A stretch of 48,148 nucleotides of DNA from an uncultured Oscillospiraceae bacterium. GTDB taxonomy: Bacteria > Bacillota > Clostridia > Oscillospirales > Oscillospiraceae. The position numbers and the translations under genes were made by a program. The notes under the pieces are model-generated. The model saw only the letters and a program-made list of their open reading frames with translations. It was not told where the DNA came from and searched no databases. Shown here in pieces: positions 1 to 48,148 of this stretch. The DNA lies in assembly GCA_950097245.1 (NCBI GenBank), contig CATNCS010000012.1, positions 1 through 48,148 on the forward strand. Reading direction: 5' to 3'. Position 1 is the stretch's first letter, and each line of letters opens with the position of its first letter.

Positions 1-2
1 GT

Positions 3-266
3 TTACAGGTTTTCTTTAAAGAACTGCTCCATAGCGGCAAAATTGGCCTCCTCGTTGCCGCCCTCCACGGTGACAGTGACGGTCTCGCCGGTCTTGATGC
101 CCATGCCCATAATGGCCATAAGCTTGGTGGCGGCGGCGGACTTGCTGCCGTCCGCCTTGGCGATGGTTACGGTGCTGTCCAGAGCCTTGGCGGCCTTGGC
201 CAGCATGCCGGCGGGGCGGGCGTGAACGCCTACGGGATCGGTGATGGTGTACTGGAATTGTTTCAT
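3..266 (-). CDS. ptsH: HPr phosphocarrier protein of the PTS
   Basis: This cytoplasmic protein passes phosphate from enzyme I to the EIIA domains of sugar PTS transporters, such as the EIICBA at 12712. At 87 residues it has the normal family length. The active-site histidine is His15 in GVHARPAG. Aligning the helix TKLMAIMGMGI with the Bacillus protein (LKSIMGVMSLGI) puts Lys48 where the regulatory Ser46 normally lies. Phosphorylation by HPr kinase for CcpA-type catabolite repression is therefore not expected at that site. The ATG is preceded by AAGGAAGG. A promoter lies just upstream on the same strand. The gene is complete at the window edge, and what follows it is not visible. The family assignment is certain; the loss of the Ser46 function is inferred from alignment. 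Confidence 0.95.
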   Translation of the reverse strand: MKQFQYTITDPVGVHARPAGMLAKAAKALDSTVTIAKADGSKSAAATKLMAIMGMGIKTGETVTVTVEGGNEEANFAAMEQFFKENL

Positions 267-305
267 AATAATACCTTCCTTTCAAATAAATGATTAATTT
301 AAATT

Positions 306-334
306 AGTATACCACAAAGCATGAAAAAAATCAA
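306..334 (-). promoter_or_regulatory. Predicted promoter of ptsH
   Basis: Read on the minus strand, TTGATT (plus 329-334) and TATACT (plus 306-311) are separated by exactly 17 bases and lie about 40 bases from the HPr start codon. This is a housekeeping-type promoter seen directly in the sequence. No operator or cre-like site was recognised. The rest of 335-469 shows no gene. Confidence 0.7.
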
Positions 335-469
335 TCTCCATCCTGCCCCGTCCGGTTAAGATATTTTGTCCTTCGCCGCAGACGGGCGGAGAACATGTCT
401 GTTTCTCCGGGACACGATTTTAAAGGGTGACATAATTCTTAATTTTTTATGAATTGATGGCCCTGACTC

Positions 470-498
470 TTGCCGAAGGAGGTCGAACCGAGTATACT
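470..498 (+). promoter_or_regulatory. Possible promoter upstream of the LCP gene
   Basis: TTGCCG (470-475) and TATACT (493-498) are 17 bases apart. If real, transcription would start near 505. That leaves almost no leader before the ATG at 510 and favours the TTG at 531 as the translation start. It may also be a chance match. Confidence 0.4.
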
Positions 499-509
499 TG
501 GAGGGAATC

Positions 510-1700
510 ATGTTTGGGGAGGGACCCCTTTTGGAAGAGAGATATTTAAATGTGCGCCGGCGGCGCTCGGACTATCGGGACGATCCGCCGCCCAGCCGTA
601 TGGTGCCCGGCCGGAAAGCCCCTCCCCGCAAAAAGGCCAGACAAAAGCGCGGGGCGGTGACCTCCGTGGCTATGGGCTTTTACAAAGCGATTGTTGTCCT
701 CTCTGCCCTCATTGTGGCGGTATACATCGGGTTTTCCCTGATGATTAAGGCCCCGGAGCAGAAGGAGCTCCCCAAGCCGCCCCAGACCGGCAGCTCCCTG
801 GGGCCCAATTTCGGCGCGGACACCAGTACGGCCAACCCGGCCGTCCCGGCGGAGCCCGTGCTGAACCGGCGGGAGGGGGTCTACAACATCCTTCTGGCCG
901 CCACCGACAAGGACGGCACACGTACCGACACTATGATGGTCATGTGCTACGACACGGTGAAGCAGACCGTGGGGGTGGTCTCCGTCCCCCGGGACACCCT
1001 GGTGGCCCGGCCGGATGAGCACGTCCACCTGGCCTACGGCAAGGGGGGCGTGGAGCAGCGGGTGGAGGACATCTCTCAGATGCTGGGAATCCCCATCGAC
1101 GGCTACATCAAGGTGAACATCAAGGGCTTTATTACCCTGGTGGACTATCTGGGAGGCATCGACTTCTATGTCCCCTGCAACATGGACTACGACGACCCCA
1201 TCCAGGACCTGCATATCCACTACAAGAAGGGTCAGCAGAAGCTGGGGGGCCAGCAGGCCATGGAGGTGGCCCGGTTCCGGAAGAACAACCCGGACGAGAA
1301 CGGCAGGTCCACCGGCTACTCTGACACCGGCCGCACCCAGACCCAGCAGAAGCTGCTTATCGCCCTGGCCAAGAAGGTGCTGGCCTGGGACAACGTCACC
1401 AAGATCAACGGCTTTGTGGAGATCTTCAACAAGAATGTCTCTACCGACCTTACCATGAACGAGCTGCTCTATTTCGCCGGCCAGGCCATGGGCCTGGACC
1501 CCTCCTCCGCCGTGGAGACCGCCACCCTGGAGGGCAACGGCTTTGGCAAATACCGGAACAACGTCAAGACTTACAAATACTGCTATGAGCTGGACCCGGA
1601 GAAGACTGTGGAGACGGTAAACCGCCTTATCAACCCCTACGACCGGGACCTGACCCTGAAGGATATGAACATCGCCAAGGCGGACAGCTATCACAATTAA
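510..1700 (+). CDS. LCP (LytR-CpsA-Psr) family cell-wall polymer ligase
   Basis: LCP enzymes transfer lipid-linked teichoic acid or capsule polymers onto peptidoglycan outside the membrane. The protein has a basic, Arg-rich cytoplasmic N-terminus, one membrane segment around residues 55-75 (KAIVVLSALIVAVYIGF), a Pro-rich linker and then the LCP domain. The domain carries the conserved RTDTMM and SVPRDT stretches and a later Arg-rich ARFRKN region, all typical of pyrophosphate binding. The start is uncertain. ATG 510 has GGAGGG four bases upstream. TTG 498 is in frame but would sit inside that ribosome site. TTG 531 has GGGGAGGG seven bases upstream. The gene stands alone and ends in a bidirectional terminator. 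Substrate specificity cannot be told from sequence. Confidence 0.9.
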   Translation: MFGEGPLLEERYLNVRRRRSDYRDDPPPSRMVPGRKAPPRKKARQKRGAVTSVAMGFYKAIVVLSALIVAVYIGFSLMIKAPEQKELPKPPQTGSSLGPNFGADTSTANPAVPAEPVLNRREGVYNILLAATDKDGTRTDTMMVMCYDTVKQTVGVVSVPRDTLVARPDEHVHLAYGKGGVEQRVEDISQMLGIPIDGYIKVNIKGFITLVDYLGGIDFYVPCNMDYDDPIQDLHIHYKKGQQKLGGQQAMEVARFRKNNPDENGRSTGYSDTGRTQTQQKLLIALAKKVLAWDNVTKINGFVEIFNKNVSTDLTMNELLYFAGQAMGLDPSSAVETATLEGNGFGKYRNNVKTYKYCYELDPEKTVETVNRLINPYDRDLTLKDMNIAKADSYHN

Positions 1701-1738
1701 AAAAATCCCGCAGTCCGTACAGAACTGCGGGATTTTTT
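1701..1738. terminator. Bidirectional terminator
   Basis: A perfect stem (AAATCCCGCAGT paired with ACTGCGGGATTT) around a nine-base loop is flanked by A-run and T-run. It serves the LCP gene on the plus strand and the small gene ending at 1737 on the minus strand. Confidence 0.9.
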
Positions 1739-1982
1739 ACTGCTCGTTCCCCAGGGTCTGGATCAGCAGGTTGCGCAGGGAGATGGCGCTCTGCCGGTTC
1801 ATCACAATGGAGGCCACCGTGTCGGCGGCGGGGGTGGCCACGTTCTCGATGCCCCCCTGGGCGTTGACGGTCATGGCGTTCTCCATATACTTGTAGGAGA
1901 TGTCCAGGGTGACCTCCAGCAGCTGCCCCTCCTTGTCGGATACCTTGCGCAGGCCAAAGGCGTTGGCGTATTCCGGTCTCAT
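1737..1982 (-). CDS. Small conserved-looking protein of unknown function
   Basis: This is an 81-residue soluble protein with no signal peptide or membrane segment. It begins MRPEYANAFGL and is rich in Asn, Ala and Met in its second half. I do not recognise the family. The ATG at 1982 is chosen because AAGGAG lies just upstream; the frame stays open to 2000 but would then include its own ribosome site. It follows the Nudix gene by 24 bases in the same direction and shares the terminator, so the two are probably co-transcribed. Good codon use and the ribosome site support a real gene. Function unknown. Confidence 0.7.
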   Translation of the reverse strand: MRPEYANAFGLRKVSDKEGQLLEVTLDISYKYMENAMTVNAQGGIENVATPAADTVASIVMNRQSAISLRNLLIQTLGNEQ

Positions 1983-2006
1983 TTGCAAAACTCCTTTCAA
2001 TCCGGT

Positions 2007-2474
2007 TTATTTGATTTTCTTTCCGTTCAGGACGGCCTCTGCCAGCCGGTCCCCCTCGTAGCGGACCTTCAGGGAGAAGAAGGGCTCGTCCCTCCAGATC
2101 AGGTCCAGAAAGATGGCGTCCCCCTCCCAGTGGGGAATTTTTAGCAGCCTGTCCCGGGGGAGCCACTCCAGCACCCCCTCGTCACACTCCTTCAGTGTGC
2201 CGGTAAAGCCGTCGGCGGTGAACAGGTGCATATACTCGGTGGGCCAGCGGTCGGAGACGAAGGTGACGATCCCCCGGTAGCGGTAGTCGGTGAGCGTGAG
2301 CCCGGTCTCCTCCTCCGCCTCCCGGAGCAGGCAGTCCTCCGGGCTCTCCTTATCCAGGAACTTCCCCCCGATGCCAATCCACTTGTCCCTGTTCAGGTCG
2401 TTCTCTTTTTTTACCCGGTGGAGCATTAAATATTCATCTCCGCGCCGGATATAGCAAAGCGTCGTATTGATCAC
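2007..2474 (-). CDS. Nudix hydrolase, MutT-like (8-oxo-dGTP diphosphatase type)
   Basis: The Nudix box is complete around residues 37-59: it starts GGKFLDKESPED and ends REAEEETGL, giving the G-x5-E-x7-REUxEExGU metal and diphosphate site. The opening INTTLCYI and the LMLHRVKKENDLN stretch match the MutT-like group that cleans oxidised nucleotides, though the true substrate is not set by sequence. GTG 2474 is preferred as start because GGAGG lies five bases upstream. The ATG at 2486 forms part of that ribosome site (ATGGAGG). The length of 155 residues is normal. It is probably co-transcribed with the small gene ending at 1737. Confidence 0.87.
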   Translation of the reverse strand: MINTTLCYIRRGDEYLMLHRVKKENDLNRDKWIGIGGKFLDKESPEDCLLREAEEETGLTLTDYRYRGIVTFVSDRWPTEYMHLFTADGFTGTLKECDEGVLEWLPRDRLLKIPHWEGDAIFLDLIWRDEPFFSLKVRYEGDRLAEAVLNGKKIK

Positions 2475-2498
2475 GGTATCCTCCATTTCGTAAAACTG

Positions 2499-2528
2499 TT
2501 GTAATAAGGGCAGGAGCTATGATATAAT
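2499..2528 (+). promoter_or_regulatory. Predicted promoter of the 2564 gene
   Basis: TTGTAA (2499-2504) and TATAAT (2523-2528) are 18 bases apart, about 36 bases before the GTG start at 2564. Confidence 0.65.
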
Positions 2529-2563
2529 GACAGGGCCAATGAAACAGGAAAGGATTTGACGCT

Positions 2564-3094
2564 GTGGCAGAGAACAGGAAAAAAGACTGGGTGTCCGCCG
2601 TTTTGGTCGTTCTTTTGATTCTGCTTATACTCGTTTTTTATGAGAACAGCGAGCTTGTCACAGGCGGATATGAGGAGAGCCAGTATACCACCCGGAGCTT
2701 TGCCGTCGTTGATATAGAGCAGGACGGCGTGTACGAGGCGGTCCTGCGGGGGACAAGTGAGACCGGAGGCACCGCCTACACCGTGCTGCGGGAGGATGCG
2801 GCCAACGGGGTCGTAGTGGGGAATGTGGTCGGCGAGAATGAAACATTCTTTAAAGCCAGCGGGTATTACGGCCACGAATCCTCCGACGGAGAATTTATGC
2901 TCTGGAGATATAGCTTTGACCGTGAGGACGTCCCGGAGGCGAGCACTTACGGTGACGGGTCCTGCTATTTGGGCAACATGCCTGTGAGCCAGGAGGAGTA
3001 CGAGGCCCACCTGCGGAAAATCGGCTGGGACGAGATGGAGGACGCCCTGTTCTATGACTACACCGGCGAGAACATCCGCCGGTTCGCCCCGTAG
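2564..3094 (+). CDS. Membrane-anchored protein of unknown function
   Basis: This 176-residue protein has one N-terminal membrane helix (about residues 10-26, VSAVLVVLLILLILVFY) followed by an acidic extracellular part rich in Tyr, Glu and Gly. There is no lipobox, so it is probably a signal-anchor protein facing outward. No catalytic motif was recognised. The GTG start has AGGAAAGGA about ten bases upstream. The gene has its own promoter and terminator, so it is a single-gene unit. The function is unknown; a role at the cell surface follows only from topology. Confidence 0.75.
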   Translation: MAENRKKDWVSAVLVVLLILLILVFYENSELVTGGYEESQYTTRSFAVVDIEQDGVYEAVLRGTSETGGTAYTVLREDAANGVVVGNVVGENETFFKASGYYGHESSDGEFMLWRYSFDREDVPEASTYGDGSCYLGNMPVSQEEYEAHLRKIGWDEMEDALFYDYTGENIRRFAP

Positions 3095-3095
3095 C

Positions 3096-3134
3096 AGGCG
3101 GGAGACGCTGTACAGGCGTCTCCTGCCTCTTTTA
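3096..3134. terminator. Terminator between convergent genes
   Basis: A stem of about 12 pairs (GGCGGGAGACGC with GCGTCTCCTGCC, one G-U pair) is followed by TCTTTT on the plus strand. It overlaps the stop of the HtrA-like gene on the other strand. Confidence 0.8.
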
Positions 3135-4370
3135 TGCCTCAATCAGCTCCACATCCACGGTAAAAAGCGCTCCGTCCCGCATACAGGTGAGGGCGACCGT
3201 GTCCCTGGCCCCCAGCTCCAGCTTGAGGCGGGTCAGGTCCTGGATGCCGGTGACGGGCGCGCCGTTGGCCTGCATAATAATGTCCCCGGCCCGCAGGCCC
3301 TTGGCCCAGGCGTCGCTGTCCTTCTCCACCACCAGCAGCTCCAGGCCGCCCCCCTCCAGGGCGTGGGTGTTGACGGAGAAGCCGAATCTGCCGGCCCTGA
3401 CCTCCTCCCCGGCGATGAGGCGGTCGGCCACATACTTCACCCGCCGGGAGGGGATGGCAAAGCCCAGCCCCTCGGCGGAGCCGTCCTCATTGACAATTTT
3501 AATGGTGTTGATGCCCACCACCTGGCCGTACTGGTTGAGGAGCGGGCCGCCGGAGTTGCCGTAGTTGATGGCAGCGGTGGTCTGGATCAGGGTCATGCTG
3601 ACATCGTCCACCTCCACCTCCCGGTCCAGAGAGGAGACAATGCCGTCGGTAAAGGTGGCCCGGTAGCCCAGAGAGTCCCCCAGGGCGGCCACCGGCTCGC
3701 CGATACACAGGGTGTTGGAGTCGCCGAACCGGGCGGGGGTGAGGGCGCCGGCCTCCACCTTCAGCACGGCCAGATCCTCCGCCGCGTCGAAGCCCACCAG
3801 GCTGGCGGACAGGATCCGGTTGTCGTGAAGCAGCACATTGACCGCCCTGGCCCCAGCTACCACATGGGCGTTGGTGACAATATAGCCGTCCCCGGTGAGC
3901 ACCACGCCGCTGCCGGCGGAGCTGTACCCCTTGGAGTGGACGGCCTCAATGGACACTGCGGAGGGCAGGCTCTGCTGGTAGATCCGGGGGTAGTCCAGCG
4001 CCTCTCCCCGGGTGGGCAGCAGCGTGACGGTTACCCCCGTACCGGTATCCGCCCGGGGGATGGAGGGAGGCGTGTCGTCCAGCTGGCTGTCCTGCTCCTC
4101 TCCGAAGGAGGGGGAGTAGTCCCGGTCCCAGATGACCGCCCGCCGGATAAAATACCGCTCCAGCAGGGCGACGGACAGGCAGATCACCAGGATCAGGGAC
4201 AGCAGCCCCATAAACCAGGGCCACCTGCGGCCCCGCCGCCGGGGCCGCAGCACCGGCCGGACAGGCTGAGCGCTCCCCGCCGGAATGTGGACGGCGGGGG
4301 GATCGGGAAATGGGTGCCCGGGCCGCTCCCAGTCGCCGCCCTGCCACAGTCCACCGTTTTGGTTGTCCAT
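3132..4370 (-). CDS. HtrA/DegP-like membrane serine protease with PDZ domain
   Basis: HtrA proteases degrade misfolded proteins at the cell envelope. The N-terminus is a Pro/Gly-rich cytoplasmic tail, followed by a membrane anchor around residues 50-72 (FMGLLSLILVICLSVALL). The trypsin-like domain then shows all three catalytic residues: His in TNAHVVAG, Asp in AAEDLAVL and Ser in YGNSGGPLL. A single C-terminal PDZ domain (from about residue 320) carries GLRAGDIIMQANG. At 412 residues the length is normal for Gram-positive HtrA. It lies downstream of a response regulator/kinase pair on the same strand, with a paired-hairpin repeat between. This arrangement suggests envelope-stress control (inference). 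Confidence 0.93.
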   Translation of the reverse strand: MDNQNGGLWQGGDWERPGHPFPDPPAVHIPAGSAQPVRPVLRPRRRGRRWPWFMGLLSLILVICLSVALLERYFIRRAVIWDRDYSPSFGEEQDSQLDDTPPSIPRADTGTGVTVTLLPTRGEALDYPRIYQQSLPSAVSIEAVHSKGYSSAGSGVVLTGDGYIVTNAHVVAGARAVNVLLHDNRILSASLVGFDAAEDLAVLKVEAGALTPARFGDSNTLCIGEPVAALGDSLGYRATFTDGIVSSLDREVEVDDVSMTLIQTTAAINYGNSGGPLLNQYGQVVGINTIKIVNEDGSAEGLGFAIPSRRVKYVADRLIAGEEVRAGRFGFSVNTHALEGGGLELLVVEKDSDAWAKGLRAGDIIMQANGAPVTGIQDLTRLKLELGARDTVALTCMRDGALFTVDVELIEA

Positions 4371-4383
4371 TGCAATCCCCCCT

Positions 4384-4465
4384 GTGGGGGCCGCCGCCCT
4401 CGGCGGCCCGTTTTAATCATCCGGCAGTTCATAGAGTGCGGGCCGGCGAAGGCGCCGGCCCCTAC
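4384..4465. repeat. Paired-hairpin element, copy 1
   Basis: Two hairpins face each other, framed by GTGGGGGC at the left and GCCCCTAC at the right. The left hairpin has GGGGGCCGCCG/CGGCGGCCC arms and the right hairpin has GGGCCGGCG/CGCCGGCCCC arms, with about 30 bases between. It lies between the kinase and the HtrA-like gene. Confidence 0.8.
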
Positions 4466-4470
4466 AAATC

Positions 4471-5913
4471 TCACGCCAGCGTCAGCGTGAAATGAAACTG
4501 GGTCACCCCATCCTCGCTGGTGACGGTGATGCTCTCCTTTAGATTACCCAGGATGGTCTTGACAATATACAGCCCCAGGCCCACGCCCTCCCGGTCCATG
4601 GAGCGGGAGTAGTCCGCCTTGTGAAACCGCTCGAAGAGCAGGGGCAGCTCGTCCGGGGGGATGGTGGCCCCCAGATTGCGGATGGTGGTATGGGCCTTGC
4701 CGTCCTTTTTGGTGATCTGAACGGTGATGGCGGTGCCGGGGGCGGCGAATTTGGCCGCGTTGTCCAGCAGGTTGTAGCACACCTGGGTGATGGAGTCCGG
4801 GTCGCCCCACACCATCAGCTTGTCCTCGGGCATGTGGACCTCCACATCCAGCTGCCGGTCGGTGATCTTGGTCTCCAGGCTGATGAGCACCCGGGACATG
4901 ACCTCGGTGAGGTCGAAGGTCTCCTGGGCGGTGACGGTGCTCTCCGCCAGAGCGTTCAGCCGGGACAGGTCCAGCATCCGCCGCACCAACCGGCTGAGCC
5001 GCCTGGTCTCCGACACCACGATCTCCAGCGACTCCCGCTCCCGCTCCGGGGGGATGGTGCCGTCCAGAATGCCCTCAGCGAAGCCGGCGATGGTGGTCAT
5101 GGGGGTCTTCAGCTCGTGGGAGACGTTGGCGATGAAGTCGGCCCGCTGGCTCTCCACCTTCTCCAGGGAGTTGGCCATGGAGTTGAAGGCCTCGGCCAGG
5201 TCGCTGACCTCGTCGCCCCGGTCCTCATAGCCGGTGACCCGGACGTCAAACTCCCCCTGGCCGAATTTTCGGGCCGCCTCGGCCATCTCGTTCAAGGGCC
5301 TGGTCTGGTAGGCGGAGGTGAGGGTGCTGGCGATCACCGAGATGAGGAAGACCACCACGGCGGAGAAGAAAAAGATGGTGGCAGTGGAGGACCACATCTC
5401 AGACAGGTTGGAGGCGCTGGCCCCCACCAGGACAATCCCCTGGATGATGGGCAGGGCGCCGATCTGGTTTGTGACAGGGAGGGCGGAGGTGTACCGCCGC
5501 TCCTGAAAGATGCCGCCCAGGGTGGTAACGCCGCTGTAGGAGCCCTCCTTCATCACACGGGTGACCACATCCTCAGGCAGCTGGCTGTTTTCCGGGGCAT
5601 AGAGGCGGCTGCCGTCGGTGGCGTAGAGGACCTTGCCGTTGCCGTCGGCCACCATGATGTGGGAGTTGGAGATCATGGCGATGGAGGCCATATAGCTGCT
5701 GTAGAACTCGTCCTGTACGTCCAGGGTGAGGTAGCGCCGGTAGTAGGTGGAGGTAAAGCTGGCGATGTAGCCCGTGTTGCGGATGGCCGAGTCCCGAGTC
5801 TCTCCGATGATATACCGGTAGGACAGCAGCATAAAGGCCCCGGCCAGCAGGGTGAAGGAGAGCAGCATGATGCTCACCATCATGGTCAGCTGACGGCGAT
5901 ATAAAGAGCGCAT
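4471..5913 (-). CDS. Membrane sensor histidine kinase with HAMP domain
   Basis: This is a classic two-membrane-helix sensor kinase of 480 residues. Helix 1 spans about residues 12-33, an extracellular sensor region of about 120 residues follows, and helix 2 is at about 178-200. HAMP follows, then the H-box (NVSHELKTPMT, with the phospho-accepting His), the N-box (CYNLLDNAAKFA) and the G-box (GVGLGLYIVK). It autophosphorylates and passes phosphate to the regulator encoded two bases upstream. The downstream HtrA-like protease makes envelope stress a reasonable stimulus, but the sensor region gives no direct clue. Confidence 0.94.
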   Translation of the reverse strand: MRSLYRRQLTMMVSIMLLSFTLLAGAFMLLSYRYIIGETRDSAIRNTGYIASFTSTYYRRYLTLDVQDEFYSSYMASIAMISNSHIMVADGNGKVLYATDGSRLYAPENSQLPEDVVTRVMKEGSYSGVTTLGGIFQERRYTSALPVTNQIGALPIIQGIVLVGASASNLSEMWSSTATIFFFSAVVVFLISVIASTLTSAYQTRPLNEMAEAARKFGQGEFDVRVTGYEDRGDEVSDLAEAFNSMANSLEKVESQRADFIANVSHELKTPMTTIAGFAEGILDGTIPPERERESLEIVVSETRRLSRLVRRMLDLSRLNALAESTVTAQETFDLTEVMSRVLISLETKITDRQLDVEVHMPEDKLMVWGDPDSITQVCYNLLDNAAKFAAPGTAITVQITKKDGKAHTTIRNLGATIPPDELPLLFERFHKADYSRSMDREGVGLGLYIVKTILGNLKESITVTSEDGVTQFHFTLTLA

Positions 5914-5915
5914 AA

Positions 5916-6608
5916 TTACCCCGCCGTCCCCAGCTCAAATTTATAGCCCACGCCCCACACGGTCTTCAGCCGCCACTGGTCGCTGACCCCCTCCAGCTTC
6001 TCCCGCAGGCGCTTGATGTGTACGTCCACCGTCCGGCTGTCGCCGAAGTAGTCAAAGCCCCACACCTCATCAAGGAGCTGGTTCCGGGTAAACACCCGGT
6101 TGGGGGAGGAGGCCAGGTGGAACAGCAGCTCCAGCTCCTTGGGCGGGGTGTCCACCCGCTGGCCGTCCACCAGCAGCTCGTAGGAGTCCAGGTTGATGAC
6201 CAGCTTGTTGAAGGACAGCTTTTTCTCCCCGCTCTCCTCCTCCACGCCGCTGCGGCGGAGGACGGCGTGGATGCGGGCCAGCACCTCCTTCATCTCAAAG
6301 GGCTTGACAATGTAGTCGTCGGCGCCCTGCTCCAGGCCGGACACCTTGTCCTCCGTCTCCCCCTTGGCGGTGAGCATGATAACGGGGGTCTTGTCCCCCT
6401 CCCGGATCTTTTTCAGCACGGACCAGCCGTCCATAATGGGCAGCATCAGGTCCAGCAGCACCAGGTCGGGCTGGAAGGAGCGGAACAGCTCCACCCCCTT
6501 GCCCCCGTCCTTGGCCACCTGGGTCTCAAAGCCCTCCTTCTCCAGATAGAGGTGGAGCAGCTCGGCGATGTTGGCGTCGTCCTCGACGATCAGGACCTTC
6601 TTCGGCAT
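5916..6608 (-). CDS. OmpR/PhoB-family response regulator
   Basis: The receiver domain (about residues 1-120) has the acidic pocket EDD and the phospho-acceptor Asp in LVLLDLMLP, and ends with KPFEMKEVLARI. A winged-helix DNA-binding domain follows (about 130-228) with RTVDVHIKRLREK and TVWGVGYKF. At 230 residues the length is standard. It is the first gene of an operon with the histidine kinase, separated by only two bases. Its own promoter probably lies upstream of repeat copy 2. Targets are not known; the downstream HtrA-like gene is the natural candidate. Confidence 0.95.
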   Translation of the reverse strand: MPKKVLIVEDDANIAELLHLYLEKEGFETQVAKDGGKGVELFRSFQPDLVLLDLMLPIMDGWSVLKKIREGDKTPVIMLTAKGETEDKVSGLEQGADDYIVKPFEMKEVLARIHAVLRRSGVEEESGEKKLSFNKLVINLDSYELLVDGQRVDTPPKELELLFHLASSPNRVFTRNQLLDEVWGFDYFGDSRTVDVHIKRLREKLEGVSDQWRLKTVWGVGYKFELGTAG

Positions 6609-6640
6609 AAACGGACACCTCGTTCTTTTTGTAAAACTGT

Positions 6641-6707
6641 GCAGGGGCGGATATCATCCGCCCGCAAATAGAGGCTGGTTAAACGGGCGGATGATATCCG
6701 CCCCTAC
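6641..6707. repeat. Paired-hairpin element, copy 2
   Basis: Left frame GCAGGGGC and right frame GCCCCTAC enclose two hairpins with the same arm sequence (GGCGGAT and ATCCGCC around ATC or GAT). At 67 bases it is the shortest copy. It lies in the leader of the response regulator gene, downstream of a TATAAT box. Confidence 0.85.
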
Positions 6708-6723
6708 GGAATCATTATCTCTT

Positions 6724-6729
6724 ATTATA
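6724..6729 (-). promoter_or_regulatory. Possible -10 box of the regulator/kinase operon
   Basis: Read on the minus strand this is a perfect TATAAT, about 115 bases before the response regulator start. The best -35 candidate (TTCACC) is 19 bases upstream, so the promoter is only moderately supported. Confidence 0.45.
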
Positions 6730-6765
6730 CCGCAAATGGAGATGCTTGGGTGAATAATCTGTAAA

Positions 6766-7941
6766 TTACGGTGTTTTCTGCACCTCCACATAGGAGCGGT
6801 CCACCTGGACCACGGGGAAGTAGCGGTCAGACAGGCCCTTGATTCCCTCATAGAGGGCGGCCCGGACCTGGACGTCAGACAGCCGGAAGCCGTAGGGGAC
6901 CACCACGTCGAAGAGGATATTGGTGTGGATGGGCCCGGCGGTAATCCGAAAGTCGTGAATGGTGAGGACGGGGTCGATCCCTTTGGCGATCTCCTCCACC
7001 TGGTTCCGGAGGGCCTGGGTGCGCTCGTCCCGCATCACCGGGTCCATATGGATACAGGTCTCAATGTGGTGTTTGGCCTTCAGCTCACGCTCAATGTGGT
7101 CGATCACGTCGTGGATGGCCAGGAAATCGCCGTCGGCGGGCACCTCGGCGTGGAAGGACATCATGGCCCGGCCGGGGCCGTAGTCGTGATAGACCAGGTC
7201 GTGGATGCCCATGATGTACTCGTGTCCCAGGACAATGCGGTCGATATCGGCGGCCAGCTCCCGGTCCATAGGCCGGCCCAGCAGGGGGTCGACGGTGTCC
7301 TTGGCGGCCCCCCAGCCGGTGCGCAGGATGAACAGGGCTACCGCCAGCCCCAGCCAGCCGTCCAGGGGCAGGGCGAAGAAGCGCCCGGCCAGCAGGCCCA
7401 GCAGCAGGATGCCGGTGCCCGCCGCGTCTGACAGGGAGTCGGCGGCAGTGGCGGCCAGGGCGGCGGACTGGATGCGCCGGGACAGGGCCCGGTTAAACCA
7501 GAACATCCACAGCTTTACCCCGATGGAGACGGCCAGAATGACCGCCGACAGGGTGGAGAACACCACCGGCTCCGGGTGGAGAATCTTGTCCACCGAGGAC
7601 TGGACCAGCTCCACCCCCACCAGCAGGATCAGCAGCGCCACTACCAGCCCCGCCAGATACTCCATCCGGCCGTGGCCGAAGGGGTGCTCCTCGTCCGCCT
7701 CCTGGCCGGCCAGATGAAAGCCCACCAGGGTGACCACCGAGGAGGCAGCGTCCGACAGGTTGTTGAAGGCGTCGGCGGTGACGGCGATGGAGGAGGTGAC
7801 GATTCCGGCCAGCAGCTTGCCCAGAAAGAGGAGCAGATTCAGGGCGATGCCGATCCCCCCGGAGAGAATTCCACAGCGCTGCCGGCTCTCAGGGGCCTGA
7901 GGGTCCTTGCTGTGAAGACAGAAATTGATAAAAAAGTCCAC
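6766..7941 (-). CDS. Cation diffusion facilitator (divalent metal exporter)
   Basis: CDF transporters exchange divalent metals such as Zn, Mn or Fe for protons across the cytoplasmic membrane. The two intramembrane metal motifs are present: DAFNNLSD in helix 2 and AADSLSDA in helix 5, with HPFGHGR in the first cytoplasmic loop. Six membrane helices occupy about residues 25-210. A long cytoplasmic C-terminal domain with many His and Asp residues (HDLVYHDYGPG, IHDVIDHIE) fits the metal-sensing dimerisation domain and a possible second one. GTG 7941 is chosen because GAGGTG lies ten bases upstream and the protein then begins like its homologues (DFFINF...KDP). The frame stays open to a TTG at 7983. 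The metal is not determined. Confidence 0.88.
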   Translation of the reverse strand: MDFFINFCLHSKDPQAPESRQRCGILSGGIGIALNLLLFLGKLLAGIVTSSIAVTADAFNNLSDAASSVVTLVGFHLAGQEADEEHPFGHGRMEYLAGLVVALLILLVGVELVQSSVDKILHPEPVVFSTLSAVILAVSIGVKLWMFWFNRALSRRIQSAALAATAADSLSDAAGTGILLLGLLAGRFFALPLDGWLGLAVALFILRTGWGAAKDTVDPLLGRPMDRELAADIDRIVLGHEYIMGIHDLVYHDYGPGRAMMSFHAEVPADGDFLAIHDVIDHIERELKAKHHIETCIHMDPVMRDERTQALRNQVEEIAKGIDPVLTIHDFRITAGPIHTNILFDVVVPYGFRLSDVQVRAALYEGIKGLSDRYFPVVQVDRSYVEVQKTP

Positions 7942-8008
7942 GAAAAGAGAGCACCTCACAACTTGAAAATTTTGAAATCTCAATTAAATTTTGCTCTGTA
8001 ATCTTTTT

Positions 8009-8037
8009 ATTTTCTCATACAATTTGACATTTGTCAA
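8009..8037 (-). promoter_or_regulatory. Promoter of the metal exporter with overlapping dyad
   Basis: On the minus strand, TTGACA (plus 8032-8037) and GAAAAT (plus 8009-8014) are 17 bases apart. The -35 box is half of a perfect dyad TTGACA-TT-TGTCAA at 8024-8037, so a repressor bound there would block the promoter. The regulator is not identified. Confidence 0.55.
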
Positions 8038-8114
8038 GATAAAGTCCTGACAAGAATTGAGAAAAAAAGAATTAACCTCTGCAAAAACCAGAACGATGTA
8101 CAGTCTGAAATCAA

Positions 8115-8155
8115 TTGTCCGCATTATGCGGACAAAATTTAGCGCACTAAATTTT
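8115..8155. promoter_or_regulatory. Two overlapping dyads between divergent transporters
   Basis: TTGTCCGCAT and ATGCGGACAA form a perfect ten-base dyad around one T (8115-8135). Overlapping its end, AAAATTTAG and CTAAATTTT form a nine-base dyad around CGCA (8134-8155). Both lie in the 420-base AT-rich region between the metal exporter and AbgT. They look like operator sites; the first has too short a centre to be a good RNA hairpin. Confidence 0.55.
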
Positions 8156-8210
8156 TGTGGAAATTTACGAATAAGCGCTGCCCCGCAAAACATGCCACCG
8201 TCAATTTCCC

Positions 8211-8239
8211 TTGATTTCTCTGGAAATTCATGCTAAGAT
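8211..8239 (+). promoter_or_regulatory. Predicted promoter of the AbgT operon
   Basis: TTGATT (8211-8216) and TAAGAT (8234-8239) are 17 bases apart, giving a leader of about 115 bases before the AbgT start. The dyads at 8115-8155 lie about 60 bases upstream. Confidence 0.65.
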
Positions 8240-8361
8240 AAACAAACATATGTCCCTGTTTGAGGAAAAATGCAGGGAAAGGGGGGCCGCGTTATTCCGG
8301 ATTGTACACCGTAGAAAAACAGATGGACATTACATTTTGAAAGCTTGAAGGAGAGAAATAA

Positions 8362-9951
8362 ATGGCAAAGAATAAAAGCACCCAGAAGGTCAGCGCATAC
8401 AACCGCTGGCTGAACGGCATCGAAGCCGTGGGCAACAAGCTGCCCCACCCCGTCGCCCTGTTCGGAATCTTCTGTCTGTTTATCATTGTTGTTTCCGCCA
8501 TCTGCGCTATGGCGGGAGTGTCCGCCACCGGTAAGCTGATCTCCAACGGCGAGCTGGCGGAGACCACCGTTACCGCCGTCAGCCTGCTGACCAAGGACGG
8601 CCTGGCCTACATCTTCTCCCACGCGGTGAGCAACTTTACCTCCTACGCCCCCCTGGGCATGGTGCTGGTTGCCATGCTGGGCGTGGGCGTGGCTGAGCAG
8701 TCCGGCATGATTAACGCCCTGCTGAAGCAGACCGTGAAGGCCACCCCCAAGTCCCTCATCACCCCCGTGGTGGTCTTCCTGGGCGTTATGTCCAACATCG
8801 CCTCTGACGCGGGCTACGTAGTGCTGATCCCCCTGGGCGCCATGGTCTTCCGGGCCTACGGCCGTCACCCCATGGCCGGCCTGGCCGCCGCCTTCGCCGG
8901 CGTGTCCGGCGGCTTCTCCGCCAACCTGCTGGTGGGCACCACCGACCCCCTGCTGGCCGGCATCACCCAGACCGCTGTGACCATCATCGACCCCAACTAC
9001 CATGTGCAGGTGATGGGCAACTACTGGTTTATGTTTGTCTCCACCTTCCTCATCACCATCGTGGGCACCATCGTCACCGATTTCATCGTGGAGCCCCGGC
9101 TGGAGTCCTTCAGCGGCGAGCTGCTGGGGGAGGAGGACGAGTCCCTCACCACCATCACCGACGCCGAGCGCAAGGGCCTGCGCCGGGCCGGCATCACCGC
9201 CCTGGTCTTTGTGGTCATCGTGGTGGCCTGCTGCATCCCCGCCAACTCCTTCTTCCGGAATGAGAAGGGCGCCCTGCTGGGCCGTCCCGCATCCCCCCTG
9301 ATCGAGGGCATCGTGGTCCTCATCGCCCTGCTGTTCTTCCTGCCCGCCGTGTCCTTCGGCAAGACCGTGGGCACCTTTAAGGACCACCGGGAAATCTGCA
9401 ACGCCTTGGGCAAGTCCATGGCCACCATGGGCTCCTTCCTGGCCCTGGCCTTCGTCTCCTCCCAGTTCATCCAGTACTTCAACTACACCAAGCTGGGCAC
9501 CATCATCGCCCTGAACGGCGCCAACTTCCTGGACTCCATCGACATCGGCCTGATCCCGCTGATGGTCATTTTCGTGCTGTTCTCCGCGTTCATGAACCTG
9601 TTCATGGGCTCCGCCTCCGCCAAGTGGAACATCCTGGCCCCGGTGTTTGTCCCCATGTTCATGCTGCTGGGCTACAGCCCCGAGCTGTCCCAGCTGGCCT
9701 ACCGCATCGGCGACTCCTGCACCAACGTCATCACCCCGCTGATGACCTACTTCGCCGTTATTGTGGTCTTCGCCCAGCGCTACGACAAGAAGGCGGGCAT
9801 CGGCACCATTACCGCCACCATGCTGCCCTACTCCATCGCCTTCCTGATCTTCTGGACCATCCTGCTCATCATCTGGCTGGCGATCTCCCAGGCCACCGGC
9901 GGCTTCCCGCCCATCGGCATCGACACCGGCCTGTTCTACCCCGCCGTCTGA
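8362..9951 (+). CDS. abgT: AbgT-family transporter
   Basis: AbgT proteins are multi-helix inner membrane transporters, first known for p-aminobenzoyl-glutamate uptake; some relatives export sulfonamides. The 529-residue length, the start with NRWLNGIEAVGNKLPHP, the signature SNIASDAGYVVLIPLG and the late FMNLFMGSASAKW and GDSCTNVITPL hairpin regions match the family throughout. The start has GAAGGAG upstream. An M20 peptidase gene follows in the same operon, 63 bases downstream. Together they suggest uptake and cleavage of an amidated amino acid or small peptide-like compound. The actual substrate is inference. Confidence 0.93.
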   Translation: MAKNKSTQKVSAYNRWLNGIEAVGNKLPHPVALFGIFCLFIIVVSAICAMAGVSATGKLISNGELAETTVTAVSLLTKDGLAYIFSHAVSNFTSYAPLGMVLVAMLGVGVAEQSGMINALLKQTVKATPKSLITPVVVFLGVMSNIASDAGYVVLIPLGAMVFRAYGRHPMAGLAAAFAGVSGGFSANLLVGTTDPLLAGITQTAVTIIDPNYHVQVMGNYWFMFVSTFLITIVGTIVTDFIVEPRLESFSGELLGEEDESLTTITDAERKGLRRAGITALVFVVIVVACCIPANSFFRNEKGALLGRPASPLIEGIVVLIALLFFLPAVSFGKTVGTFKDHREICNALGKSMATMGSFLALAFVSSQFIQYFNYTKLGTIIALNGANFLDSIDIGLIPLMVIFVLFSAFMNLFMGSASAKWNILAPVFVPMFMLLGYSPELSQLAYRIGDSCTNVITPLMTYFAVIVVFAQRYDKKAGIGTITATMLPYSIAFLIFWTILLIIWLAISQATGGFPPIGIDTGLFYPAV

Positions 9952-9967
9952 CCTGTTCCATCTGCCC

Positions 9968-9995
9968 AGGGCGGCCCGCCGGCCGCCCTCTTAAA
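9968..9995 (+). terminator. Intercistronic hairpin between abgT and the peptidase
   Basis: AGGGCGGCC pairs with GGCCGCCCT around CGCC, followed by CTTAAATT. The weak U-tract suggests an attenuator or mRNA-stabilising hairpin rather than a full stop. Confidence 0.5.
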
Positions 9996-10014
9996 TTAAA
10001 AGGAGGTTTTTCCT

Positions 10015-11121
10015 ATGATTAACAAGGAACGTCTGCTCAGCACCTTTTTAGACTATGTCCAGATTGACAGCGAGAGCACCCACGAGGGGGCCATGGCCGC
10101 CCGCATTGCCCAGGATCTGAAGGCCATCGGCTGCCAGGTCTATGTGGACAACAGCGGCGAGCAGACCGGCAGCGAGACGGGCAACCTGTACTGCACCCTC
10201 CCCGGCAACGCCGACGGCGAGCCCATTCTCTTCGCCGCCCACATGGACACGGTGGTCCCCGGCGTGGGGGTGAAGCCCGTGATTACCGACGGCGTGATCC
10301 GCAGCAGCGGGGACACCGTTCTGGGGGGCGACGACAAGTCGGGCGTCGTGGCCATCGTGGAGGCCCTGCGCACCATCGTGGAGCAGAACCTGCCCCACCC
10401 CACCATCGAGGCGCTGTTCACCGTCTGTGAGGAGATCGGCCTGCGGGGCTCCCGCCATATGGACTACAGCCGGATCACCGCCAAAAAGGCCGCCGTGCTG
10501 GACAGCAGCGGCGACGCGGGCAAGATCATCGTCTCCGCCCCCGGACAGTATAAGCTGAACGCCGTCGTCGTCGGCCGCCGGGCCCACGCGGGCGTGGCCC
10601 CCGAGGAGGGCATCAGCGCCATCCAGGTGCTGGCCGAGGCCATCTCCAACATGAAGCTGCTGCGCATCGACGAGGAGACCACCGCCAACATCGGCACAAT
10701 TTCCGCCCAGTACGCCACCAATATTGTCCCCGAGCGGGCGGAACTCATCGGCGAGTGCCGCAGCCGCCGGGACGACAAGCTGGAGGCCCAGGGCAAGCAC
10801 ATGATGGACTGCCTCCAGGCCGCCTGCGACAAGTACGGCGCCACCCTGGAGGGGGGCCTGACCCGCGCCTACAGCGCCTACTCCCACGCTGAGGACGACC
10901 CCTTTGTCCAGGAGATTATGGCCGCCTGCCGCAAGGCCGGCCTGGAGCCCTCTCTGGCCGCCAGCGGCGGCGGCAGCGACGCCAACAACATGAGCGCCAA
11001 CGGGCTGAAGGCTCTGGTGCTGGGCACCGGCATGGCCAAGGTCCATACCGTCCAGGAGGAGATCACCGTCAAAAACCTGGAGGACACCGCCGCTCTGGTG
11101 CTGGCAATGGCGGTGAAATAA
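10015..11121 (+). CDS. M20-family metallopeptidase (PepT-like)
   Basis: This is a two-zinc aminopeptidase or amidohydrolase of 368 residues. Metal and catalytic residues are visible: His76 and Asp78 in AAHMDTV, Asp in GGDDKSG, the Glu pair in CEEIGLRG, Asp in VLDSSGD and the final His in KVHTVQEE. A dimerisation lid lies around residues 180-290 (GRRAHAGVAPEEG). The shape is closest to PepT/YqjE-like enzymes, which are shorter than E. coli PepT. It is translated from AAAAGGAGG after the AbgT gene, so it probably processes what that transporter brings in. Substrate could be a peptide, aminoacyl conjugate or aminobenzoyl-glutamate. Confidence 0.9.
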   Translation: MINKERLLSTFLDYVQIDSESTHEGAMAARIAQDLKAIGCQVYVDNSGEQTGSETGNLYCTLPGNADGEPILFAAHMDTVVPGVGVKPVITDGVIRSSGDTVLGGDDKSGVVAIVEALRTIVEQNLPHPTIEALFTVCEEIGLRGSRHMDYSRITAKKAAVLDSSGDAGKIIVSAPGQYKLNAVVVGRRAHAGVAPEEGISAIQVLAEAISNMKLLRIDEETTANIGTISAQYATNIVPERAELIGECRSRRDDKLEAQGKHMMDCLQAACDKYGATLEGGLTRAYSAYSHAEDDPFVQEIMAACRKAGLEPSLAASGGGSDANNMSANGLKALVLGTGMAKVHTVQEEITVKNLEDTAALVLAMAVK

Positions 11122-11160
11122 GGGGGGCCGCCGGAGAAAGGGGAAAATCGTCCGCAAATG

Positions 11161-11328
11161 TTTACAAAAAGTTCATTGCTGTGTCATGATTTAGCCGTAT
11201 TCCTGTTTTATGATGGTACCGTAGTCAAGTGAATGAAATGTATCTCCTTTCTCTCTCCTTTACAACACACAGCAAAACGCCCCGGCCGTAAGGCCGGGGC
11301 GTTTTGCTGCCCGCCGAGGGGACCGGAG
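11161..11328 (+). ncRNA. Candidate small RNA unit 1 of a tandem pair
   Basis: The unit starts with TTTACAAAAAGTTCA, then TGTCATGA and TATGAT (11209-11214). This suggests a transcript from about 11221 to 11312. The RNA would contain a CU-rich stretch (ATCTCCTTTCTC and CTCTCCTTTAC) complementary to ribosome-binding sites. It ends in a perfect 17-pair hairpin with GUAA tetraloop (AGCAAAACGCCCCGGCC arm). It shares block order with unit 2, but the 5' part of the RNA differs. There is no good reading frame with a ribosome site. A bidirectional terminator with leftover promoter is the main alternative. Confidence 0.55.
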
Positions 11329-11496
11329 TTTACAAAAAGTTCACGGCAATGTCATGAAATCGCCGTATTTGTATTTTATCATAACATCGTAGCTAGGCTA
11401 CAACATGTATCTCCCATTTCTCCCTCTCCTTTTACAACACACACAGACAGAACGCCCTGGCCGTAAGGCCGGGGCGTTCTGTCTGACTGCCGAAGA
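11329..11496 (+). ncRNA. Candidate small RNA unit 2 of a tandem pair
   Basis: This is a second copy offset by 168 bases: TTTACAAAAAGTTCA, TGTCATGA, TATCAT (11377-11382) and a predicted transcript from about 11389 to 11482. The CU-rich stretch (ATCTCCCATTTCTC, CTCTCCTTTTAC) and ACAACACACA are kept. The hairpin (AGACAGAACGCCCTGGCC arm, GUAA loop) differs from unit 1 by a compensating A-U to G-C change and one C-G to U-G change, so pairing is conserved. The 5' portion (CTAGGCTACAAC) is unlike unit 1. Confidence 0.55.
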
Positions 11497-11599
11497 CGGT
11501 TCGCCGGGAGAAGGACTGAATTGATTGGGCGCAATCACCAAAAATGAAAATCAAAAATTGTCTAATCGGTAGAATCTTTTTTCAGTCCGCCATTCTGGC

Positions 11600-11628
11600 T
11601 TGACTTCTTTTTCCGGCGACGCTATGAT
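11600..11628 (+). promoter_or_regulatory. Promoter of licT-ptsG
   Basis: TTGACT (11600-11605) and TATGAT (11623-11628) are 17 bases apart, giving a leader of about 120 bases. A TGATTG-GGCG-CAATCA dyad at 11522-11537 lies upstream and could be an operator. The remainder of 11497-11755 shows only a CCGCG/CGCGG hairpin near 11692-11708. Confidence 0.7.
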
Positions 11629-11755
11629 AATTTCACATTTATGTTGGAATGTTACCGGTCCGCCGGGCTTGACCAACTCTGTCTGAGCTTACCCGCGCTT
11701 TTTACGCGGATAGAGGGGCGGGGTTGGTTTGTTTTTTAGGGGGAGGGCGGAGGAT

Positions 11756-12598
11756 TTGCGCATCAAAAAGGTCATCAACAACAACATCCTCTGCGTGGTG
11801 GACGACAGGGGCGGCGAGATGATTGTCACCGGCAGGGGGCTGGGCTTCAAGCGGAAGATCGGCGAGCGGGTGGACCCGGCCCTGTTTGAAAAGACCTACC
11901 ACATGGAGGGCAAGGCGGAGCAGCGCAAGCTGCGGGAGTTGGTGGCCCAGATCCCCATTGAGCACCTGAAGCTGACCCAGGACCTGATTGAATACATCAA
12001 GAGTCAGATATCCACCCCTCTGAACGAGTCCCTGCTCATCACCCTGGCCGACCACATCAGCTTTGCCATCAAGCGCAGGGAGGAGGGCATCGAGTTCACC
12101 AACCCCCTCCAGGGGGCCATTATGAGCTACTACCCCACCGAGTATCACCTGGGCCAGCACTGCCTGCGGGTAATCCGGGAGGAGACCCGCGTGGACCTGA
12201 ACCCCAGCGAGGCGGCCTTTATTACCCTGCACATCGTCAACGCCGAGCTGAACACCAGCATGAGCGTGATGTACGACATCACCAAGCTCATCGAGGGGGC
12301 GCTGGAGGTGGTGGAGTACTTCTACCGGAAATCCTTCGACCGGGAGTCGCTGGACTTCAACCGCTTTGTGGTCCACCTGCGCTACTTCGCACAGCGGCTG
12401 TTCCAGGCCGCCCCCCGGAAGGAGGAGGAGTACGATGCGGACTTTCAGGAGATGATTATCCGCAGCTGCAAACAGCACTACAAATGCGCCCAGTGTATCG
12501 GCGAATACATCGAAAAGGCCTATCAGAAGGAGGTCTCTCCCGAGGAGCTGATATACCTGACCATCCACCTGAAGCGGATCAACCTGGGCAAGAAATAA
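11756..12598 (+). CDS. licT: BglG/LicT-family transcription antiterminator
   Basis: This RNA-binding protein lets transcription read through a leader terminator when its PTS sugar is present. The first 55 residues are the CAT RNA-binding domain (RIKKVINNNI, GRGLGFKRKIGE). PRD1 and PRD2 follow, with regulatory histidines visible in LADHISFAIKR, FITLHIVNAELN and YLTIHLKRINLG. These are phosphorylated by HPr and by EII. The TTG at 11756 is chosen because the protein then starts exactly like LicT and GGGGGAGGG lies upstream; the frame is open further to 11729. At 280 residues the length matches. Its target RAT lies directly after its stop codon, before the EIICBA gene. Confidence 0.93.
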   Translation: MRIKKVINNNILCVVDDRGGEMIVTGRGLGFKRKIGERVDPALFEKTYHMEGKAEQRKLRELVAQIPIEHLKLTQDLIEYIKSQISTPLNESLLITLADHISFAIKRREEGIEFTNPLQGAIMSYYPTEYHLGQHCLRVIREETRVDLNPSEAAFITLHIVNAELNTSMSVMYDITKLIEGALEVVEYFYRKSFDRESLDFNRFVVHLRYFAQRLFQAAPRKEEEYDADFQEMIIRSCKQHYKCAQCIGEYIEKAYQKEVSPEELIYLTIHLKRINLGKK

Positions 12599-12599
12599 C

Positions 12600-12628
12600 G
12601 GGATCGTGACCTTAAGCGGGCGAAACCC
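12600..12628 (+). promoter_or_regulatory. Ribonucleic antiterminator (RAT) for the PTS gene
   Basis: The RNA site runs from GGGATCGTGAC through TTAA to CGGGCGAAACCC, following the RAT plan GGAT-GT-AC, stem, loop, G-GC-AAACC. It ends in the ACCC bases that begin the terminator stem at 12625. Binding of LicT here and terminator formation therefore exclude each other. It starts one base after the licT stop. Confidence 0.85.
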
Positions 12629-12676
12629 GTGCGATGCGTACCAGTGACGTCCGGTGCGCATGGTATGGGTTTTTAT
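12625..12676 (+). terminator. Conditional terminator controlled by the RAT
   Basis: ACCCGTGCGATGCGTACC pairs with GGTGCGCATGGTATGGGT. The stem is 18 positions with G-U pairs and one internal mismatch, the loop is ten bases, and TTTTTATAATTT follows. It shares its first bases with the end of the RAT. Confidence 0.85.
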
Positions 12677-12711
12677 AATTTCAGCCAGACTACAAGCAAG
12701 GAGGACATGTT

Positions 12712-14844
12712 ATGAAGGACAAAATCTTTGGCGTACTGCAGCGGGTGGGCCGCTCGTTCATGCTGCCCATCGCCCTTCTGCCCGTGGCCGGACTGCTGCT
12801 GGGCGTGGGCAGCTCGTTCACCAACCAGACCATGCTGGAGACCTACGGCCTCACCGGCGTGATCTACGAGGGCGGTATTCTCTACACCGTGCTGGACATC
12901 ATGAACCAGTGCGGCAGCGCCGTATTCAACAACCTGGCCCTGCTCTTTGCCATGGGCGTGGCCATCGGCATGGCCAAAAAGGAGAAGGAGGTGGCCGCCC
13001 TGTCCGGCGCCATCGCCTATCTGGTGATGAACACCGCCATCTCCGCCATGATTACCGCCCGGGGCGGCGTGGAGGCCATGGCGGCCAACACCACCACCTC
13101 CACCCTGGGCATCACCACATTGCAGATGGGCGTGTTCGGCGGCATCATCGTGGGCCTGGGGGTGGCCGCCCTCCACAACCGGTTCTACAAGATCCAGCTG
13201 CCCCAGGTGCTCTCCTTCTTCGGCGGCACCCGGTTCGTCCCCATCGTGTGCACCATCGTGTTCGTGGCGGTGGGCATCGCCATGTTCTATGTCTGGCCGG
13301 TGGTCCAGATGGGCATCGCCGCCCTGGGCAGCCTGGTCCTCCGGTCCGGGTATGCCGGCACCTGGATCTACGGCATCCTGGAACGGGCCCTCATCCCCTT
13401 CGGGCTGCACCACGTGTTCTATATGCCCTTCTGGCAGACCGCCATGGGCGGCGCCGCTGTCATCGACGGCGTGACCATCCAGGGGGCCCAGAATATCTTC
13501 TTCGCCGAGCTGGCCTCCAAGTCCACCCAGGTCTTCTCGGTGGAGGCCACCCGCTTTATGGCGGGCAAGTTCCCCTTTATGATCTTCGGCCTGCCCGGCG
13601 CGGCTCTGGCCATGTACAAGGCCGCCAAGCCTGAAAAGCGGAAGGCGGCCGGCGGCCTGCTCATCTCCGCCGCCCTGACGGCTATGCTCACCGGCATCAC
13701 CGAGCCCCTGGAGTTCACCTTCCTCTTCGTCGCTCCCCTGATGTACGCCGTCCACTGCGTCTATGCCGGCCTGTCCTACATGCTGATGCACATCTTCAAC
13801 GTGGGCGTGGGCATGACCTTCTCCGGCGGCATCATCGACCTGACCCTCTTCGGCATCCTCCAGGGCAACGCCAAGACCCACTGGATCTGGGTGCCCATTG
13901 TGGGCGCGGTGTACTTTGTGCTGTACTACTTCACCTTCTACCTGATGATTACCAAAATGAACCTGAAGACCCCCGGCCGGGAGGACGAGGGGGAGGAGAC
14001 CAAGCTCTTCACCCGGTCCGATTTCAAGGCCAAGACCGGCGTGGGCCCCGACGGCTCCGCCCCCGCAGGCGTGTCCGACCCCGTGTCCGCCCTGATTCTC
14101 AAGGGTCTGGGCGGCAAGGCCAACCTGTCCGACGTGGACTGCTGCGCCACCCGCCTCCGTGTCACCGTCATCGACGCGGACAAGGTGTCTGACGCTATGC
14201 TGAAGCAGTCCGGGGCCTCCGGCGTCATCCACAAGGGCAACGGCGTCCAGGTAGTCTACGGGCCCCAGGTGGCGGTAATTAAATCCAACCTGGTGGACTT
14301 TATGGATTCCCCCGAGTCCGACCGGCTGGACAGCGTATCCGCCCCCGCCCCTGCGGCCCCCACCGCCAAGGCCCCCGTGGAGAAGAAGCAGGACGCGGTA
14401 ATGTCCGCCCATATGAACGGCGCCGTGGTCCCCATGGCCGAGGTCCAGGACGAGGCCTTCTCCACCTGCGTGCTGGGGGAGGGCGTGGCCATTGAGCCCT
14501 CTGAGGGCAAGCTGTTCGCCCCCGCCGACGGAGTGGTTGACAACCTCTTCGATACCCACCACGCCATCGGACTGGTCACCGACGACGGCGTGGAGCTGCT
14601 GCTCCACATCGGGATCAACACCGTGGAGCTGGGCGGCAAGCATTTCACCGCCCATGTGGCGGTGGACCAGAAGGTGAAGAAGGGCGACCTGCTCATCTCC
14701 TTCGACATGGAGGCCATCAAGGCGGCGGGTTATCTGCTGACCACCCCCATGATCGTCTGCAACACCGACGACTATCAGAGCATCACCTCCACTGCGGAGG
14801 GCCGGATTGAGGCCGGCGCCCCCCTGCTGGAAATCAAAGGCTGA
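12712..14844 (+). CDS. ptsG: PTS glucose/GlcNAc-family EIICBA transporter
   Basis: This membrane protein takes up and phosphorylates a hexose. Domains in order: EIIC (about residues 1-415, ten or so membrane helices, with ITEPLEFTFLFVAP near the sugar site); EIIB (about 450-520, with the phospho-Cys in VDCCATRLRV); a Pro/Ala linker; and EIIA (about 570-710, with the phospho-His in LLLHIGINTV). The full 710-residue C-B-A order is that of Gram-positive PtsG and NagE-like proteins, so glucose and N-acetylglucosamine are both possible. It has its own AGGAGG site. Expression is controlled by the RAT/terminator switch upstream, read by the LicT-like protein. Phosphate would come from HPr at 3-266. 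Confidence 0.93.
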   Translation: MKDKIFGVLQRVGRSFMLPIALLPVAGLLLGVGSSFTNQTMLETYGLTGVIYEGGILYTVLDIMNQCGSAVFNNLALLFAMGVAIGMAKKEKEVAALSGAIAYLVMNTAISAMITARGGVEAMAANTTTSTLGITTLQMGVFGGIIVGLGVAALHNRFYKIQLPQVLSFFGGTRFVPIVCTIVFVAVGIAMFYVWPVVQMGIAALGSLVLRSGYAGTWIYGILERALIPFGLHHVFYMPFWQTAMGGAAVIDGVTIQGAQNIFFAELASKSTQVFSVEATRFMAGKFPFMIFGLPGAALAMYKAAKPEKRKAAGGLLISAALTAMLTGITEPLEFTFLFVAPLMYAVHCVYAGLSYMLMHIFNVGVGMTFSGGIIDLTLFGILQGNAKTHWIWVPIVGAVYFVLYYFTFYLMITKMNLKTPGREDEGEETKLFTRSDFKAKTGVGPDGSAPAGVSDPVSALILKGLGGKANLSDVDCCATRLRVTVIDADKVSDAMLKQSGASGVIHKGNGVQVVYGPQVAVIKSNLVDFMDSPESDRLDSVSAPAPAAPTAKAPVEKKQDAVMSAHMNGAVVPMAEVQDEAFSTCVLGEGVAIEPSEGKLFAPADGVVDNLFDTHHAIGLVTDDGVELLLHIGINTVELGGKHFTAHVAVDQKVKKGDLLISFDMEAIKAAGYLLTTPMIVCNTDDYQSITSTAEGRIEAGAPLLEIKG

Positions 14845-14865
14845 TTTTCCGGAGATTGAGGCATA

Positions 14866-14899
14866 AAGCCGGCCCCGCCTGAGAAGGCGGGGCCGGCTT
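14866..14899. terminator. Bidirectional terminator
   Basis: AAGCCGGCCCCGCC pairs perfectly with GGCGGGGCCGGCTT around TGAGAA. It separates the convergent ptsG and UPF0210 genes. Confidence 0.85.
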
Positions 14900-14909
14900 G
14901 CGCTGATAT

Positions 14910-16268
14910 TCAGTTCTTCAGGCTCTGCATGGGGGCGGGGATGCGGCCCCCCCGGTCCACAAACTCCTTGGCGGAGAAGGGGTGCACCGGCTGGACGGGG
15001 GCGGAGCCCAGCAGCCCGCCGAACTCCACCGTGTCCCCCACCTTGCAGCCGGGGGCGGGAATGATGCGCACGGCGGTGGTCTTGGAGTTGACCATGCCGA
15101 TGGCCGCCTCGTCGGCGATGATGGCGGAGATGGTCTCTGCGGGGGTGTCGCCGGGGACGGCGATCATGTCCAGCCCCACGGAGCAGACGCAGGTCATGGC
15201 CTCCAGCTTGTCCAGGGTGAGGGCCCCGGACCGGGCGGCGGCGATCATGCCCTCGTCCTCGCTGACGGGGATAAAGGCCCCGGACAGCCCGCCCACAGCG
15301 GAGGAGGCCATCACGCCCCCCTTCTTCACCGCATCGTTGAGCAGGGCCAGGGCGGCGGTGGTGCCGTGGGTGCCGCACACCTCCAGGCCCATCTCCTCTA
15401 AAATACGGGCCACGCTGTCTCCCACGGCGGGGGTGGGGGCCAGGGACAGGTCCACAATGCCAAAAGGGGTGTCCAGCCGGCGGCTGGCCTCCTGGGCCAC
15501 CAGCTGGCCCATGCGGGTGATACGGAAGGCGGTCTTCTTCACCGTCTCGGCCACCACATCGAAGGGCTGTCCCTTCACGTCCTGGAGGGCGTGGTACACC
15601 ACGCCGGGGCCGGAGACCCCCACGTTGATGACCCGCTCGGGCTCACCCACTCCGTGGAAGGCCCCGGCCATAAAGGGGTTGTCCTCCACGGCGTTGCAGA
15701 ACACCACCAGCTTGGCGCAGCCGAAGCCGCCCTTGTCGGCGGTTTTCTCCGCCAGCTCCTTGATGGTGCGGCCCATGAGGGCCACCGCGTCCATGTCGAT
15801 GCCCGCCTTGGTGGAGCCCACGTTCACCGAGGAGCAGACCACGTCGGTGACGGCCAGGGCCTCGGGGATGGAATTGATGAGGATGCGGTCGGCGTCCGTC
15901 ATCCCCTTCTGCACCAGGGCGGAGAAGCCGCCGATAAAGTTGACGCCGGTGGTCTTGGCCGCCCGGTCCAGGGCCTGGGCGAAGGGGACATAGCTGTCCG
16001 TCTCCGCGGCGGCCCCCACCAGGGCGATGGGGGTGACCGAGATGCGCTTGTTGACAATGGGGATGCCGAACTCCTTCTCAATGGCCTGGCCGGTGGCCAC
16101 CAGCTTTTCGGCGTAGCGGGTAATTTTATCATACACCTTGTCACAGGCGATTTTGATATCGCTGTGGGCGCAGGACAGCAGGGAGATGCCCATGGTGATG
16201 GTGCGCACATCCAGGTGCTGCTGGTCGATCATCTGGATGGTCTGCATAATTTCGTGTTGGTTGAGCAC
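14910..16268 (-). CDS. UPF0210 (PFL-like) family protein
   Basis: This is a 452-residue soluble protein of the UPF0210/DUF711 family, distantly related to glycyl-radical enzyme folds but without a known reaction. It begins [13 protein letters not shown] and shows the family stretches [33 protein letters not shown] and [15 protein letters not shown]. The GTG at 16268 has AAGGAGG eight bases upstream. The reading frame stays open far upstream, but that part overlaps the ACT-domain gene and is not coding. It is almost always paired with the small ACT protein encoded just upstream, here with a paired-hairpin repeat between them. The role is probably regulatory or amino-acid linked (inference). 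Confidence 0.92.
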
Positions 16269-16284
16269 TGATGTTGCCTCCTTC

Positions 16285-16357
16285 GTAGGGGCGCACATTG
16301 TGCGCCCGTCCTTTCGGGGTCGTCCAAGTATCGCGGGCGCACAATGTGCGCCCCTAC
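16285..16357. repeat. Paired-hairpin element, copy 3
   Basis: GTAGGGGC and GCCCCTAC ends enclose two hairpins. Both have GCGCACA/TGTGCGC arms around two-to-four-base loops. It lies between the ACT-domain gene and the UPF0210 gene, inside their operon. Confidence 0.87.
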
Positions 16358-16362
16358 ATATT

Positions 16363-16632
16363 TCAAATCCGATGCATGGCGTTAAAGATGTCCTCCCGCT
16401 GGATGCGGATGGACAGCTCCTGCTCCTTGCCGGCCTGTTCCAGGATGTCGGCCATCTCTCCGATGGACTGCTCACAGGCAGCGGTGTCCACCAGCATGAC
16501 CATGGTAAAGAACTCCTGCAAAACGGTCTGGGTGATGTCCAGGATGTTGATGTTGTGCTTGGCCAGCAGGGAGCACACGGCGGCGGTGATGCCCACCCGG
16601 TCCTTGCCGATGACGGTAACAATGGCTTTCAT
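16363..16632 (-). CDS. ACT-domain protein, UPF0237 family
   Basis: This 89-residue protein is a single ACT ligand-binding domain. It starts [15 protein letters not shown] and includes [13 protein letters not shown], the typical second half of an ACT fold that binds amino acids. The ATG at 16632 is preceded by AAAGGAATT; twelve residues of open frame upstream are dropped. It precedes UPF0210 in the same direction, the usual pairing, so it probably senses a small molecule for that protein. Confidence 0.9.
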
Positions 16633-16653
16633 AGCTGTAATTCCTTTCCATAA

Positions 16654-16681
16654 CCGGCGGGCGGCCACAGGCCGCCCCTAC
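16654..16681. repeat. Half copy of the paired-hairpin element
   Basis: A single hairpin with GGGCGGCC and GGCCGCCC arms ends in the usual GCCCCTAC. It lies 15 bases from copy 4 and looks like the right half of another element. Confidence 0.7.
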
Positions 16682-16695
16682 GGCGATATTGTGTT

Positions 16696-16770
16696 GTAGG
16701 GGCCGCCGCCCACGGCGGCCCGTCGTTGTGGTATGCGGGAACCCGGGCCGCCGAGGGCGGCGGCCCCTAC
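16696..16770. repeat. Paired-hairpin element, copy 4
   Basis: GTAGGGGC and GCCCCTAC ends enclose hairpins with GGCCGCCG/CGGCGGCC and GGCCGCC/GGCGGCC arms. It directly follows the stop of the YfbR-like gene. Confidence 0.85.
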
Positions 16771-16772
16771 AT

Positions 16773-17348
16773 TCAATTCAATTCATCCAAGGTCAGCTCA
16801 AACCCATCCAGGAAGTGGTCCATGAAGTACTTCAGGGCGGGGCTGGGGTTCTTGCACAGGGCGGCGTAGGTCTGTTCCCTGGCCTTTTTAAACTCGGTGT
16901 TGCCCGCCTTCAGCTCCTCCACGCACTTGAGATAGGCGGACAGCTTGTCCGCCGCCTTGACAATGGCGTGGACCTCAGGGTCGGGGATGGTGACGGCCTC
17001 CTCAAAGTCGGGGCGCAGGTCTGGGGGGAGCATGGACAGCAGCTTGCGCTCCGCCACCGACTCCACATCCTTGTAGGCGGACTGGATGTCCGGGTTGTCG
17101 TACTTGATGGGGGTGGGCATGTCGCCGGTGAGAATCTCACTGGCGTCGTGGTACAGGGCGGCCACCGCCACCGCGCCGGGGTCGATCTGTCCGCCGAAAT
17201 AGCGGTTCTCAATCACGGCCAGGGCGTGGGCCAGCACCGCCACCTGGTGGGAGTGCTCCTGGATGTTCTCCAGCCGGGTGTTGCGCATCAGGCCCCAGCG
17301 GTTGATGTACCGCATCCGGGAGATCATGGGGAAAAAGTTGTAGGCCAA
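16773..17348 (-). CDS. yfbR: HD-domain 5'-deoxynucleotidase, YfbR-like
   Basis: YfbR-type enzymes remove phosphate from deoxynucleoside 5'-monophosphates. The 191-residue protein keeps the HD metal residues: His in QEHSHQVA, the His-Asp pair in ALYHDASE and the late Asp in KAADKLSAY. The characteristic LTGDMPTPIKY follows. The TTG start at 17348 has AAAGGAG nine bases upstream and gives the usual beginning (AYNFFPMISRMRYINRW). It is transcribed toward the ACT-domain gene and separated from it by one full and one half hairpin element. A role in nucleotide-pool cleaning is expected from the family. Confidence 0.9.
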   Translation of the reverse strand: MAYNFFPMISRMRYINRWGLMRNTRLENIQEHSHQVAVLAHALAVIENRYFGGQIDPGAVAVAALYHDASEILTGDMPTPIKYDNPDIQSAYKDVESVAERKLLSMLPPDLRPDFEEAVTIPDPEVHAIVKAADKLSAYLKCVEELKAGNTEFKKAREQTYAALCKNPSPALKYFMDHFLDGFELTLDELN

Positions 17349-17430
17349 AATAAAACGCTCCTTTTGTAAAGTCCCCCTATTCTACCATAGCAAACGGTGG
17401 TTGTAAACCGGAAAACGTTCAGGAGAGCGC

Positions 17431-17461
17431 AAAAAAGCCCCTATCAAAAGGGGCCTTTTTC
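17431..17461. terminator. Bidirectional terminator
   Basis: GCCCCT pairs with AGGGGC around a short A-rich loop, with an A-run before and a T-run after. On the minus strand it terminates the cyclase/alcohol dehydrogenase operon. Confidence 0.8.
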
Positions 17462-17486
17462 GCTGCGGCGGGACGGGGGATTCCTG

Positions 17487-18131
17487 TCACTCGAACCACG
17501 CCACCGCCCGGATGGGCGAGCCGTCGCAGTTTTCCAGCTTCAGGGGAAAGCAGCTGAACCAGAACAGGTCCTCCCCGCACTGCCCCAGGTTTTTCAGGTT
17601 CTCGATGTTGACGATGTCCGTGTCCCGGAACAGCTCCCTGTGCCGGGTCAGGTCGGCGTCGGCGATGGGGTCCAGGCCGATGACGTCGAAGCCGATGCCC
17701 TTGTACCGGCCCGCCTTGATATAGGCCAGCACCTCCATATCGACACAGGGGTAGTCGCCGAAGTAGGCGTCACTCCCCCATTTCTCGTCCCAGCCCAAAT
17801 AGAACAGCAGGAAGTCCGCCCGGTCCGCCTGGTCTCCGTACCGGCGGATGTGGTCCATGGTGATGGCCTCTCCCTCAGCCAGGTCCCGGCAGTCGATGAC
17901 CAGCGCCCTGCCGATGAACTGCTCCGGAGGGAACCGGTCCAGGGTAGTCCTGCCGGCAAAGAGGTGGGCGGGCGGGTCCATGTGGGTGCCGGTGTGGGTA
18001 AACATGGTCAGTTTGGTCTCTTTAAAGCCGTCCCTCTCATAGCTGTTGGCCGGCTCAAACCTCGGGGGCTCCGTGCCGGGGTAGACCGGCATATCCGCCT
18101 GGATGGTGTGGGTCAGATCAATCACTCTCAT
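17487..18131 (-). CDS. Cyclase-family metal-dependent hydrolase (kynurenine formamidase-like)
   Basis: The family signature HTGTHMDPPAH, which binds the catalytic metal, lies at about residues 46-56, after the typical RVIDLTHTI start. The fold is shared by kynurenine formamidase, isatin hydrolase and polyketide cyclase-like proteins. Sequence does not tell which reaction is performed, and no tryptophan-degradation genes are nearby. At 214 residues the length is normal. It follows the iron alcohol dehydrogenase by 13 bases, so the two form an operon and may act in the same small-molecule pathway. Confidence 0.87.
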   Translation of the reverse strand: MRVIDLTHTIQADMPVYPGTEPPRFEPANSYERDGFKETKLTMFTHTGTHMDPPAHLFAGRTTLDRFPPEQFIGRALVIDCRDLAEGEAITMDHIRRYGDQADRADFLLFYLGWDEKWGSDAYFGDYPCVDMEVLAYIKAGRYKGIGFDVIGLDPIADADLTRHRELFRDTDIVNIENLKNLGQCGEDLFWFSCFPLKLENCDGSPIRAVAWFE

Positions 18132-18144
18132 GGCGCGGGCCTCC

Positions 18145-19326
18145 TCAGTGGTTGGCCATCTCGTAGATCTTCAGGCAGTCCGCCTCATAGAGCACCTTGG
18201 CCGTGCCCTTCTTCCCGCCGCCGGCCACAATGCACATCTTCGCCATGGTCTCCAGCTGCTCCTGGGTGGGGGCGATGCCCAGCTCAGAGAAGCAGGTGGG
18301 CATGTGGATGGAGCGGTAGAAATCCTCCATGGCCTCGATGCCCTTCAGGGCAATGTCCTCAGGGGCGCCGGTGTCCTCCACCCCCATGACGTTGACGGTG
18401 AACTTGACAAACCGGTCCAGGCAGTCCCGGTATACATACCGGGCCCAGCTGCCCCACACGGCGGCCAGGCCGGCCCCGTGGGTCACGTCGAACATGCCGC
18501 CCATCTCGTGCTCCAGGCCGTGGCAGGCCCAGTCGCCGCCGTCGCTGCCGCAGCCGGTGAGGCCGTTGTGGGACAGGCTGCTGGCCCACATGACCTCCGC
18601 CCGGGCGTCGTAGTCGGCGGGGTCGTCCCGGAGGGCCACGGCGTTCTTCATCACCGTGCGCATCAGGCCCTCGGCCAGGCTGTCGGTGAGCTCCATGGTG
18701 CCGTTGGGGGTGAAGTACCGCTCCATGGTGTGCATCAGGATGTCCACGCAGCCGCTGGCCGTCTGGTAGGGGGGCAGGGTGGCGGTGAGCTCCGGGTTCA
18801 TCACGGCAAATTTTGGCCGGCAGATGTCGTTATTGTAGCCCCGCTTGACGCCGCCCTCGTCTTTTGTAATCACGCTACTGTTGCTCATCTCGCTGCCCGC
18901 AGCGGCGATGGTGAGCACCGCCCCCACCGGCAGGCAGGCTTTGGCCTGACGGGTGTGGTCGTACAGCTCCCACACGTCGGCCTCCTCCGCCAGGCCGTAG
19001 GCGATGGCCTTGGCCGAGTCGATGACGCTGCCGCCCCCCACCGCCAGGATGAAGTCCACGCCCTCCCGGCGGGACAGCTCGATGCCCTGATACACCAGGG
19101 ACAGCCGGGGGTTGGGCACCACGCCGCCCAGCTCAATGTGGGCGACGCCCGCTTTGTCCAGCGACGCTTTGATCCGGTCCAGCAGCCCGGAGCGGACCAC
19201 GCTGCCACCTCCGTAGTGGATAAGCACCTTTTCGCGGCCCTGTTCCTTCACCAGCGCGCCGGTCCGCTCCTCCGCGCCCCTGCCGAAGACCACCTTGGTG
19301 GGGGTATAATAGGTAAAATTGAACAT
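18145..19326 (-). CDS. Iron-containing alcohol dehydrogenase (butanol dehydrogenase-like)
   Basis: This NAD(P)H-linked dehydrogenase of 393 residues belongs to the group III alcohol dehydrogenases and is close to the YqhD/BdhA branch. The start FNFTYYTPTKVVFGRG, the nucleotide loop GGGSVIDSAKAIAYG and the metal ligands (Asp and His in CVDILMHTMERY, His in HGLEHEMGG and His in VTHGAGLA) are all visible. It probably reduces an aldehyde to an alcohol during fermentation. It has its own promoter and is followed by the cyclase-family gene. The substrate is not fixed by sequence. Confidence 0.92.
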   Translation of the reverse strand: MFNFTYYTPTKVVFGRGAEERTGALVKEQGREKVLIHYGGGSVVRSGLLDRIKASLDKAGVAHIELGGVVPNPRLSLVYQGIELSRREGVDFILAVGGGSVIDSAKAIAYGLAEEADVWELYDHTRQAKACLPVGAVLTIAAAGSEMSNSSVITKDEGGVKRGYNNDICRPKFAVMNPELTATLPPYQTASGCVDILMHTMERYFTPNGTMELTDSLAEGLMRTVMKNAVALRDDPADYDARAEVMWASSLSHNGLTGCGSDGGDWACHGLEHEMGGMFDVTHGAGLAAVWGSWARYVYRDCLDRFVKFTVNVMGVEDTGAPEDIALKGIEAMEDFYRSIHMPTCFSELGIAPTQEQLETMAKMCIVAGGGKKGTAKVLYEADCLKIYEMANH

Positions 19327-19355
19327 GATCTGTCCTCCTGTTTTTTGATAGAGCT

Positions 19356-19384
19356 ATTATACCACGAAAGTCCGCCCGCCACAA
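19356..19384 (-). promoter_or_regulatory. Promoter of the alcohol dehydrogenase operon
   Basis: On the minus strand TTGTGG (plus 19379-19384) and TATAAT (plus 19356-19361) are 17 bases apart. It lies back to back with the response regulator promoter, with the far ends only about ten bases apart. Confidence 0.65.
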
Positions 19385-19394
19385 GGGAAAGCCC

Positions 19395-19423
19395 TTGTAT
19401 CCTTCCAAAATATGGGGTACAAT
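19395..19423 (+). promoter_or_regulatory. Promoter of the 19450 response regulator
   Basis: TTGTAT (19395-19400) and TACAAT (19418-19423) are 17 bases apart, about 27 bases before the ATG. Confidence 0.65.
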
Positions 19424-19449
19424 AGGGAAAAACCATCGGGAGGACCACC

Positions 19450-20112
19450 ATGAAAACCATCGCGGTCATCGACGACGACATCCACATCGGCAACGTTCTG
19501 GAGGAGCTGCTCCAGCGGGAGGGCTACGCCGTAATCCGGGCCTACTCCGGGACGGAGGCGGTGCTGCTGCTGGAGCGGCAGCGGCCCGACCTGGTACTGC
19601 TGGACCTGATGCTGCCCGGCCTGTCCGGGGAGGAGGTGCTGGCGAAGATCGAGGGGATTCCGGTGATGGTGGTCAGCGCCAAGGTGGGGGTGGAGAACAG
19701 AGTAAGCCTGCTTCTCAAAGGGGCGGTGGACTACCTGGAAAAACCCTTCGACAGCCGGGAGCTGCTGGCCCGGGTGGCCCTCCGCCTGCGGGAGAGCGCC
19801 GCCCCCGGACTGTCCGTCCCGCTGGAGGCTGGCCCCCTGCGGCTGGACCCCGCCTCCCACGCCGTCACCGCGGCGGGGGCCCCTGTTCATCTCACCAAGA
19901 CGGAGTACGCCATTTTGAAGCTGTTTCTCCAAAACCCCGGCCAGGCCATCGCCAAGTCGGTGATTCTGGACCGCATCTCCGCCGATACCCCCGACTGCAC
20001 CGAGAGCTCGCTGAAAATCCACGTGAGCAACCTGCGGAAAAAGCTGCGGGACGCCACCGGACAGGACCACATTGAGTCGGTGTGGGGGATTGGGTTTAAG
20101 TTGAATCCGTAA
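19450..20112 (+). CDS. OmpR-family response regulator of an ABC transporter module
   Basis: The receiver domain has IDDD at the start, Asp in LVLLDLMLPG and KPFDSRELLAR. The winged-helix domain ends with SSLKIHVSNLRKKLR and SVWGIGFKLNP. At 220 residues the length is normal. It is followed by an ABC ATPase, a permease and a histidine kinase on the same strand, a layout used for resistance to peptide antibiotics and other envelope-active compounds. TTACCC repeats before the ABC genes could be its binding site. The pairing with the kinase at 22133 is inferred from context. Confidence 0.93.
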   Translation: MKTIAVIDDDIHIGNVLEELLQREGYAVIRAYSGTEAVLLLERQRPDLVLLDLMLPGLSGEEVLAKIEGIPVMVVSAKVGVENRVSLLLKGAVDYLEKPFDSRELLARVALRLRESAAPGLSVPLEAGPLRLDPASHAVTAAGAPVHLTKTEYAILKLFLQNPGQAIAKSVILDRISADTPDCTESSLKIHVSNLRKKLRDATGQDHIESVWGIGFKLNP

Positions 20113-20127
20113 ATCTTTCCTGTTTCT

Positions 20128-20157
20128 TTACCCTTTTCTTACCCGTTCTCTTTACCC
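20128..20157 (+). promoter_or_regulatory. TTACCC repeats upstream of the ABC genes
   Basis: TTACCC occurs at 20128, 20139 and 20152, that is 11 and 13 bases apart, just before a TAGACT box at 20165-20170. Direct repeats near 11-base spacing are typical for OmpR-family regulators, so this is a candidate site for the adjacent response regulator. Confidence 0.5.
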
Positions 20158-20200
20158 TTTGGGGGTAGACTGGGGCCACTCAAGAAAAGGAGGTTCACTT

Positions 20201-21112
20201 ATGGACTACGTTTTAACCGCCAGCAGCCTGTGGAAGTCCTACAAGGGGTTCCACGCCCTGAGCGGTCTCAACATGGAGGTGCCCCGTGGGGCCATCTACG
20301 GCCTGGTGGGCCGGAACGGGGCGGGCAAGACCACCCTCATCCGCCTCATCTGCGGGCTCCAGGCCCCCACCTCGGGGAGCTACACCCTCTTCGGCCTGGA
20401 CAGCGCCTCCAAGGAGATTCACAGAGCCCGCCGCCGCATGGGGGCGGTGGTGGAGACCCCATCCATCTACCTGGACCTGTCCGCCGCCGACAACATCAAG
20501 GAGCAGTACCGGGTGCTGGGCGTCCCCTCGGACCAGGGGGTGAAGGACCTGCTGGAGCTGGTGGGTCTGGCCGACACCGGCAGAAAGAAGGCCCGAAACT
20601 TCTCCCTGGGGATGCGCCAGCGGCTGGGCATCGCCATCGCCCTGGCCGGAGACCCGGACTTCCTGGTGCTGGACGAGCCGGTAAACGGCCTGGACCCCCA
20701 GGGCATCATCGAGACAAGAGAACTCATTTTAAAGCTGAACCGGGAGCGGCAGATTACCGTGCTTATCTCCAGCCACATCCTGGACGAGCTCAGCCGCCTG
20801 GCCACCCACTACGGCTTTATCGACGGGGGCCGGATGGTGAAGGAGGTCAGCGCCCAGGAGCTGGAGGGGGCCTGCCGCAAGTGCCTGCGGGTGGAGGTCA
20901 CCGACACCCGGGCCCTGGCCCGGGTGCTGGACGGCATGGGCATCGACTACAAGATTCTTACCGAGGGCAAAGCCGACCTCTTCGCCCAGCCGGTGATCTC
21001 CCGGCTGTCCGCCGCCCTGGCTGAGGAGGGCTGTGAGCTCCTCTCCGCCCAGGAGCGGGACGAGAGTCTGGAGAGCTACTTTATCAACCTGGTGGGAGGT
21101 GGCTCGAAATGA
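20201..21112 (+). CDS. ABC transporter ATP-binding protein (BcrA-like)
   Basis: This 303-residue ATPase energises the permease encoded next. It has Walker A (GRNGAGKTT), the signature (NFSLGMRQRLG), Walker B (FLVLDEPVNGLD) and the H-loop (LISSHILDEL). The C-terminal 80 residues form the extension common in drug and lantibiotic export ATPases. ATG 20201 is chosen because AAGGAGG lies seven bases upstream; the open frame further up is not supported. It overlaps the permease gene by four bases. With the regulator and kinase it forms a likely antibiotic-peptide or envelope-stress response unit; the transported compound is unknown. Confidence 0.93.
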   Translation: MDYVLTASSLWKSYKGFHALSGLNMEVPRGAIYGLVGRNGAGKTTLIRLICGLQAPTSGSYTLFGLDSASKEIHRARRRMGAVVETPSIYLDLSAADNIKEQYRVLGVPSDQGVKDLLELVGLADTGRKKARNFSLGMRQRLGIAIALAGDPDFLVLDEPVNGLDPQGIIETRELILKLNRERQITVLISSHILDELSRLATHYGFIDGGRMVKEVSAQELEGACRKCLRVEVTDTRALARVLDGMGIDYKILTEGKADLFAQPVISRLSAALAEEGCELLSAQERDESLESYFINLVGGGSK

Positions 21113-21921
21113 CCAACCTGCTGTCCGCCAACCTGTTCCGGCTGAGAAGGAGCCGGCTGTTCTGGCTCAGCCTGCTGCTGACCGCCGCCGCCGGGGCGTG
21201 GCAGCCCCTCCAGACCTGGCTGGAATACCAGCGAAAATTCCCTCTGGACGCCGTCTTCTTTGTCTATGCCATGCTCATCGGTCTGCTGCTGTCCGTCTTT
21301 CTTTCCCTGCTCTTCGGTGCGGAGTACAGCGACGGCACCATCCGCAACAAGCTGGCCGCGGGACATACCCGAGTGTCCGTCTATCTGGCCAATCTGATCA
21401 CCGCCGTGTTTGCCGCCCTCACCTTCTGCAGCGTTTACATCCTGTGTACCCTGGCGGTGGGCGTCCCCCTGCTGGGCGGGCCCAAGGCCCCCGGTCCGCT
21501 GCTCACCAGTCTGGCCCTCTCCCTGCTGATGGCGGCGGTGTGGTGCGCCATTTTTACCGCCCTCATCATGAATTGCAGCCGCAAGGCCGCCTCGGCGGTG
21601 TGCTGTATGCTGCTGTTCCTGCTGATTTTCGGTACCGCGCTTACGATCTATCAGATTTTGGACGCTCCGGAGTTTTATCCCTCCTTTGGTCTGGTGGACG
21701 GGGAGATGGTGTCTGAAATGATGCGCAACCCCTCCTACCTCCAGCCGGAGGAGCGGTGGCCGTATGAGCTCCTGCTGGACCTGAACCCCCAGGGCCAGGC
21801 TGTCCAGTTCACCGACGGAAGCGTCACCCGGCCTCTGCAAATGCTCCTGTGCTCTGTGGGCGTTTTTGCTGTGACCACCGCTGTCGGAGCGGCACTGTTC
21901 CGGCGGAAGGATTTGAAGTGA
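21109..21921 (+). CDS. ABC-2-type transporter permease
   Basis: This membrane protein of 270 residues has about six hydrophobic helices (for example LSLLLTAAAGAW, IGLLLSVFLSLLFG and CMLLFLLIFGTALTIY). The motif FGAEYSDGTIRNKLAAG after the second helix is typical of ABC-2 permeases. Its ATG overlaps the ATPase stop codon (ATGA). It provides the membrane channel of the transporter. It is followed by a structured repeat element rather than directly by the kinase gene. Confidence 0.9.
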   Translation: MTNLLSANLFRLRRSRLFWLSLLLTAAAGAWQPLQTWLEYQRKFPLDAVFFVYAMLIGLLLSVFLSLLFGAEYSDGTIRNKLAAGHTRVSVYLANLITAVFAALTFCSVYILCTLAVGVPLLGGPKAPGPLLTSLALSLLMAAVWCAIFTALIMNCSRKAASAVCCMLLFLLIFGTALTIYQILDAPEFYPSFGLVDGEMVSEMMRNPSYLQPEERWPYELLLDLNPQGQAVQFTDGSVTRPLQMLLCSVGVFAVTTAVGAALFRRKDLK

Positions 21922-21927
21922 TGCGCA

Positions 21928-22114
21928 AAAAGGCTCCTTTGGAAAGGAGCTGTCAGCCGCAGGCTGACTGAGGATTGTATTTTGGCGAAGCCAAAATGTG
22001 CGAAGCAAATCAGTCTTCGGAAATCTTGTTTACTTCGTATGTTTTGCTCCGCAAAACGCAATCCTCCGCCCCAGTTTGCGAACTGGGGCACCTCCTTTCA
22101 AAAGGAGGCTTTGG
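21928..22114. repeat. Large structured repeat with inverted ends, family 2
   Basis: The left end has GGCTCCTTTGGAAAGGAG, a CAGCC/GGCTG hairpin and GAGGATTG. The right end, read in reverse, has GCCTCCTTTTGAAAGGAGG, a CCCCAGTTCG hairpin and GGAGGATTG. The centre has TTTTGGC/GCCAAAA and GTTTTGC/GCAAAAC hairpins. It looks like a miniature element of about 187 bases with mirrored, modular ends, lying between the permease and kinase genes. No coding frame is credible in it. Confidence 0.7.
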
Positions 22115-22132
22115 AACGATGAGGTGAAAAAT

Positions 22133-23017
22133 ATGTTCCCCTGGCTGTTATGCGGAATATTGGCGCTGGCTGTGCTGGTGCTGTTAGTCAGGCTCTTCCT
22201 GCTCCGCCGCAGTCTGGACGAGATGGTCCAACAGCTGGGGGAGCGTCTGGGTCAGGACACCAACAACCCCATTTTCCTCTCCACCCGGGACGCCCGCGCC
22301 CGCCGGCTGGCGGCGGAGCTGAACGCCCAGCTGAAGGAGCTGCGCCGCCTGCGGCAGAAGTTCCAGCAGGGGGACGCGGAGCTGAAGAATGCCGTCACCA
22401 GCATCTCCCACGACCTGCGCACCCCCCTCACCGCCATCCAGGGCTACCTGGACCTGCTGGAGCGGGAGGAGCTGCCGGACAACGCCCGGCGCTATCTGGG
22501 CCTGATCCGGAACCGGATGGAGGCCATGACCAAACTCACCGAGGAGCTGTTCCGCTACTCCCTGACCACCGACCGGCAGGAGCTGAACCTGGAGCCGGCG
22601 GACCTGCGCCGGATTCTGGAGGAGAGTCTGGTGTCCTTCTACGCAGCCATGGGCCAGCGGGGGATTGTCCCCCGCATCTCCCTGCCGGAGGAGCCGGTGA
22701 TCCGCACCCTGGATTCCTCCGCCGCCGGCCGGGTGTTCGGCAACATCATCAGCAACGCCCTGAAATACAGCGACGGAGACTTTTCCGTCTCTCTGGACCG
22801 GGACGGGACCGTCGTCTTCTCCAATTCTGCCCAAAACCTGGACCCGGTGACCACCGCCCGGCTCTTCCACCGGTTTTACACCGTGGAGACCGGCCAGGAC
22901 TCCACCGGCCTGGGGCTGTCCATCGCCAGACTGCTCACCGAGCGGATGGGCGGGACCATCCGGGCGGACTGCCGGGAGGAACGGCTGTATATCACAGTAT
23001 CCTTCCCTGCGCTATGA
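22133..23017 (+). CDS. Short sensor histidine kinase of the ABC module
   Basis: This 294-residue kinase has one N-terminal membrane segment (about residues 2-24, LLCGILALAVLVLLVRLFLL) and no large sensor region. It carries an H-box (SISHDLRTPLTAIQGYLDLL), a degenerate N-box (IISNALKYS) and a G-box (STGLGLSIARLL). ATG 22133 with GAGGTG six bases upstream is the start; the open frame before it runs through the repeat element and is rejected. Such short kinases usually sense through their partner transporter, so the ABC proteins at 20201-21921 may be the actual detector (inference). Confidence 0.92.
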   Translation: MFPWLLCGILALAVLVLLVRLFLLRRSLDEMVQQLGERLGQDTNNPIFLSTRDARARRLAAELNAQLKELRRLRQKFQQGDAELKNAVTSISHDLRTPLTAIQGYLDLLEREELPDNARRYLGLIRNRMEAMTKLTEELFRYSLTTDRQELNLEPADLRRILEESLVSFYAAMGQRGIVPRISLPEEPVIRTLDSSAAGRVFGNIISNALKYSDGDFSVSLDRDGTVVFSNSAQNLDPVTTARLFHRFYTVETGQDSTGLGLSIARLLTERMGGTIRADCREERLYITVSFPAL

Positions 23018-23047
23018 ACCTCCCGCCGGTTTTCCGGCGGGAGGTTA
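23017..23047. terminator. Bidirectional terminator
   Basis: AACCTCCCGCCGG pairs with CCGGCGGGAGGTT around TTTT, between the convergent kinase and CmpB-like genes. Confidence 0.8.
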
Positions 23048-23051
23048 TGGC

Positions 23052-24344
23052 CTATGTGCTCTTCTCCGTCGCGATCATGTTGGGCCAGCGGCGCTGGATG
23101 AAGTCATCGCCGTACTGCCGATCTAAAAATTCCTCGAAGCTGTTGTTGGGCTCCGGCTGAATCACCCGGGTGTTGTACCGCAGCATAGCAGCGCAGGTGA
23201 GCAGGCCGTTGCACACCATAATCGCCACCACCGCCCAGGTCATAATCTTCCCGGCCAGGGCGGGGAATTTCTCAATCAGCCTTGACATCCAAGGATAAAT
23301 AATCTTGATCCAGAACACGGCCAGTACCCCCCAGAAGAAGCAGAACAGCATGTTGGTCCGCCCACCGATGTTCAGGGGCATGTGGCTATAGTCCCAGAAC
23401 ACGGTGCCGAAGACCAGCTCGGTGAACACGCTGCACATATACTCGTAGGTCCCGCCGATGAAAAAGCCGGCGGCAAAGACGAAAAAGGAGTCCCGGTGGG
23501 CCAGCCCCTGAAGGGTTACGGTGAGCACCACCGCCCCCAGCCCCCAGACAAAGCTGAAGGGCCCATAGAGCACGCTGGACCGGCTCATCCAGTGGCCGTT
23601 AACCAGACCGCACCAGAAGGTCTCGATGACGTCCCCCAGCAGGGCAGAGGTGAGAAACACCCACACCAGCTTGTCCAAACAGACTCCCTTCGCGAAGGGG
23701 TAGATCTCCTGTTCCTCCGGGGACATCTCCCGAATCCCGGGGTAGGCCTTTTGCAGACGCCGCCACACTGCGGCTGTCAGGCGGCGAGCAATCCGCCCTT
23801 CGCTGCTGCGGGCCTCCCGCCGCTCATAGGCCTGAACGCCTCCAGTGCGCAGAGTGTATAGCACCCCGAAAAAGTCCGCCGCCATCAGGGCAAAGAGCAC
23901 CCAGACCAAAATTTTCTTTGCCAGATCGGGTACCAGCGTCGTCAGACCCAGCAGCAAGGGATGAACCACCAGATAGGTGATATAGAAGCAGGCCGCCACC
24001 GCCGCGGAAAAGGCCAGTCCCCGCATGCTGCCTCCCAGCACCCGGGGCCGCTCCCCACCCCAGTTTACCTTGGGCCCCAGCCGACTGTTGAGATGATTGG
24101 AGAAGCTTTCCACCACAGAGACAATAGCCATAGTAAATAAAAACTGAAGGGCGTAGTGTCCCGCTAAAGCGGGGAGGGTAAGAATGAGCAAATCGAAAGC
24201 TCCTCCGTAGGACAACAGAAAGGGCAGGGTAAGAAAGCCTCGATTGCAGAACCGCCGCTTAGTCACGGCGTAGTACAGCACTTCGGCGCACCAGCCTAGA
24301 AAAGAGTAAATCAGCAGGTAAAGTGCAAGGTCCAGCCAGTTCAT
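23052..24344 (-). CDS. CmpB-domain multi-pass membrane protein (putative ABC-type permease)
   Basis: The 430-residue protein carries two copies of the CmpB-type domain. The first begins YSFLGWCAEVLYYAV and has FCNRGFLTLPF. The second has SVLYGPFSFVWGLGAVV, GTYEYMCSVFTEL and FWDYSHMPLNIGGRTN. Around ten membrane helices are visible. Databases often call this family a putative ABC transporter permease, but no ATPase is adjacent and the role is not established. A charged cytoplasmic loop lies near residues 180-215. It is a separate single gene transcribed toward the kinase. Confidence 0.85.
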   Translation of the reverse strand: MNWLDLALYLLIYSFLGWCAEVLYYAVTKRRFCNRGFLTLPFLLSYGGAFDLLILTLPALAGHYALQFLFTMAIVSVVESFSNHLNSRLGPKVNWGGERPRVLGGSMRGLAFSAAVAACFYITYLVVHPLLLGLTTLVPDLAKKILVWVLFALMAADFFGVLYTLRTGGVQAYERREARSSEGRIARRLTAAVWRRLQKAYPGIREMSPEEQEIYPFAKGVCLDKLVWVFLTSALLGDVIETFWCGLVNGHWMSRSSVLYGPFSFVWGLGAVVLTVTLQGLAHRDSFFVFAAGFFIGGTYEYMCSVFTELVFGTVFWDYSHMPLNIGGRTNMLFCFFWGVLAVFWIKIIYPWMSRLIEKFPALAGKIMTWAVVAIMVCNGLLTCAAMLRYNTRVIQPEPNNSFEEFLDRQYGDDFIQRRWPNMIATEKST

Positions 24345-24364
24345 TGTGTTCCGCCTTTCATGGT

Positions 24365-24949
24365 TTAGGAATACAGCCTGATAATCTCCTCCGCCACCGC
24401 CCGCTTGGGGACGCAGCGGTCCATCGACTGGCGGTTGATGTAGCGGTGGGCATCGGGCTCAGACATCTTCAGCTCGCTGATGAGCAGCCACTTGGCCCGG
24501 TTGACCAGGCGGATCTCCTCCATCTTCTCCTCAATGGGCTGCACCTTCTTCTCATAGCCCCGCAGCCGCTCCCGGGCGGCGGTCATCCAGTTCAGCCCCC
24601 GGAGGATGGCGTCTCTGGGGATGGGCCGGGGCAGGACAAACACCCCGTGCTCCGCCACCCTGGCCTGGACCTGGTCGTACAGCGCCGCCGCCGCGAAGAG
24701 CACGGTCACCCCGCCCCCCGTCCGGCAGCTGTCGATGGCAAAGCGGATGCCGGCGTCGTCGGGCAGCGGGGAGTTGACAAAGATAAAGTCGTAGTCCCGG
24801 AGGCCCCTGGCCCGTTCGGCGGCACCCACGCTGTTCACCGTAACAACGGGGGAGTAGACGGCCTCAGGCAGAAGGGGGACAAGGGAGCTCTGAAACCGCT
24901 CCGACGACGATACAATCAGCACGCTGTATACCCGCTCCTTCAGATTCAC
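24365..24949 (-). CDS. ANTAR-domain RNA-binding antiterminator with degenerate receiver
   Basis: ANTAR proteins bind hairpins with six-base loops in leader RNAs and prevent termination. The N-terminal part is receiver-like but has lost its phosphorylation site: the expected LLDxxxP is FVNSPLP, with Asn59 in place of Asp. The C-terminal three-helix ANTAR domain (about 135-190) has KMEEIRLVNRAKWLLI, MSEPDAHRYINRQSMD and AEEIIRLY. The gene follows a GlnA-like gene by 36 bases, the arrangement of NitR-type nitrogen regulators in clostridia. The leader hairpin at 26341-26391 in front of glnN is a possible target. Control would have to come from something other than Asp phosphorylation, for example binding to the GlnA-like protein (inference). 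Confidence 0.88.
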   Translation of the reverse strand: MNLKERVYSVLIVSSSERFQSSLVPLLPEAVYSPVVTVNSVGAAERARGLRDYDFIFVNSPLPDDAGIRFAIDSCRTGGGVTVLFAAAALYDQVQARVAEHGVFVLPRPIPRDAILRGLNWMTAARERLRGYEKKVQPIEEKMEEIRLVNRAKWLLISELKMSEPDAHRYINRQSMDRCVPKRAVAEEIIRLYS

Positions 24950-24985
24950 GGTCCCTTCCTCCTCTCAGCGTTGTTCCGCGTCCCC

Positions 24986-26197
24986 TCAGCGGCCGCAGTA
25001 TGCCGCCAGAATCGCCCCCGGAAGGGCCTTTCTGATAAACTCGCTGCCGGCCGCGGTGCTCCGGGCGGACTGCAGATTTCCGGGCAGCCGGCCAAACCGG
25101 GCCAGAGTCCGGGCGTCGGCCTGGTAGAGGTTGAGGTCAGCGGCGGGCGGCAGCTCCAGCCCCTCCTCAATTCCCCGCAGCCCCGCCCGGATCATCAGGG
25201 TAAAGGCCAGGTAGGGATTGGCGGCGGGGTCGGGGGAGCGCAGCTCCGCCCGGCGGTACTCCCCTACGGCGGCGGGGATGCGCACCAGCTGGGACCGGTT
25301 CTCCCGGGACCAGGAGATATACTGGGGGGCCTTATGGCCGCCGAACCGGGCGTAGGAGGCCTCCACCGGGTTGAGGAAGGCGGTCATCTCACCCACTTTG
25401 TCCAGCACGCCGGCCACCATCTCATACAGGTGGTCCCCGCCGTCCGCCCCCTGGACGGACATATTGATGTGGAAGCCGCTGCCCGGGGCGTCCGGCAGGG
25501 GCTTGGGGGAGAAGTCGGCGTACAGTCCGTTGCGCTGGGCGATAAATTTTACGATGGACTGAAAGGTCATCACGTTGTCCGCCGCCGCGAGGGGGTCGGA
25601 GTAGCGGAAGTCGATCTCGTTCTGGCCCGGCCCCTCCTCGTGGTGGGAGCACTCGGGGAAAATGCCCATCCGGGCCAGGGTAAGGCAGATCTCCCGGCGG
25701 ATGCTCTCCCCCCTGTCGTCGGGAGCGATGTCCATGTAGCCCGCCCGGTCGTGGGGGAGCCGGGTGGGGTTTCCCTCCTCGTCCAGCCGGAACAGGTAAA
25801 ACTCCTGCTCCGCGCCAAAGAGAAAGGAGTACCCTCTCTCCCGGGCCAGCTCCACCGTATTGCGCAGGAGGGCGCGGGCGTCGCACTCAAAGGGCCGCCC
25901 GTCCGGGTAGACCACCGAGCAGAACATGCGCACCACCTGGCCCTGCTCCGGCCGCCAGGGGAGGAGCATCAGGGTCTCCGGATCGGGGCGGAGCAGCAGG
26001 TCGGACCGGGCCTCGTCCCCGAAGCCGGCAATGGCGGAGGCGTCGAAGGCGATGCCGTACTCGAAGGCCCGGGGCAGCTGGTCAGGGACGATGGAGATAT
26101 TCTTCTGCCTGCCGAATACATCGCAGAAGGCCAGGTGGATGAAGGCCACTTCCTCCTCCTGGACGTACTGGATAACCTCGTCTTTGGAATACTTCAT
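24986..26197 (-). CDS. Short GlnA-like protein with altered ammonium-site residues
   Basis: It aligns with glutamine synthetase type I over its length but has 403 residues instead of about 440-470, lacking the C-terminal helices. Metal ligands are kept (GAEQEFYLF, GQNEIDF, GSGFHINMS, AELRSPDPAANPYLA). So are the Arg residues of RSQLVRIP and ELRSPD. At the ammonium site, the usual FDGSSIxGF is FDASAIAGF (Asp52 kept, Ala55 for Ser). The flap Glu of the usual YEAP is Lys289 in HKAP. It may therefore use another amine, like gamma-glutamyl-amine synthetases, or serve as a glutamine sensor for the ANTAR protein that follows. ATG 26197 follows AAAAGGAG; the frame open to 26449 is not supported. Confidence 0.85.
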   Translation of the reverse strand: MKYSKDEVIQYVQEEEVAFIHLAFCDVFGRQKNISIVPDQLPRAFEYGIAFDASAIAGFGDEARSDLLLRPDPETLMLLPWRPEQGQVVRMFCSVVYPDGRPFECDARALLRNTVELARERGYSFLFGAEQEFYLFRLDEEGNPTRLPHDRAGYMDIAPDDRGESIRREICLTLARMGIFPECSHHEEGPGQNEIDFRYSDPLAAADNVMTFQSIVKFIAQRNGLYADFSPKPLPDAPGSGFHINMSVQGADGGDHLYEMVAGVLDKVGEMTAFLNPVEASYARFGGHKAPQYISWSRENRSQLVRIPAAVGEYRRAELRSPDPAANPYLAFTLMIRAGLRGIEEGLELPPAADLNLYQADARTLARFGRLPGNLQSARSTAAGSEFIRKALPGAILAAYCGR

Positions 26198-26234
26198 GGC
26201 TGTTCCCGCTCTCCTTTTATTGAAATTCCCGGGT

Positions 26235-26263
26235 ATTATAGCACAGAGCCGGAGAATTTTCCA
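26235..26263 (-). promoter_or_regulatory. Promoter of the GlnA-like/ANTAR operon
   Basis: On the minus strand TGGAAA (plus 26258-26263) and TATAAT (plus 26235-26240) are 17 bases apart, leaving a leader of about 30 bases without a hairpin. It is divergent from the glnN promoter. Confidence 0.6.
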
Positions 26264-26300
26264 CCACTGTGACATAAATTTAAGAATCTTCAAAAAAAGG

Positions 26301-26329
26301 TTGACAGCCTCCGGCCAAGAGCGTATAAT
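26301..26329 (+). promoter_or_regulatory. Strong promoter of glnN
   Basis: A consensus TTGACA (26301-26306) and TATAAT (26324-26329) are exactly 17 bases apart. Transcription should begin near 26336, only a few bases before the leader hairpin. Confidence 0.85.
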
Positions 26330-26340
26330 TCGCCCATAAA

Positions 26341-26391
26341 GGCAAAGACGTCTTTTAGGTATGATCCTGAAAGGCGCCTTTGCCTCTTTTT
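26341..26391 (+). terminator. Leader terminator of glnN, possible ANTAR target
   Basis: GGCAAAGACGTCTTT pairs with AAAGGCGCCTTTGCC (one A-C mismatch and one U-G pair). The stem extends through UAGG/CCUG to a six-base loop UAUGAU, and CTCTTTTT follows. Each arm contains a perfect 12-base palindrome (AAAGACGTCTTT and AAAGGCGCCTTT). It lies between the strong promoter and glnN, so read-through must be controlled. The six-base loop with G at position 4 fits ANTAR binding only in part, since position 1 is U rather than A. Confidence 0.75.
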
Positions 26392-26404
26392 GCGTGTTTC
26401 TATG

Positions 26405-26479
26405 GTAGGGGGCGGCCTCTGCGCCGCCCCGTCGCCGCAGGCCCCGCATATGCGGGGCGGCACGGAGGCCGCCCCCTGC
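26405..26479. repeat. Paired-hairpin element, copy 5
   Basis: GTAGGGGGC and GCCCCCTGC ends enclose outer arms GGGCGGCCTC and GAGGCCGCCC, with an inner GCCCCGCATATGCGGGGC palindrome. It lies in the glnN leader between the terminator and the ribosome site. Confidence 0.75.
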
Positions 26480-26511
26480 GGAAAGTTAAGACATTGAAAG
26501 GGTGAATAAAA

Positions 26512-28608
26512 ATGGCAGCAGTACCGGAGTATTTCGGAAGCTTAGTATTTGACGATCGGGCGATGAAGGCCAATCTGTCCACCGACGTATATCTGTCCAT
26601 GAAGAAGACCATCGACGAGGGGGCCAGGCTGGACCCCGGCGTGGCCAATGCGGTGGCCTCCGCCATGAAGGACTGGGCGGTGGCCCTGGGCGCCACCCAC
26701 TTCACCCACTGGTTCCAGCCCCTCACCGGCGTCACCGCCGAGAAGCACGACGGCTTCATCTCCCCCGCCGCCAACGGCCGGGTGATTATGGAGTTCTCCG
26801 GCAAGGAGCTGATTCAGGGGGAGCCCGACGCCTCCTCCTTCCCCTCCGGGGGGCTGCGGGCCACCTTCGAGGCCCGGGGCTATACCGCCTGGGACCCCAC
26901 CTCCTACGCCTTTATCAAGGACAAAACCCTGTGCATCCCCACCGCCTTCTGCGGCTACAACGGGGAGGCCCTGGACAAGAAGACCCCCCTGCTGCGCTCC
27001 ATGGCCGCCCTGAACAAGCAGGCCCTGCGCATCCTGCGCCTCTTCGGCAACGACACGGTGAAGCACGTGAACACCGCCGTGGGCCCGGAGCAGGAGTACT
27101 TCCTGGTGGACGCCAAAATGTGGGAGCAGCGCCGGGACCTGCGCTTTACCGGCCGCACCCTCTTCGGCGCCAAGCCCCCCAAGGGCCAGGAGATGGACGA
27201 CCACTACTTCGGCACCATCAAGCCCCGGGTGGCCGCCTACATGTCTGACCTGAACGACGAGCTGTGGAAGCTGGGCATCCTGGCCAAGACCCAGCACAAC
27301 GAGGTGGCCCCCGCCCAGCACGAGCTGGCCCCCATCTACACCACCACCAACATCTCCACCGACCACAACCAGCTGACCATGGAGATCATGCAGAAGGTGG
27401 CCGCCCGCCACGGGCTGGTCTGTCTGCTCCATGAGAAGCCCTTCGTGGGGGTGAACGGCTCTGGCAAGCACAACAACTGGTCCATCTCCACCGACACCGG
27501 CGTCAACCTTCTCTCCCCCGGCGACACCCCCTATGAGAACGCCCAGTTTTTGCTGTTCCTGTGCGCCGTCATCAAGGCGGTGGACGACTACCAGGACCTG
27601 CTGCGCATCTCGGTGGCCACCGCCGGCAACGACCACCGCCTGGGGGCCAACGAGGCACCTCCCGCCGTGGTGTCCATGTTCCTGGGGGATGAGCTGGCCG
27701 CCATTCTGGGCTGCATCGAGCACGACGCCCCCTACACCGGCATCGACACCGGCAAGGTGAAGCTGGGGGTGGATGTGCTGCCCAGGTTCCGCCGGGACAC
27801 CACCGACCGCAACCGCACCTCCCCCTTCGCCTTCACCGGCAACAAGTTTGAGTTCCGCATGGTGGGCTCCGCCGACTCCATCGCCTGCGCCAACATCATG
27901 ATTAACACCGCCGTGGCCGAGAGCCTGCGGGTCTACGCAGACCGGCTGGAGGGGACGGAGGACTTTGAGGCCACCCTCCAGGACATGATCCGCAAGACCA
28001 TCCAGGACCACAAGCGGATTATCTTCAACGGCAACGGCTACGACGACGCCTGGATCCGGGAGGCCACTGAGCAGCGGGGCCTGCTCAACTACCGCACCAC
28101 CCCCGACTGCGTGCCCCACCTGCTGGACGAGAAGAACGTGGCCCTGCTCACCGGCCACAAGGTGTTCACCAGGGCGGAGCTGGAGTCCCGGTATGAGGTC
28201 ACCCTGGAGAACTACTGCAAGACCATCATCATCGAGGCCAACACCATGGTGGACATGGCCAGGACCGAGATCATCCCCGCCGTCCAGGCCTTTACCTGCG
28301 ACACCGCCAAAACCGCCGCCGCCAAGAAGGAGCTGGTCCCCGGCTGCCCCTGCGCCTATGAGACGGAGCTGGTGAAAAAGCTGTCCTCCCTCACCGACCA
28401 GATGGCCGCCAAGACGGCGGAGCTGGAGCAGGCCGTGCTGGCCCTGGCCGGCGCCGGCGATATCAGGAGGGAGTCCGAGTCCATCCGGGACATTGTGCTG
28501 CCCAAGATGGGCGAGCTGCGCCTGGCCTGCGACGAGGCCGAGACCCTCACCGCCAGGAAGTACTGGCCCTTCCCCACCTACGGCGACCTGCTGTTCGGGG
28601 TGCGGTAA
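26512..28608 (+). CDS. glnN: Glutamine synthetase, class III
   Basis: This large glutamine synthetase of 698 residues makes glutamine from glutamate, ammonia and ATP, and is probably the main ammonium-assimilating enzyme here. Class III features are visible: an N-terminal part with [16 protein letters not shown], the glutamate and metal sites [10 protein letters not shown] and [13 protein letters not shown], the nucleotide loop [26 protein letters not shown], and a C-terminal helical extension (about 600-680) absent from class I enzymes. It starts at ATG 26512 after GAAAGGG. Upstream lie a consensus promoter, a leader terminator and a repeat. The three downstream genes on the same strand all use glutamine. 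Confidence 0.96.
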
Positions 28609-28614
28609 CTGCCT

Positions 28615-28690
28615 GTAGGGGCGGGCATCACCCGCCCGTCCCTACCGGAATTTTGGCAATATTATGCGGGCGGATGATATCCGCCCCTAC
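28615..28690. repeat. Paired-hairpin element, copy 6
   Basis: GTAGGGGC and GCCCCTAC ends enclose two hairpins with different arms: GGCGGG/CCCGCC around CATCA, and GGCGGAT/ATCCGCC. It fills the gap between glnN and asnB. Confidence 0.87.
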
Positions 28691-28722
28691 AAAATTATTC
28701 CGCCAAAATGGAGGAAACAATT

Positions 28723-30303
28723 ATGTGTTCAATTATTGGATATTGCGGCCCTGTGACTGACCTGGACGCCTTTCAGGCGGGCTTTCAGCGTACCGTCAGC
28801 CGGGGCCCCGACGACAGCCGGGTGGTAAAGGCGGGGGAGGGCCTGCTGGGGTTCCACCGCCTGGCCATCATGGGCCTCACCCCCGAGGGGATGCAGCCCT
28901 TCGGGCTGGAGGACAGCTACGCCGTGTGCAACGGCGAAATCTACGGCTTTGAGAAGCTGAAGGGGGAGCTGACAGGGAAGGGCTACACCTTCCAGAGCGG
29001 CTCCGACTGCGAGATTCTGCTCCCCCTGTACCGGGAGTACGGGGTAGACATGTTCGCCATGCTGGACGCGGAGTTCGCCTGCATCCTCTACGACGGCCAA
29101 ACCGGCGAATTCATCGCCGCCCGGGACCCCATCGGCATCCGGCCCCTCTACTACGGCCGCGACAGCCGGGGGACAATTATCTTCGCCAGTGAGCCCAAGA
29201 ACCTGCTGGGGCTGACAGACAAAATTATGCCCTTCCCCCCGGGGCACTACTACAAGGACGGCAAATTTGTCTGCTATCACGATATTGCAAAAACCACACA
29301 TTTCTGCTATGATGAGTTGGAAATTCTTTGCAGAAACATCCGGGAGAAGCTGACGGCGGCTGTGGACAAGCGGCTGGTGGCCGACGCCAAGGTGGGCTTT
29401 CTCCTGTCCGGCGGGCTGGACTCCTCTCTGGTATGCGCCATCGCCGCCAAGAGGAGCAAGACCCCCATCAGGACCTTCGCCATTGGCATGGATACCGACG
29501 CCATCGACCTGAAATACGCCAGGCAAGTGGCCAACTACATCGGCAGCGACCACCGGGAGATCATCATCACCAAAGAGGATGTGCTGTCCAGCCTGGAGAC
29601 GGTGGTGGAGCTGCTGGGCACCTACGACATCACCACCATCCGGGCCAGCATGGGGATGTACCTCATCTGCAAGGCCATCCATGAGCAGACAGACGTGCGG
29701 GTCCTCCTCACCGGGGAGATTTCCGACGAGCTCTTCGGCTACAAATACACCGATTTCGCCCCCTCCGCCGCCGCGTTCCAGGAGGAGTCGGCCAAGCGGG
29801 TGCGGGAGCTGCACATGTACGACGTGCTCCGGGCGGACCGGTGCATCTCGGTGAACTCCCTGGAGGCCCGGGTGCCCTTCGGCGACCTGGACTTTGTGGA
29901 GTACGTCATGTCCATCGCCCCGGAAAAGAAGCTCAACACCTACCACAAGGGCAAGTACCTGCTGAGAAAGGCCTTTGAGGGGGACTGGCTCCCCGAGTCC
30001 ATCCTGTGGCGGGAGAAGGCGGCCTTCTCCGACGCGGTGGGCCACTCCCTGGTGGACGACCTGAAGGAGTACGCCGAGGCCCAATATACCGACGGGGAAT
30101 TTGAGGCCCGGCGGCAGAAGTACGGCCACGCCCGGCCCTTCACCAAGGAGTCGCTGCTCTACCGGGAGATTTTTGAGAAGTACTACCCCGGCCAGAGCGA
30201 TATGGTTGTTGACTTCTGGATGCCCAACAGGTCCTGGGAGGGCTGCAACGTAGACGACCCCTCCGCCCGGGTGCTGGCCAACTACGGGGAGAGCGGGGTG
30301 TGA
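28723..30303 (+). CDS. asnB: Asparagine synthetase, glutamine-hydrolysing
   Basis: AsnB makes asparagine from aspartate, ATP and glutamine. The N-terminal class II amidotransferase domain begins MCSIIGYCG, so Cys2 becomes the catalytic N-terminal nucleophile. This fixes the start at ATG 28723, which has GGAGG upstream; an ATG-like start five codons earlier would bury that Cys. The synthetase domain has the PP-loop FLLSGGLDSSLVCAI and TGEISDELFGYKY. The length of 526 residues is normal. It lies between glnN and guaA on the same strand, flanked on both sides by paired-hairpin elements. Confidence 0.95.
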   Translation: MCSIIGYCGPVTDLDAFQAGFQRTVSRGPDDSRVVKAGEGLLGFHRLAIMGLTPEGMQPFGLEDSYAVCNGEIYGFEKLKGELTGKGYTFQSGSDCEILLPLYREYGVDMFAMLDAEFACILYDGQTGEFIAARDPIGIRPLYYGRDSRGTIIFASEPKNLLGLTDKIMPFPPGHYYKDGKFVCYHDIAKTTHFCYDELEILCRNIREKLTAAVDKRLVADAKVGFLLSGGLDSSLVCAIAAKRSKTPIRTFAIGMDTDAIDLKYARQVANYIGSDHREIIITKEDVLSSLETVVELLGTYDITTIRASMGMYLICKAIHEQTDVRVLLTGEISDELFGYKYTDFAPSAAAFQEESAKRVRELHMYDVLRADRCISVNSLEARVPFGDLDFVEYVMSIAPEKKLNTYHKGKYLLRKAFEGDWLPESILWREKAAFSDAVGHSLVDDLKEYAEAQYTDGEFEARRQKYGHARPFTKESLLYREIFEKYYPGQSDMVVDFWMPNRSWEGCNVDDPSARVLANYGESGV

Positions 30304-30345
30304 TTTCCTGTACCCGGCCCGCCGCCTCCGCCGTGTATTTTGCAT

Positions 30346-30420
30346 GTAAGGGCGGGTATTACCCGCCCGTTTCCAACGAAATGCCGGCGCTACCTGCGGG
30401 CGGATGATGTCCGCCCCTAC
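30346..30420. repeat. Paired-hairpin element, copy 7
   Basis: GTAAGGGC and GCCCCTAC ends enclose GGCGGGTA/TACCCGCC and GGCGGAT/GTCCGCC hairpins. It lies between asnB and guaA. Confidence 0.87.
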
Positions 30421-30451
30421 AAATGATAAATGGAACAGACGGAGGGACAGC

Positions 30452-31987
30452 ATGGAAAAAATTCTCATCATCGACTTCGGCGGACAGTACAACCAGCTCA
30501 TTGCCCGGCGGGTCCGGGAGTGCAATGTGTACTGCGAGGTCAAGCCCTGGACCACCCCCCTGGCCCAGCTGAAGGCCTTTGACCCCATGGGCATCATCTT
30601 CACCGGCGGGCCCCAGTCCGTCTATCTGGAGGGCTCCCCCACGGTGGACCCTGAGATCTTCACCTGGGGGGTGCCCATCCTGGGCATCTGCTACGGCTGT
30701 CAGCTTATGGCCCATCTGCTGGGGGGACAGGTCACCCCGGCCCAGGACGACTCCGCCCGGGAGTACGGCAAAACGCTCACCCACTACGACGACGCCTGCA
30801 GGCTCTTCCGGGGCCTGCCCCGGGAGGGCGTGTCCTGGATGAGCCACGGGGACTACATGGCCAAGGTGCCCGAGGGCTTCGCCCTCACCGCTCACAGCGA
30901 TTCCTGCCCCAATGTGGCCATCGCCGACGAGAGCCGGGGCTTCTACGGCGTCCAGTTCCACCCGGAGGTCAACCACACCCAAGGCGGGGTGGATATGATC
31001 CGAAACTTTCTCTACGAGGTCTGCCGCGCCAGGGGCGAGTGGACCATGGGGGACTACAAAAGGACTGCGATTGCCAATCTTCGGCAGAAGATTGGCACAG
31101 GAAAGGTCCTGCTGGCCCTGTCCGGCGGGGTGGACTCCTCGGTGGCCGCCGCCCTGCTGGCCGAGGCGGTGGGCTCTCAGCTCACCTGCGTCTTTGTGGA
31201 TCACGGCCTCATGCGCCTGAACGAGGGAGACGAGGTGGAGAGGGCCTTCGCCAAATGGGACCTGAACTTTGTCCGGGTGGACGCCGAGAGCCGCTTTCTG
31301 CTGAAGCTGGCCGGGGTGGACGAGCCCGAGCGAAAGCGGAAGATTATCGGCGAGGAGTTCATCCGGGTCTTTGAGGAGGAGGCCAAAAAGGTGGGGGCTG
31401 TGGACTTTTTGGCCCAGGGCACCATCTACCCCGACGTCATCGAGTCGGGGGCGGGGGAGGCCGCCGTCATCAAAAGCCACCACAATGTGGGCGGCCTGCC
31501 CGACTATGTGGACTTCAAGGAGATTATCGAGCCCCTGCGGATGCTGTTCAAGGACGAGGTCCGCCAGCTGGGCCGGGAGCTGGGCCTGCCCGAGTACCTG
31601 GTGAGCCGCCAGCCCTTCCCTGGGCCCGGGCTGGCCATCCGCATCATCGGGGATATTACCCGGGAGAAGGCGGATATGCTCCGTCAGGCCGACTTCATCT
31701 TCCGGGAGGAGATGGCCCGGGCCGGGGAGGACAAAAACCTCAATCAGTACTTCGCTGTCCTCACCAACACCCGCTCTGTGGGCGTCATGGGGGACGGCCG
31801 GACCTACGATTACACCCTGGCCCTCCGGGCGGTGACCACCTCCGACTTCATGACCGCCGACTGGGCCCGTATCCCCTACGACCTGCTGGACAAGGTGTCC
31901 GGCCGTATCGTCAACGAGGTGAAGGGGATCAACCGGATCGTGTACGATATTACGAGTAAGCCGCCTGCCACGATAGAGTGGGAGTGA
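30452..31987 (+). CDS. guaA: GMP synthase, glutamine-hydrolysing
   Basis: GuaA converts XMP to GMP using ATP and glutamine. The N-terminal class I amidotransferase domain starts [18 protein letters not shown] and has the catalytic Cys in [12 protein letters not shown] and the His-Glu pair in QFHPEVNHT. The ATP-pyrophosphatase domain has [16 protein letters not shown]. The C-terminal dimerisation domain ends [18 protein letters not shown], the universal GuaA ending. ATG 30452 follows GGAGGGACAGC; the frame open to 30404 overlaps the repeat and is not used. The length of 511 residues is normal. Confidence 0.97.
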
Positions 31988-31996
31988 GGCAATCAA

Positions 31997-32022
31997 ACAG
32001 AGGGACCGTCGGGTCCCTCTGT
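31997..32022 (+). terminator. Hairpin between guaA and pyrG
   Basis: ACAGAGGGACC pairs with GGTCCCTCTGT around GTCG. There is no T-run, so it may tune rather than stop transcription. Confidence 0.5.
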
Positions 32023-32045
32023 CCATTGAAACGGGGAAATTTTCT

Positions 32046-33647
32046 ATGACAAAATATATTTTCGTTACCGGCGGCGTAGTGTCCGGGCTGGGGAAGGGGA
32101 TCACGGCGGCCAGCCTGGGGCGGCTGCTGAAGCAGCGGGGGCTGCGGGTGAAGGTCCAGAAGCTGGACCCCTACCTGAACGTGGACCCGGGCACCATGTC
32201 CCCCTACCAGCACGGGGAGGTCTTCGTCACCGATGATGGGGCGGAGACCGACCTGGACCTGGGCCACTACGAGCGGTTCATCGACGAAAATCTCACGGTG
32301 AACTCCTCCGTCTCCTCGGGGAAGGTGTACTGGAACGTCCTCAACCGGGAGCGCCGGGGGGACTATCTGGGGGGCACCGTCCAGATCATCCCCCACATCA
32401 CCGATGAGATCAAGCGGAATATCTATACCCTGGACGGAGAGGACACCGACGTGGCCATTGTGGAGATTGGCGGCACAGTGGGGGACATCGAGTCCCAGCC
32501 CTTCCTGGAGGCCATCCGCCAGGTGGCGGCGGAGCGGGGGCGGAACAACGTGATGTTCCTCCACGTCTCCCTCATCGTCTCCATTCCCGGCACCGGGGAG
32601 CTGAAGTCCAAGCCCACCCAGCACTCGGCCAAGGAGCTGCTCTCCCTGGGCATCCAGCCCGACGTCATCGTCTGTCGCAGCGATGCCCCCGTCCCCGGGG
32701 AAATTTTGGACAAAATCGCCCTGTTCTGCAATATTCCCCGGGAGAACGCCATCCCCAACCTGACGGCGGACCTGCTGTATGAGGTCCCCCTGATGCTGGA
32801 GCGGGAGGGGCTGGCCGAGGTGGTGGTCCGGCGGCTGGGGCTGATCTGTCCCATGCCCGACCTCACCGAGTGGGCCACCATGGTCCACCGGGCCAAAAAT
32901 CCGAAGGGGAGCGTGACCATCGCCCTGGTGGGCAAGTACGTGGCCCTCCACGACGCCTACCTGTCGGTGGCCGAGGCCCTCACCCACGGAGGGATTGAAA
33001 ACCAGGTGAAGGTAACTATCCGCTGGGTGGACAGCGAGACAGTCACCGAGGCCGGCGCCGCCGAAATTCTGGCCGGGGCGGACGGCATCCTGGTCCCCGG
33101 CGGCTTCGGCGACCGGGGGATCGAGGGCAAGATTGCCGCCATCCGGTACGCCCGGGAGCACAAGGTGCCCTTCTTTGGCATCTGCCTGGGGATGCAGATG
33201 GCGGTGGTGGAGTTTGCCCGCCACGTCTGCGGGATGGAGGACGCCCACTCCAGCGAGTTCTCCCGGACCACCGCCCACCCGGTCATCGACCTGATGCCTG
33301 ACCAGCGGGGGGTCACGGACAAGGGGGGCACCATGCGCCTGGGGGCCTGCCCCTGCCGGCTCACCGGCCGGGACACCAGGTCCTTTGCCGCCTACGGGAC
33401 AGAGGAGATCGGTGAGCGCCACCGCCACCGCTATGAGTTTAACAACGAGTTTCGTGGGGAACTGACCGCCGCCGGCCTCTCCCTGGCCGGCCTGTCTCCC
33501 GACGGACAGCTGGTGGAGATTGTGGAGCTGTCCGGCCACCCCTGGTTTGTGGGGGTGCAGTTCCACCCGGAGCTGAAATCCCGGCCCAACAAGGCTCACC
33601 CCCTGTTCCGGGAGTTCGTGGCCGCCGCGGTGAAATATTCCAAATAA
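32046..33647 (+). CDS. pyrG: CTP synthase
   Basis: PyrG makes CTP from UTP, ATP and glutamine. The N-terminal synthase domain has the family start [17 protein letters not shown], the loop [16 protein letters not shown] and [21 protein letters not shown]-type sequence. The C-terminal amidotransferase domain has the nucleophile Cys in [12 protein letters not shown] and the His-Glu pair in [10 protein letters not shown]. The length of 533 residues is normal. It is the last gene of the glutamine-related series and ends in a strong terminator. Confidence 0.97.
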
Positions 33648-33650
33648 AGA

Positions 33651-33685
33651 AAGAAGGACTGTTTTAATTCAGTCCTTCTTTTTTT
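33651..33685 (+). terminator. Terminator of pyrG
   Basis: AAGAAGGACTG pairs with CAGTCCTTCTT around TTTTAATT, followed by TTTTT. The AT-rich insertion begins directly after it. Confidence 0.85.
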
Positions 33686-33698
33686 GTCTCCCTGAAGT

Positions 33699-34397
33699 CT
33701 AGTATGTATATCCTGTTACGCTTCCTTTATAAGGTCCAAAATCTTCTTCCCACCATGATATACCAGGAAGATTCAAAGAATTAAAACATAACGTAATTGA
33801 AAATTCCGCAGAAAATGTAACACTCTTTTTATCAGCAGCAAGTTTGGCGTTTGTTGATGTTCCAAATTGTTCATAAGAGAAAAGTGCCCCTGCATTAAAT
33901 GACTCAATATTTAGCACTGCATTACTATACTCAGAAATCTGCCCAGTTCCATCATGATACTTATATGTACCGCTAACAGTATAAAGCATTTCAAATGACT
34001 TCCCTGGCATATGCTCTGTAGTTGTTCCTAACTTATAAAAACTTTCACTTGCTGATCCATTCATTAATAATTGTGGCGAGGGCAACTCATTTTCCCACGA
34101 AATCGTATCAGACCTATTAACTATCGCATTCCAAATTGCCTGATAATTTCCAGAAAAATAATAATCTTGATAATCGTTTAAAAATTGGGATGTCACATCT
34201 TTTCCATTTTTATCAATCACTCGATATGTTGAAGATTTTGCAAAAAGATTATCACAGACCTCAAAAAACAACTGCGTTGGCCCAGTAAGTCCACCGTCTT
34301 CTTTAATACTGTTTGTTGCAAAGACTGTTCCCGACATTGTTGCCATTAATGAACATATTAACAACAAGCAAAAACCTTTACGTAAATACTTCTTCAT
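33699..34397 (-). CDS. Secreted protein of unknown function in an AT-rich island
   Basis: This 232-residue protein has a clear signal peptide: KKYLRKG, a hydrophobic stretch CLLLICSLMATMSGTV, then FATNS with probable cleavage after FA. The mature part is rich in Ser, Thr, Tyr and Asn, with regions like TVSGTYKYHDGTG that suggest beta strands. No domain was recognised. Base and codon use are strikingly AT-rich compared with the GC-rich neighbours, a sign of recent transfer. GAAAGGAGAAATT precedes the ATG. The island replaces the end of a response regulator gene. The Cys residues near the end and in VCDN might pair. The function is unknown. Confidence 0.75.
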   Translation of the reverse strand: MKKYLRKGFCLLLICSLMATMSGTVFATNSIKEDGGLTGPTQLFFEVCDNLFAKSSTYRVIDKNGKDVTSQFLNDYQDYYFSGNYQAIWNAIVNRSDTISWENELPSPQLLMNGSASESFYKLGTTTEHMPGKSFEMLYTVSGTYKYHDGTGQISEYSNAVLNIESFNAGALFSYEQFGTSTNAKLAADKKSVTFSAEFSITLCFNSLNLPGISWWEEDFGPYKGSVTGYTY

Positions 34398-34488
34398 AAT
34401 TTCTCCTTTCTACTACTGACAATATACAATCAAAATATTTCCTGCTAATACAACTAACATAAAAACGAACATAACCAAATATTTCAGT

Positions 34489-34857
34489 TTATCCTGCTTC
34501 TTTAATCTCACTATCATTGCTACGGGACACCATCTCCATCACCCCGAAGGGCTTTACCAGATAGTCGTCCGCGCCCAGGTCCAGGCTCTGAATCTTGTCA
34601 TACTCCGCCCCCCTGGCCGTGGCCATGATAACGGGGATATCCCGGGTGGCCGGGGCGGCCCTCAGCTCCCGCAGCAGCGTCACCCCGTCCTTCCCCGGCA
34701 GCATCACGTCCAGGATAATCAGCTCCGGCAGCTGGGACTTCAGCGCCTCCTGAAAGGCGGCGCCGTCCTCAAAGCCCCGGGCCTGAAAGCCCGTGGACTG
34801 GAGGGCGTAGGTCTCAATCTCCCGGATGCCGGCATCATCCTCCACGCACCAGATCAT
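34489..34857 (-). pseudogene. Response regulator truncated after its receiver domain
   Basis: This is a receiver domain with the acidic pocket VEDD, Asp in LIILDVMLPGKDG and DDYLVKPFGVMEMVSR. After that point, where a linker and a winged-helix DNA-binding domain should follow, the sequence turns AT-rich and stops after ten unrelated residues (SNDSEIKEAG). The 122 residues that remain would lack DNA binding. No partner kinase is nearby. GGAGAGGTGAGCGC precedes the ATG, and a tandem 11-base repeat, possibly its old autoregulatory site, lies upstream. It might still act as a stand-alone receiver if expressed, but a decayed gene is more likely. Confidence 0.75.
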
Positions 34858-34934
34858 GCGCTCACCTCTCCCGTCAGTATGATTCTTCTGGTGATAGGAT
34901 ACTCAGTTTTTGTGAAAAAGGAAAGAATTATTTT

Positions 34935-34957
34935 GTAAAATTCACGTAAAATTCACG
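34935..34957. promoter_or_regulatory. Tandem 11-base direct repeat upstream of the truncated regulator
   Basis: GTAAAATTCAC occurs twice in immediate succession (34935-34945, 34946-34956). Two head-to-tail sites one helical turn apart are typical of OmpR/PhoB-family operators. Confidence 0.5.
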
Positions 34958-34960
34958 CAG

Positions 34961-34996
34961 AAACGCCCCGCCGGCTTTTACGCCGGCGGGGCGCGC
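34961..34996. terminator. Terminator of the galactose sensor operon
   Basis: CGCCCCGCCGGC pairs with GCCGGCGGGGCG around TTTTAC. It lies just beyond the stop of the 35004 gene, which is on the minus strand. Confidence 0.75.
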
Positions 34997-35003
34997 CAGG
35001 GTG

Positions 35004-36077
35004 CTAATCAGCGGGCAGGAGAGACAGATTTTCCCGGGTCACCTGCTGATAGGGCAGCCAGACGTAGTGTCCGTCCTCCAGCTCCACGGCCTGGGCGGGG
35101 TCGTCCCCGGCATAGAGGGCCAGAGACAGGGCCAGCATGGCCTGCGCCTGGCCCCGGCTGTCGTTCAGCACGGTGCCGTACAGCTGTCCGGCCTCCACCG
35201 CCTCCCGGGCCGGGGCGGTGGCGTCCACCCCCACAATCAGGGGCCAGCTGTCCGGCTCCCGGCCCGTCTCCTTCAGGGCGTCGATGGCCCCCAGGGCCAT
35301 GTCGTCGTTGTTGGACAAAATAACCTCAATCTGATCTCCATAATCCTTGATCCACTGGCTTGTACGGGCGGAGGCCTGGGCCCGGTTCCAGTTGGCGGTG
35401 TCCCGGGCCAGGCGCTCCACCTCCACGCCGCCGTCGGTCAGGGCCTTGATGGCGTACTCCGTGCGCAGCAGGGAGTCCTGGTGGCCCGGCTCCCCCTCCA
35501 GCATGACGTACTGGAGCACCCCGTCTCCGTTCCGGTCCAGCCGCTCACGCCGGCTGTTCCAGGCGTCCAGCACCAACTGGCCCTGAAGGATGCCGCTCTC
35601 CGGGGCGCTGGCCCCCACGTAGTAGGTCTGGTCCCAGCGCCTGATATCCTCGTCCACCGGCTGGCGGTTAAAAAAGATCAGGGGCACCCCGGCCGCCGCC
35701 GCCTTGTCCACAATTACCGCAGCCGCCGTCCGGTCCACCAGATTGACGCAGAGCACGTCACATCCCCGGTTCAGGAACCGGTCCACCTGGTCCATCTGGG
35801 TGGTCTGATTGCTCCTGCTGTCGGAGATCAGAAGGGTGATCTTCTGGCCGATCCGGCTCTCCTCCTCCTGGGCCAGCTGCTCCAGGTCCTGGGCCATGGC
35901 GGAGATAAAGGTGTCGTCCTGGGTGTAGAGGGCCACGCCGATCCGCAGGCTGTCGTCCCGCTCCTGGCGGGGGGAGCAGCCGGACAGAAGGAGCAGCGCC
36001 GCCAGCAGCGCCGCCAGCCCCCTACCGCCCGGAGGAAGACATAACCGGGAACAGCAGCTTTTGATTTTCAGGCGCAT
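35004..36077 (-). CDS. MglB-like sugar-binding lipoprotein in a sensor operon
   Basis: This 357-residue galactose/glucose-binding protein is a paralog of MglB at 44529. A long signal peptide ends in the lipobox LLLLSGCS. The domain has RIGVALYTQDDTFI and LISDSRSNQTTQMDQVDRF, the calcium loop LDRNGDGVLQY and NNDDMALGAIDAL. It lies downstream of a YesM-type kinase rather than transporter genes, so it may present sugar to the sensor. ATG 36077 has GGGGAGGATATTT upstream, which means the gene begins 56 bases inside the preceding gene. No later start would keep the signal peptide. Sugar specificity is inferred from family only. Confidence 0.88.
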   Translation of the reverse strand: MRLKIKSCCSRLCLPPGGRGLAALLAALLLLSGCSPRQERDDSLRIGVALYTQDDTFISAMAQDLEQLAQEEESRIGQKITLLISDSRSNQTTQMDQVDRFLNRGCDVLCVNLVDRTAAAVIVDKAAAAGVPLIFFNRQPVDEDIRRWDQTYYVGASAPESGILQGQLVLDAWNSRRERLDRNGDGVLQYVMLEGEPGHQDSLLRTEYAIKALTDGGVEVERLARDTANWNRAQASARTSQWIKDYGDQIEVILSNNDDMALGAIDALKETGREPDSWPLIVGVDATAPAREAVEAGQLYGTVLNDSRGQAQAMLALSLALYAGDDPAQAVELEDGHYVWLPYQQVTRENLSLLPAD

Positions 36078-36954
36078 AAATATCCTCCCCTCGCACGATG
36101 GAAAAGGGCAGCGGCTCCAGGTTCTCCGGCCGCTCCCCCACGGCCCGTACCGCCTGCTGCACCGCCAGATAGCCGGCGGCGTAGTCGCTCCAGGCGGCAA
36201 TGGCGGCGATGTTTCCTTTCTCCAGCTGGGCGGTAACGGCGGTGGAGGAGCCCACTCCGTACAGGGCAAAGGTCTCTCCCTCCGCCTGCTTCCACTCTGC
36301 CGCCTGGAGGGTGGCCCCCGGCTCAAAGGCCATGACCCACCGAGCCCCTCTCAGGGAATCCCAGTATCCGTAGTCCAGGACGAGAACAGGAACCTCCCCT
36401 TCCGCCTGGGCAAGGGCGTCAAACGCGCCCTTCAGCCGGAGGGCGGCCTCAGGACAGAAGCCGCTGGAGTCCAGCAGGAGGATCAGGCCGCCGTCCCAGT
36501 CCTCCAGCAGAGCTCGGGCCAGAAGCCGGCCCACCGCCTCGTTGTCGGGGGAGACCGTCCCGGTCCCGCCCTGAACGGGGACCTCCAGAGTGACCAGGGG
36601 GCGGGGGAGCTTGTCCAGGGCCTCCTGGAGGGACTGGGGGTCGGCGGGCAGGGCGATCAGGGCGTCGGCCCCTCCCTCCGCCTCCCGGCGCAGCAGCTCA
36701 GCCTGCTCCCGGCCGTCGTTCCGGACCGTGAGGGTGAGAAAGCGCAGCTCCGCCCCCAGCTCGTCCGCCGCCTGCTCCATGCCCTGTCGGGCTACCGCCA
36801 GCCCGGTGCTGTCCGTATCCCGGAGCAGCACGGACAGCGCCAGCAGCCGGGACTCGCTCCGCTCCCGGAGCAGCTGAGGAATGACCAGCGTAAGAACCAC
36901 CAGGGCCCCCAGCACGCTTAAAATGGCGATTTCAACCACATTGTTCTTTTTCAT
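36022..36954 (-). CDS. Membrane-anchored periplasmic-binding-like sensor protein
   Basis: This 310-residue protein has an uncleaved N-terminal helix (VVEIAILSVLGALVVLTLVIP) and then a type I periplasmic-binding fold of the sugar-binding kind (SVLLRDTDSTGLAVARQGM, GADALIALPADPQSLQ, SSSTAVTAQLEKGNIAAIAAW). No transporter component accompanies it. Its ATG overlaps the stop of the kinase gene by four bases, showing tight coupling. The family precedent is XylFII-like proteins that bind sugar and activate a LytS-type kinase. Here it would be the galactose-type detector for the kinase at 36951 (inference). Confidence 0.83.
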   Translation of the reverse strand: MKKNNVVEIAILSVLGALVVLTLVIPQLLRERSESRLLALSVLLRDTDSTGLAVARQGMEQAADELGAELRFLTLTVRNDGREQAELLRREAEGGADALIALPADPQSLQEALDKLPRPLVTLEVPVQGGTGTVSPDNEAVGRLLARALLEDWDGGLILLLDSSGFCPEAALRLKGAFDALAQAEGEVPVLVLDYGYWDSLRGARWVMAFEPGATLQAAEWKQAEGETFALYGVGSSTAVTAQLEKGNIAAIAAWSDYAAGYLAVQQAVRAVGERPENLEPLPFSIVRGEDIYAPENQKLLFPVMSSSGR

Positions 36955-38762
36955 AGAACCTCCCCCTGCTGGCAGCGGGCGGCCTCCTCCCGGGTGAGGG
37001 CGGGCAGGCGGATACGGACCAGGGTGCCCTCGTCCGGCTCGCTGAAAATTGTCAGGCCGTACCCCGCCCCGAAGGTCAGGCGGATGCGCTGATGGACGTT
37101 GCGCACCCCGGTGCCGGAGCCGCCGGTGCGGACCTGGGGCCGGTCCGGGTCCAGCAGGGACTCGGCCACCTCGGGGGGCATCCCTATGCCGTTGTCGGCC
37201 ACATCAATCAGCAGGTCGTCCCCCTCCCGGTAGGCGGACACGGAGATGGCCCCGTCGTCCTCCGCCCCCGCCATGCCGTGGTAGATGGCGTTTTCCAGAA
37301 TGGGCTGGACGATGAGCTTTAAGGTATACAGCTCCTCCGTGCCCTCCCGGGCTTCAATCCGGGTGGTAAATCTGTTCTTAAAGCGAATCTGCTGGATGTT
37401 CATATAGTGCCGGGCGTGCTCCAGCTCGTCGGACAGGGGGATGATGTTCTTGCCCTTGCTCAGGGAGATACGGAAAAACCGGGCCAGGGAGGTAACCATC
37501 TGAATGGCCTCCGCCTGCTGTCCCGCCTCTGTCATCCAGATCACAGAGTCCAGGGTGTTGTACAAAAAGTGCGGGTTGATCTGGGCCTGGAGCACCTCCA
37601 GCTCGCTGCGGCGCTTCTGTCCCTCCTGCTGGATGATATCGTCCATCAGGTGGCGCATGGTGGACACCATGGAGCGGATGGCGTGGCCCAGCCGCTGCAC
37701 CTCATAGCAGCCTCCCTCCTCAATCTCCACGTCCAGACCGCTCTCCAGCTCCTTGACGGACCGCTCCAGCCGGCGGATGGGATCGGAGATGCGGGCGGAG
37801 ATCAGAAAGTTCAAAAAGGCCATGAGGAAGGTGGCAAAGCACAGCAGAGACAGGCCAAAGAGAAACAGCTGAGAGGAGGAGGCCCACCAGCTGTCCGCCG
37901 GGGCCACTCCCACCAGCTTCCAGCCGGTGTAGCCCACTGTTTTCACCGTGACCTGCCGGGACTGGCCCTGAAATTTCTCCACATGGCTGCCGTCCCGATA
38001 ACTGGCGGCCACCCGGTTGTTCTCCTCCAGCAGCCCGGCATAGATCAGCTGCTGCCGGGGGTGATAGATCAGCTCCCCGTCTCCGTCAATCAGGTAGAGA
38101 TACCCGCCCCTGGCGGGGGTCACATCCCGGCACACCTGCTCTATGCCGCTGAAGCCCATGTCCACCAGCAGCACGCCCCCCTCGGTAACGCCGTCCCGGG
38201 TGAGCTCCACATGGTGGCTCAGGGACACCACCCAGCGGTAGGGGGAGTCGGGGTCGTCAAAGATATTCTGTACGTGGGGGGAGGAAAAATGCAGGTTCTC
38301 CATGTTGTTCCACGCCGCCTGAAACCACTCGTTCTCCTCCGGACGGGCCTCCGCCTTCAGGGTGGTCAGGGGGACGGCGGACACCGCCGTCCCCTGGCTG
38401 TCGAAGACAGCCAGAGACACCAGGTCGTCCCGGTTTTCCTCGTAGAGCAGCCCCAGGGCGTCGGTGTAGCTGCCCTCGGCCAGATCGGTGTTTTTAATCA
38501 CCCGGTAATAGACGGTATCGGCGATGCGCATCATCCGCCGCAGGTAGCTGTCCAGATTCATGTTGGCCTGGGCCAGCATCCGCTGGCTGTTCTCCGCCAC
38601 CATCTGCTCGCTGGCCGAGGAGAAGCGCCAGATCAGGCTCACCCCCATGAGCAGGATGCCCGCCGCCGCCACCGCGGTGAAGGACAGGGAGAGCACCATC
38701 TGGATGCTCATCTTCCGGTACCGCTCCCCCCACTGGGCGGTCAGACGGCGAAAAAATGTCAC
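36951..38762 (-). CDS. LytS/YesM-type sensor histidine kinase
   Basis: The protein has a membrane helix at about residues 22-44, an extracellular sensor domain of about 240 residues with dCache-like features (SYTDALGLLYEENRDDLV, YLYLIDGDGELIYHPR), a second helix near 290-312, and a HAMP region. The His_kinase motif QINPHFLYNTLDSVIWM and an ATPase domain with DNGIGMPPEV and GTGVRNVHQRI follow. GTG 38762 is chosen because GGAAGGGGGGAGC lies just upstream; ATG 38780 would overlap the previous stop and is the alternative. It pairs with the YesN-type regulator at 39982, and sits with two binding proteins. Confidence 0.92.
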   Translation of the reverse strand: MTFFRRLTAQWGERYRKMSIQMVLSLSFTAVAAAGILLMGVSLIWRFSSASEQMVAENSQRMLAQANMNLDSYLRRMMRIADTVYYRVIKNTDLAEGSYTDALGLLYEENRDDLVSLAVFDSQGTAVSAVPLTTLKAEARPEENEWFQAAWNNMENLHFSSPHVQNIFDDPDSPYRWVVSLSHHVELTRDGVTEGGVLLVDMGFSGIEQVCRDVTPARGGYLYLIDGDGELIYHPRQQLIYAGLLEENNRVAASYRDGSHVEKFQGQSRQVTVKTVGYTGWKLVGVAPADSWWASSSQLFLFGLSLLCFATFLMAFLNFLISARISDPIRRLERSVKELESGLDVEIEEGGCYEVQRLGHAIRSMVSTMRHLMDDIIQQEGQKRRSELEVLQAQINPHFLYNTLDSVIWMTEAGQQAEAIQMVTSLARFFRISLSKGKNIIPLSDELEHARHYMNIQQIRFKNRFTTRIEAREGTEELYTLKLIVQPILENAIYHGMAGAEDDGAISVSAYREGDDLLIDVADNGIGMPPEVAESLLDPDRPQVRTGGSGTGVRNVHQRIRLTFGAGYGLTIFSEPDEGTLVRIRLPALTREEAARCQQGEVL

Positions 38763-38779
38763 TGTGCTCCCCCCTTCCA

Positions 38780-39877
38780 TCAATCTTGCTTCACAGGAAC
38801 CGCCCAGTCGTACATCAAATCCTTGAGCGTGCCCATATCCGCGTTAAAGGCGTAGCCGGTGGGGTCCTCAGAGATCACTCCCGGCTCAAAGTGCATATAC
38901 AGGCTGTCGGAGCTTACCACGACCCGCTCCGGGGTGAGGGCGGCCTCCAGACCGGCCCGAATGTCCCCGCTTCCCGCCCAGTCCAGGCAGGCGTCGATGA
39001 TGGCCTGCCGGGCCTCCGCCTCCGGGCACCGGAACAGGTCCCACAGCTCCAGATGCTCCCCCGTCTCCCGGTCGAAGGCGTCCCCCAGGCTCAGGGCGCA
39101 GCTGATGCCGGCCTCGTCCTGGTACAGGGGCAGGGTGAGGCTGGTGTGGAAGTACATCACCTTCCCGCTGGAGGCGGAGGGGGATACATCCTGCTCCACC
39201 ATGGAGCACCGGAAGTCCTCCCCGCTTTTCTGCCATGCGGCGTAGGCCTTCTCCAGCTCCGCCCCCTCGTCGTAGAGCAGTCCCCGCTCCTCATACCAGG
39301 CGGAAATCCGCTTTTGGGCCTGCTGGTTCAGATCATTGAAGCTCTCCAGGCTCCCCACAAAGTGGTTCTCCGGCCCGGAGGGCCCCCGCACCCACAGCAG
39401 CTCCGTGCCGTCAGGGAGGCGGTAGGTACGGCTGGTACTGTAGTAGCCCTCCTCCAGCACGTCCACCGCCGTGCCGTCCTTCAGCGTCACCGCCCCCCGG
39501 TTCAGCCGGCCTGTGATGGTGATATAGTCCGCCTGGTAGGCGGTGAGCTCCCGGCCGTCCCCGGCGGTGAGCTTCTGTTTTTTGGGCAGGCAGCTGGCGA
39601 AGACCGTCACGTCAAGCTGGAGATCCTTCTGGAACTCGGCACGCATTCCGGAGGTGGTCCAGCCCCCGGGCTCGGCGGGGATGGCGTCGGTGCTTTCGTC
39701 AAGCAGAACCCCTGTCTCCTCTCCGCCCCGGACCTGGACCACAAAGGCGGTGAGCTCCCCCGACTCTGAGGTCTGCACCTGGGTTACTGTGCCCTCAACG
39801 CGGTGATTCTCCCTGCCGCAGGCGGGCAGGAGCAGGAGCAGCGCCAACAAAAGGATAAGATATCGCTTCTTTTTCAT
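38780..39877 (-). CDS. Lipoprotein with probable DUF3298-like domain
   Basis: The 365-residue protein starts KKKRYLILLLALLLLLPACG, with a clear lipobox and cysteine anchor. The first half has beta-rich segments (VEGTVTQVQTSESGELTAF). The second half resembles DUF3298/RsiV-type domains: LGDAFDRETGEHLELWDLF, AIIDACLDWAG and VVSSDSLYMHFEPGVI. ATG 39877 is the start; the frame upstream crosses a repeat element. It lies between the response regulator and the kinase of the sensor operon. The stop overlaps the alternative ATG of the kinase. The function is unknown, perhaps helping surface sensing. Confidence 0.78.
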   Translation of the reverse strand: MKKKRYLILLLALLLLLPACGRENHRVEGTVTQVQTSESGELTAFVVQVRGGEETGVLLDESTDAIPAEPGGWTTSGMRAEFQKDLQLDVTVFASCLPKKQKLTAGDGRELTAYQADYITITGRLNRGAVTLKDGTAVDVLEEGYYSTSRTYRLPDGTELLWVRGPSGPENHFVGSLESFNDLNQQAQKRISAWYEERGLLYDEGAELEKAYAAWQKSGEDFRCSMVEQDVSPSASSGKVMYFHTSLTLPLYQDEAGISCALSLGDAFDRETGEHLELWDLFRCPEAEARQAIIDACLDWAGSGDIRAGLEAALTPERVVVSSDSLYMHFEPGVISEDPTGYAFNADMGTLKDLMYDWAVPVKQD

Positions 39878-39902
39878 GGAATGGCCTCCTCTGTCTATGC
39901 CT

Positions 39903-39980
39903 GCAGGGGCGGGTATTACCCGCCCGTCTTTCCCGGCAAGGCCGGCGGATACCATGCGGGCGGATGATATCCGCCCCTAC
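39903..39980. repeat. Paired-hairpin element, copy 8
   Basis: GCAGGGGC and GCCCCTAC ends enclose GGCGGGTA/TACCCGCC and GGCGGAT/ATCCGCC hairpins. Its two arm types are the same as in copy 7. It begins one base after the regulator gene's stop on the minus strand. Confidence 0.87.
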
Positions 39981-39981
39981 A

Positions 39982-41589
39982 TTAATTTTTCAGCCCCGAC
40001 CGGAATTTGGAGGGGGACAGCCCGAACTGTTTTTTGAACACATAGCTGAAATAATTGGGGTCGATATAACCTGTCCGCTCGGCGATGCGGTAGGTCTTCT
40101 CGTCGGTGTCCCGGAGCAGCCGTACCGCCTCCTCCATGCGCACCTGGGTGACGTAGGCGGTGAAGCTCAGCCCCACCTCCCGCTTGAACAGGGTGGAGAA
40201 GTAGGTGGGGGACAGGTGGATGTGGGAGCACAGGGACTCCACGCTCAGCCCCTCGTCGCTGTAGTGGCCGGCGATGTAGTCCTTGGCCTGCTCCACCAGC
40301 TTCCAGGCGGAGTCGCTGCGCTGGCGGCCCAGCAGCTCGTGGAGCTTCAGGCACCGCTCCCCCAGCCACCGGCCCAGCTCCTCCAGGCTGGAGAAGTCGG
40401 AGATGGACACCGAACCGGTAAAGTTGGCCCCGAAGACCGCCTCCACCGCCACCCCGCCGGAGCGGGTGAGGCGGATCAGGCAGGTGACCAGCTCCAGCAG
40501 AAACAGGTGGCACTTGGACAGGGACAGCCCCGCCTGCTTCAGCCGGTCCATCAGCCCCCGGACCACCTGCTCCACCTGCTCCGGGGTGCCCAGCTTGATG
40601 GCGGCGGACAGCTGGCGCTGGTCCTCCTCCTCAAAGGAGAGCTCCGCGGCGGACTGGGGCTCCAGGTCGCCGATGTAGATGACCCGGCCGCCTCCCATCA
40701 GGGCCCGGTAGTCCAGGGCGGAGCGGGCCCCCTCCACGCTGCGGTGGAGCTCCTCCGGCCCCTGGCAGGGCAGGCCCACCCCCGCAGTGAGGGGGATGCC
40801 CAGATAGCTCTGGGACAGCAGGCTGAGCCGCTCCAGCTCCTCCAGCAGGGGGTAGAGCCGGTCCGGCCCGGACAGCTGGACCAGCAGAGCCGCCGTGTCC
40901 CCGTAGAGAATCACCCGGGCGGAGCAGCCCTCCAGGGCAAAGTGCTCCTCCAGAAAGGACTGCGCCGACAGCAGCACCAGCTCATCCCGCTGGCCGTCCT
41001 CCCCGTCCCCGGGCAGGTCCGCATGGACCAGAGCGGCCGCCCACAGCCCCGGCGGCAGCTCAATCTCATACCGGGCCGCCCGGTCCTGCACCTGGTCGGG
41101 GCGGAGCTGGCCGCTGAGCAGGCGGGTGTAAAACAGCTCCCGCAGTATGGGCAGGCTCTCCTCATACCGGCGGCGGAGGGTCTCCATGTCCCGGCGCTCC
41201 AGGCGCTGGCTGTCCAGCTGACGGCGCAGCTTGGTCAGCACCTCAGACAGCTCCACGGCGTTGATGGGCTTGAGGATATACTCCGACACCCCCATCCCCA
41301 CCGCCTGCCGGGCATACTCAAAATCGTCAAAGCCGGAGAAAACCACCAGCTTGGCCCCGGGCAGGGACTGGCGCAGCCGGCGGCACAGCTCCAGTCCGTC
41401 CATAAAGGGCATCTTGATATCGGTGAGCACCACGTCGGGGCGGAGCTGCTCCGCCAGCTCCAGGGCCTCCTCGCCGTTGGCCGCCTCCCCCACCAGGGAA
41501 AAGCCCAGAGCCGTCCAGTCGATCTTGCGGCTGATGCCGGTGCGGATCTCCTCCTCGTCGTCCGCCAGCAGCACACGGTATTCCTCCAT
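39982..41589 (-). CDS. YesN-type response regulator with AraC DNA-binding domain
   Basis: This 535-residue regulator has a receiver (ADDEEEIRTG, Asp in DVVLTDIKMPFMDG, Lys in EYILKPINAVEL), a long middle region (about 150-420), and a C-terminal AraC-type two-helix-turn-helix domain (HIHLSPTYFSTLFKREVG, TGYIDPNYFSYVFKKQFG). It is the expected partner of the LytS/YesM kinase at 36951. Lying head to tail behind the mgl operon and before two sugar-binding sensors, it probably activates galactose uptake genes. Its promoter overlaps the mgl terminator. Confidence 0.94.
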   Translation of the reverse strand: MEEYRVLLADDEEEIRTGISRKIDWTALGFSLVGEAANGEEALELAEQLRPDVVLTDIKMPFMDGLELCRRLRQSLPGAKLVVFSGFDDFEYARQAVGMGVSEYILKPINAVELSEVLTKLRRQLDSQRLERRDMETLRRRYEESLPILRELFYTRLLSGQLRPDQVQDRAARYEIELPPGLWAAALVHADLPGDGEDGQRDELVLLSAQSFLEEHFALEGCSARVILYGDTAALLVQLSGPDRLYPLLEELERLSLLSQSYLGIPLTAGVGLPCQGPEELHRSVEGARSALDYRALMGGGRVIYIGDLEPQSAAELSFEEEDQRQLSAAIKLGTPEQVEQVVRGLMDRLKQAGLSLSKCHLFLLELVTCLIRLTRSGGVAVEAVFGANFTGSVSISDFSSLEELGRWLGERCLKLHELLGRQRSDSAWKLVEQAKDYIAGHYSDEGLSVESLCSHIHLSPTYFSTLFKREVGLSFTAYVTQVRMEEAVRLLRDTDEKTYRIAERTGYIDPNYFSYVFKKQFGLSPSKFRSGLKN

Positions 41590-41608
41590 TCAAGTACAGC
41601 TCCTTCCC

Positions 41609-41637
41609 ATTATAGCGCGGAACATCCCATTTGAAAA
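41609..41637 (-). promoter_or_regulatory. Promoter of the sensor operon
   Basis: On the minus strand TTTTCA (plus 41632-41637) and TATAAT (plus 41609-41614) are 17 bases apart, about 20 bases before the regulator start. The -35 box is also the T-run of the mgl terminator. Confidence 0.55.
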
Positions 41638-41661
41638 GGGCCGGCGCGGTCGCGCCGGCCC
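41634..41661 (-). terminator. Terminator of the mgl operon
   Basis: Read on the minus strand, GGGCCGGCG pairs with CGCCGGCCC, followed by TTTTC. Confidence 0.75.
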
Positions 41662-41673
41662 CAAGGTCGTCGG

Positions 41674-41850
41674 TTAACGGTTCATAACTCCCAAAGCGAT
41701 GACAAGCACCAGAGCCGCCACACACAGCCCGATGAAAATATCCAGATACTTCAGTGGTACGTTTCTGAAGTTCTCATACAGATTTTCAAAGGCGTTCAGC
41801 TCGCTCTTATCCCGGCGCTCCCGCTTTTGCGGCTGCTTTTCTCCGTCCAT
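41674..41850 (-). CDS. 58-residue membrane protein coupled to mglC
   Basis: This short gene starts in the mglC stop codon (TAATG), the hallmark of translational coupling, and ends before the operon terminator. The protein begins MDGEKQPQKRERRDKSEL, a strongly charged cytoplasmic tail, followed by ENLYENFRNVP and one membrane helix (LDIFIGLCVAALVLVIALGV), ending MNR. The charge pattern places the N-terminus inside. No known domain was recognised. Its place as last gene of mglB-mglA-mglC suggests a small accessory subunit of the galactose transporter or a link to the sensor system (inference). It is easily missed because of its length. Confidence 0.78.
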   Translation of the reverse strand: MDGEKQPQKRERRDKSELNAFENLYENFRNVPLKYLDIFIGLCVAALVLVIALGVMNR

Positions 41851-42839
41851 TACTTCTTGGCCAGGTACTTGCGCAGGTCGAGGGCCACGGCGATGATGAT
41901 GACCAGGCCCTGAGCCACAAAGGTGTAGGCGGGGTCCACGCCCAGGAACTGCAGGCAGATCTTCAGGGCCTCGAACACCAGCACGCCCACCAGGATTCCG
42001 GACACCCGGCCCACGCCGCCGTTGGCGGACACACCGCCGATGGTACAGGCGGCGATGGCCTCCAGCTCATAGCCGAAGCCGGTGGCGGTGGAGGCGCCGC
42101 CGGCCTTGGCTCCCACCAGGAAGCCGGCCAGGCCGTACATCATGCCGGCCAGCAGATAGATGCGGATAATGGTGGCGGTGACGTTGACGCCGGCCACCTG
42201 GGCGGCGGACTCGTTGCCGCCGATGGCGTACATGTACTTGCCGTGGCGGGTCTTGTTATACAGGAACAGGAAGTAGACGCCCACAATGACGGCGAAGATG
42301 GCCAGGAAGGGGAAGCCGCCCAGAGAGCCCAGGGCCACGTTGGAGTAGCTCTTCTTAAAGCCGCCCAGGGGCTGGTTGTTGGTGATGATCTGGCAGGCGC
42401 CGTAGACGATGGTCTGCATGCCCAGGGTGGCGATGAAGGGGGGGACCTTCAGGAAGGCGATGACACAGCCGTTGATGGCGCCGATGATACCCATAATGAC
42501 CATGACGATGAGCAGGGCCGCGAACCAGGGGATGTCCGGGAACCAGGGGAGCATCCGGGCGGCGTAGGTGATGTCCTGGAGCATCATGGCGGCCAGACAG
42601 GCGGCCAGGCCCACCTGGCGGCCGGCGGACAGGTCGGTGCCCTTGGTAATCAGACAGCCGGACACGCCGCAGGCGATGATAAACCGGGGGGACATGTTGA
42701 TGAACAGATTGCTGAAGTTACGGCCGGTGAAAAAATTATCAGTGGTCAGGCCGGTAAAGATGGCCAGGGCCAGCACCAGCAGGATGATGGCGTTGTCCGA
42801 CATGAATTTTTTCACATTGAATGATTTGGTTTTCTCCAT
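41850..42839 (-). CDS. mglC: Galactose/methyl-galactoside ABC permease
   Basis: The 329-residue membrane protein has about eight to ten helices and the features of ribose/galactose-type permeases: ISPRFIIACGVSGCLITKGTDLSAGRQVG-like sequence, GAINGCVIAFLKVPPFIATLG and the EAIAACTIGGVSANGG stretch near the C-terminus that docks with the ATPase. It forms the channel for sugar entry together with MglA and MglB. The stop is shared with the start of the 58-residue gene. AGGAGAG precedes the start and 15 bases separate it from mglA. Confidence 0.95.
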   Translation of the reverse strand: MEKTKSFNVKKFMSDNAIILLVLALAIFTGLTTDNFFTGRNFSNLFINMSPRFIIACGVSGCLITKGTDLSAGRQVGLAACLAAMMLQDITYAARMLPWFPDIPWFAALLIVMVIMGIIGAINGCVIAFLKVPPFIATLGMQTIVYGACQIITNNQPLGGFKKSYSNVALGSLGGFPFLAIFAVIVGVYFLFLYNKTRHGKYMYAIGGNESAAQVAGVNVTATIIRIYLLAGMMYGLAGFLVGAKAGGASTATGFGYELEAIAACTIGGVSANGGVGRVSGILVGVLVFEALKICLQFLGVDPAYTFVAQGLVIIIAVALDLRKYLAKK

Positions 42840-42854
42840 AATTTTCTCTCCTCC

Positions 42855-44363
42855 TTACTCAAATTGGGTTGCCAGGGCCATGATGTTCTCCTGATTGGCG
42901 TCCTTGCCGTCGATAAAGCCGGTGACCCGGCCGTCGCACATGACCATGATGCGGTCGGCCATGCCGATCAGCTCGCTCATCTCGGAGGAGATCATAATAA
43001 TGCTCTTGCCCTGCTTGGCCAGCTCGGCGATGATGCAGTATATCTCATATTTGGCGCCCACGTCGATGCCGCGGGTGGGTTCGTCCATGATAAACACGTC
43101 CGGACTGTTGGCCAGCCAGCGGCTGATGAGCACCTTCTGCTGGTTGCCGCCGGACAGGGACTGAATCTGAGTTTTGGAGGAGGGGGTCTTGATGGACAGC
43201 TTGGCTACGTTGTCCCGGACCAGCTTCTCAATCTTTCCGTCGTCCAGCATGATGCCGCCGATCAGGTACTGGCTGAGGGAGGCGATGGACACGTTGTCCG
43301 CAATGGACAGCACCCCCAGAATACCGGTGGCCCGGCGGTCCTCGGTGAGCAGGGCGATGCCGTTTCTGATGGCGTCCTGGGGCTGGTCGATCTTCAGCTC
43401 CTTGCCCTTATAGATGATCCGGCCGGCGCTGTGGCACCGCAGGCCAAACAGGCCCTCCATCAGCTCGGTGCGCTGGGCGCCCACCAGGCCGGCCACCCCC
43501 AGGATCTCGCCCTTGCGGACGTTGAAGGTGGCGTGGCGGAAGCTCTTGGGGTTGATGGAGGTGAAGTCCTCCACCTCGAAGACGGCCTCGCCGGGGACAT
43601 TTTCCCGCTTGGGGTACAGGTTGGACAGCTCCCGGCCCACCATCTTGGTGATGATAAAGTCGGTGGTCAGCTCCTTGGCGCTCCAGGTGCCCACATACTG
43701 GCCGTCCCGCATGATGGTGACCTCGTCGCTGATGCGGAGGATCTCATCCATCTTGTGGCTGATGTAGACGATGGACACGCCCTTCTCCCGCAGCTCGTTG
43801 ACGATGGTAAACAGGGCCTCCACCTCGGCGGCGGTGAGAGAGGAGGTGGGCTCGTCCAGAATCAGAACCTTGCAGTCGGCGGACACCGCCTTGGCGATCT
43901 CCACCAGCTGCATCTGGGATACGCTGAGGGTGCCCAGCTTGGCCTTGGGGTCGTAGTTCAGGTGGACCTCCTTCAGCACCCGGGCGGCGTCCTCATACAT
44001 CTTGTCGTGGTCGATGGTGACGATGGGGCCCAGGCGCTTGACGGGGTAGCGGCCCACATAGATATTTTCCCCAATGGAGCGCTCAGGGATGGGCTGGAGC
44101 TCCTGGTGCACCATGGCGATGCCCCGGTTCAGGGCGTCCAGGGGGCCGTTGATGTCCACCTTCTGCCCCTCATAGATGACCTCGCCCTCGTCCATGTGAT
44201 AGATGCCGAACATGCACTTCATCAGCGTGGACTTGCCGGCGCCGTTCTCTCCCATCAGGGCGTGGACAGTGCCGGGACGAAGCTTGAGCTGCGCGTGATC
44301 CAGGGCCTTTACGCCGGGAAAGGTCTTGACCACGCCGTTCATTTCCAAACGATACTCTGACAA
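42855..44363 (-). CDS. mglA: Galactose/methyl-galactoside ABC ATP-binding protein
   Basis: This is a double ATPase of 502 residues. The first half has Walker A GENGAGKSTLMK, signature TLSVSQMQLVEIAKA and Walker B LILDEPTSS. In the second half the Walker A is degenerate (GLVGAQRTELME), as usual for sugar ATPases of this class, while signature LSGGNQQKVLISRWL and FIMDEPTRGID are intact. It powers sugar import. It lies 165 bases after mglB with a hairpin and a paired-hairpin repeat between, and 15 bases before mglC. Confidence 0.96.
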   Translation of the reverse strand: MSEYRLEMNGVVKTFPGVKALDHAQLKLRPGTVHALMGENGAGKSTLMKCMFGIYHMDEGEVIYEGQKVDINGPLDALNRGIAMVHQELQPIPERSIGENIYVGRYPVKRLGPIVTIDHDKMYEDAARVLKEVHLNYDPKAKLGTLSVSQMQLVEIAKAVSADCKVLILDEPTSSLTAAEVEALFTIVNELREKGVSIVYISHKMDEILRISDEVTIMRDGQYVGTWSAKELTTDFIITKMVGRELSNLYPKRENVPGEAVFEVEDFTSINPKSFRHATFNVRKGEILGVAGLVGAQRTELMEGLFGLRCHSAGRIIYKGKELKIDQPQDAIRNGIALLTEDRRATGILGVLSIADNVSIASLSQYLIGGIMLDDGKIEKLVRDNVAKLSIKTPSSKTQIQSLSGGNQQKVLISRWLANSPDVFIMDEPTRGIDVGAKYEIYCIIAELAKQGKSIIMISSEMSELIGMADRIMVMCDGRVTGFIDGKDANQENIMALATQFE

Positions 44364-44401
44364 TTCACAGTCCCCCTCTTCATGATATCATACGCATTCG
44401 C

Positions 44402-44476
44402 GTAGGGGCGCACAGTGTGCGCCCGCAAGCTCGTGGCCTGACGGCCGAACAGGCGGGCGGACAATGTCCGCCCCTA
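44402..44476. repeat. Paired-hairpin element, copy 9
   Basis: GTAGGGGC and GCCCCTAC ends enclose GCGCACA/TGTGCGC and GGCGGACA/TGTCCGCC hairpins, one arm type seen in copy 3 and the other close to copies 2, 6 and 8. It lies between mglB and mglA. Confidence 0.87.
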
Positions 44477-44479
44477 CTG

Positions 44480-44518
44480 AGAAAGGGTGCGTGCGCACCT
44501 GCGCACGCACCCTTTTCC
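44480..44518 (-). terminator. Attenuator hairpin after mglB
   Basis: AAAGGGTGCGTGCGC pairs with GCGCACGCACCCTTT around four bases; on the minus strand CTTTCTC follows. A partial stop here would make much mglB mRNA and less mglA-mglC mRNA, as binding proteins usually require. Confidence 0.65.
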
Positions 44519-44528
44519 ATGCCTGTAA

Positions 44529-45593
44529 TTACTTTACAAAATCCTTGGCGTTGTCGGGCGTGACCTTCACGTAGTTGACGTACACGCTCTGGTTGCCGGA
44601 GGTATAGGTGGCGCCGCCCAGCAGCAGCTCCATCTGGTTGACAGCCTCGGTGGCCTGACCCACGGCGTCGTTGAGCACGGTGCCGGTCATGTTGCCGTTC
44701 ATAACCTCGTTGAGGGCGGCGTCCAGGGCGTCCACGCCCACCAGGTAGATGTCCTTGTTGACCGTACGGCCGGCGGCCTGGATGGACTGGAGGGCGCCGA
44801 TGGCCATGTCGTCGTTGTTGCAGAACACGACCTCAATCTTGTCGCCGTACTGAGCCAGGTCGTTGGCGCAGATGGTCTGGCCCTTCTCACGGTCCCAGTC
44901 GCCCCGCTGCAGGTCCAGCTCCTCGACCTCGATGCCGGCGTCCTTCAGAGCCTTGACGGAGTACTCGGTGCGCAGCTGAGCGTCGATGTTCTCAGGGTCG
45001 CCCTGGATCATGATATAGGAGACCTTGCCGTCGCCGTTGATGTCGCCCTTGTTGGGGGTCTCCAGAATCAGCTCACCCTGGAAGGTGCCGGACTGGGCGG
45101 CGTCGCAGCCCACGTAGACCAGCTTGTCATAGGCGGACATCTGCTCGGCGGTGGGCTCACGGTTGATGAGCACGGTGGGCACGTTGGCGGCCTTCACGGT
45201 GGCGATGATGGAGTCAGCCGCGGAGGTCATGCAGGGGTTGATAATCAGAGCGTCCACACCCTGGGTGATAAAGGTGTTGATCTGCTCGTTCTGCTTGGAC
45301 TGGTCGTTGTTGCCGTCCACCACGGTGACCTTGTAGCCCTTGCCCTCCAGAATCTCCTGCAGGGCGTTACGGTAGGTGGTCATGAAGGCGTCGTCAAACT
45401 TGTAGATGCACACGCCCACGGTGCCGCCGCCGGCGGGGGCATCGGGGATGGAAGCGGCGGGGTTGGAAGCCGCGGGCTGAGAGGTGCCGGGATTGGACTG
45501 AGCGGGAGTGCTGGTGTTTCCGCCGCCGCCGCAGCCGGCCAGCAGGCCCAGACTCATAACGACAGCCAGAGCAAGAGCAAGTGTCTTCTTCAT
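44529..45593 (-). CDS. mglB: Galactose/glucose-binding lipoprotein of the ABC transporter
   Basis: The 354-residue protein has a signal peptide (KKTLALALAVVMSLGLLAG) and a lipobox LLAGCGGGG anchoring it to the membrane, then a Ser/Pro/Ala linker. The binding domain has VCIYKFDDAFMTTYRNAL, the calcium loop DINGDGKVSY, NNDDMAIGAL and GVDALDAALNEV. These match MglB. It captures the sugar for MglA/MglC. Clear AGGAGG precedes the ATG. A dyad TTGAGCG-GCAG-CGCTCAA at 45632-45649 lies in its upstream region and may be an operator. It is divergent from galK-galT. Confidence 0.95.
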   Translation of the reverse strand: MKKTLALALAVVMSLGLLAGCGGGGNTSTPAQSNPGTSQPAASNPAASIPDAPAGGGTVGVCIYKFDDAFMTTYRNALQEILEGKGYKVTVVDGNNDQSKQNEQINTFITQGVDALIINPCMTSAADSIIATVKAANVPTVLINREPTAEQMSAYDKLVYVGCDAAQSGTFQGELILETPNKGDINGDGKVSYIMIQGDPENIDAQLRTEYSVKALKDAGIEVEELDLQRGDWDREKGQTICANDLAQYGDKIEVVFCNNDDMAIGALQSIQAAGRTVNKDIYLVGVDALDAALNEVMNGNMTGTVLNDAVGQATEAVNQMELLLGGATYTSGNQSVYVNYVKVTPDNAKDFVK

Positions 45594-45631
45594 TCTTTGT
45601 TCCTCCTAAATATAGTAAGGTTGATTGTGTT

Positions 45632-45649
45632 TTGAGCGGCAGCGCTCAA
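45632..45649. promoter_or_regulatory. Dyad in the mglB-galK intergenic region
   Basis: TTGAGCG and CGCTCAA are separated by GCAG. It is about 40 bases upstream of mglB in its leader or promoter. The rest of 45650-45750 is AT-rich, with no clear mglB -35 box recognised. Confidence 0.45.
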
Positions 45650-45751
45650 TCCACATGCTACATTTTAATATTCGCTTTTGAAAAAAACGATAGAAAATTC
45701 TTGGATGAACCTTGAAAAAACTTTGTTCTTCCCGAGATTGGTGGTTATCCC

Positions 45752-45780
45752 TTGTCCGGGCCGGAAATGCGTGGTATAAT
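45752..45780 (+). promoter_or_regulatory. Promoter of galK-galT
   Basis: TTGTCC (45752-45757) and TATAAT (45775-45780) are 17 bases apart, about 33 bases before the galK start. Confidence 0.7.
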
Positions 45781-45812
45781 CAGGGGGATCATCAAGAAAG
45801 AGGTGAGCTCTT

Positions 45813-47120
45813 ATGAGTTCCTGCAAAACTTTGCTTGACGCCCTGCGCGCCGGCGGCCACGACAGGGCCCTGGCCGCCCTCTACGCTCTGGACGGCACAC
45901 AGGCCAGCCTGGACCGGGCCCGGGACCGGGCCTGCCGGGTGGTTCAGTCCTTTATGGAGACCTTCCGCCCCGCCGAAGACGCCCAGGCCGTCCTGTTCAG
46001 CGGCCCCGGCCGCACCGAGATCGGCGGCAACCACACCGACCATCAGCACGGCCATGTGCTGTGCGGCAGCGTGGATATGGACATGCTGGCCTGCGCCGCC
46101 CTTAACGGCTCAAGCCTCATCCGCATCCAGTCGGAGGGGTATCCGGCCCTGGAGATCAGCCTGGAGGACCTGTCTGTAAAGCCTGAGGACATCAACACCT
46201 CCGCCGCCCTGGTGCGGGGAGTGGCCGCCAAGGTAAAGGAGCTGGGCTATTCCCTGACCGGCTTCGACGCCTGCGTCACCTCCACCGTGCTGTCGGGCTC
46301 CGGCCTCAGCTCCTCCGCCGCCTACGAGGTGCTGGTGGGCAATATCCTCAACCGCTTCTGCTGCGGCGGACAGCTGGACCCCATTGCCATCGCCAAGATC
46401 GGCCAGTACGCTGAGAATGTCCACTTCGGCAAGCTCAGCGGCCTGATGGATCAGATGGGCTCTTCGGTAGGGGGCGCGGTGGCCATTGACTTCGGCGATC
46501 CGGCCGACCCGGTGGTCCGGCCCGCCGGGTACGACTTCTCCAAATCGGGCCACGCCCTGTGCATCGTGGACACCGGCTCCGACCACAGCGCCAAGCACCT
46601 GACGGAGGACTATTCCGATATCACCCGGGAGATGCGCTCGGTGGCCGCCTACTTCGGGAAAGAGGTGCTGCGGGAGGTCCCCGAGGCGGACTTCCGGGCC
46701 GCCCTCCCCTCCCTGCGGGTAGCCTGCGGCGACCGGGCGGTCCTTCGGGCCATCCACTTCTACGACGACGACCGCCGGGCCGTTGAGGAGGCCCAGGCCC
46801 TGGAGGCCGGGGACTTCCACCGCTTCCTGGCTCTGGTCAATGCCTCCGGCGTGTCCTCCGCCCTCCACCTGCAAAACACCTGGTCCACCGCCGACCCCAA
46901 ACAGCAGGCCATCCCTGTGGTCCTGGCCATCGGCCGGGAACTGCTGGACGGTACCGGCGCCATTCGGGTCCACGGCGGCGGCTTTGCCGGCACCGTACAG
47001 GCCTTTGTCCCCAACGACAGGCTGGAGCAGTTTAAGACCGGCATGGAGGCCCTGCTGGGGCCGGGCAAGTGCCACGTGCTCCACATCCGTCCCCAGGGCG
47101 GCTGTGTGGTGGCGGAATAA
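45813..47120 (+). CDS. galK: Galactokinase
   Basis: GalK phosphorylates galactose to galactose-1-phosphate, the first Leloir step. The three GHMP kinase motifs are present: GRTEIGGNHTDHQHG (substrate), SGSGLSSSAAYEVL (phosphate loop) and RVHGGGFAGTVQAF. The 435-residue protein is longer than the usual 385-400, because of an N-terminal extension of about 40 residues before the galactose-binding motif, a form seen in clostridia. AAGAGGTGAGC precedes the ATG. It is followed by galT after 12 bases and divergent from the mgl operon. Confidence 0.95.
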   Translation: MSSCKTLLDALRAGGHDRALAALYALDGTQASLDRARDRACRVVQSFMETFRPAEDAQAVLFSGPGRTEIGGNHTDHQHGHVLCGSVDMDMLACAALNGSSLIRIQSEGYPALEISLEDLSVKPEDINTSAALVRGVAAKVKELGYSLTGFDACVTSTVLSGSGLSSSAAYEVLVGNILNRFCCGGQLDPIAIAKIGQYAENVHFGKLSGLMDQMGSSVGGAVAIDFGDPADPVVRPAGYDFSKSGHALCIVDTGSDHSAKHLTEDYSDITREMRSVAAYFGKEVLREVPEADFRAALPSLRVACGDRAVLRAIHFYDDDRRAVEEAQALEAGDFHRFLALVNASGVSSALHLQNTWSTADPKQQAIPVVLAIGRELLDGTGAIRVHGGGFAGTVQAFVPNDRLEQFKTGMEALLGPGKCHVLHIRPQGGCVVAE

Positions 47121-47132
47121 GGAGGAATTACT

Positions 47133-48148
47133 ATGATCGACAACGCCGTTTCCAAGCTGGCCACCTACGCCCTGCGCACCGGCCTGATCGAGGAGTGCGA
47201 CTATACCTGGGCCATCAATATCATTCTGGACGCCCTGAAGCTGGACAGCTACACCGACCCCGGCCAGGAGTGGGGGGAGATTGCGCTGGCCCCCGTGCTG
47301 GAGGAGCTCCTCAATGACGCCTACGCCCGGGGGATACTCACCGAAAACTCCGTGGTCTACCGGGACCTGTTCGACACTGAGCTCATGGGCCGGCTTACCC
47401 CCCGGCCCGCTTTGGTGACCAATCTGTTCCAGAAGCTCTACGAGAAGGACCCCCGCCGGGCCACCGACTGGTACTACAAATTCAGCCAGGACACCAACTA
47501 CATCCGCCGTGACCGGATTGCCAAGGACATGCAGTGGAAAGCCCCCACGGAGTACGGCGAGCTGGACATCACCATCAACCTGTCCAAGCCGGAGAAGGAC
47601 CCCAAGGCCATCGCGGCGGCCAAGAACCTGCCCGCCTCCGCCTACCCCCGGTGCCAGCTGTGCGCTGAGAACGAGGGCTACGCCGGCCGGGTGAACCACC
47701 CCGCCCGGCAGAACCACCGGATCGTCCCCATCACCATCAACGGCTCCCCCTGGTTTTTGCAGTACTCCCCCTACGTCTACTACAACGAGCACTGCATCTG
47801 CCTGAACAGCGAGCATGTGCCCATGAAGATCGACCGGGCCTGCTTCGCCAAGCTGCTGGATTTTGTCAAGCAGTTCCCCCACTACTTTGTGGGCTCCAAC
47901 GCTGACCTGCCCATCGTGGGCGGTTCCATCCTGGCCCACGACCACTTCCAGGGCGGCCACTACACCTTCGCCATGGAGAAGGCCCCCGTGGAAACGCCCG
48001 TCACCTTCCCCGGCTATGAGGACGTGGAGGCGGGCATCGTGAAGTGGCCCATGTCGGTGGTGCGGATCAGCTCCGAAAACCCCGACCGGCTCATCGACCT
48101 GGCGGACAGGATTCTGCTGGCCTGGAGAGGCTATACCGACGAGGAGGC
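47133..48148 (+). CDS. galT: UDP-glucose-hexose-1-phosphate uridylyltransferase, partial
   Basis: The gene runs off the window after about 338 codons. It exchanges UMP between UDP-glucose and galactose-1-phosphate. It is a class II (Firmicute) GalT: the N-terminus has ATYALRTGLIEECDYTWAIN, then FSQDTNYIRRDRIAKD, AYPRCQLCAENEGYAGR, YNEHCICLNSEHVPMKI and the active-site region GGSILAHDHFQGGHYTF with the conserved histidines. ATG 47133 follows AAGGAGG. It is in an operon with galK; the end of the gene and anything beyond are not visible. Confidence 0.95.
   Translation, partial: MIDNAVSKLATYALRTGLIEECDYTWAINIILDALKLDSYTDPGQEWGEIALAPVLEELLNDAYARGILTENSVVYRDLFDTELMGRLTPRPALVTNLFQKLYEKDPRRATDWYYKFSQDTNYIRRDRIAKDMQWKAPTEYGELDITINLSKPEKDPKAIAAAKNLPASAYPRCQLCAENEGYAGRVNHPARQNHRIVPITINGSPWFLQYSPYVYYNEHCICLNSEHVPMKIDRACFAKLLDFVKQFPHYFVGSNADLPIVGGSILAHDHFQGGHYTFAMEKAPVETPVTFPGYEDVEAGIVKWPMSVVRISSENPDRLIDLADRILLAWRGYTDEE

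Follow-up and report, generated by a model that had tools for sequence, protein, structure and literature searches.

In the AmiC-AmiR system of Pseudomonas aeruginosa, the ANTAR protein AmiR is not known to be phosphorylated and is set free by its sensor. Published ANTAR targets are six-base RNA loops with A at position 1 and G at position 4 (A1 and G4; PMC3369931, PMC8164766, PMC8934654), with a linker of 2-25 nt between two such loops, a spacing that earlier searches demanded (PMC8164766). Substrates of this kind have been predicted before ammonium transporter and glutamate/glutamine synthase genes in Desulfotomaculum and others (PMC3369931). The structure of EutV with its RNA (Walshe 2022) gave one hexaloop as the minimal ANTAR site, with single hexaloops binding EutV as well as the pair, and noted that single-hexaloop roles need more bioinformatics and experiments (PMC8934654). 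Lengthening the linker between EutV's two hexaloops abolishes antitermination (PMC8934654), so one hexaloop may not suffice. In Bacilli, glutamine-bound type I glutamine synthetase (GS-I) acts as the nitrogen sensor for the regulators GlnR and TnrA (PMC9249791).

We analysed a 48,148-nt stretch of contig CATNCS010000012.1 (assembly GCA_950097245.1, an uncultured Oscillospiraceae bacterium), hereafter the window, in which glnN, encoding type III glutamine synthetase (GS III), lies downstream of a consensus promoter (Table 1). The ANTAR gene that the first-pass annotation had placed about 1.4 kb from the glnN leader on the opposite strand was confirmed (59 bits to PF03861 against a curated cut-off of 27.3) and was the sole ANTAR gene found in the window's genome. 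Between it and glnN sits a GS-I-like gene, of which that annotation made no mention; both genes are divergent from glnN. The asnB-like gene downstream probably shares the glnN transcription unit. A GC-rich inverted repeat that lies past the terminator and ahead of glnN is missing or different in relatives (L006, L009 and L010 do not share it) and is probably an unrelated intergenic element. Elsewhere in the window, an intergenic inverted repeat of the GCGGGCGGATGATATCCGCCC type occurs five times (6679-6716, 28662-28699, 30392-30429, 39952-39989 and 44449-44486), sometimes adjoining a second repeat family (28610, 30341, 39898). The interval 11160-11481 contains a repeat of 65 nt and a hairpin of 34 nt (CAAAACGCCCCGGCCGTAAGGCCGGGGCGTTTTG), each present twice with about 170 nt between copies.

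Table 1. Features of the glnN locus, with window coordinates
Feature	Coordinates	Strand	Basis or detail
ANTAR-domain protein with pseudo-receiver domain	24365..24949	-	PF03861, E 4e-16
GS-I-like paralogue, 403 aa, candidate sensor	24986..26197	-	
Sigma-70 promoter, consensus TTGACA-17-TATAAT	26301..26329	+	Read directly; -35 TTGACA 26301-26306, -10 TATAAT 26324-26329, spacer 17 nt
Candidate antiterminator, single ANTAR-type hexaloop, 18-nt AAAGGCAAAGACGUCUUU	26338..26355	+	Covariation, A1/G4; stem AAAGGC/GUCUUU, loop AAAGAC 26344-26349
Intrinsic terminator	26340..26391	+	Stem 26340-26359/26366-26385, loop 26360-26365, U-tract 26387-26391
GC-rich inverted repeat, terminator-to-glnN-start interval	26406..26478	+	Read directly
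glnN, GS III, 698 aa, regulated gene	26512..28608	+	Pfam GSIII_N, E 1e-78
asnB-like asparagine synthase	28708..30303	+	Pfam

Terminator and hexaloop hairpin of the glnN leader

As the first-pass annotation had described, the promoter runs into a hairpin with a UAUGAU loop and a U-tract. In this terminator hairpin (26340-26385), an A.C mismatch separates helices of 8 bp and 11 bp, and CUUUUU follows the stem-loop; its free energy was -30.2 kcal/mol (z -5.9), and none of 200 dinucleotide shuffles was equally stable. The glnN leaders of relatives, collected by protein homology, carried a terminator directly 3' of the promoter, with a near-constant 5' arm (GRCAAAGRYGUC), a freely variable upper stem and loop, and short forms without the upper stem. 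Covariation supported the pairing in 23 members (93% of cells paired, 13 double-change pairs, 0/500 shuffles). Among 91 members the apical loop was 3-11 nt long, with six bases in 24 and both A1 and G4 in three of those 24; UAUGAU was rejected as the ANTAR loop, the terminator tip not being conserved across this set. The two perfect 12-base palindromes noted earlier are present in the window (AAAGACGTCTTT, 26344-26355; AAAGGCGCCTTT, 26370-26381). The suggestion that their short tetraloop hairpins compete with the long hairpin was not upheld: the 5' one had a free energy of +0.4, its rate of pairing (61% of cells) did not exceed that of shuffles, and it covaried less than they did.

Folded on itself, the terminator 5' arm forms a hexaloop hairpin (-3.5 kcal/mol alone) that is mutually exclusive with the terminator and whose loop, AAAGAC, bears A1 and G4, making needless the variant recognition that had been considered for an A1 missing from UAUGAU. 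Its general form is GRC[AANGRY]GUC with outer A-U pairs. The stem covaried separately from the terminator, with 99% of cells paired in 23 sequences; over 66 distinct members, double changes fell in 39 cells, compared with 17 for shuffles (0/500). Loop position 4 was G in 91 of 91 members, position 1 was A in 87 and G in four, position 2 was A in 86 and position 3 could be any base, a sequence pattern that matches the published ANTAR signature. In the terminator form, loop positions 3 and 4 occupy neighbouring stem pairs, and since pair 3 varies with compensation, pairing alone fails to explain G4.

An RNA model trained on similar sequences may bias the loop pattern, and the analysis was therefore repeated without the model, anchored on the promoters of 43 glnN genes near this ANTAR gene in named genomes; of the hexaloop hairpins within 32 nt after each promoter, the longest was taken. 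A stem of at least 4 bp was found in 37 of these 43 leaders, with G4 in 37/37 and A1 in 35/37, and in 30/40 the longest stem came with a six-base loop. The first-pass annotation had regarded absence of the hairpin where ANTAR and glnN co-occur as evidence against its proposal; that objection fails, the hexaloop hairpin being present in those 37. Among first-copy leaders, 71 of 76 had a six-base loop on a stem of at least 3 bp. An exact-pattern search (up to three mismatches, 150 family genomes) matched the window alone, because the loop and upper stem diverge, and relatives were found with a covariance model. One model-aligned set (A2) was dropped, as it contained antisense matches of the near-palindromic hairpin, and ordinary gene-end terminators (14 loci and similar matches) were excluded from the members.

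These leaders appear to hold one hexaloop rather than two. In 66 of the 75 members whose promoter scored 8.5/13 or more, a near-consensus -10 ended 6-12 nt before the hairpin, which puts the predicted transcript start at about the first hairpin base and leaves no room for a first hexaloop. No second A1/G4 hexaloop (at least 4 bp, C-G closed) was found upstream in the 76 leaders searched, where 1.1 would be expected by chance. The classical dual-hexaloop definition (a second hexaloop, P1, and a short linker) thus does not describe these leaders, making the candidate ANTAR target a variant of the classical family, and earlier searches would miss it because they required two loops 2-25 nt apart. 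Tandem leaders, seen before several glnN and amt genes, comprised two to three full hexaloop-terminator units before one gene (L012, L015, L072, L090-L092, L107-L109 and others); such units could act as sequential gates.

In a sister group of glnN leaders (L027, L028, L030, L032 and L033), promoter and hexaloop are separated by about 45 nt. Two of these leaders carried a further hexaloop hairpin upstream whose loop begins with A but has its G at position 3 (AUGUCC, ACGAUA); it may represent a P1 that is degenerate or of another kind.

Regulon, ANTAR protein and glutamine synthetase-like partner

The search before nitrogen genes of related genomes, as proposed in the first-pass annotation, returned the conserved hexaloop-terminator with a variable tip in place of UAUGAU. 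Genes outside the window were named from their translations or from similarity to window proteins (glnN, GS and ANTAR). glnN followed the element in most cases, and the element was also found before amt (n = 11), purF (n = 3, plus a weak match, L083, at E 7e-4 in the genome to which the window belongs) and gltB-type amidotransferase genes (n = 3), with single cases of asnB (with its own hexaloop leader in relative G150), carA, pyrG, gdhA and glnA. Going by their annotation, most of these genes make, move or use glutamine, glutamate or ammonium. Hexaloop-like leaders also preceded genes for a PEP/pyruvate-binding-type and a carbon-nitrogen hydrolase-like protein (L117, L137), whose regulon membership is uncertain.

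Among 40 relatives, each ANTAR-bearing genome had exactly one ANTAR gene, and the element (E<=1e-4) occurred in 24 of 30 ANTAR-bearing against 0 of 10 ANTAR-free genomes. Of the 297 genomes examined at order level, 109 carried the element, and 99 of these encoded ANTAR (Fisher p 1.4e-12 without the seed genomes, uncorrected for phylogeny). In 147 non-seed family genomes, the element and close homologues of the ANTAR protein encoded in the window were also associated (p 6e-6 at E<=1e-5, likewise uncorrected). The remaining 10 of the 109, each at least 90% complete, had no ANTAR match, and about half of the ANTAR-bearing genomes had no element at the cut-off used. Many elements lay no more than about 25 kb from the ANTAR gene. 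In one genome (G082), an amt leader with hexaloop AAGGGC (L096, C10:69539-69593) lay about 6 kb from an ANTAR gene (C10:75761) that is weakly similar and of another subtype.

The window ANTAR protein combines a receiver-like domain, a long helix and ANTAR helices, and the best full-length match of its AlphaFold model was RNA-bound EutV (TM 0.71), with Rv1626 and AmiR also matched. The receiver phospho-acceptor Asp is replaced by Asn in 22 of 24 aligned homologues and by His or Gln in the other two, making a kinase signal unlikely and a protein partner likely. Mapping of the EutV RNA-contact residues (PMC8934654) aligned K143, K147, K149, E160 and M172 with window residues R147, R151, K153, E164 and M176, whilst Y164 is His here, as in AmiR, N173 is Asp and R175 is Cys. 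As far as alignment and model can tell, the ANTAR fold and most RNA-contact residues are kept.

The GS-like gene was found directly upstream of ANTAR on the same strand in 24/24 first loci and 76/76 named loci with room, the named ones including records of Lawsonibacter, Agathobaculum desmolans, Mediterraneibacter agrestimuris and Eubacterium sp. 14-2. Its flap reads GH-KAP in place of GYEAP, the catalytic Glu having become Lys next to a one-residue deletion, and the C-terminal segment is missing. This position, which corresponds to Glu304 of Bacillus subtilis and Glu327 of Salmonella, was Lys in 23 and Arg in one of the 24 first loci, and Lys in 73/73 parsed named loci; Glu304 is catalytic and also contacts feedback glutamine (PMC9249791). 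The metal-binding Glu pairs and active-site His are kept (motifs GxExEF, HHE..QxEIDF and GxGxH). The other GS-I of the window's genome (L250) is ordinary, with the flap Glu and a full C-terminus. From its sequence, the paralogue is apparently catalytically compromised. In the sister group (G039, G165, G155), the GS-I found next to ANTAR or in its vicinity is intact and the glnN leaders start about 45 nt upstream of the hexaloop, suggesting that the GS-ANTAR pairing preceded the loss of catalysis. The analogies with AmiC-AmiR and GS-GlnR/TnrA, together with gene order and residue loss, make the GS-like protein a likely nitrogen sensor, though it may be an enzyme with a different amine substrate. 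Our search of the open-licence literature found no paper describing such a leader or GS-like-ANTAR pair.

Proposed mechanism and rival explanations

On sequence-derived features, namely the exclusive hairpins and their separate covariation, A1/G4, the promoter position, the lack of a first hexaloop, the regulon, the ANTAR co-occurrence and the GS-like-ANTAR gene pair with its Glu-to-Lys change, we put at about 0.77 the probability that the leader is a protein-controlled transcription attenuator, in which an ANTAR protein with a GS-I-paralogue partner sets a single hexaloop against the terminator. Nitrogen-linked ANTAR antitermination of GS III, as first proposed, is thus the best supported reading, with its site moved from the terminator loop to AAAGAC in the 5' arm. 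Counting against it are the linker effect seen with EutV, the Asp and Cys at two EutV contact positions, the element-positive genomes with no ANTAR match and the ANTAR-bearing genomes with no element.

Prefix folds, which give equilibrium structures of the prefixes and not kinetics, had the hexaloop in place by 20 nt (about -4.0) and unaltered as far as 32 nt, with the terminator displacing it between 38 and 50 nt and reaching -28.7 at 52 nt. Such a weak early hairpin suggests a window for protein capture. We infer the ANTAR-RNA binding, the direction of control, the glutamine signal and the contact between the GS-like and ANTAR proteins as follows. From the strong promoter, polymerase would start a few bases before the single hexaloop hairpin, which, weak as it is, would fold first, when about 20 nt have been made. 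Unheld by protein, it would be invaded by the next 30 nt to form the terminator, and transcription would stop at about 50 nt. Under nitrogen (glutamine) shortage, the neighbouring ANTAR protein would bind the A1/G4 hexaloop and block the terminator, letting polymerase read into glnN and the other nitrogen genes. The GS-like partner would be the glutamine or nitrogen sensor that sets or releases the ANTAR protein, as AmiC does for AmiR. The full proposal, that a GS pseudoenzyme senses glutamine and gates an ANTAR protein needing just one 5'-end hexaloop, in an attenuator of about 50 nt found across gut Clostridia, seems to us evenly balanced between right and wrong.

A dual-site ANTAR attenuator, with a second hexaloop supplied by the terminator tip UAUGAU or the next tandem copy, would make this an ordinary dual-hexaloop system, and in a 34-nt prefix of the window leader AAAGAC and UAUGAU do fold as hexaloops side by side, with G4 in UAUGAU as well. 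Yet the tip combined A1 and G4 in 3/91 members amid its variation in length, the short-form leaders have no apical stem to offer, and the tandem copies, for all that two or three of them precede several glnN and amt genes, lie roughly 70-95 nt apart with their own terminators, beyond the known 2-25 nt linker (PMC8164766); with an upstream hexaloop in 0/76 leaders as well, we consider a dual site unlikely.

If the leader were unregulated, or a tiny glutamine or ammonium riboswitch answering to ligand alone, the approximately ten element-bearing genomes with no detected ANTAR gene would need no special account, and target genes that mostly make or use glutamine would be expected; an 18-nt hairpin is, however, very small for a ligand pocket, A1/G4 is the exact ANTAR signature, co-occurrence and frequent co-location with one ANTAR gene are strong, and Rfam at gathering score returned zero matches within the window, all of which makes this highly improbable. 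Least probable of all is a DNA operator, an inverted repeat at +1 binding a dimeric repressor, with the terminator incidental. A near-palindrome over the start site, at a fixed distance from the -10, is what such an operator would look like, but G-U, a mismatch in DNA, is the commonest pair at one hexaloop stem position (29/66), which argues for an RNA hairpin; moreover, invariant bases fall in the spacer and not in the arms alone, second copies lie far from any promoter, and a covarying terminator with a U-tract follows.

Relation to known systems

The attenuator reading would provide a large natural set of single-hexaloop attenuators before nitrogen assimilation genes in gut Clostridia, bearing on the question of how little RNA an ANTAR switch needs. 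It would also provide a candidate for clostridial nitrogen sensing, in the shape of a GS paralogue that lacks the catalytic flap Glu and shares its locus with the genome's one ANTAR gene. Both the element and this partner are short and lend themselves to direct tests.

Like the eut, nas and ami targets of EutV, NasR and AmiR, the leaders have an A1/G4 hexaloop on a short stem with a C-G closing pair, overlapping and excluding the terminator 5' arm, with nitrogen-related genes downstream; unlike them, they carry one hexaloop in place of two with a short linker, start at about +1 and often occur as tandem copies. Nitrogen-assimilation ANTAR regulons are also shared with the substrates predicted in PMC3369931, although the dual-hairpin search model used there excluded single-hexaloop leaders by design. 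AmiC-AmiR (PDB 1qo0) offers a fold match and the same arrangement of a receiver-like ANTAR protein and a neighbouring ligand-sensing protein, whereas the partner here is a GS-I paralogue rather than a periplasmic-binding-protein homologue, and the pair would act on several unlinked nitrogen operons. Compared with GS-GlnR/TnrA, the putative regulator is an RNA-binding ANTAR protein and not MerR-type, and its GS partner has neither the Glu304 equivalent nor the C-terminal segment.
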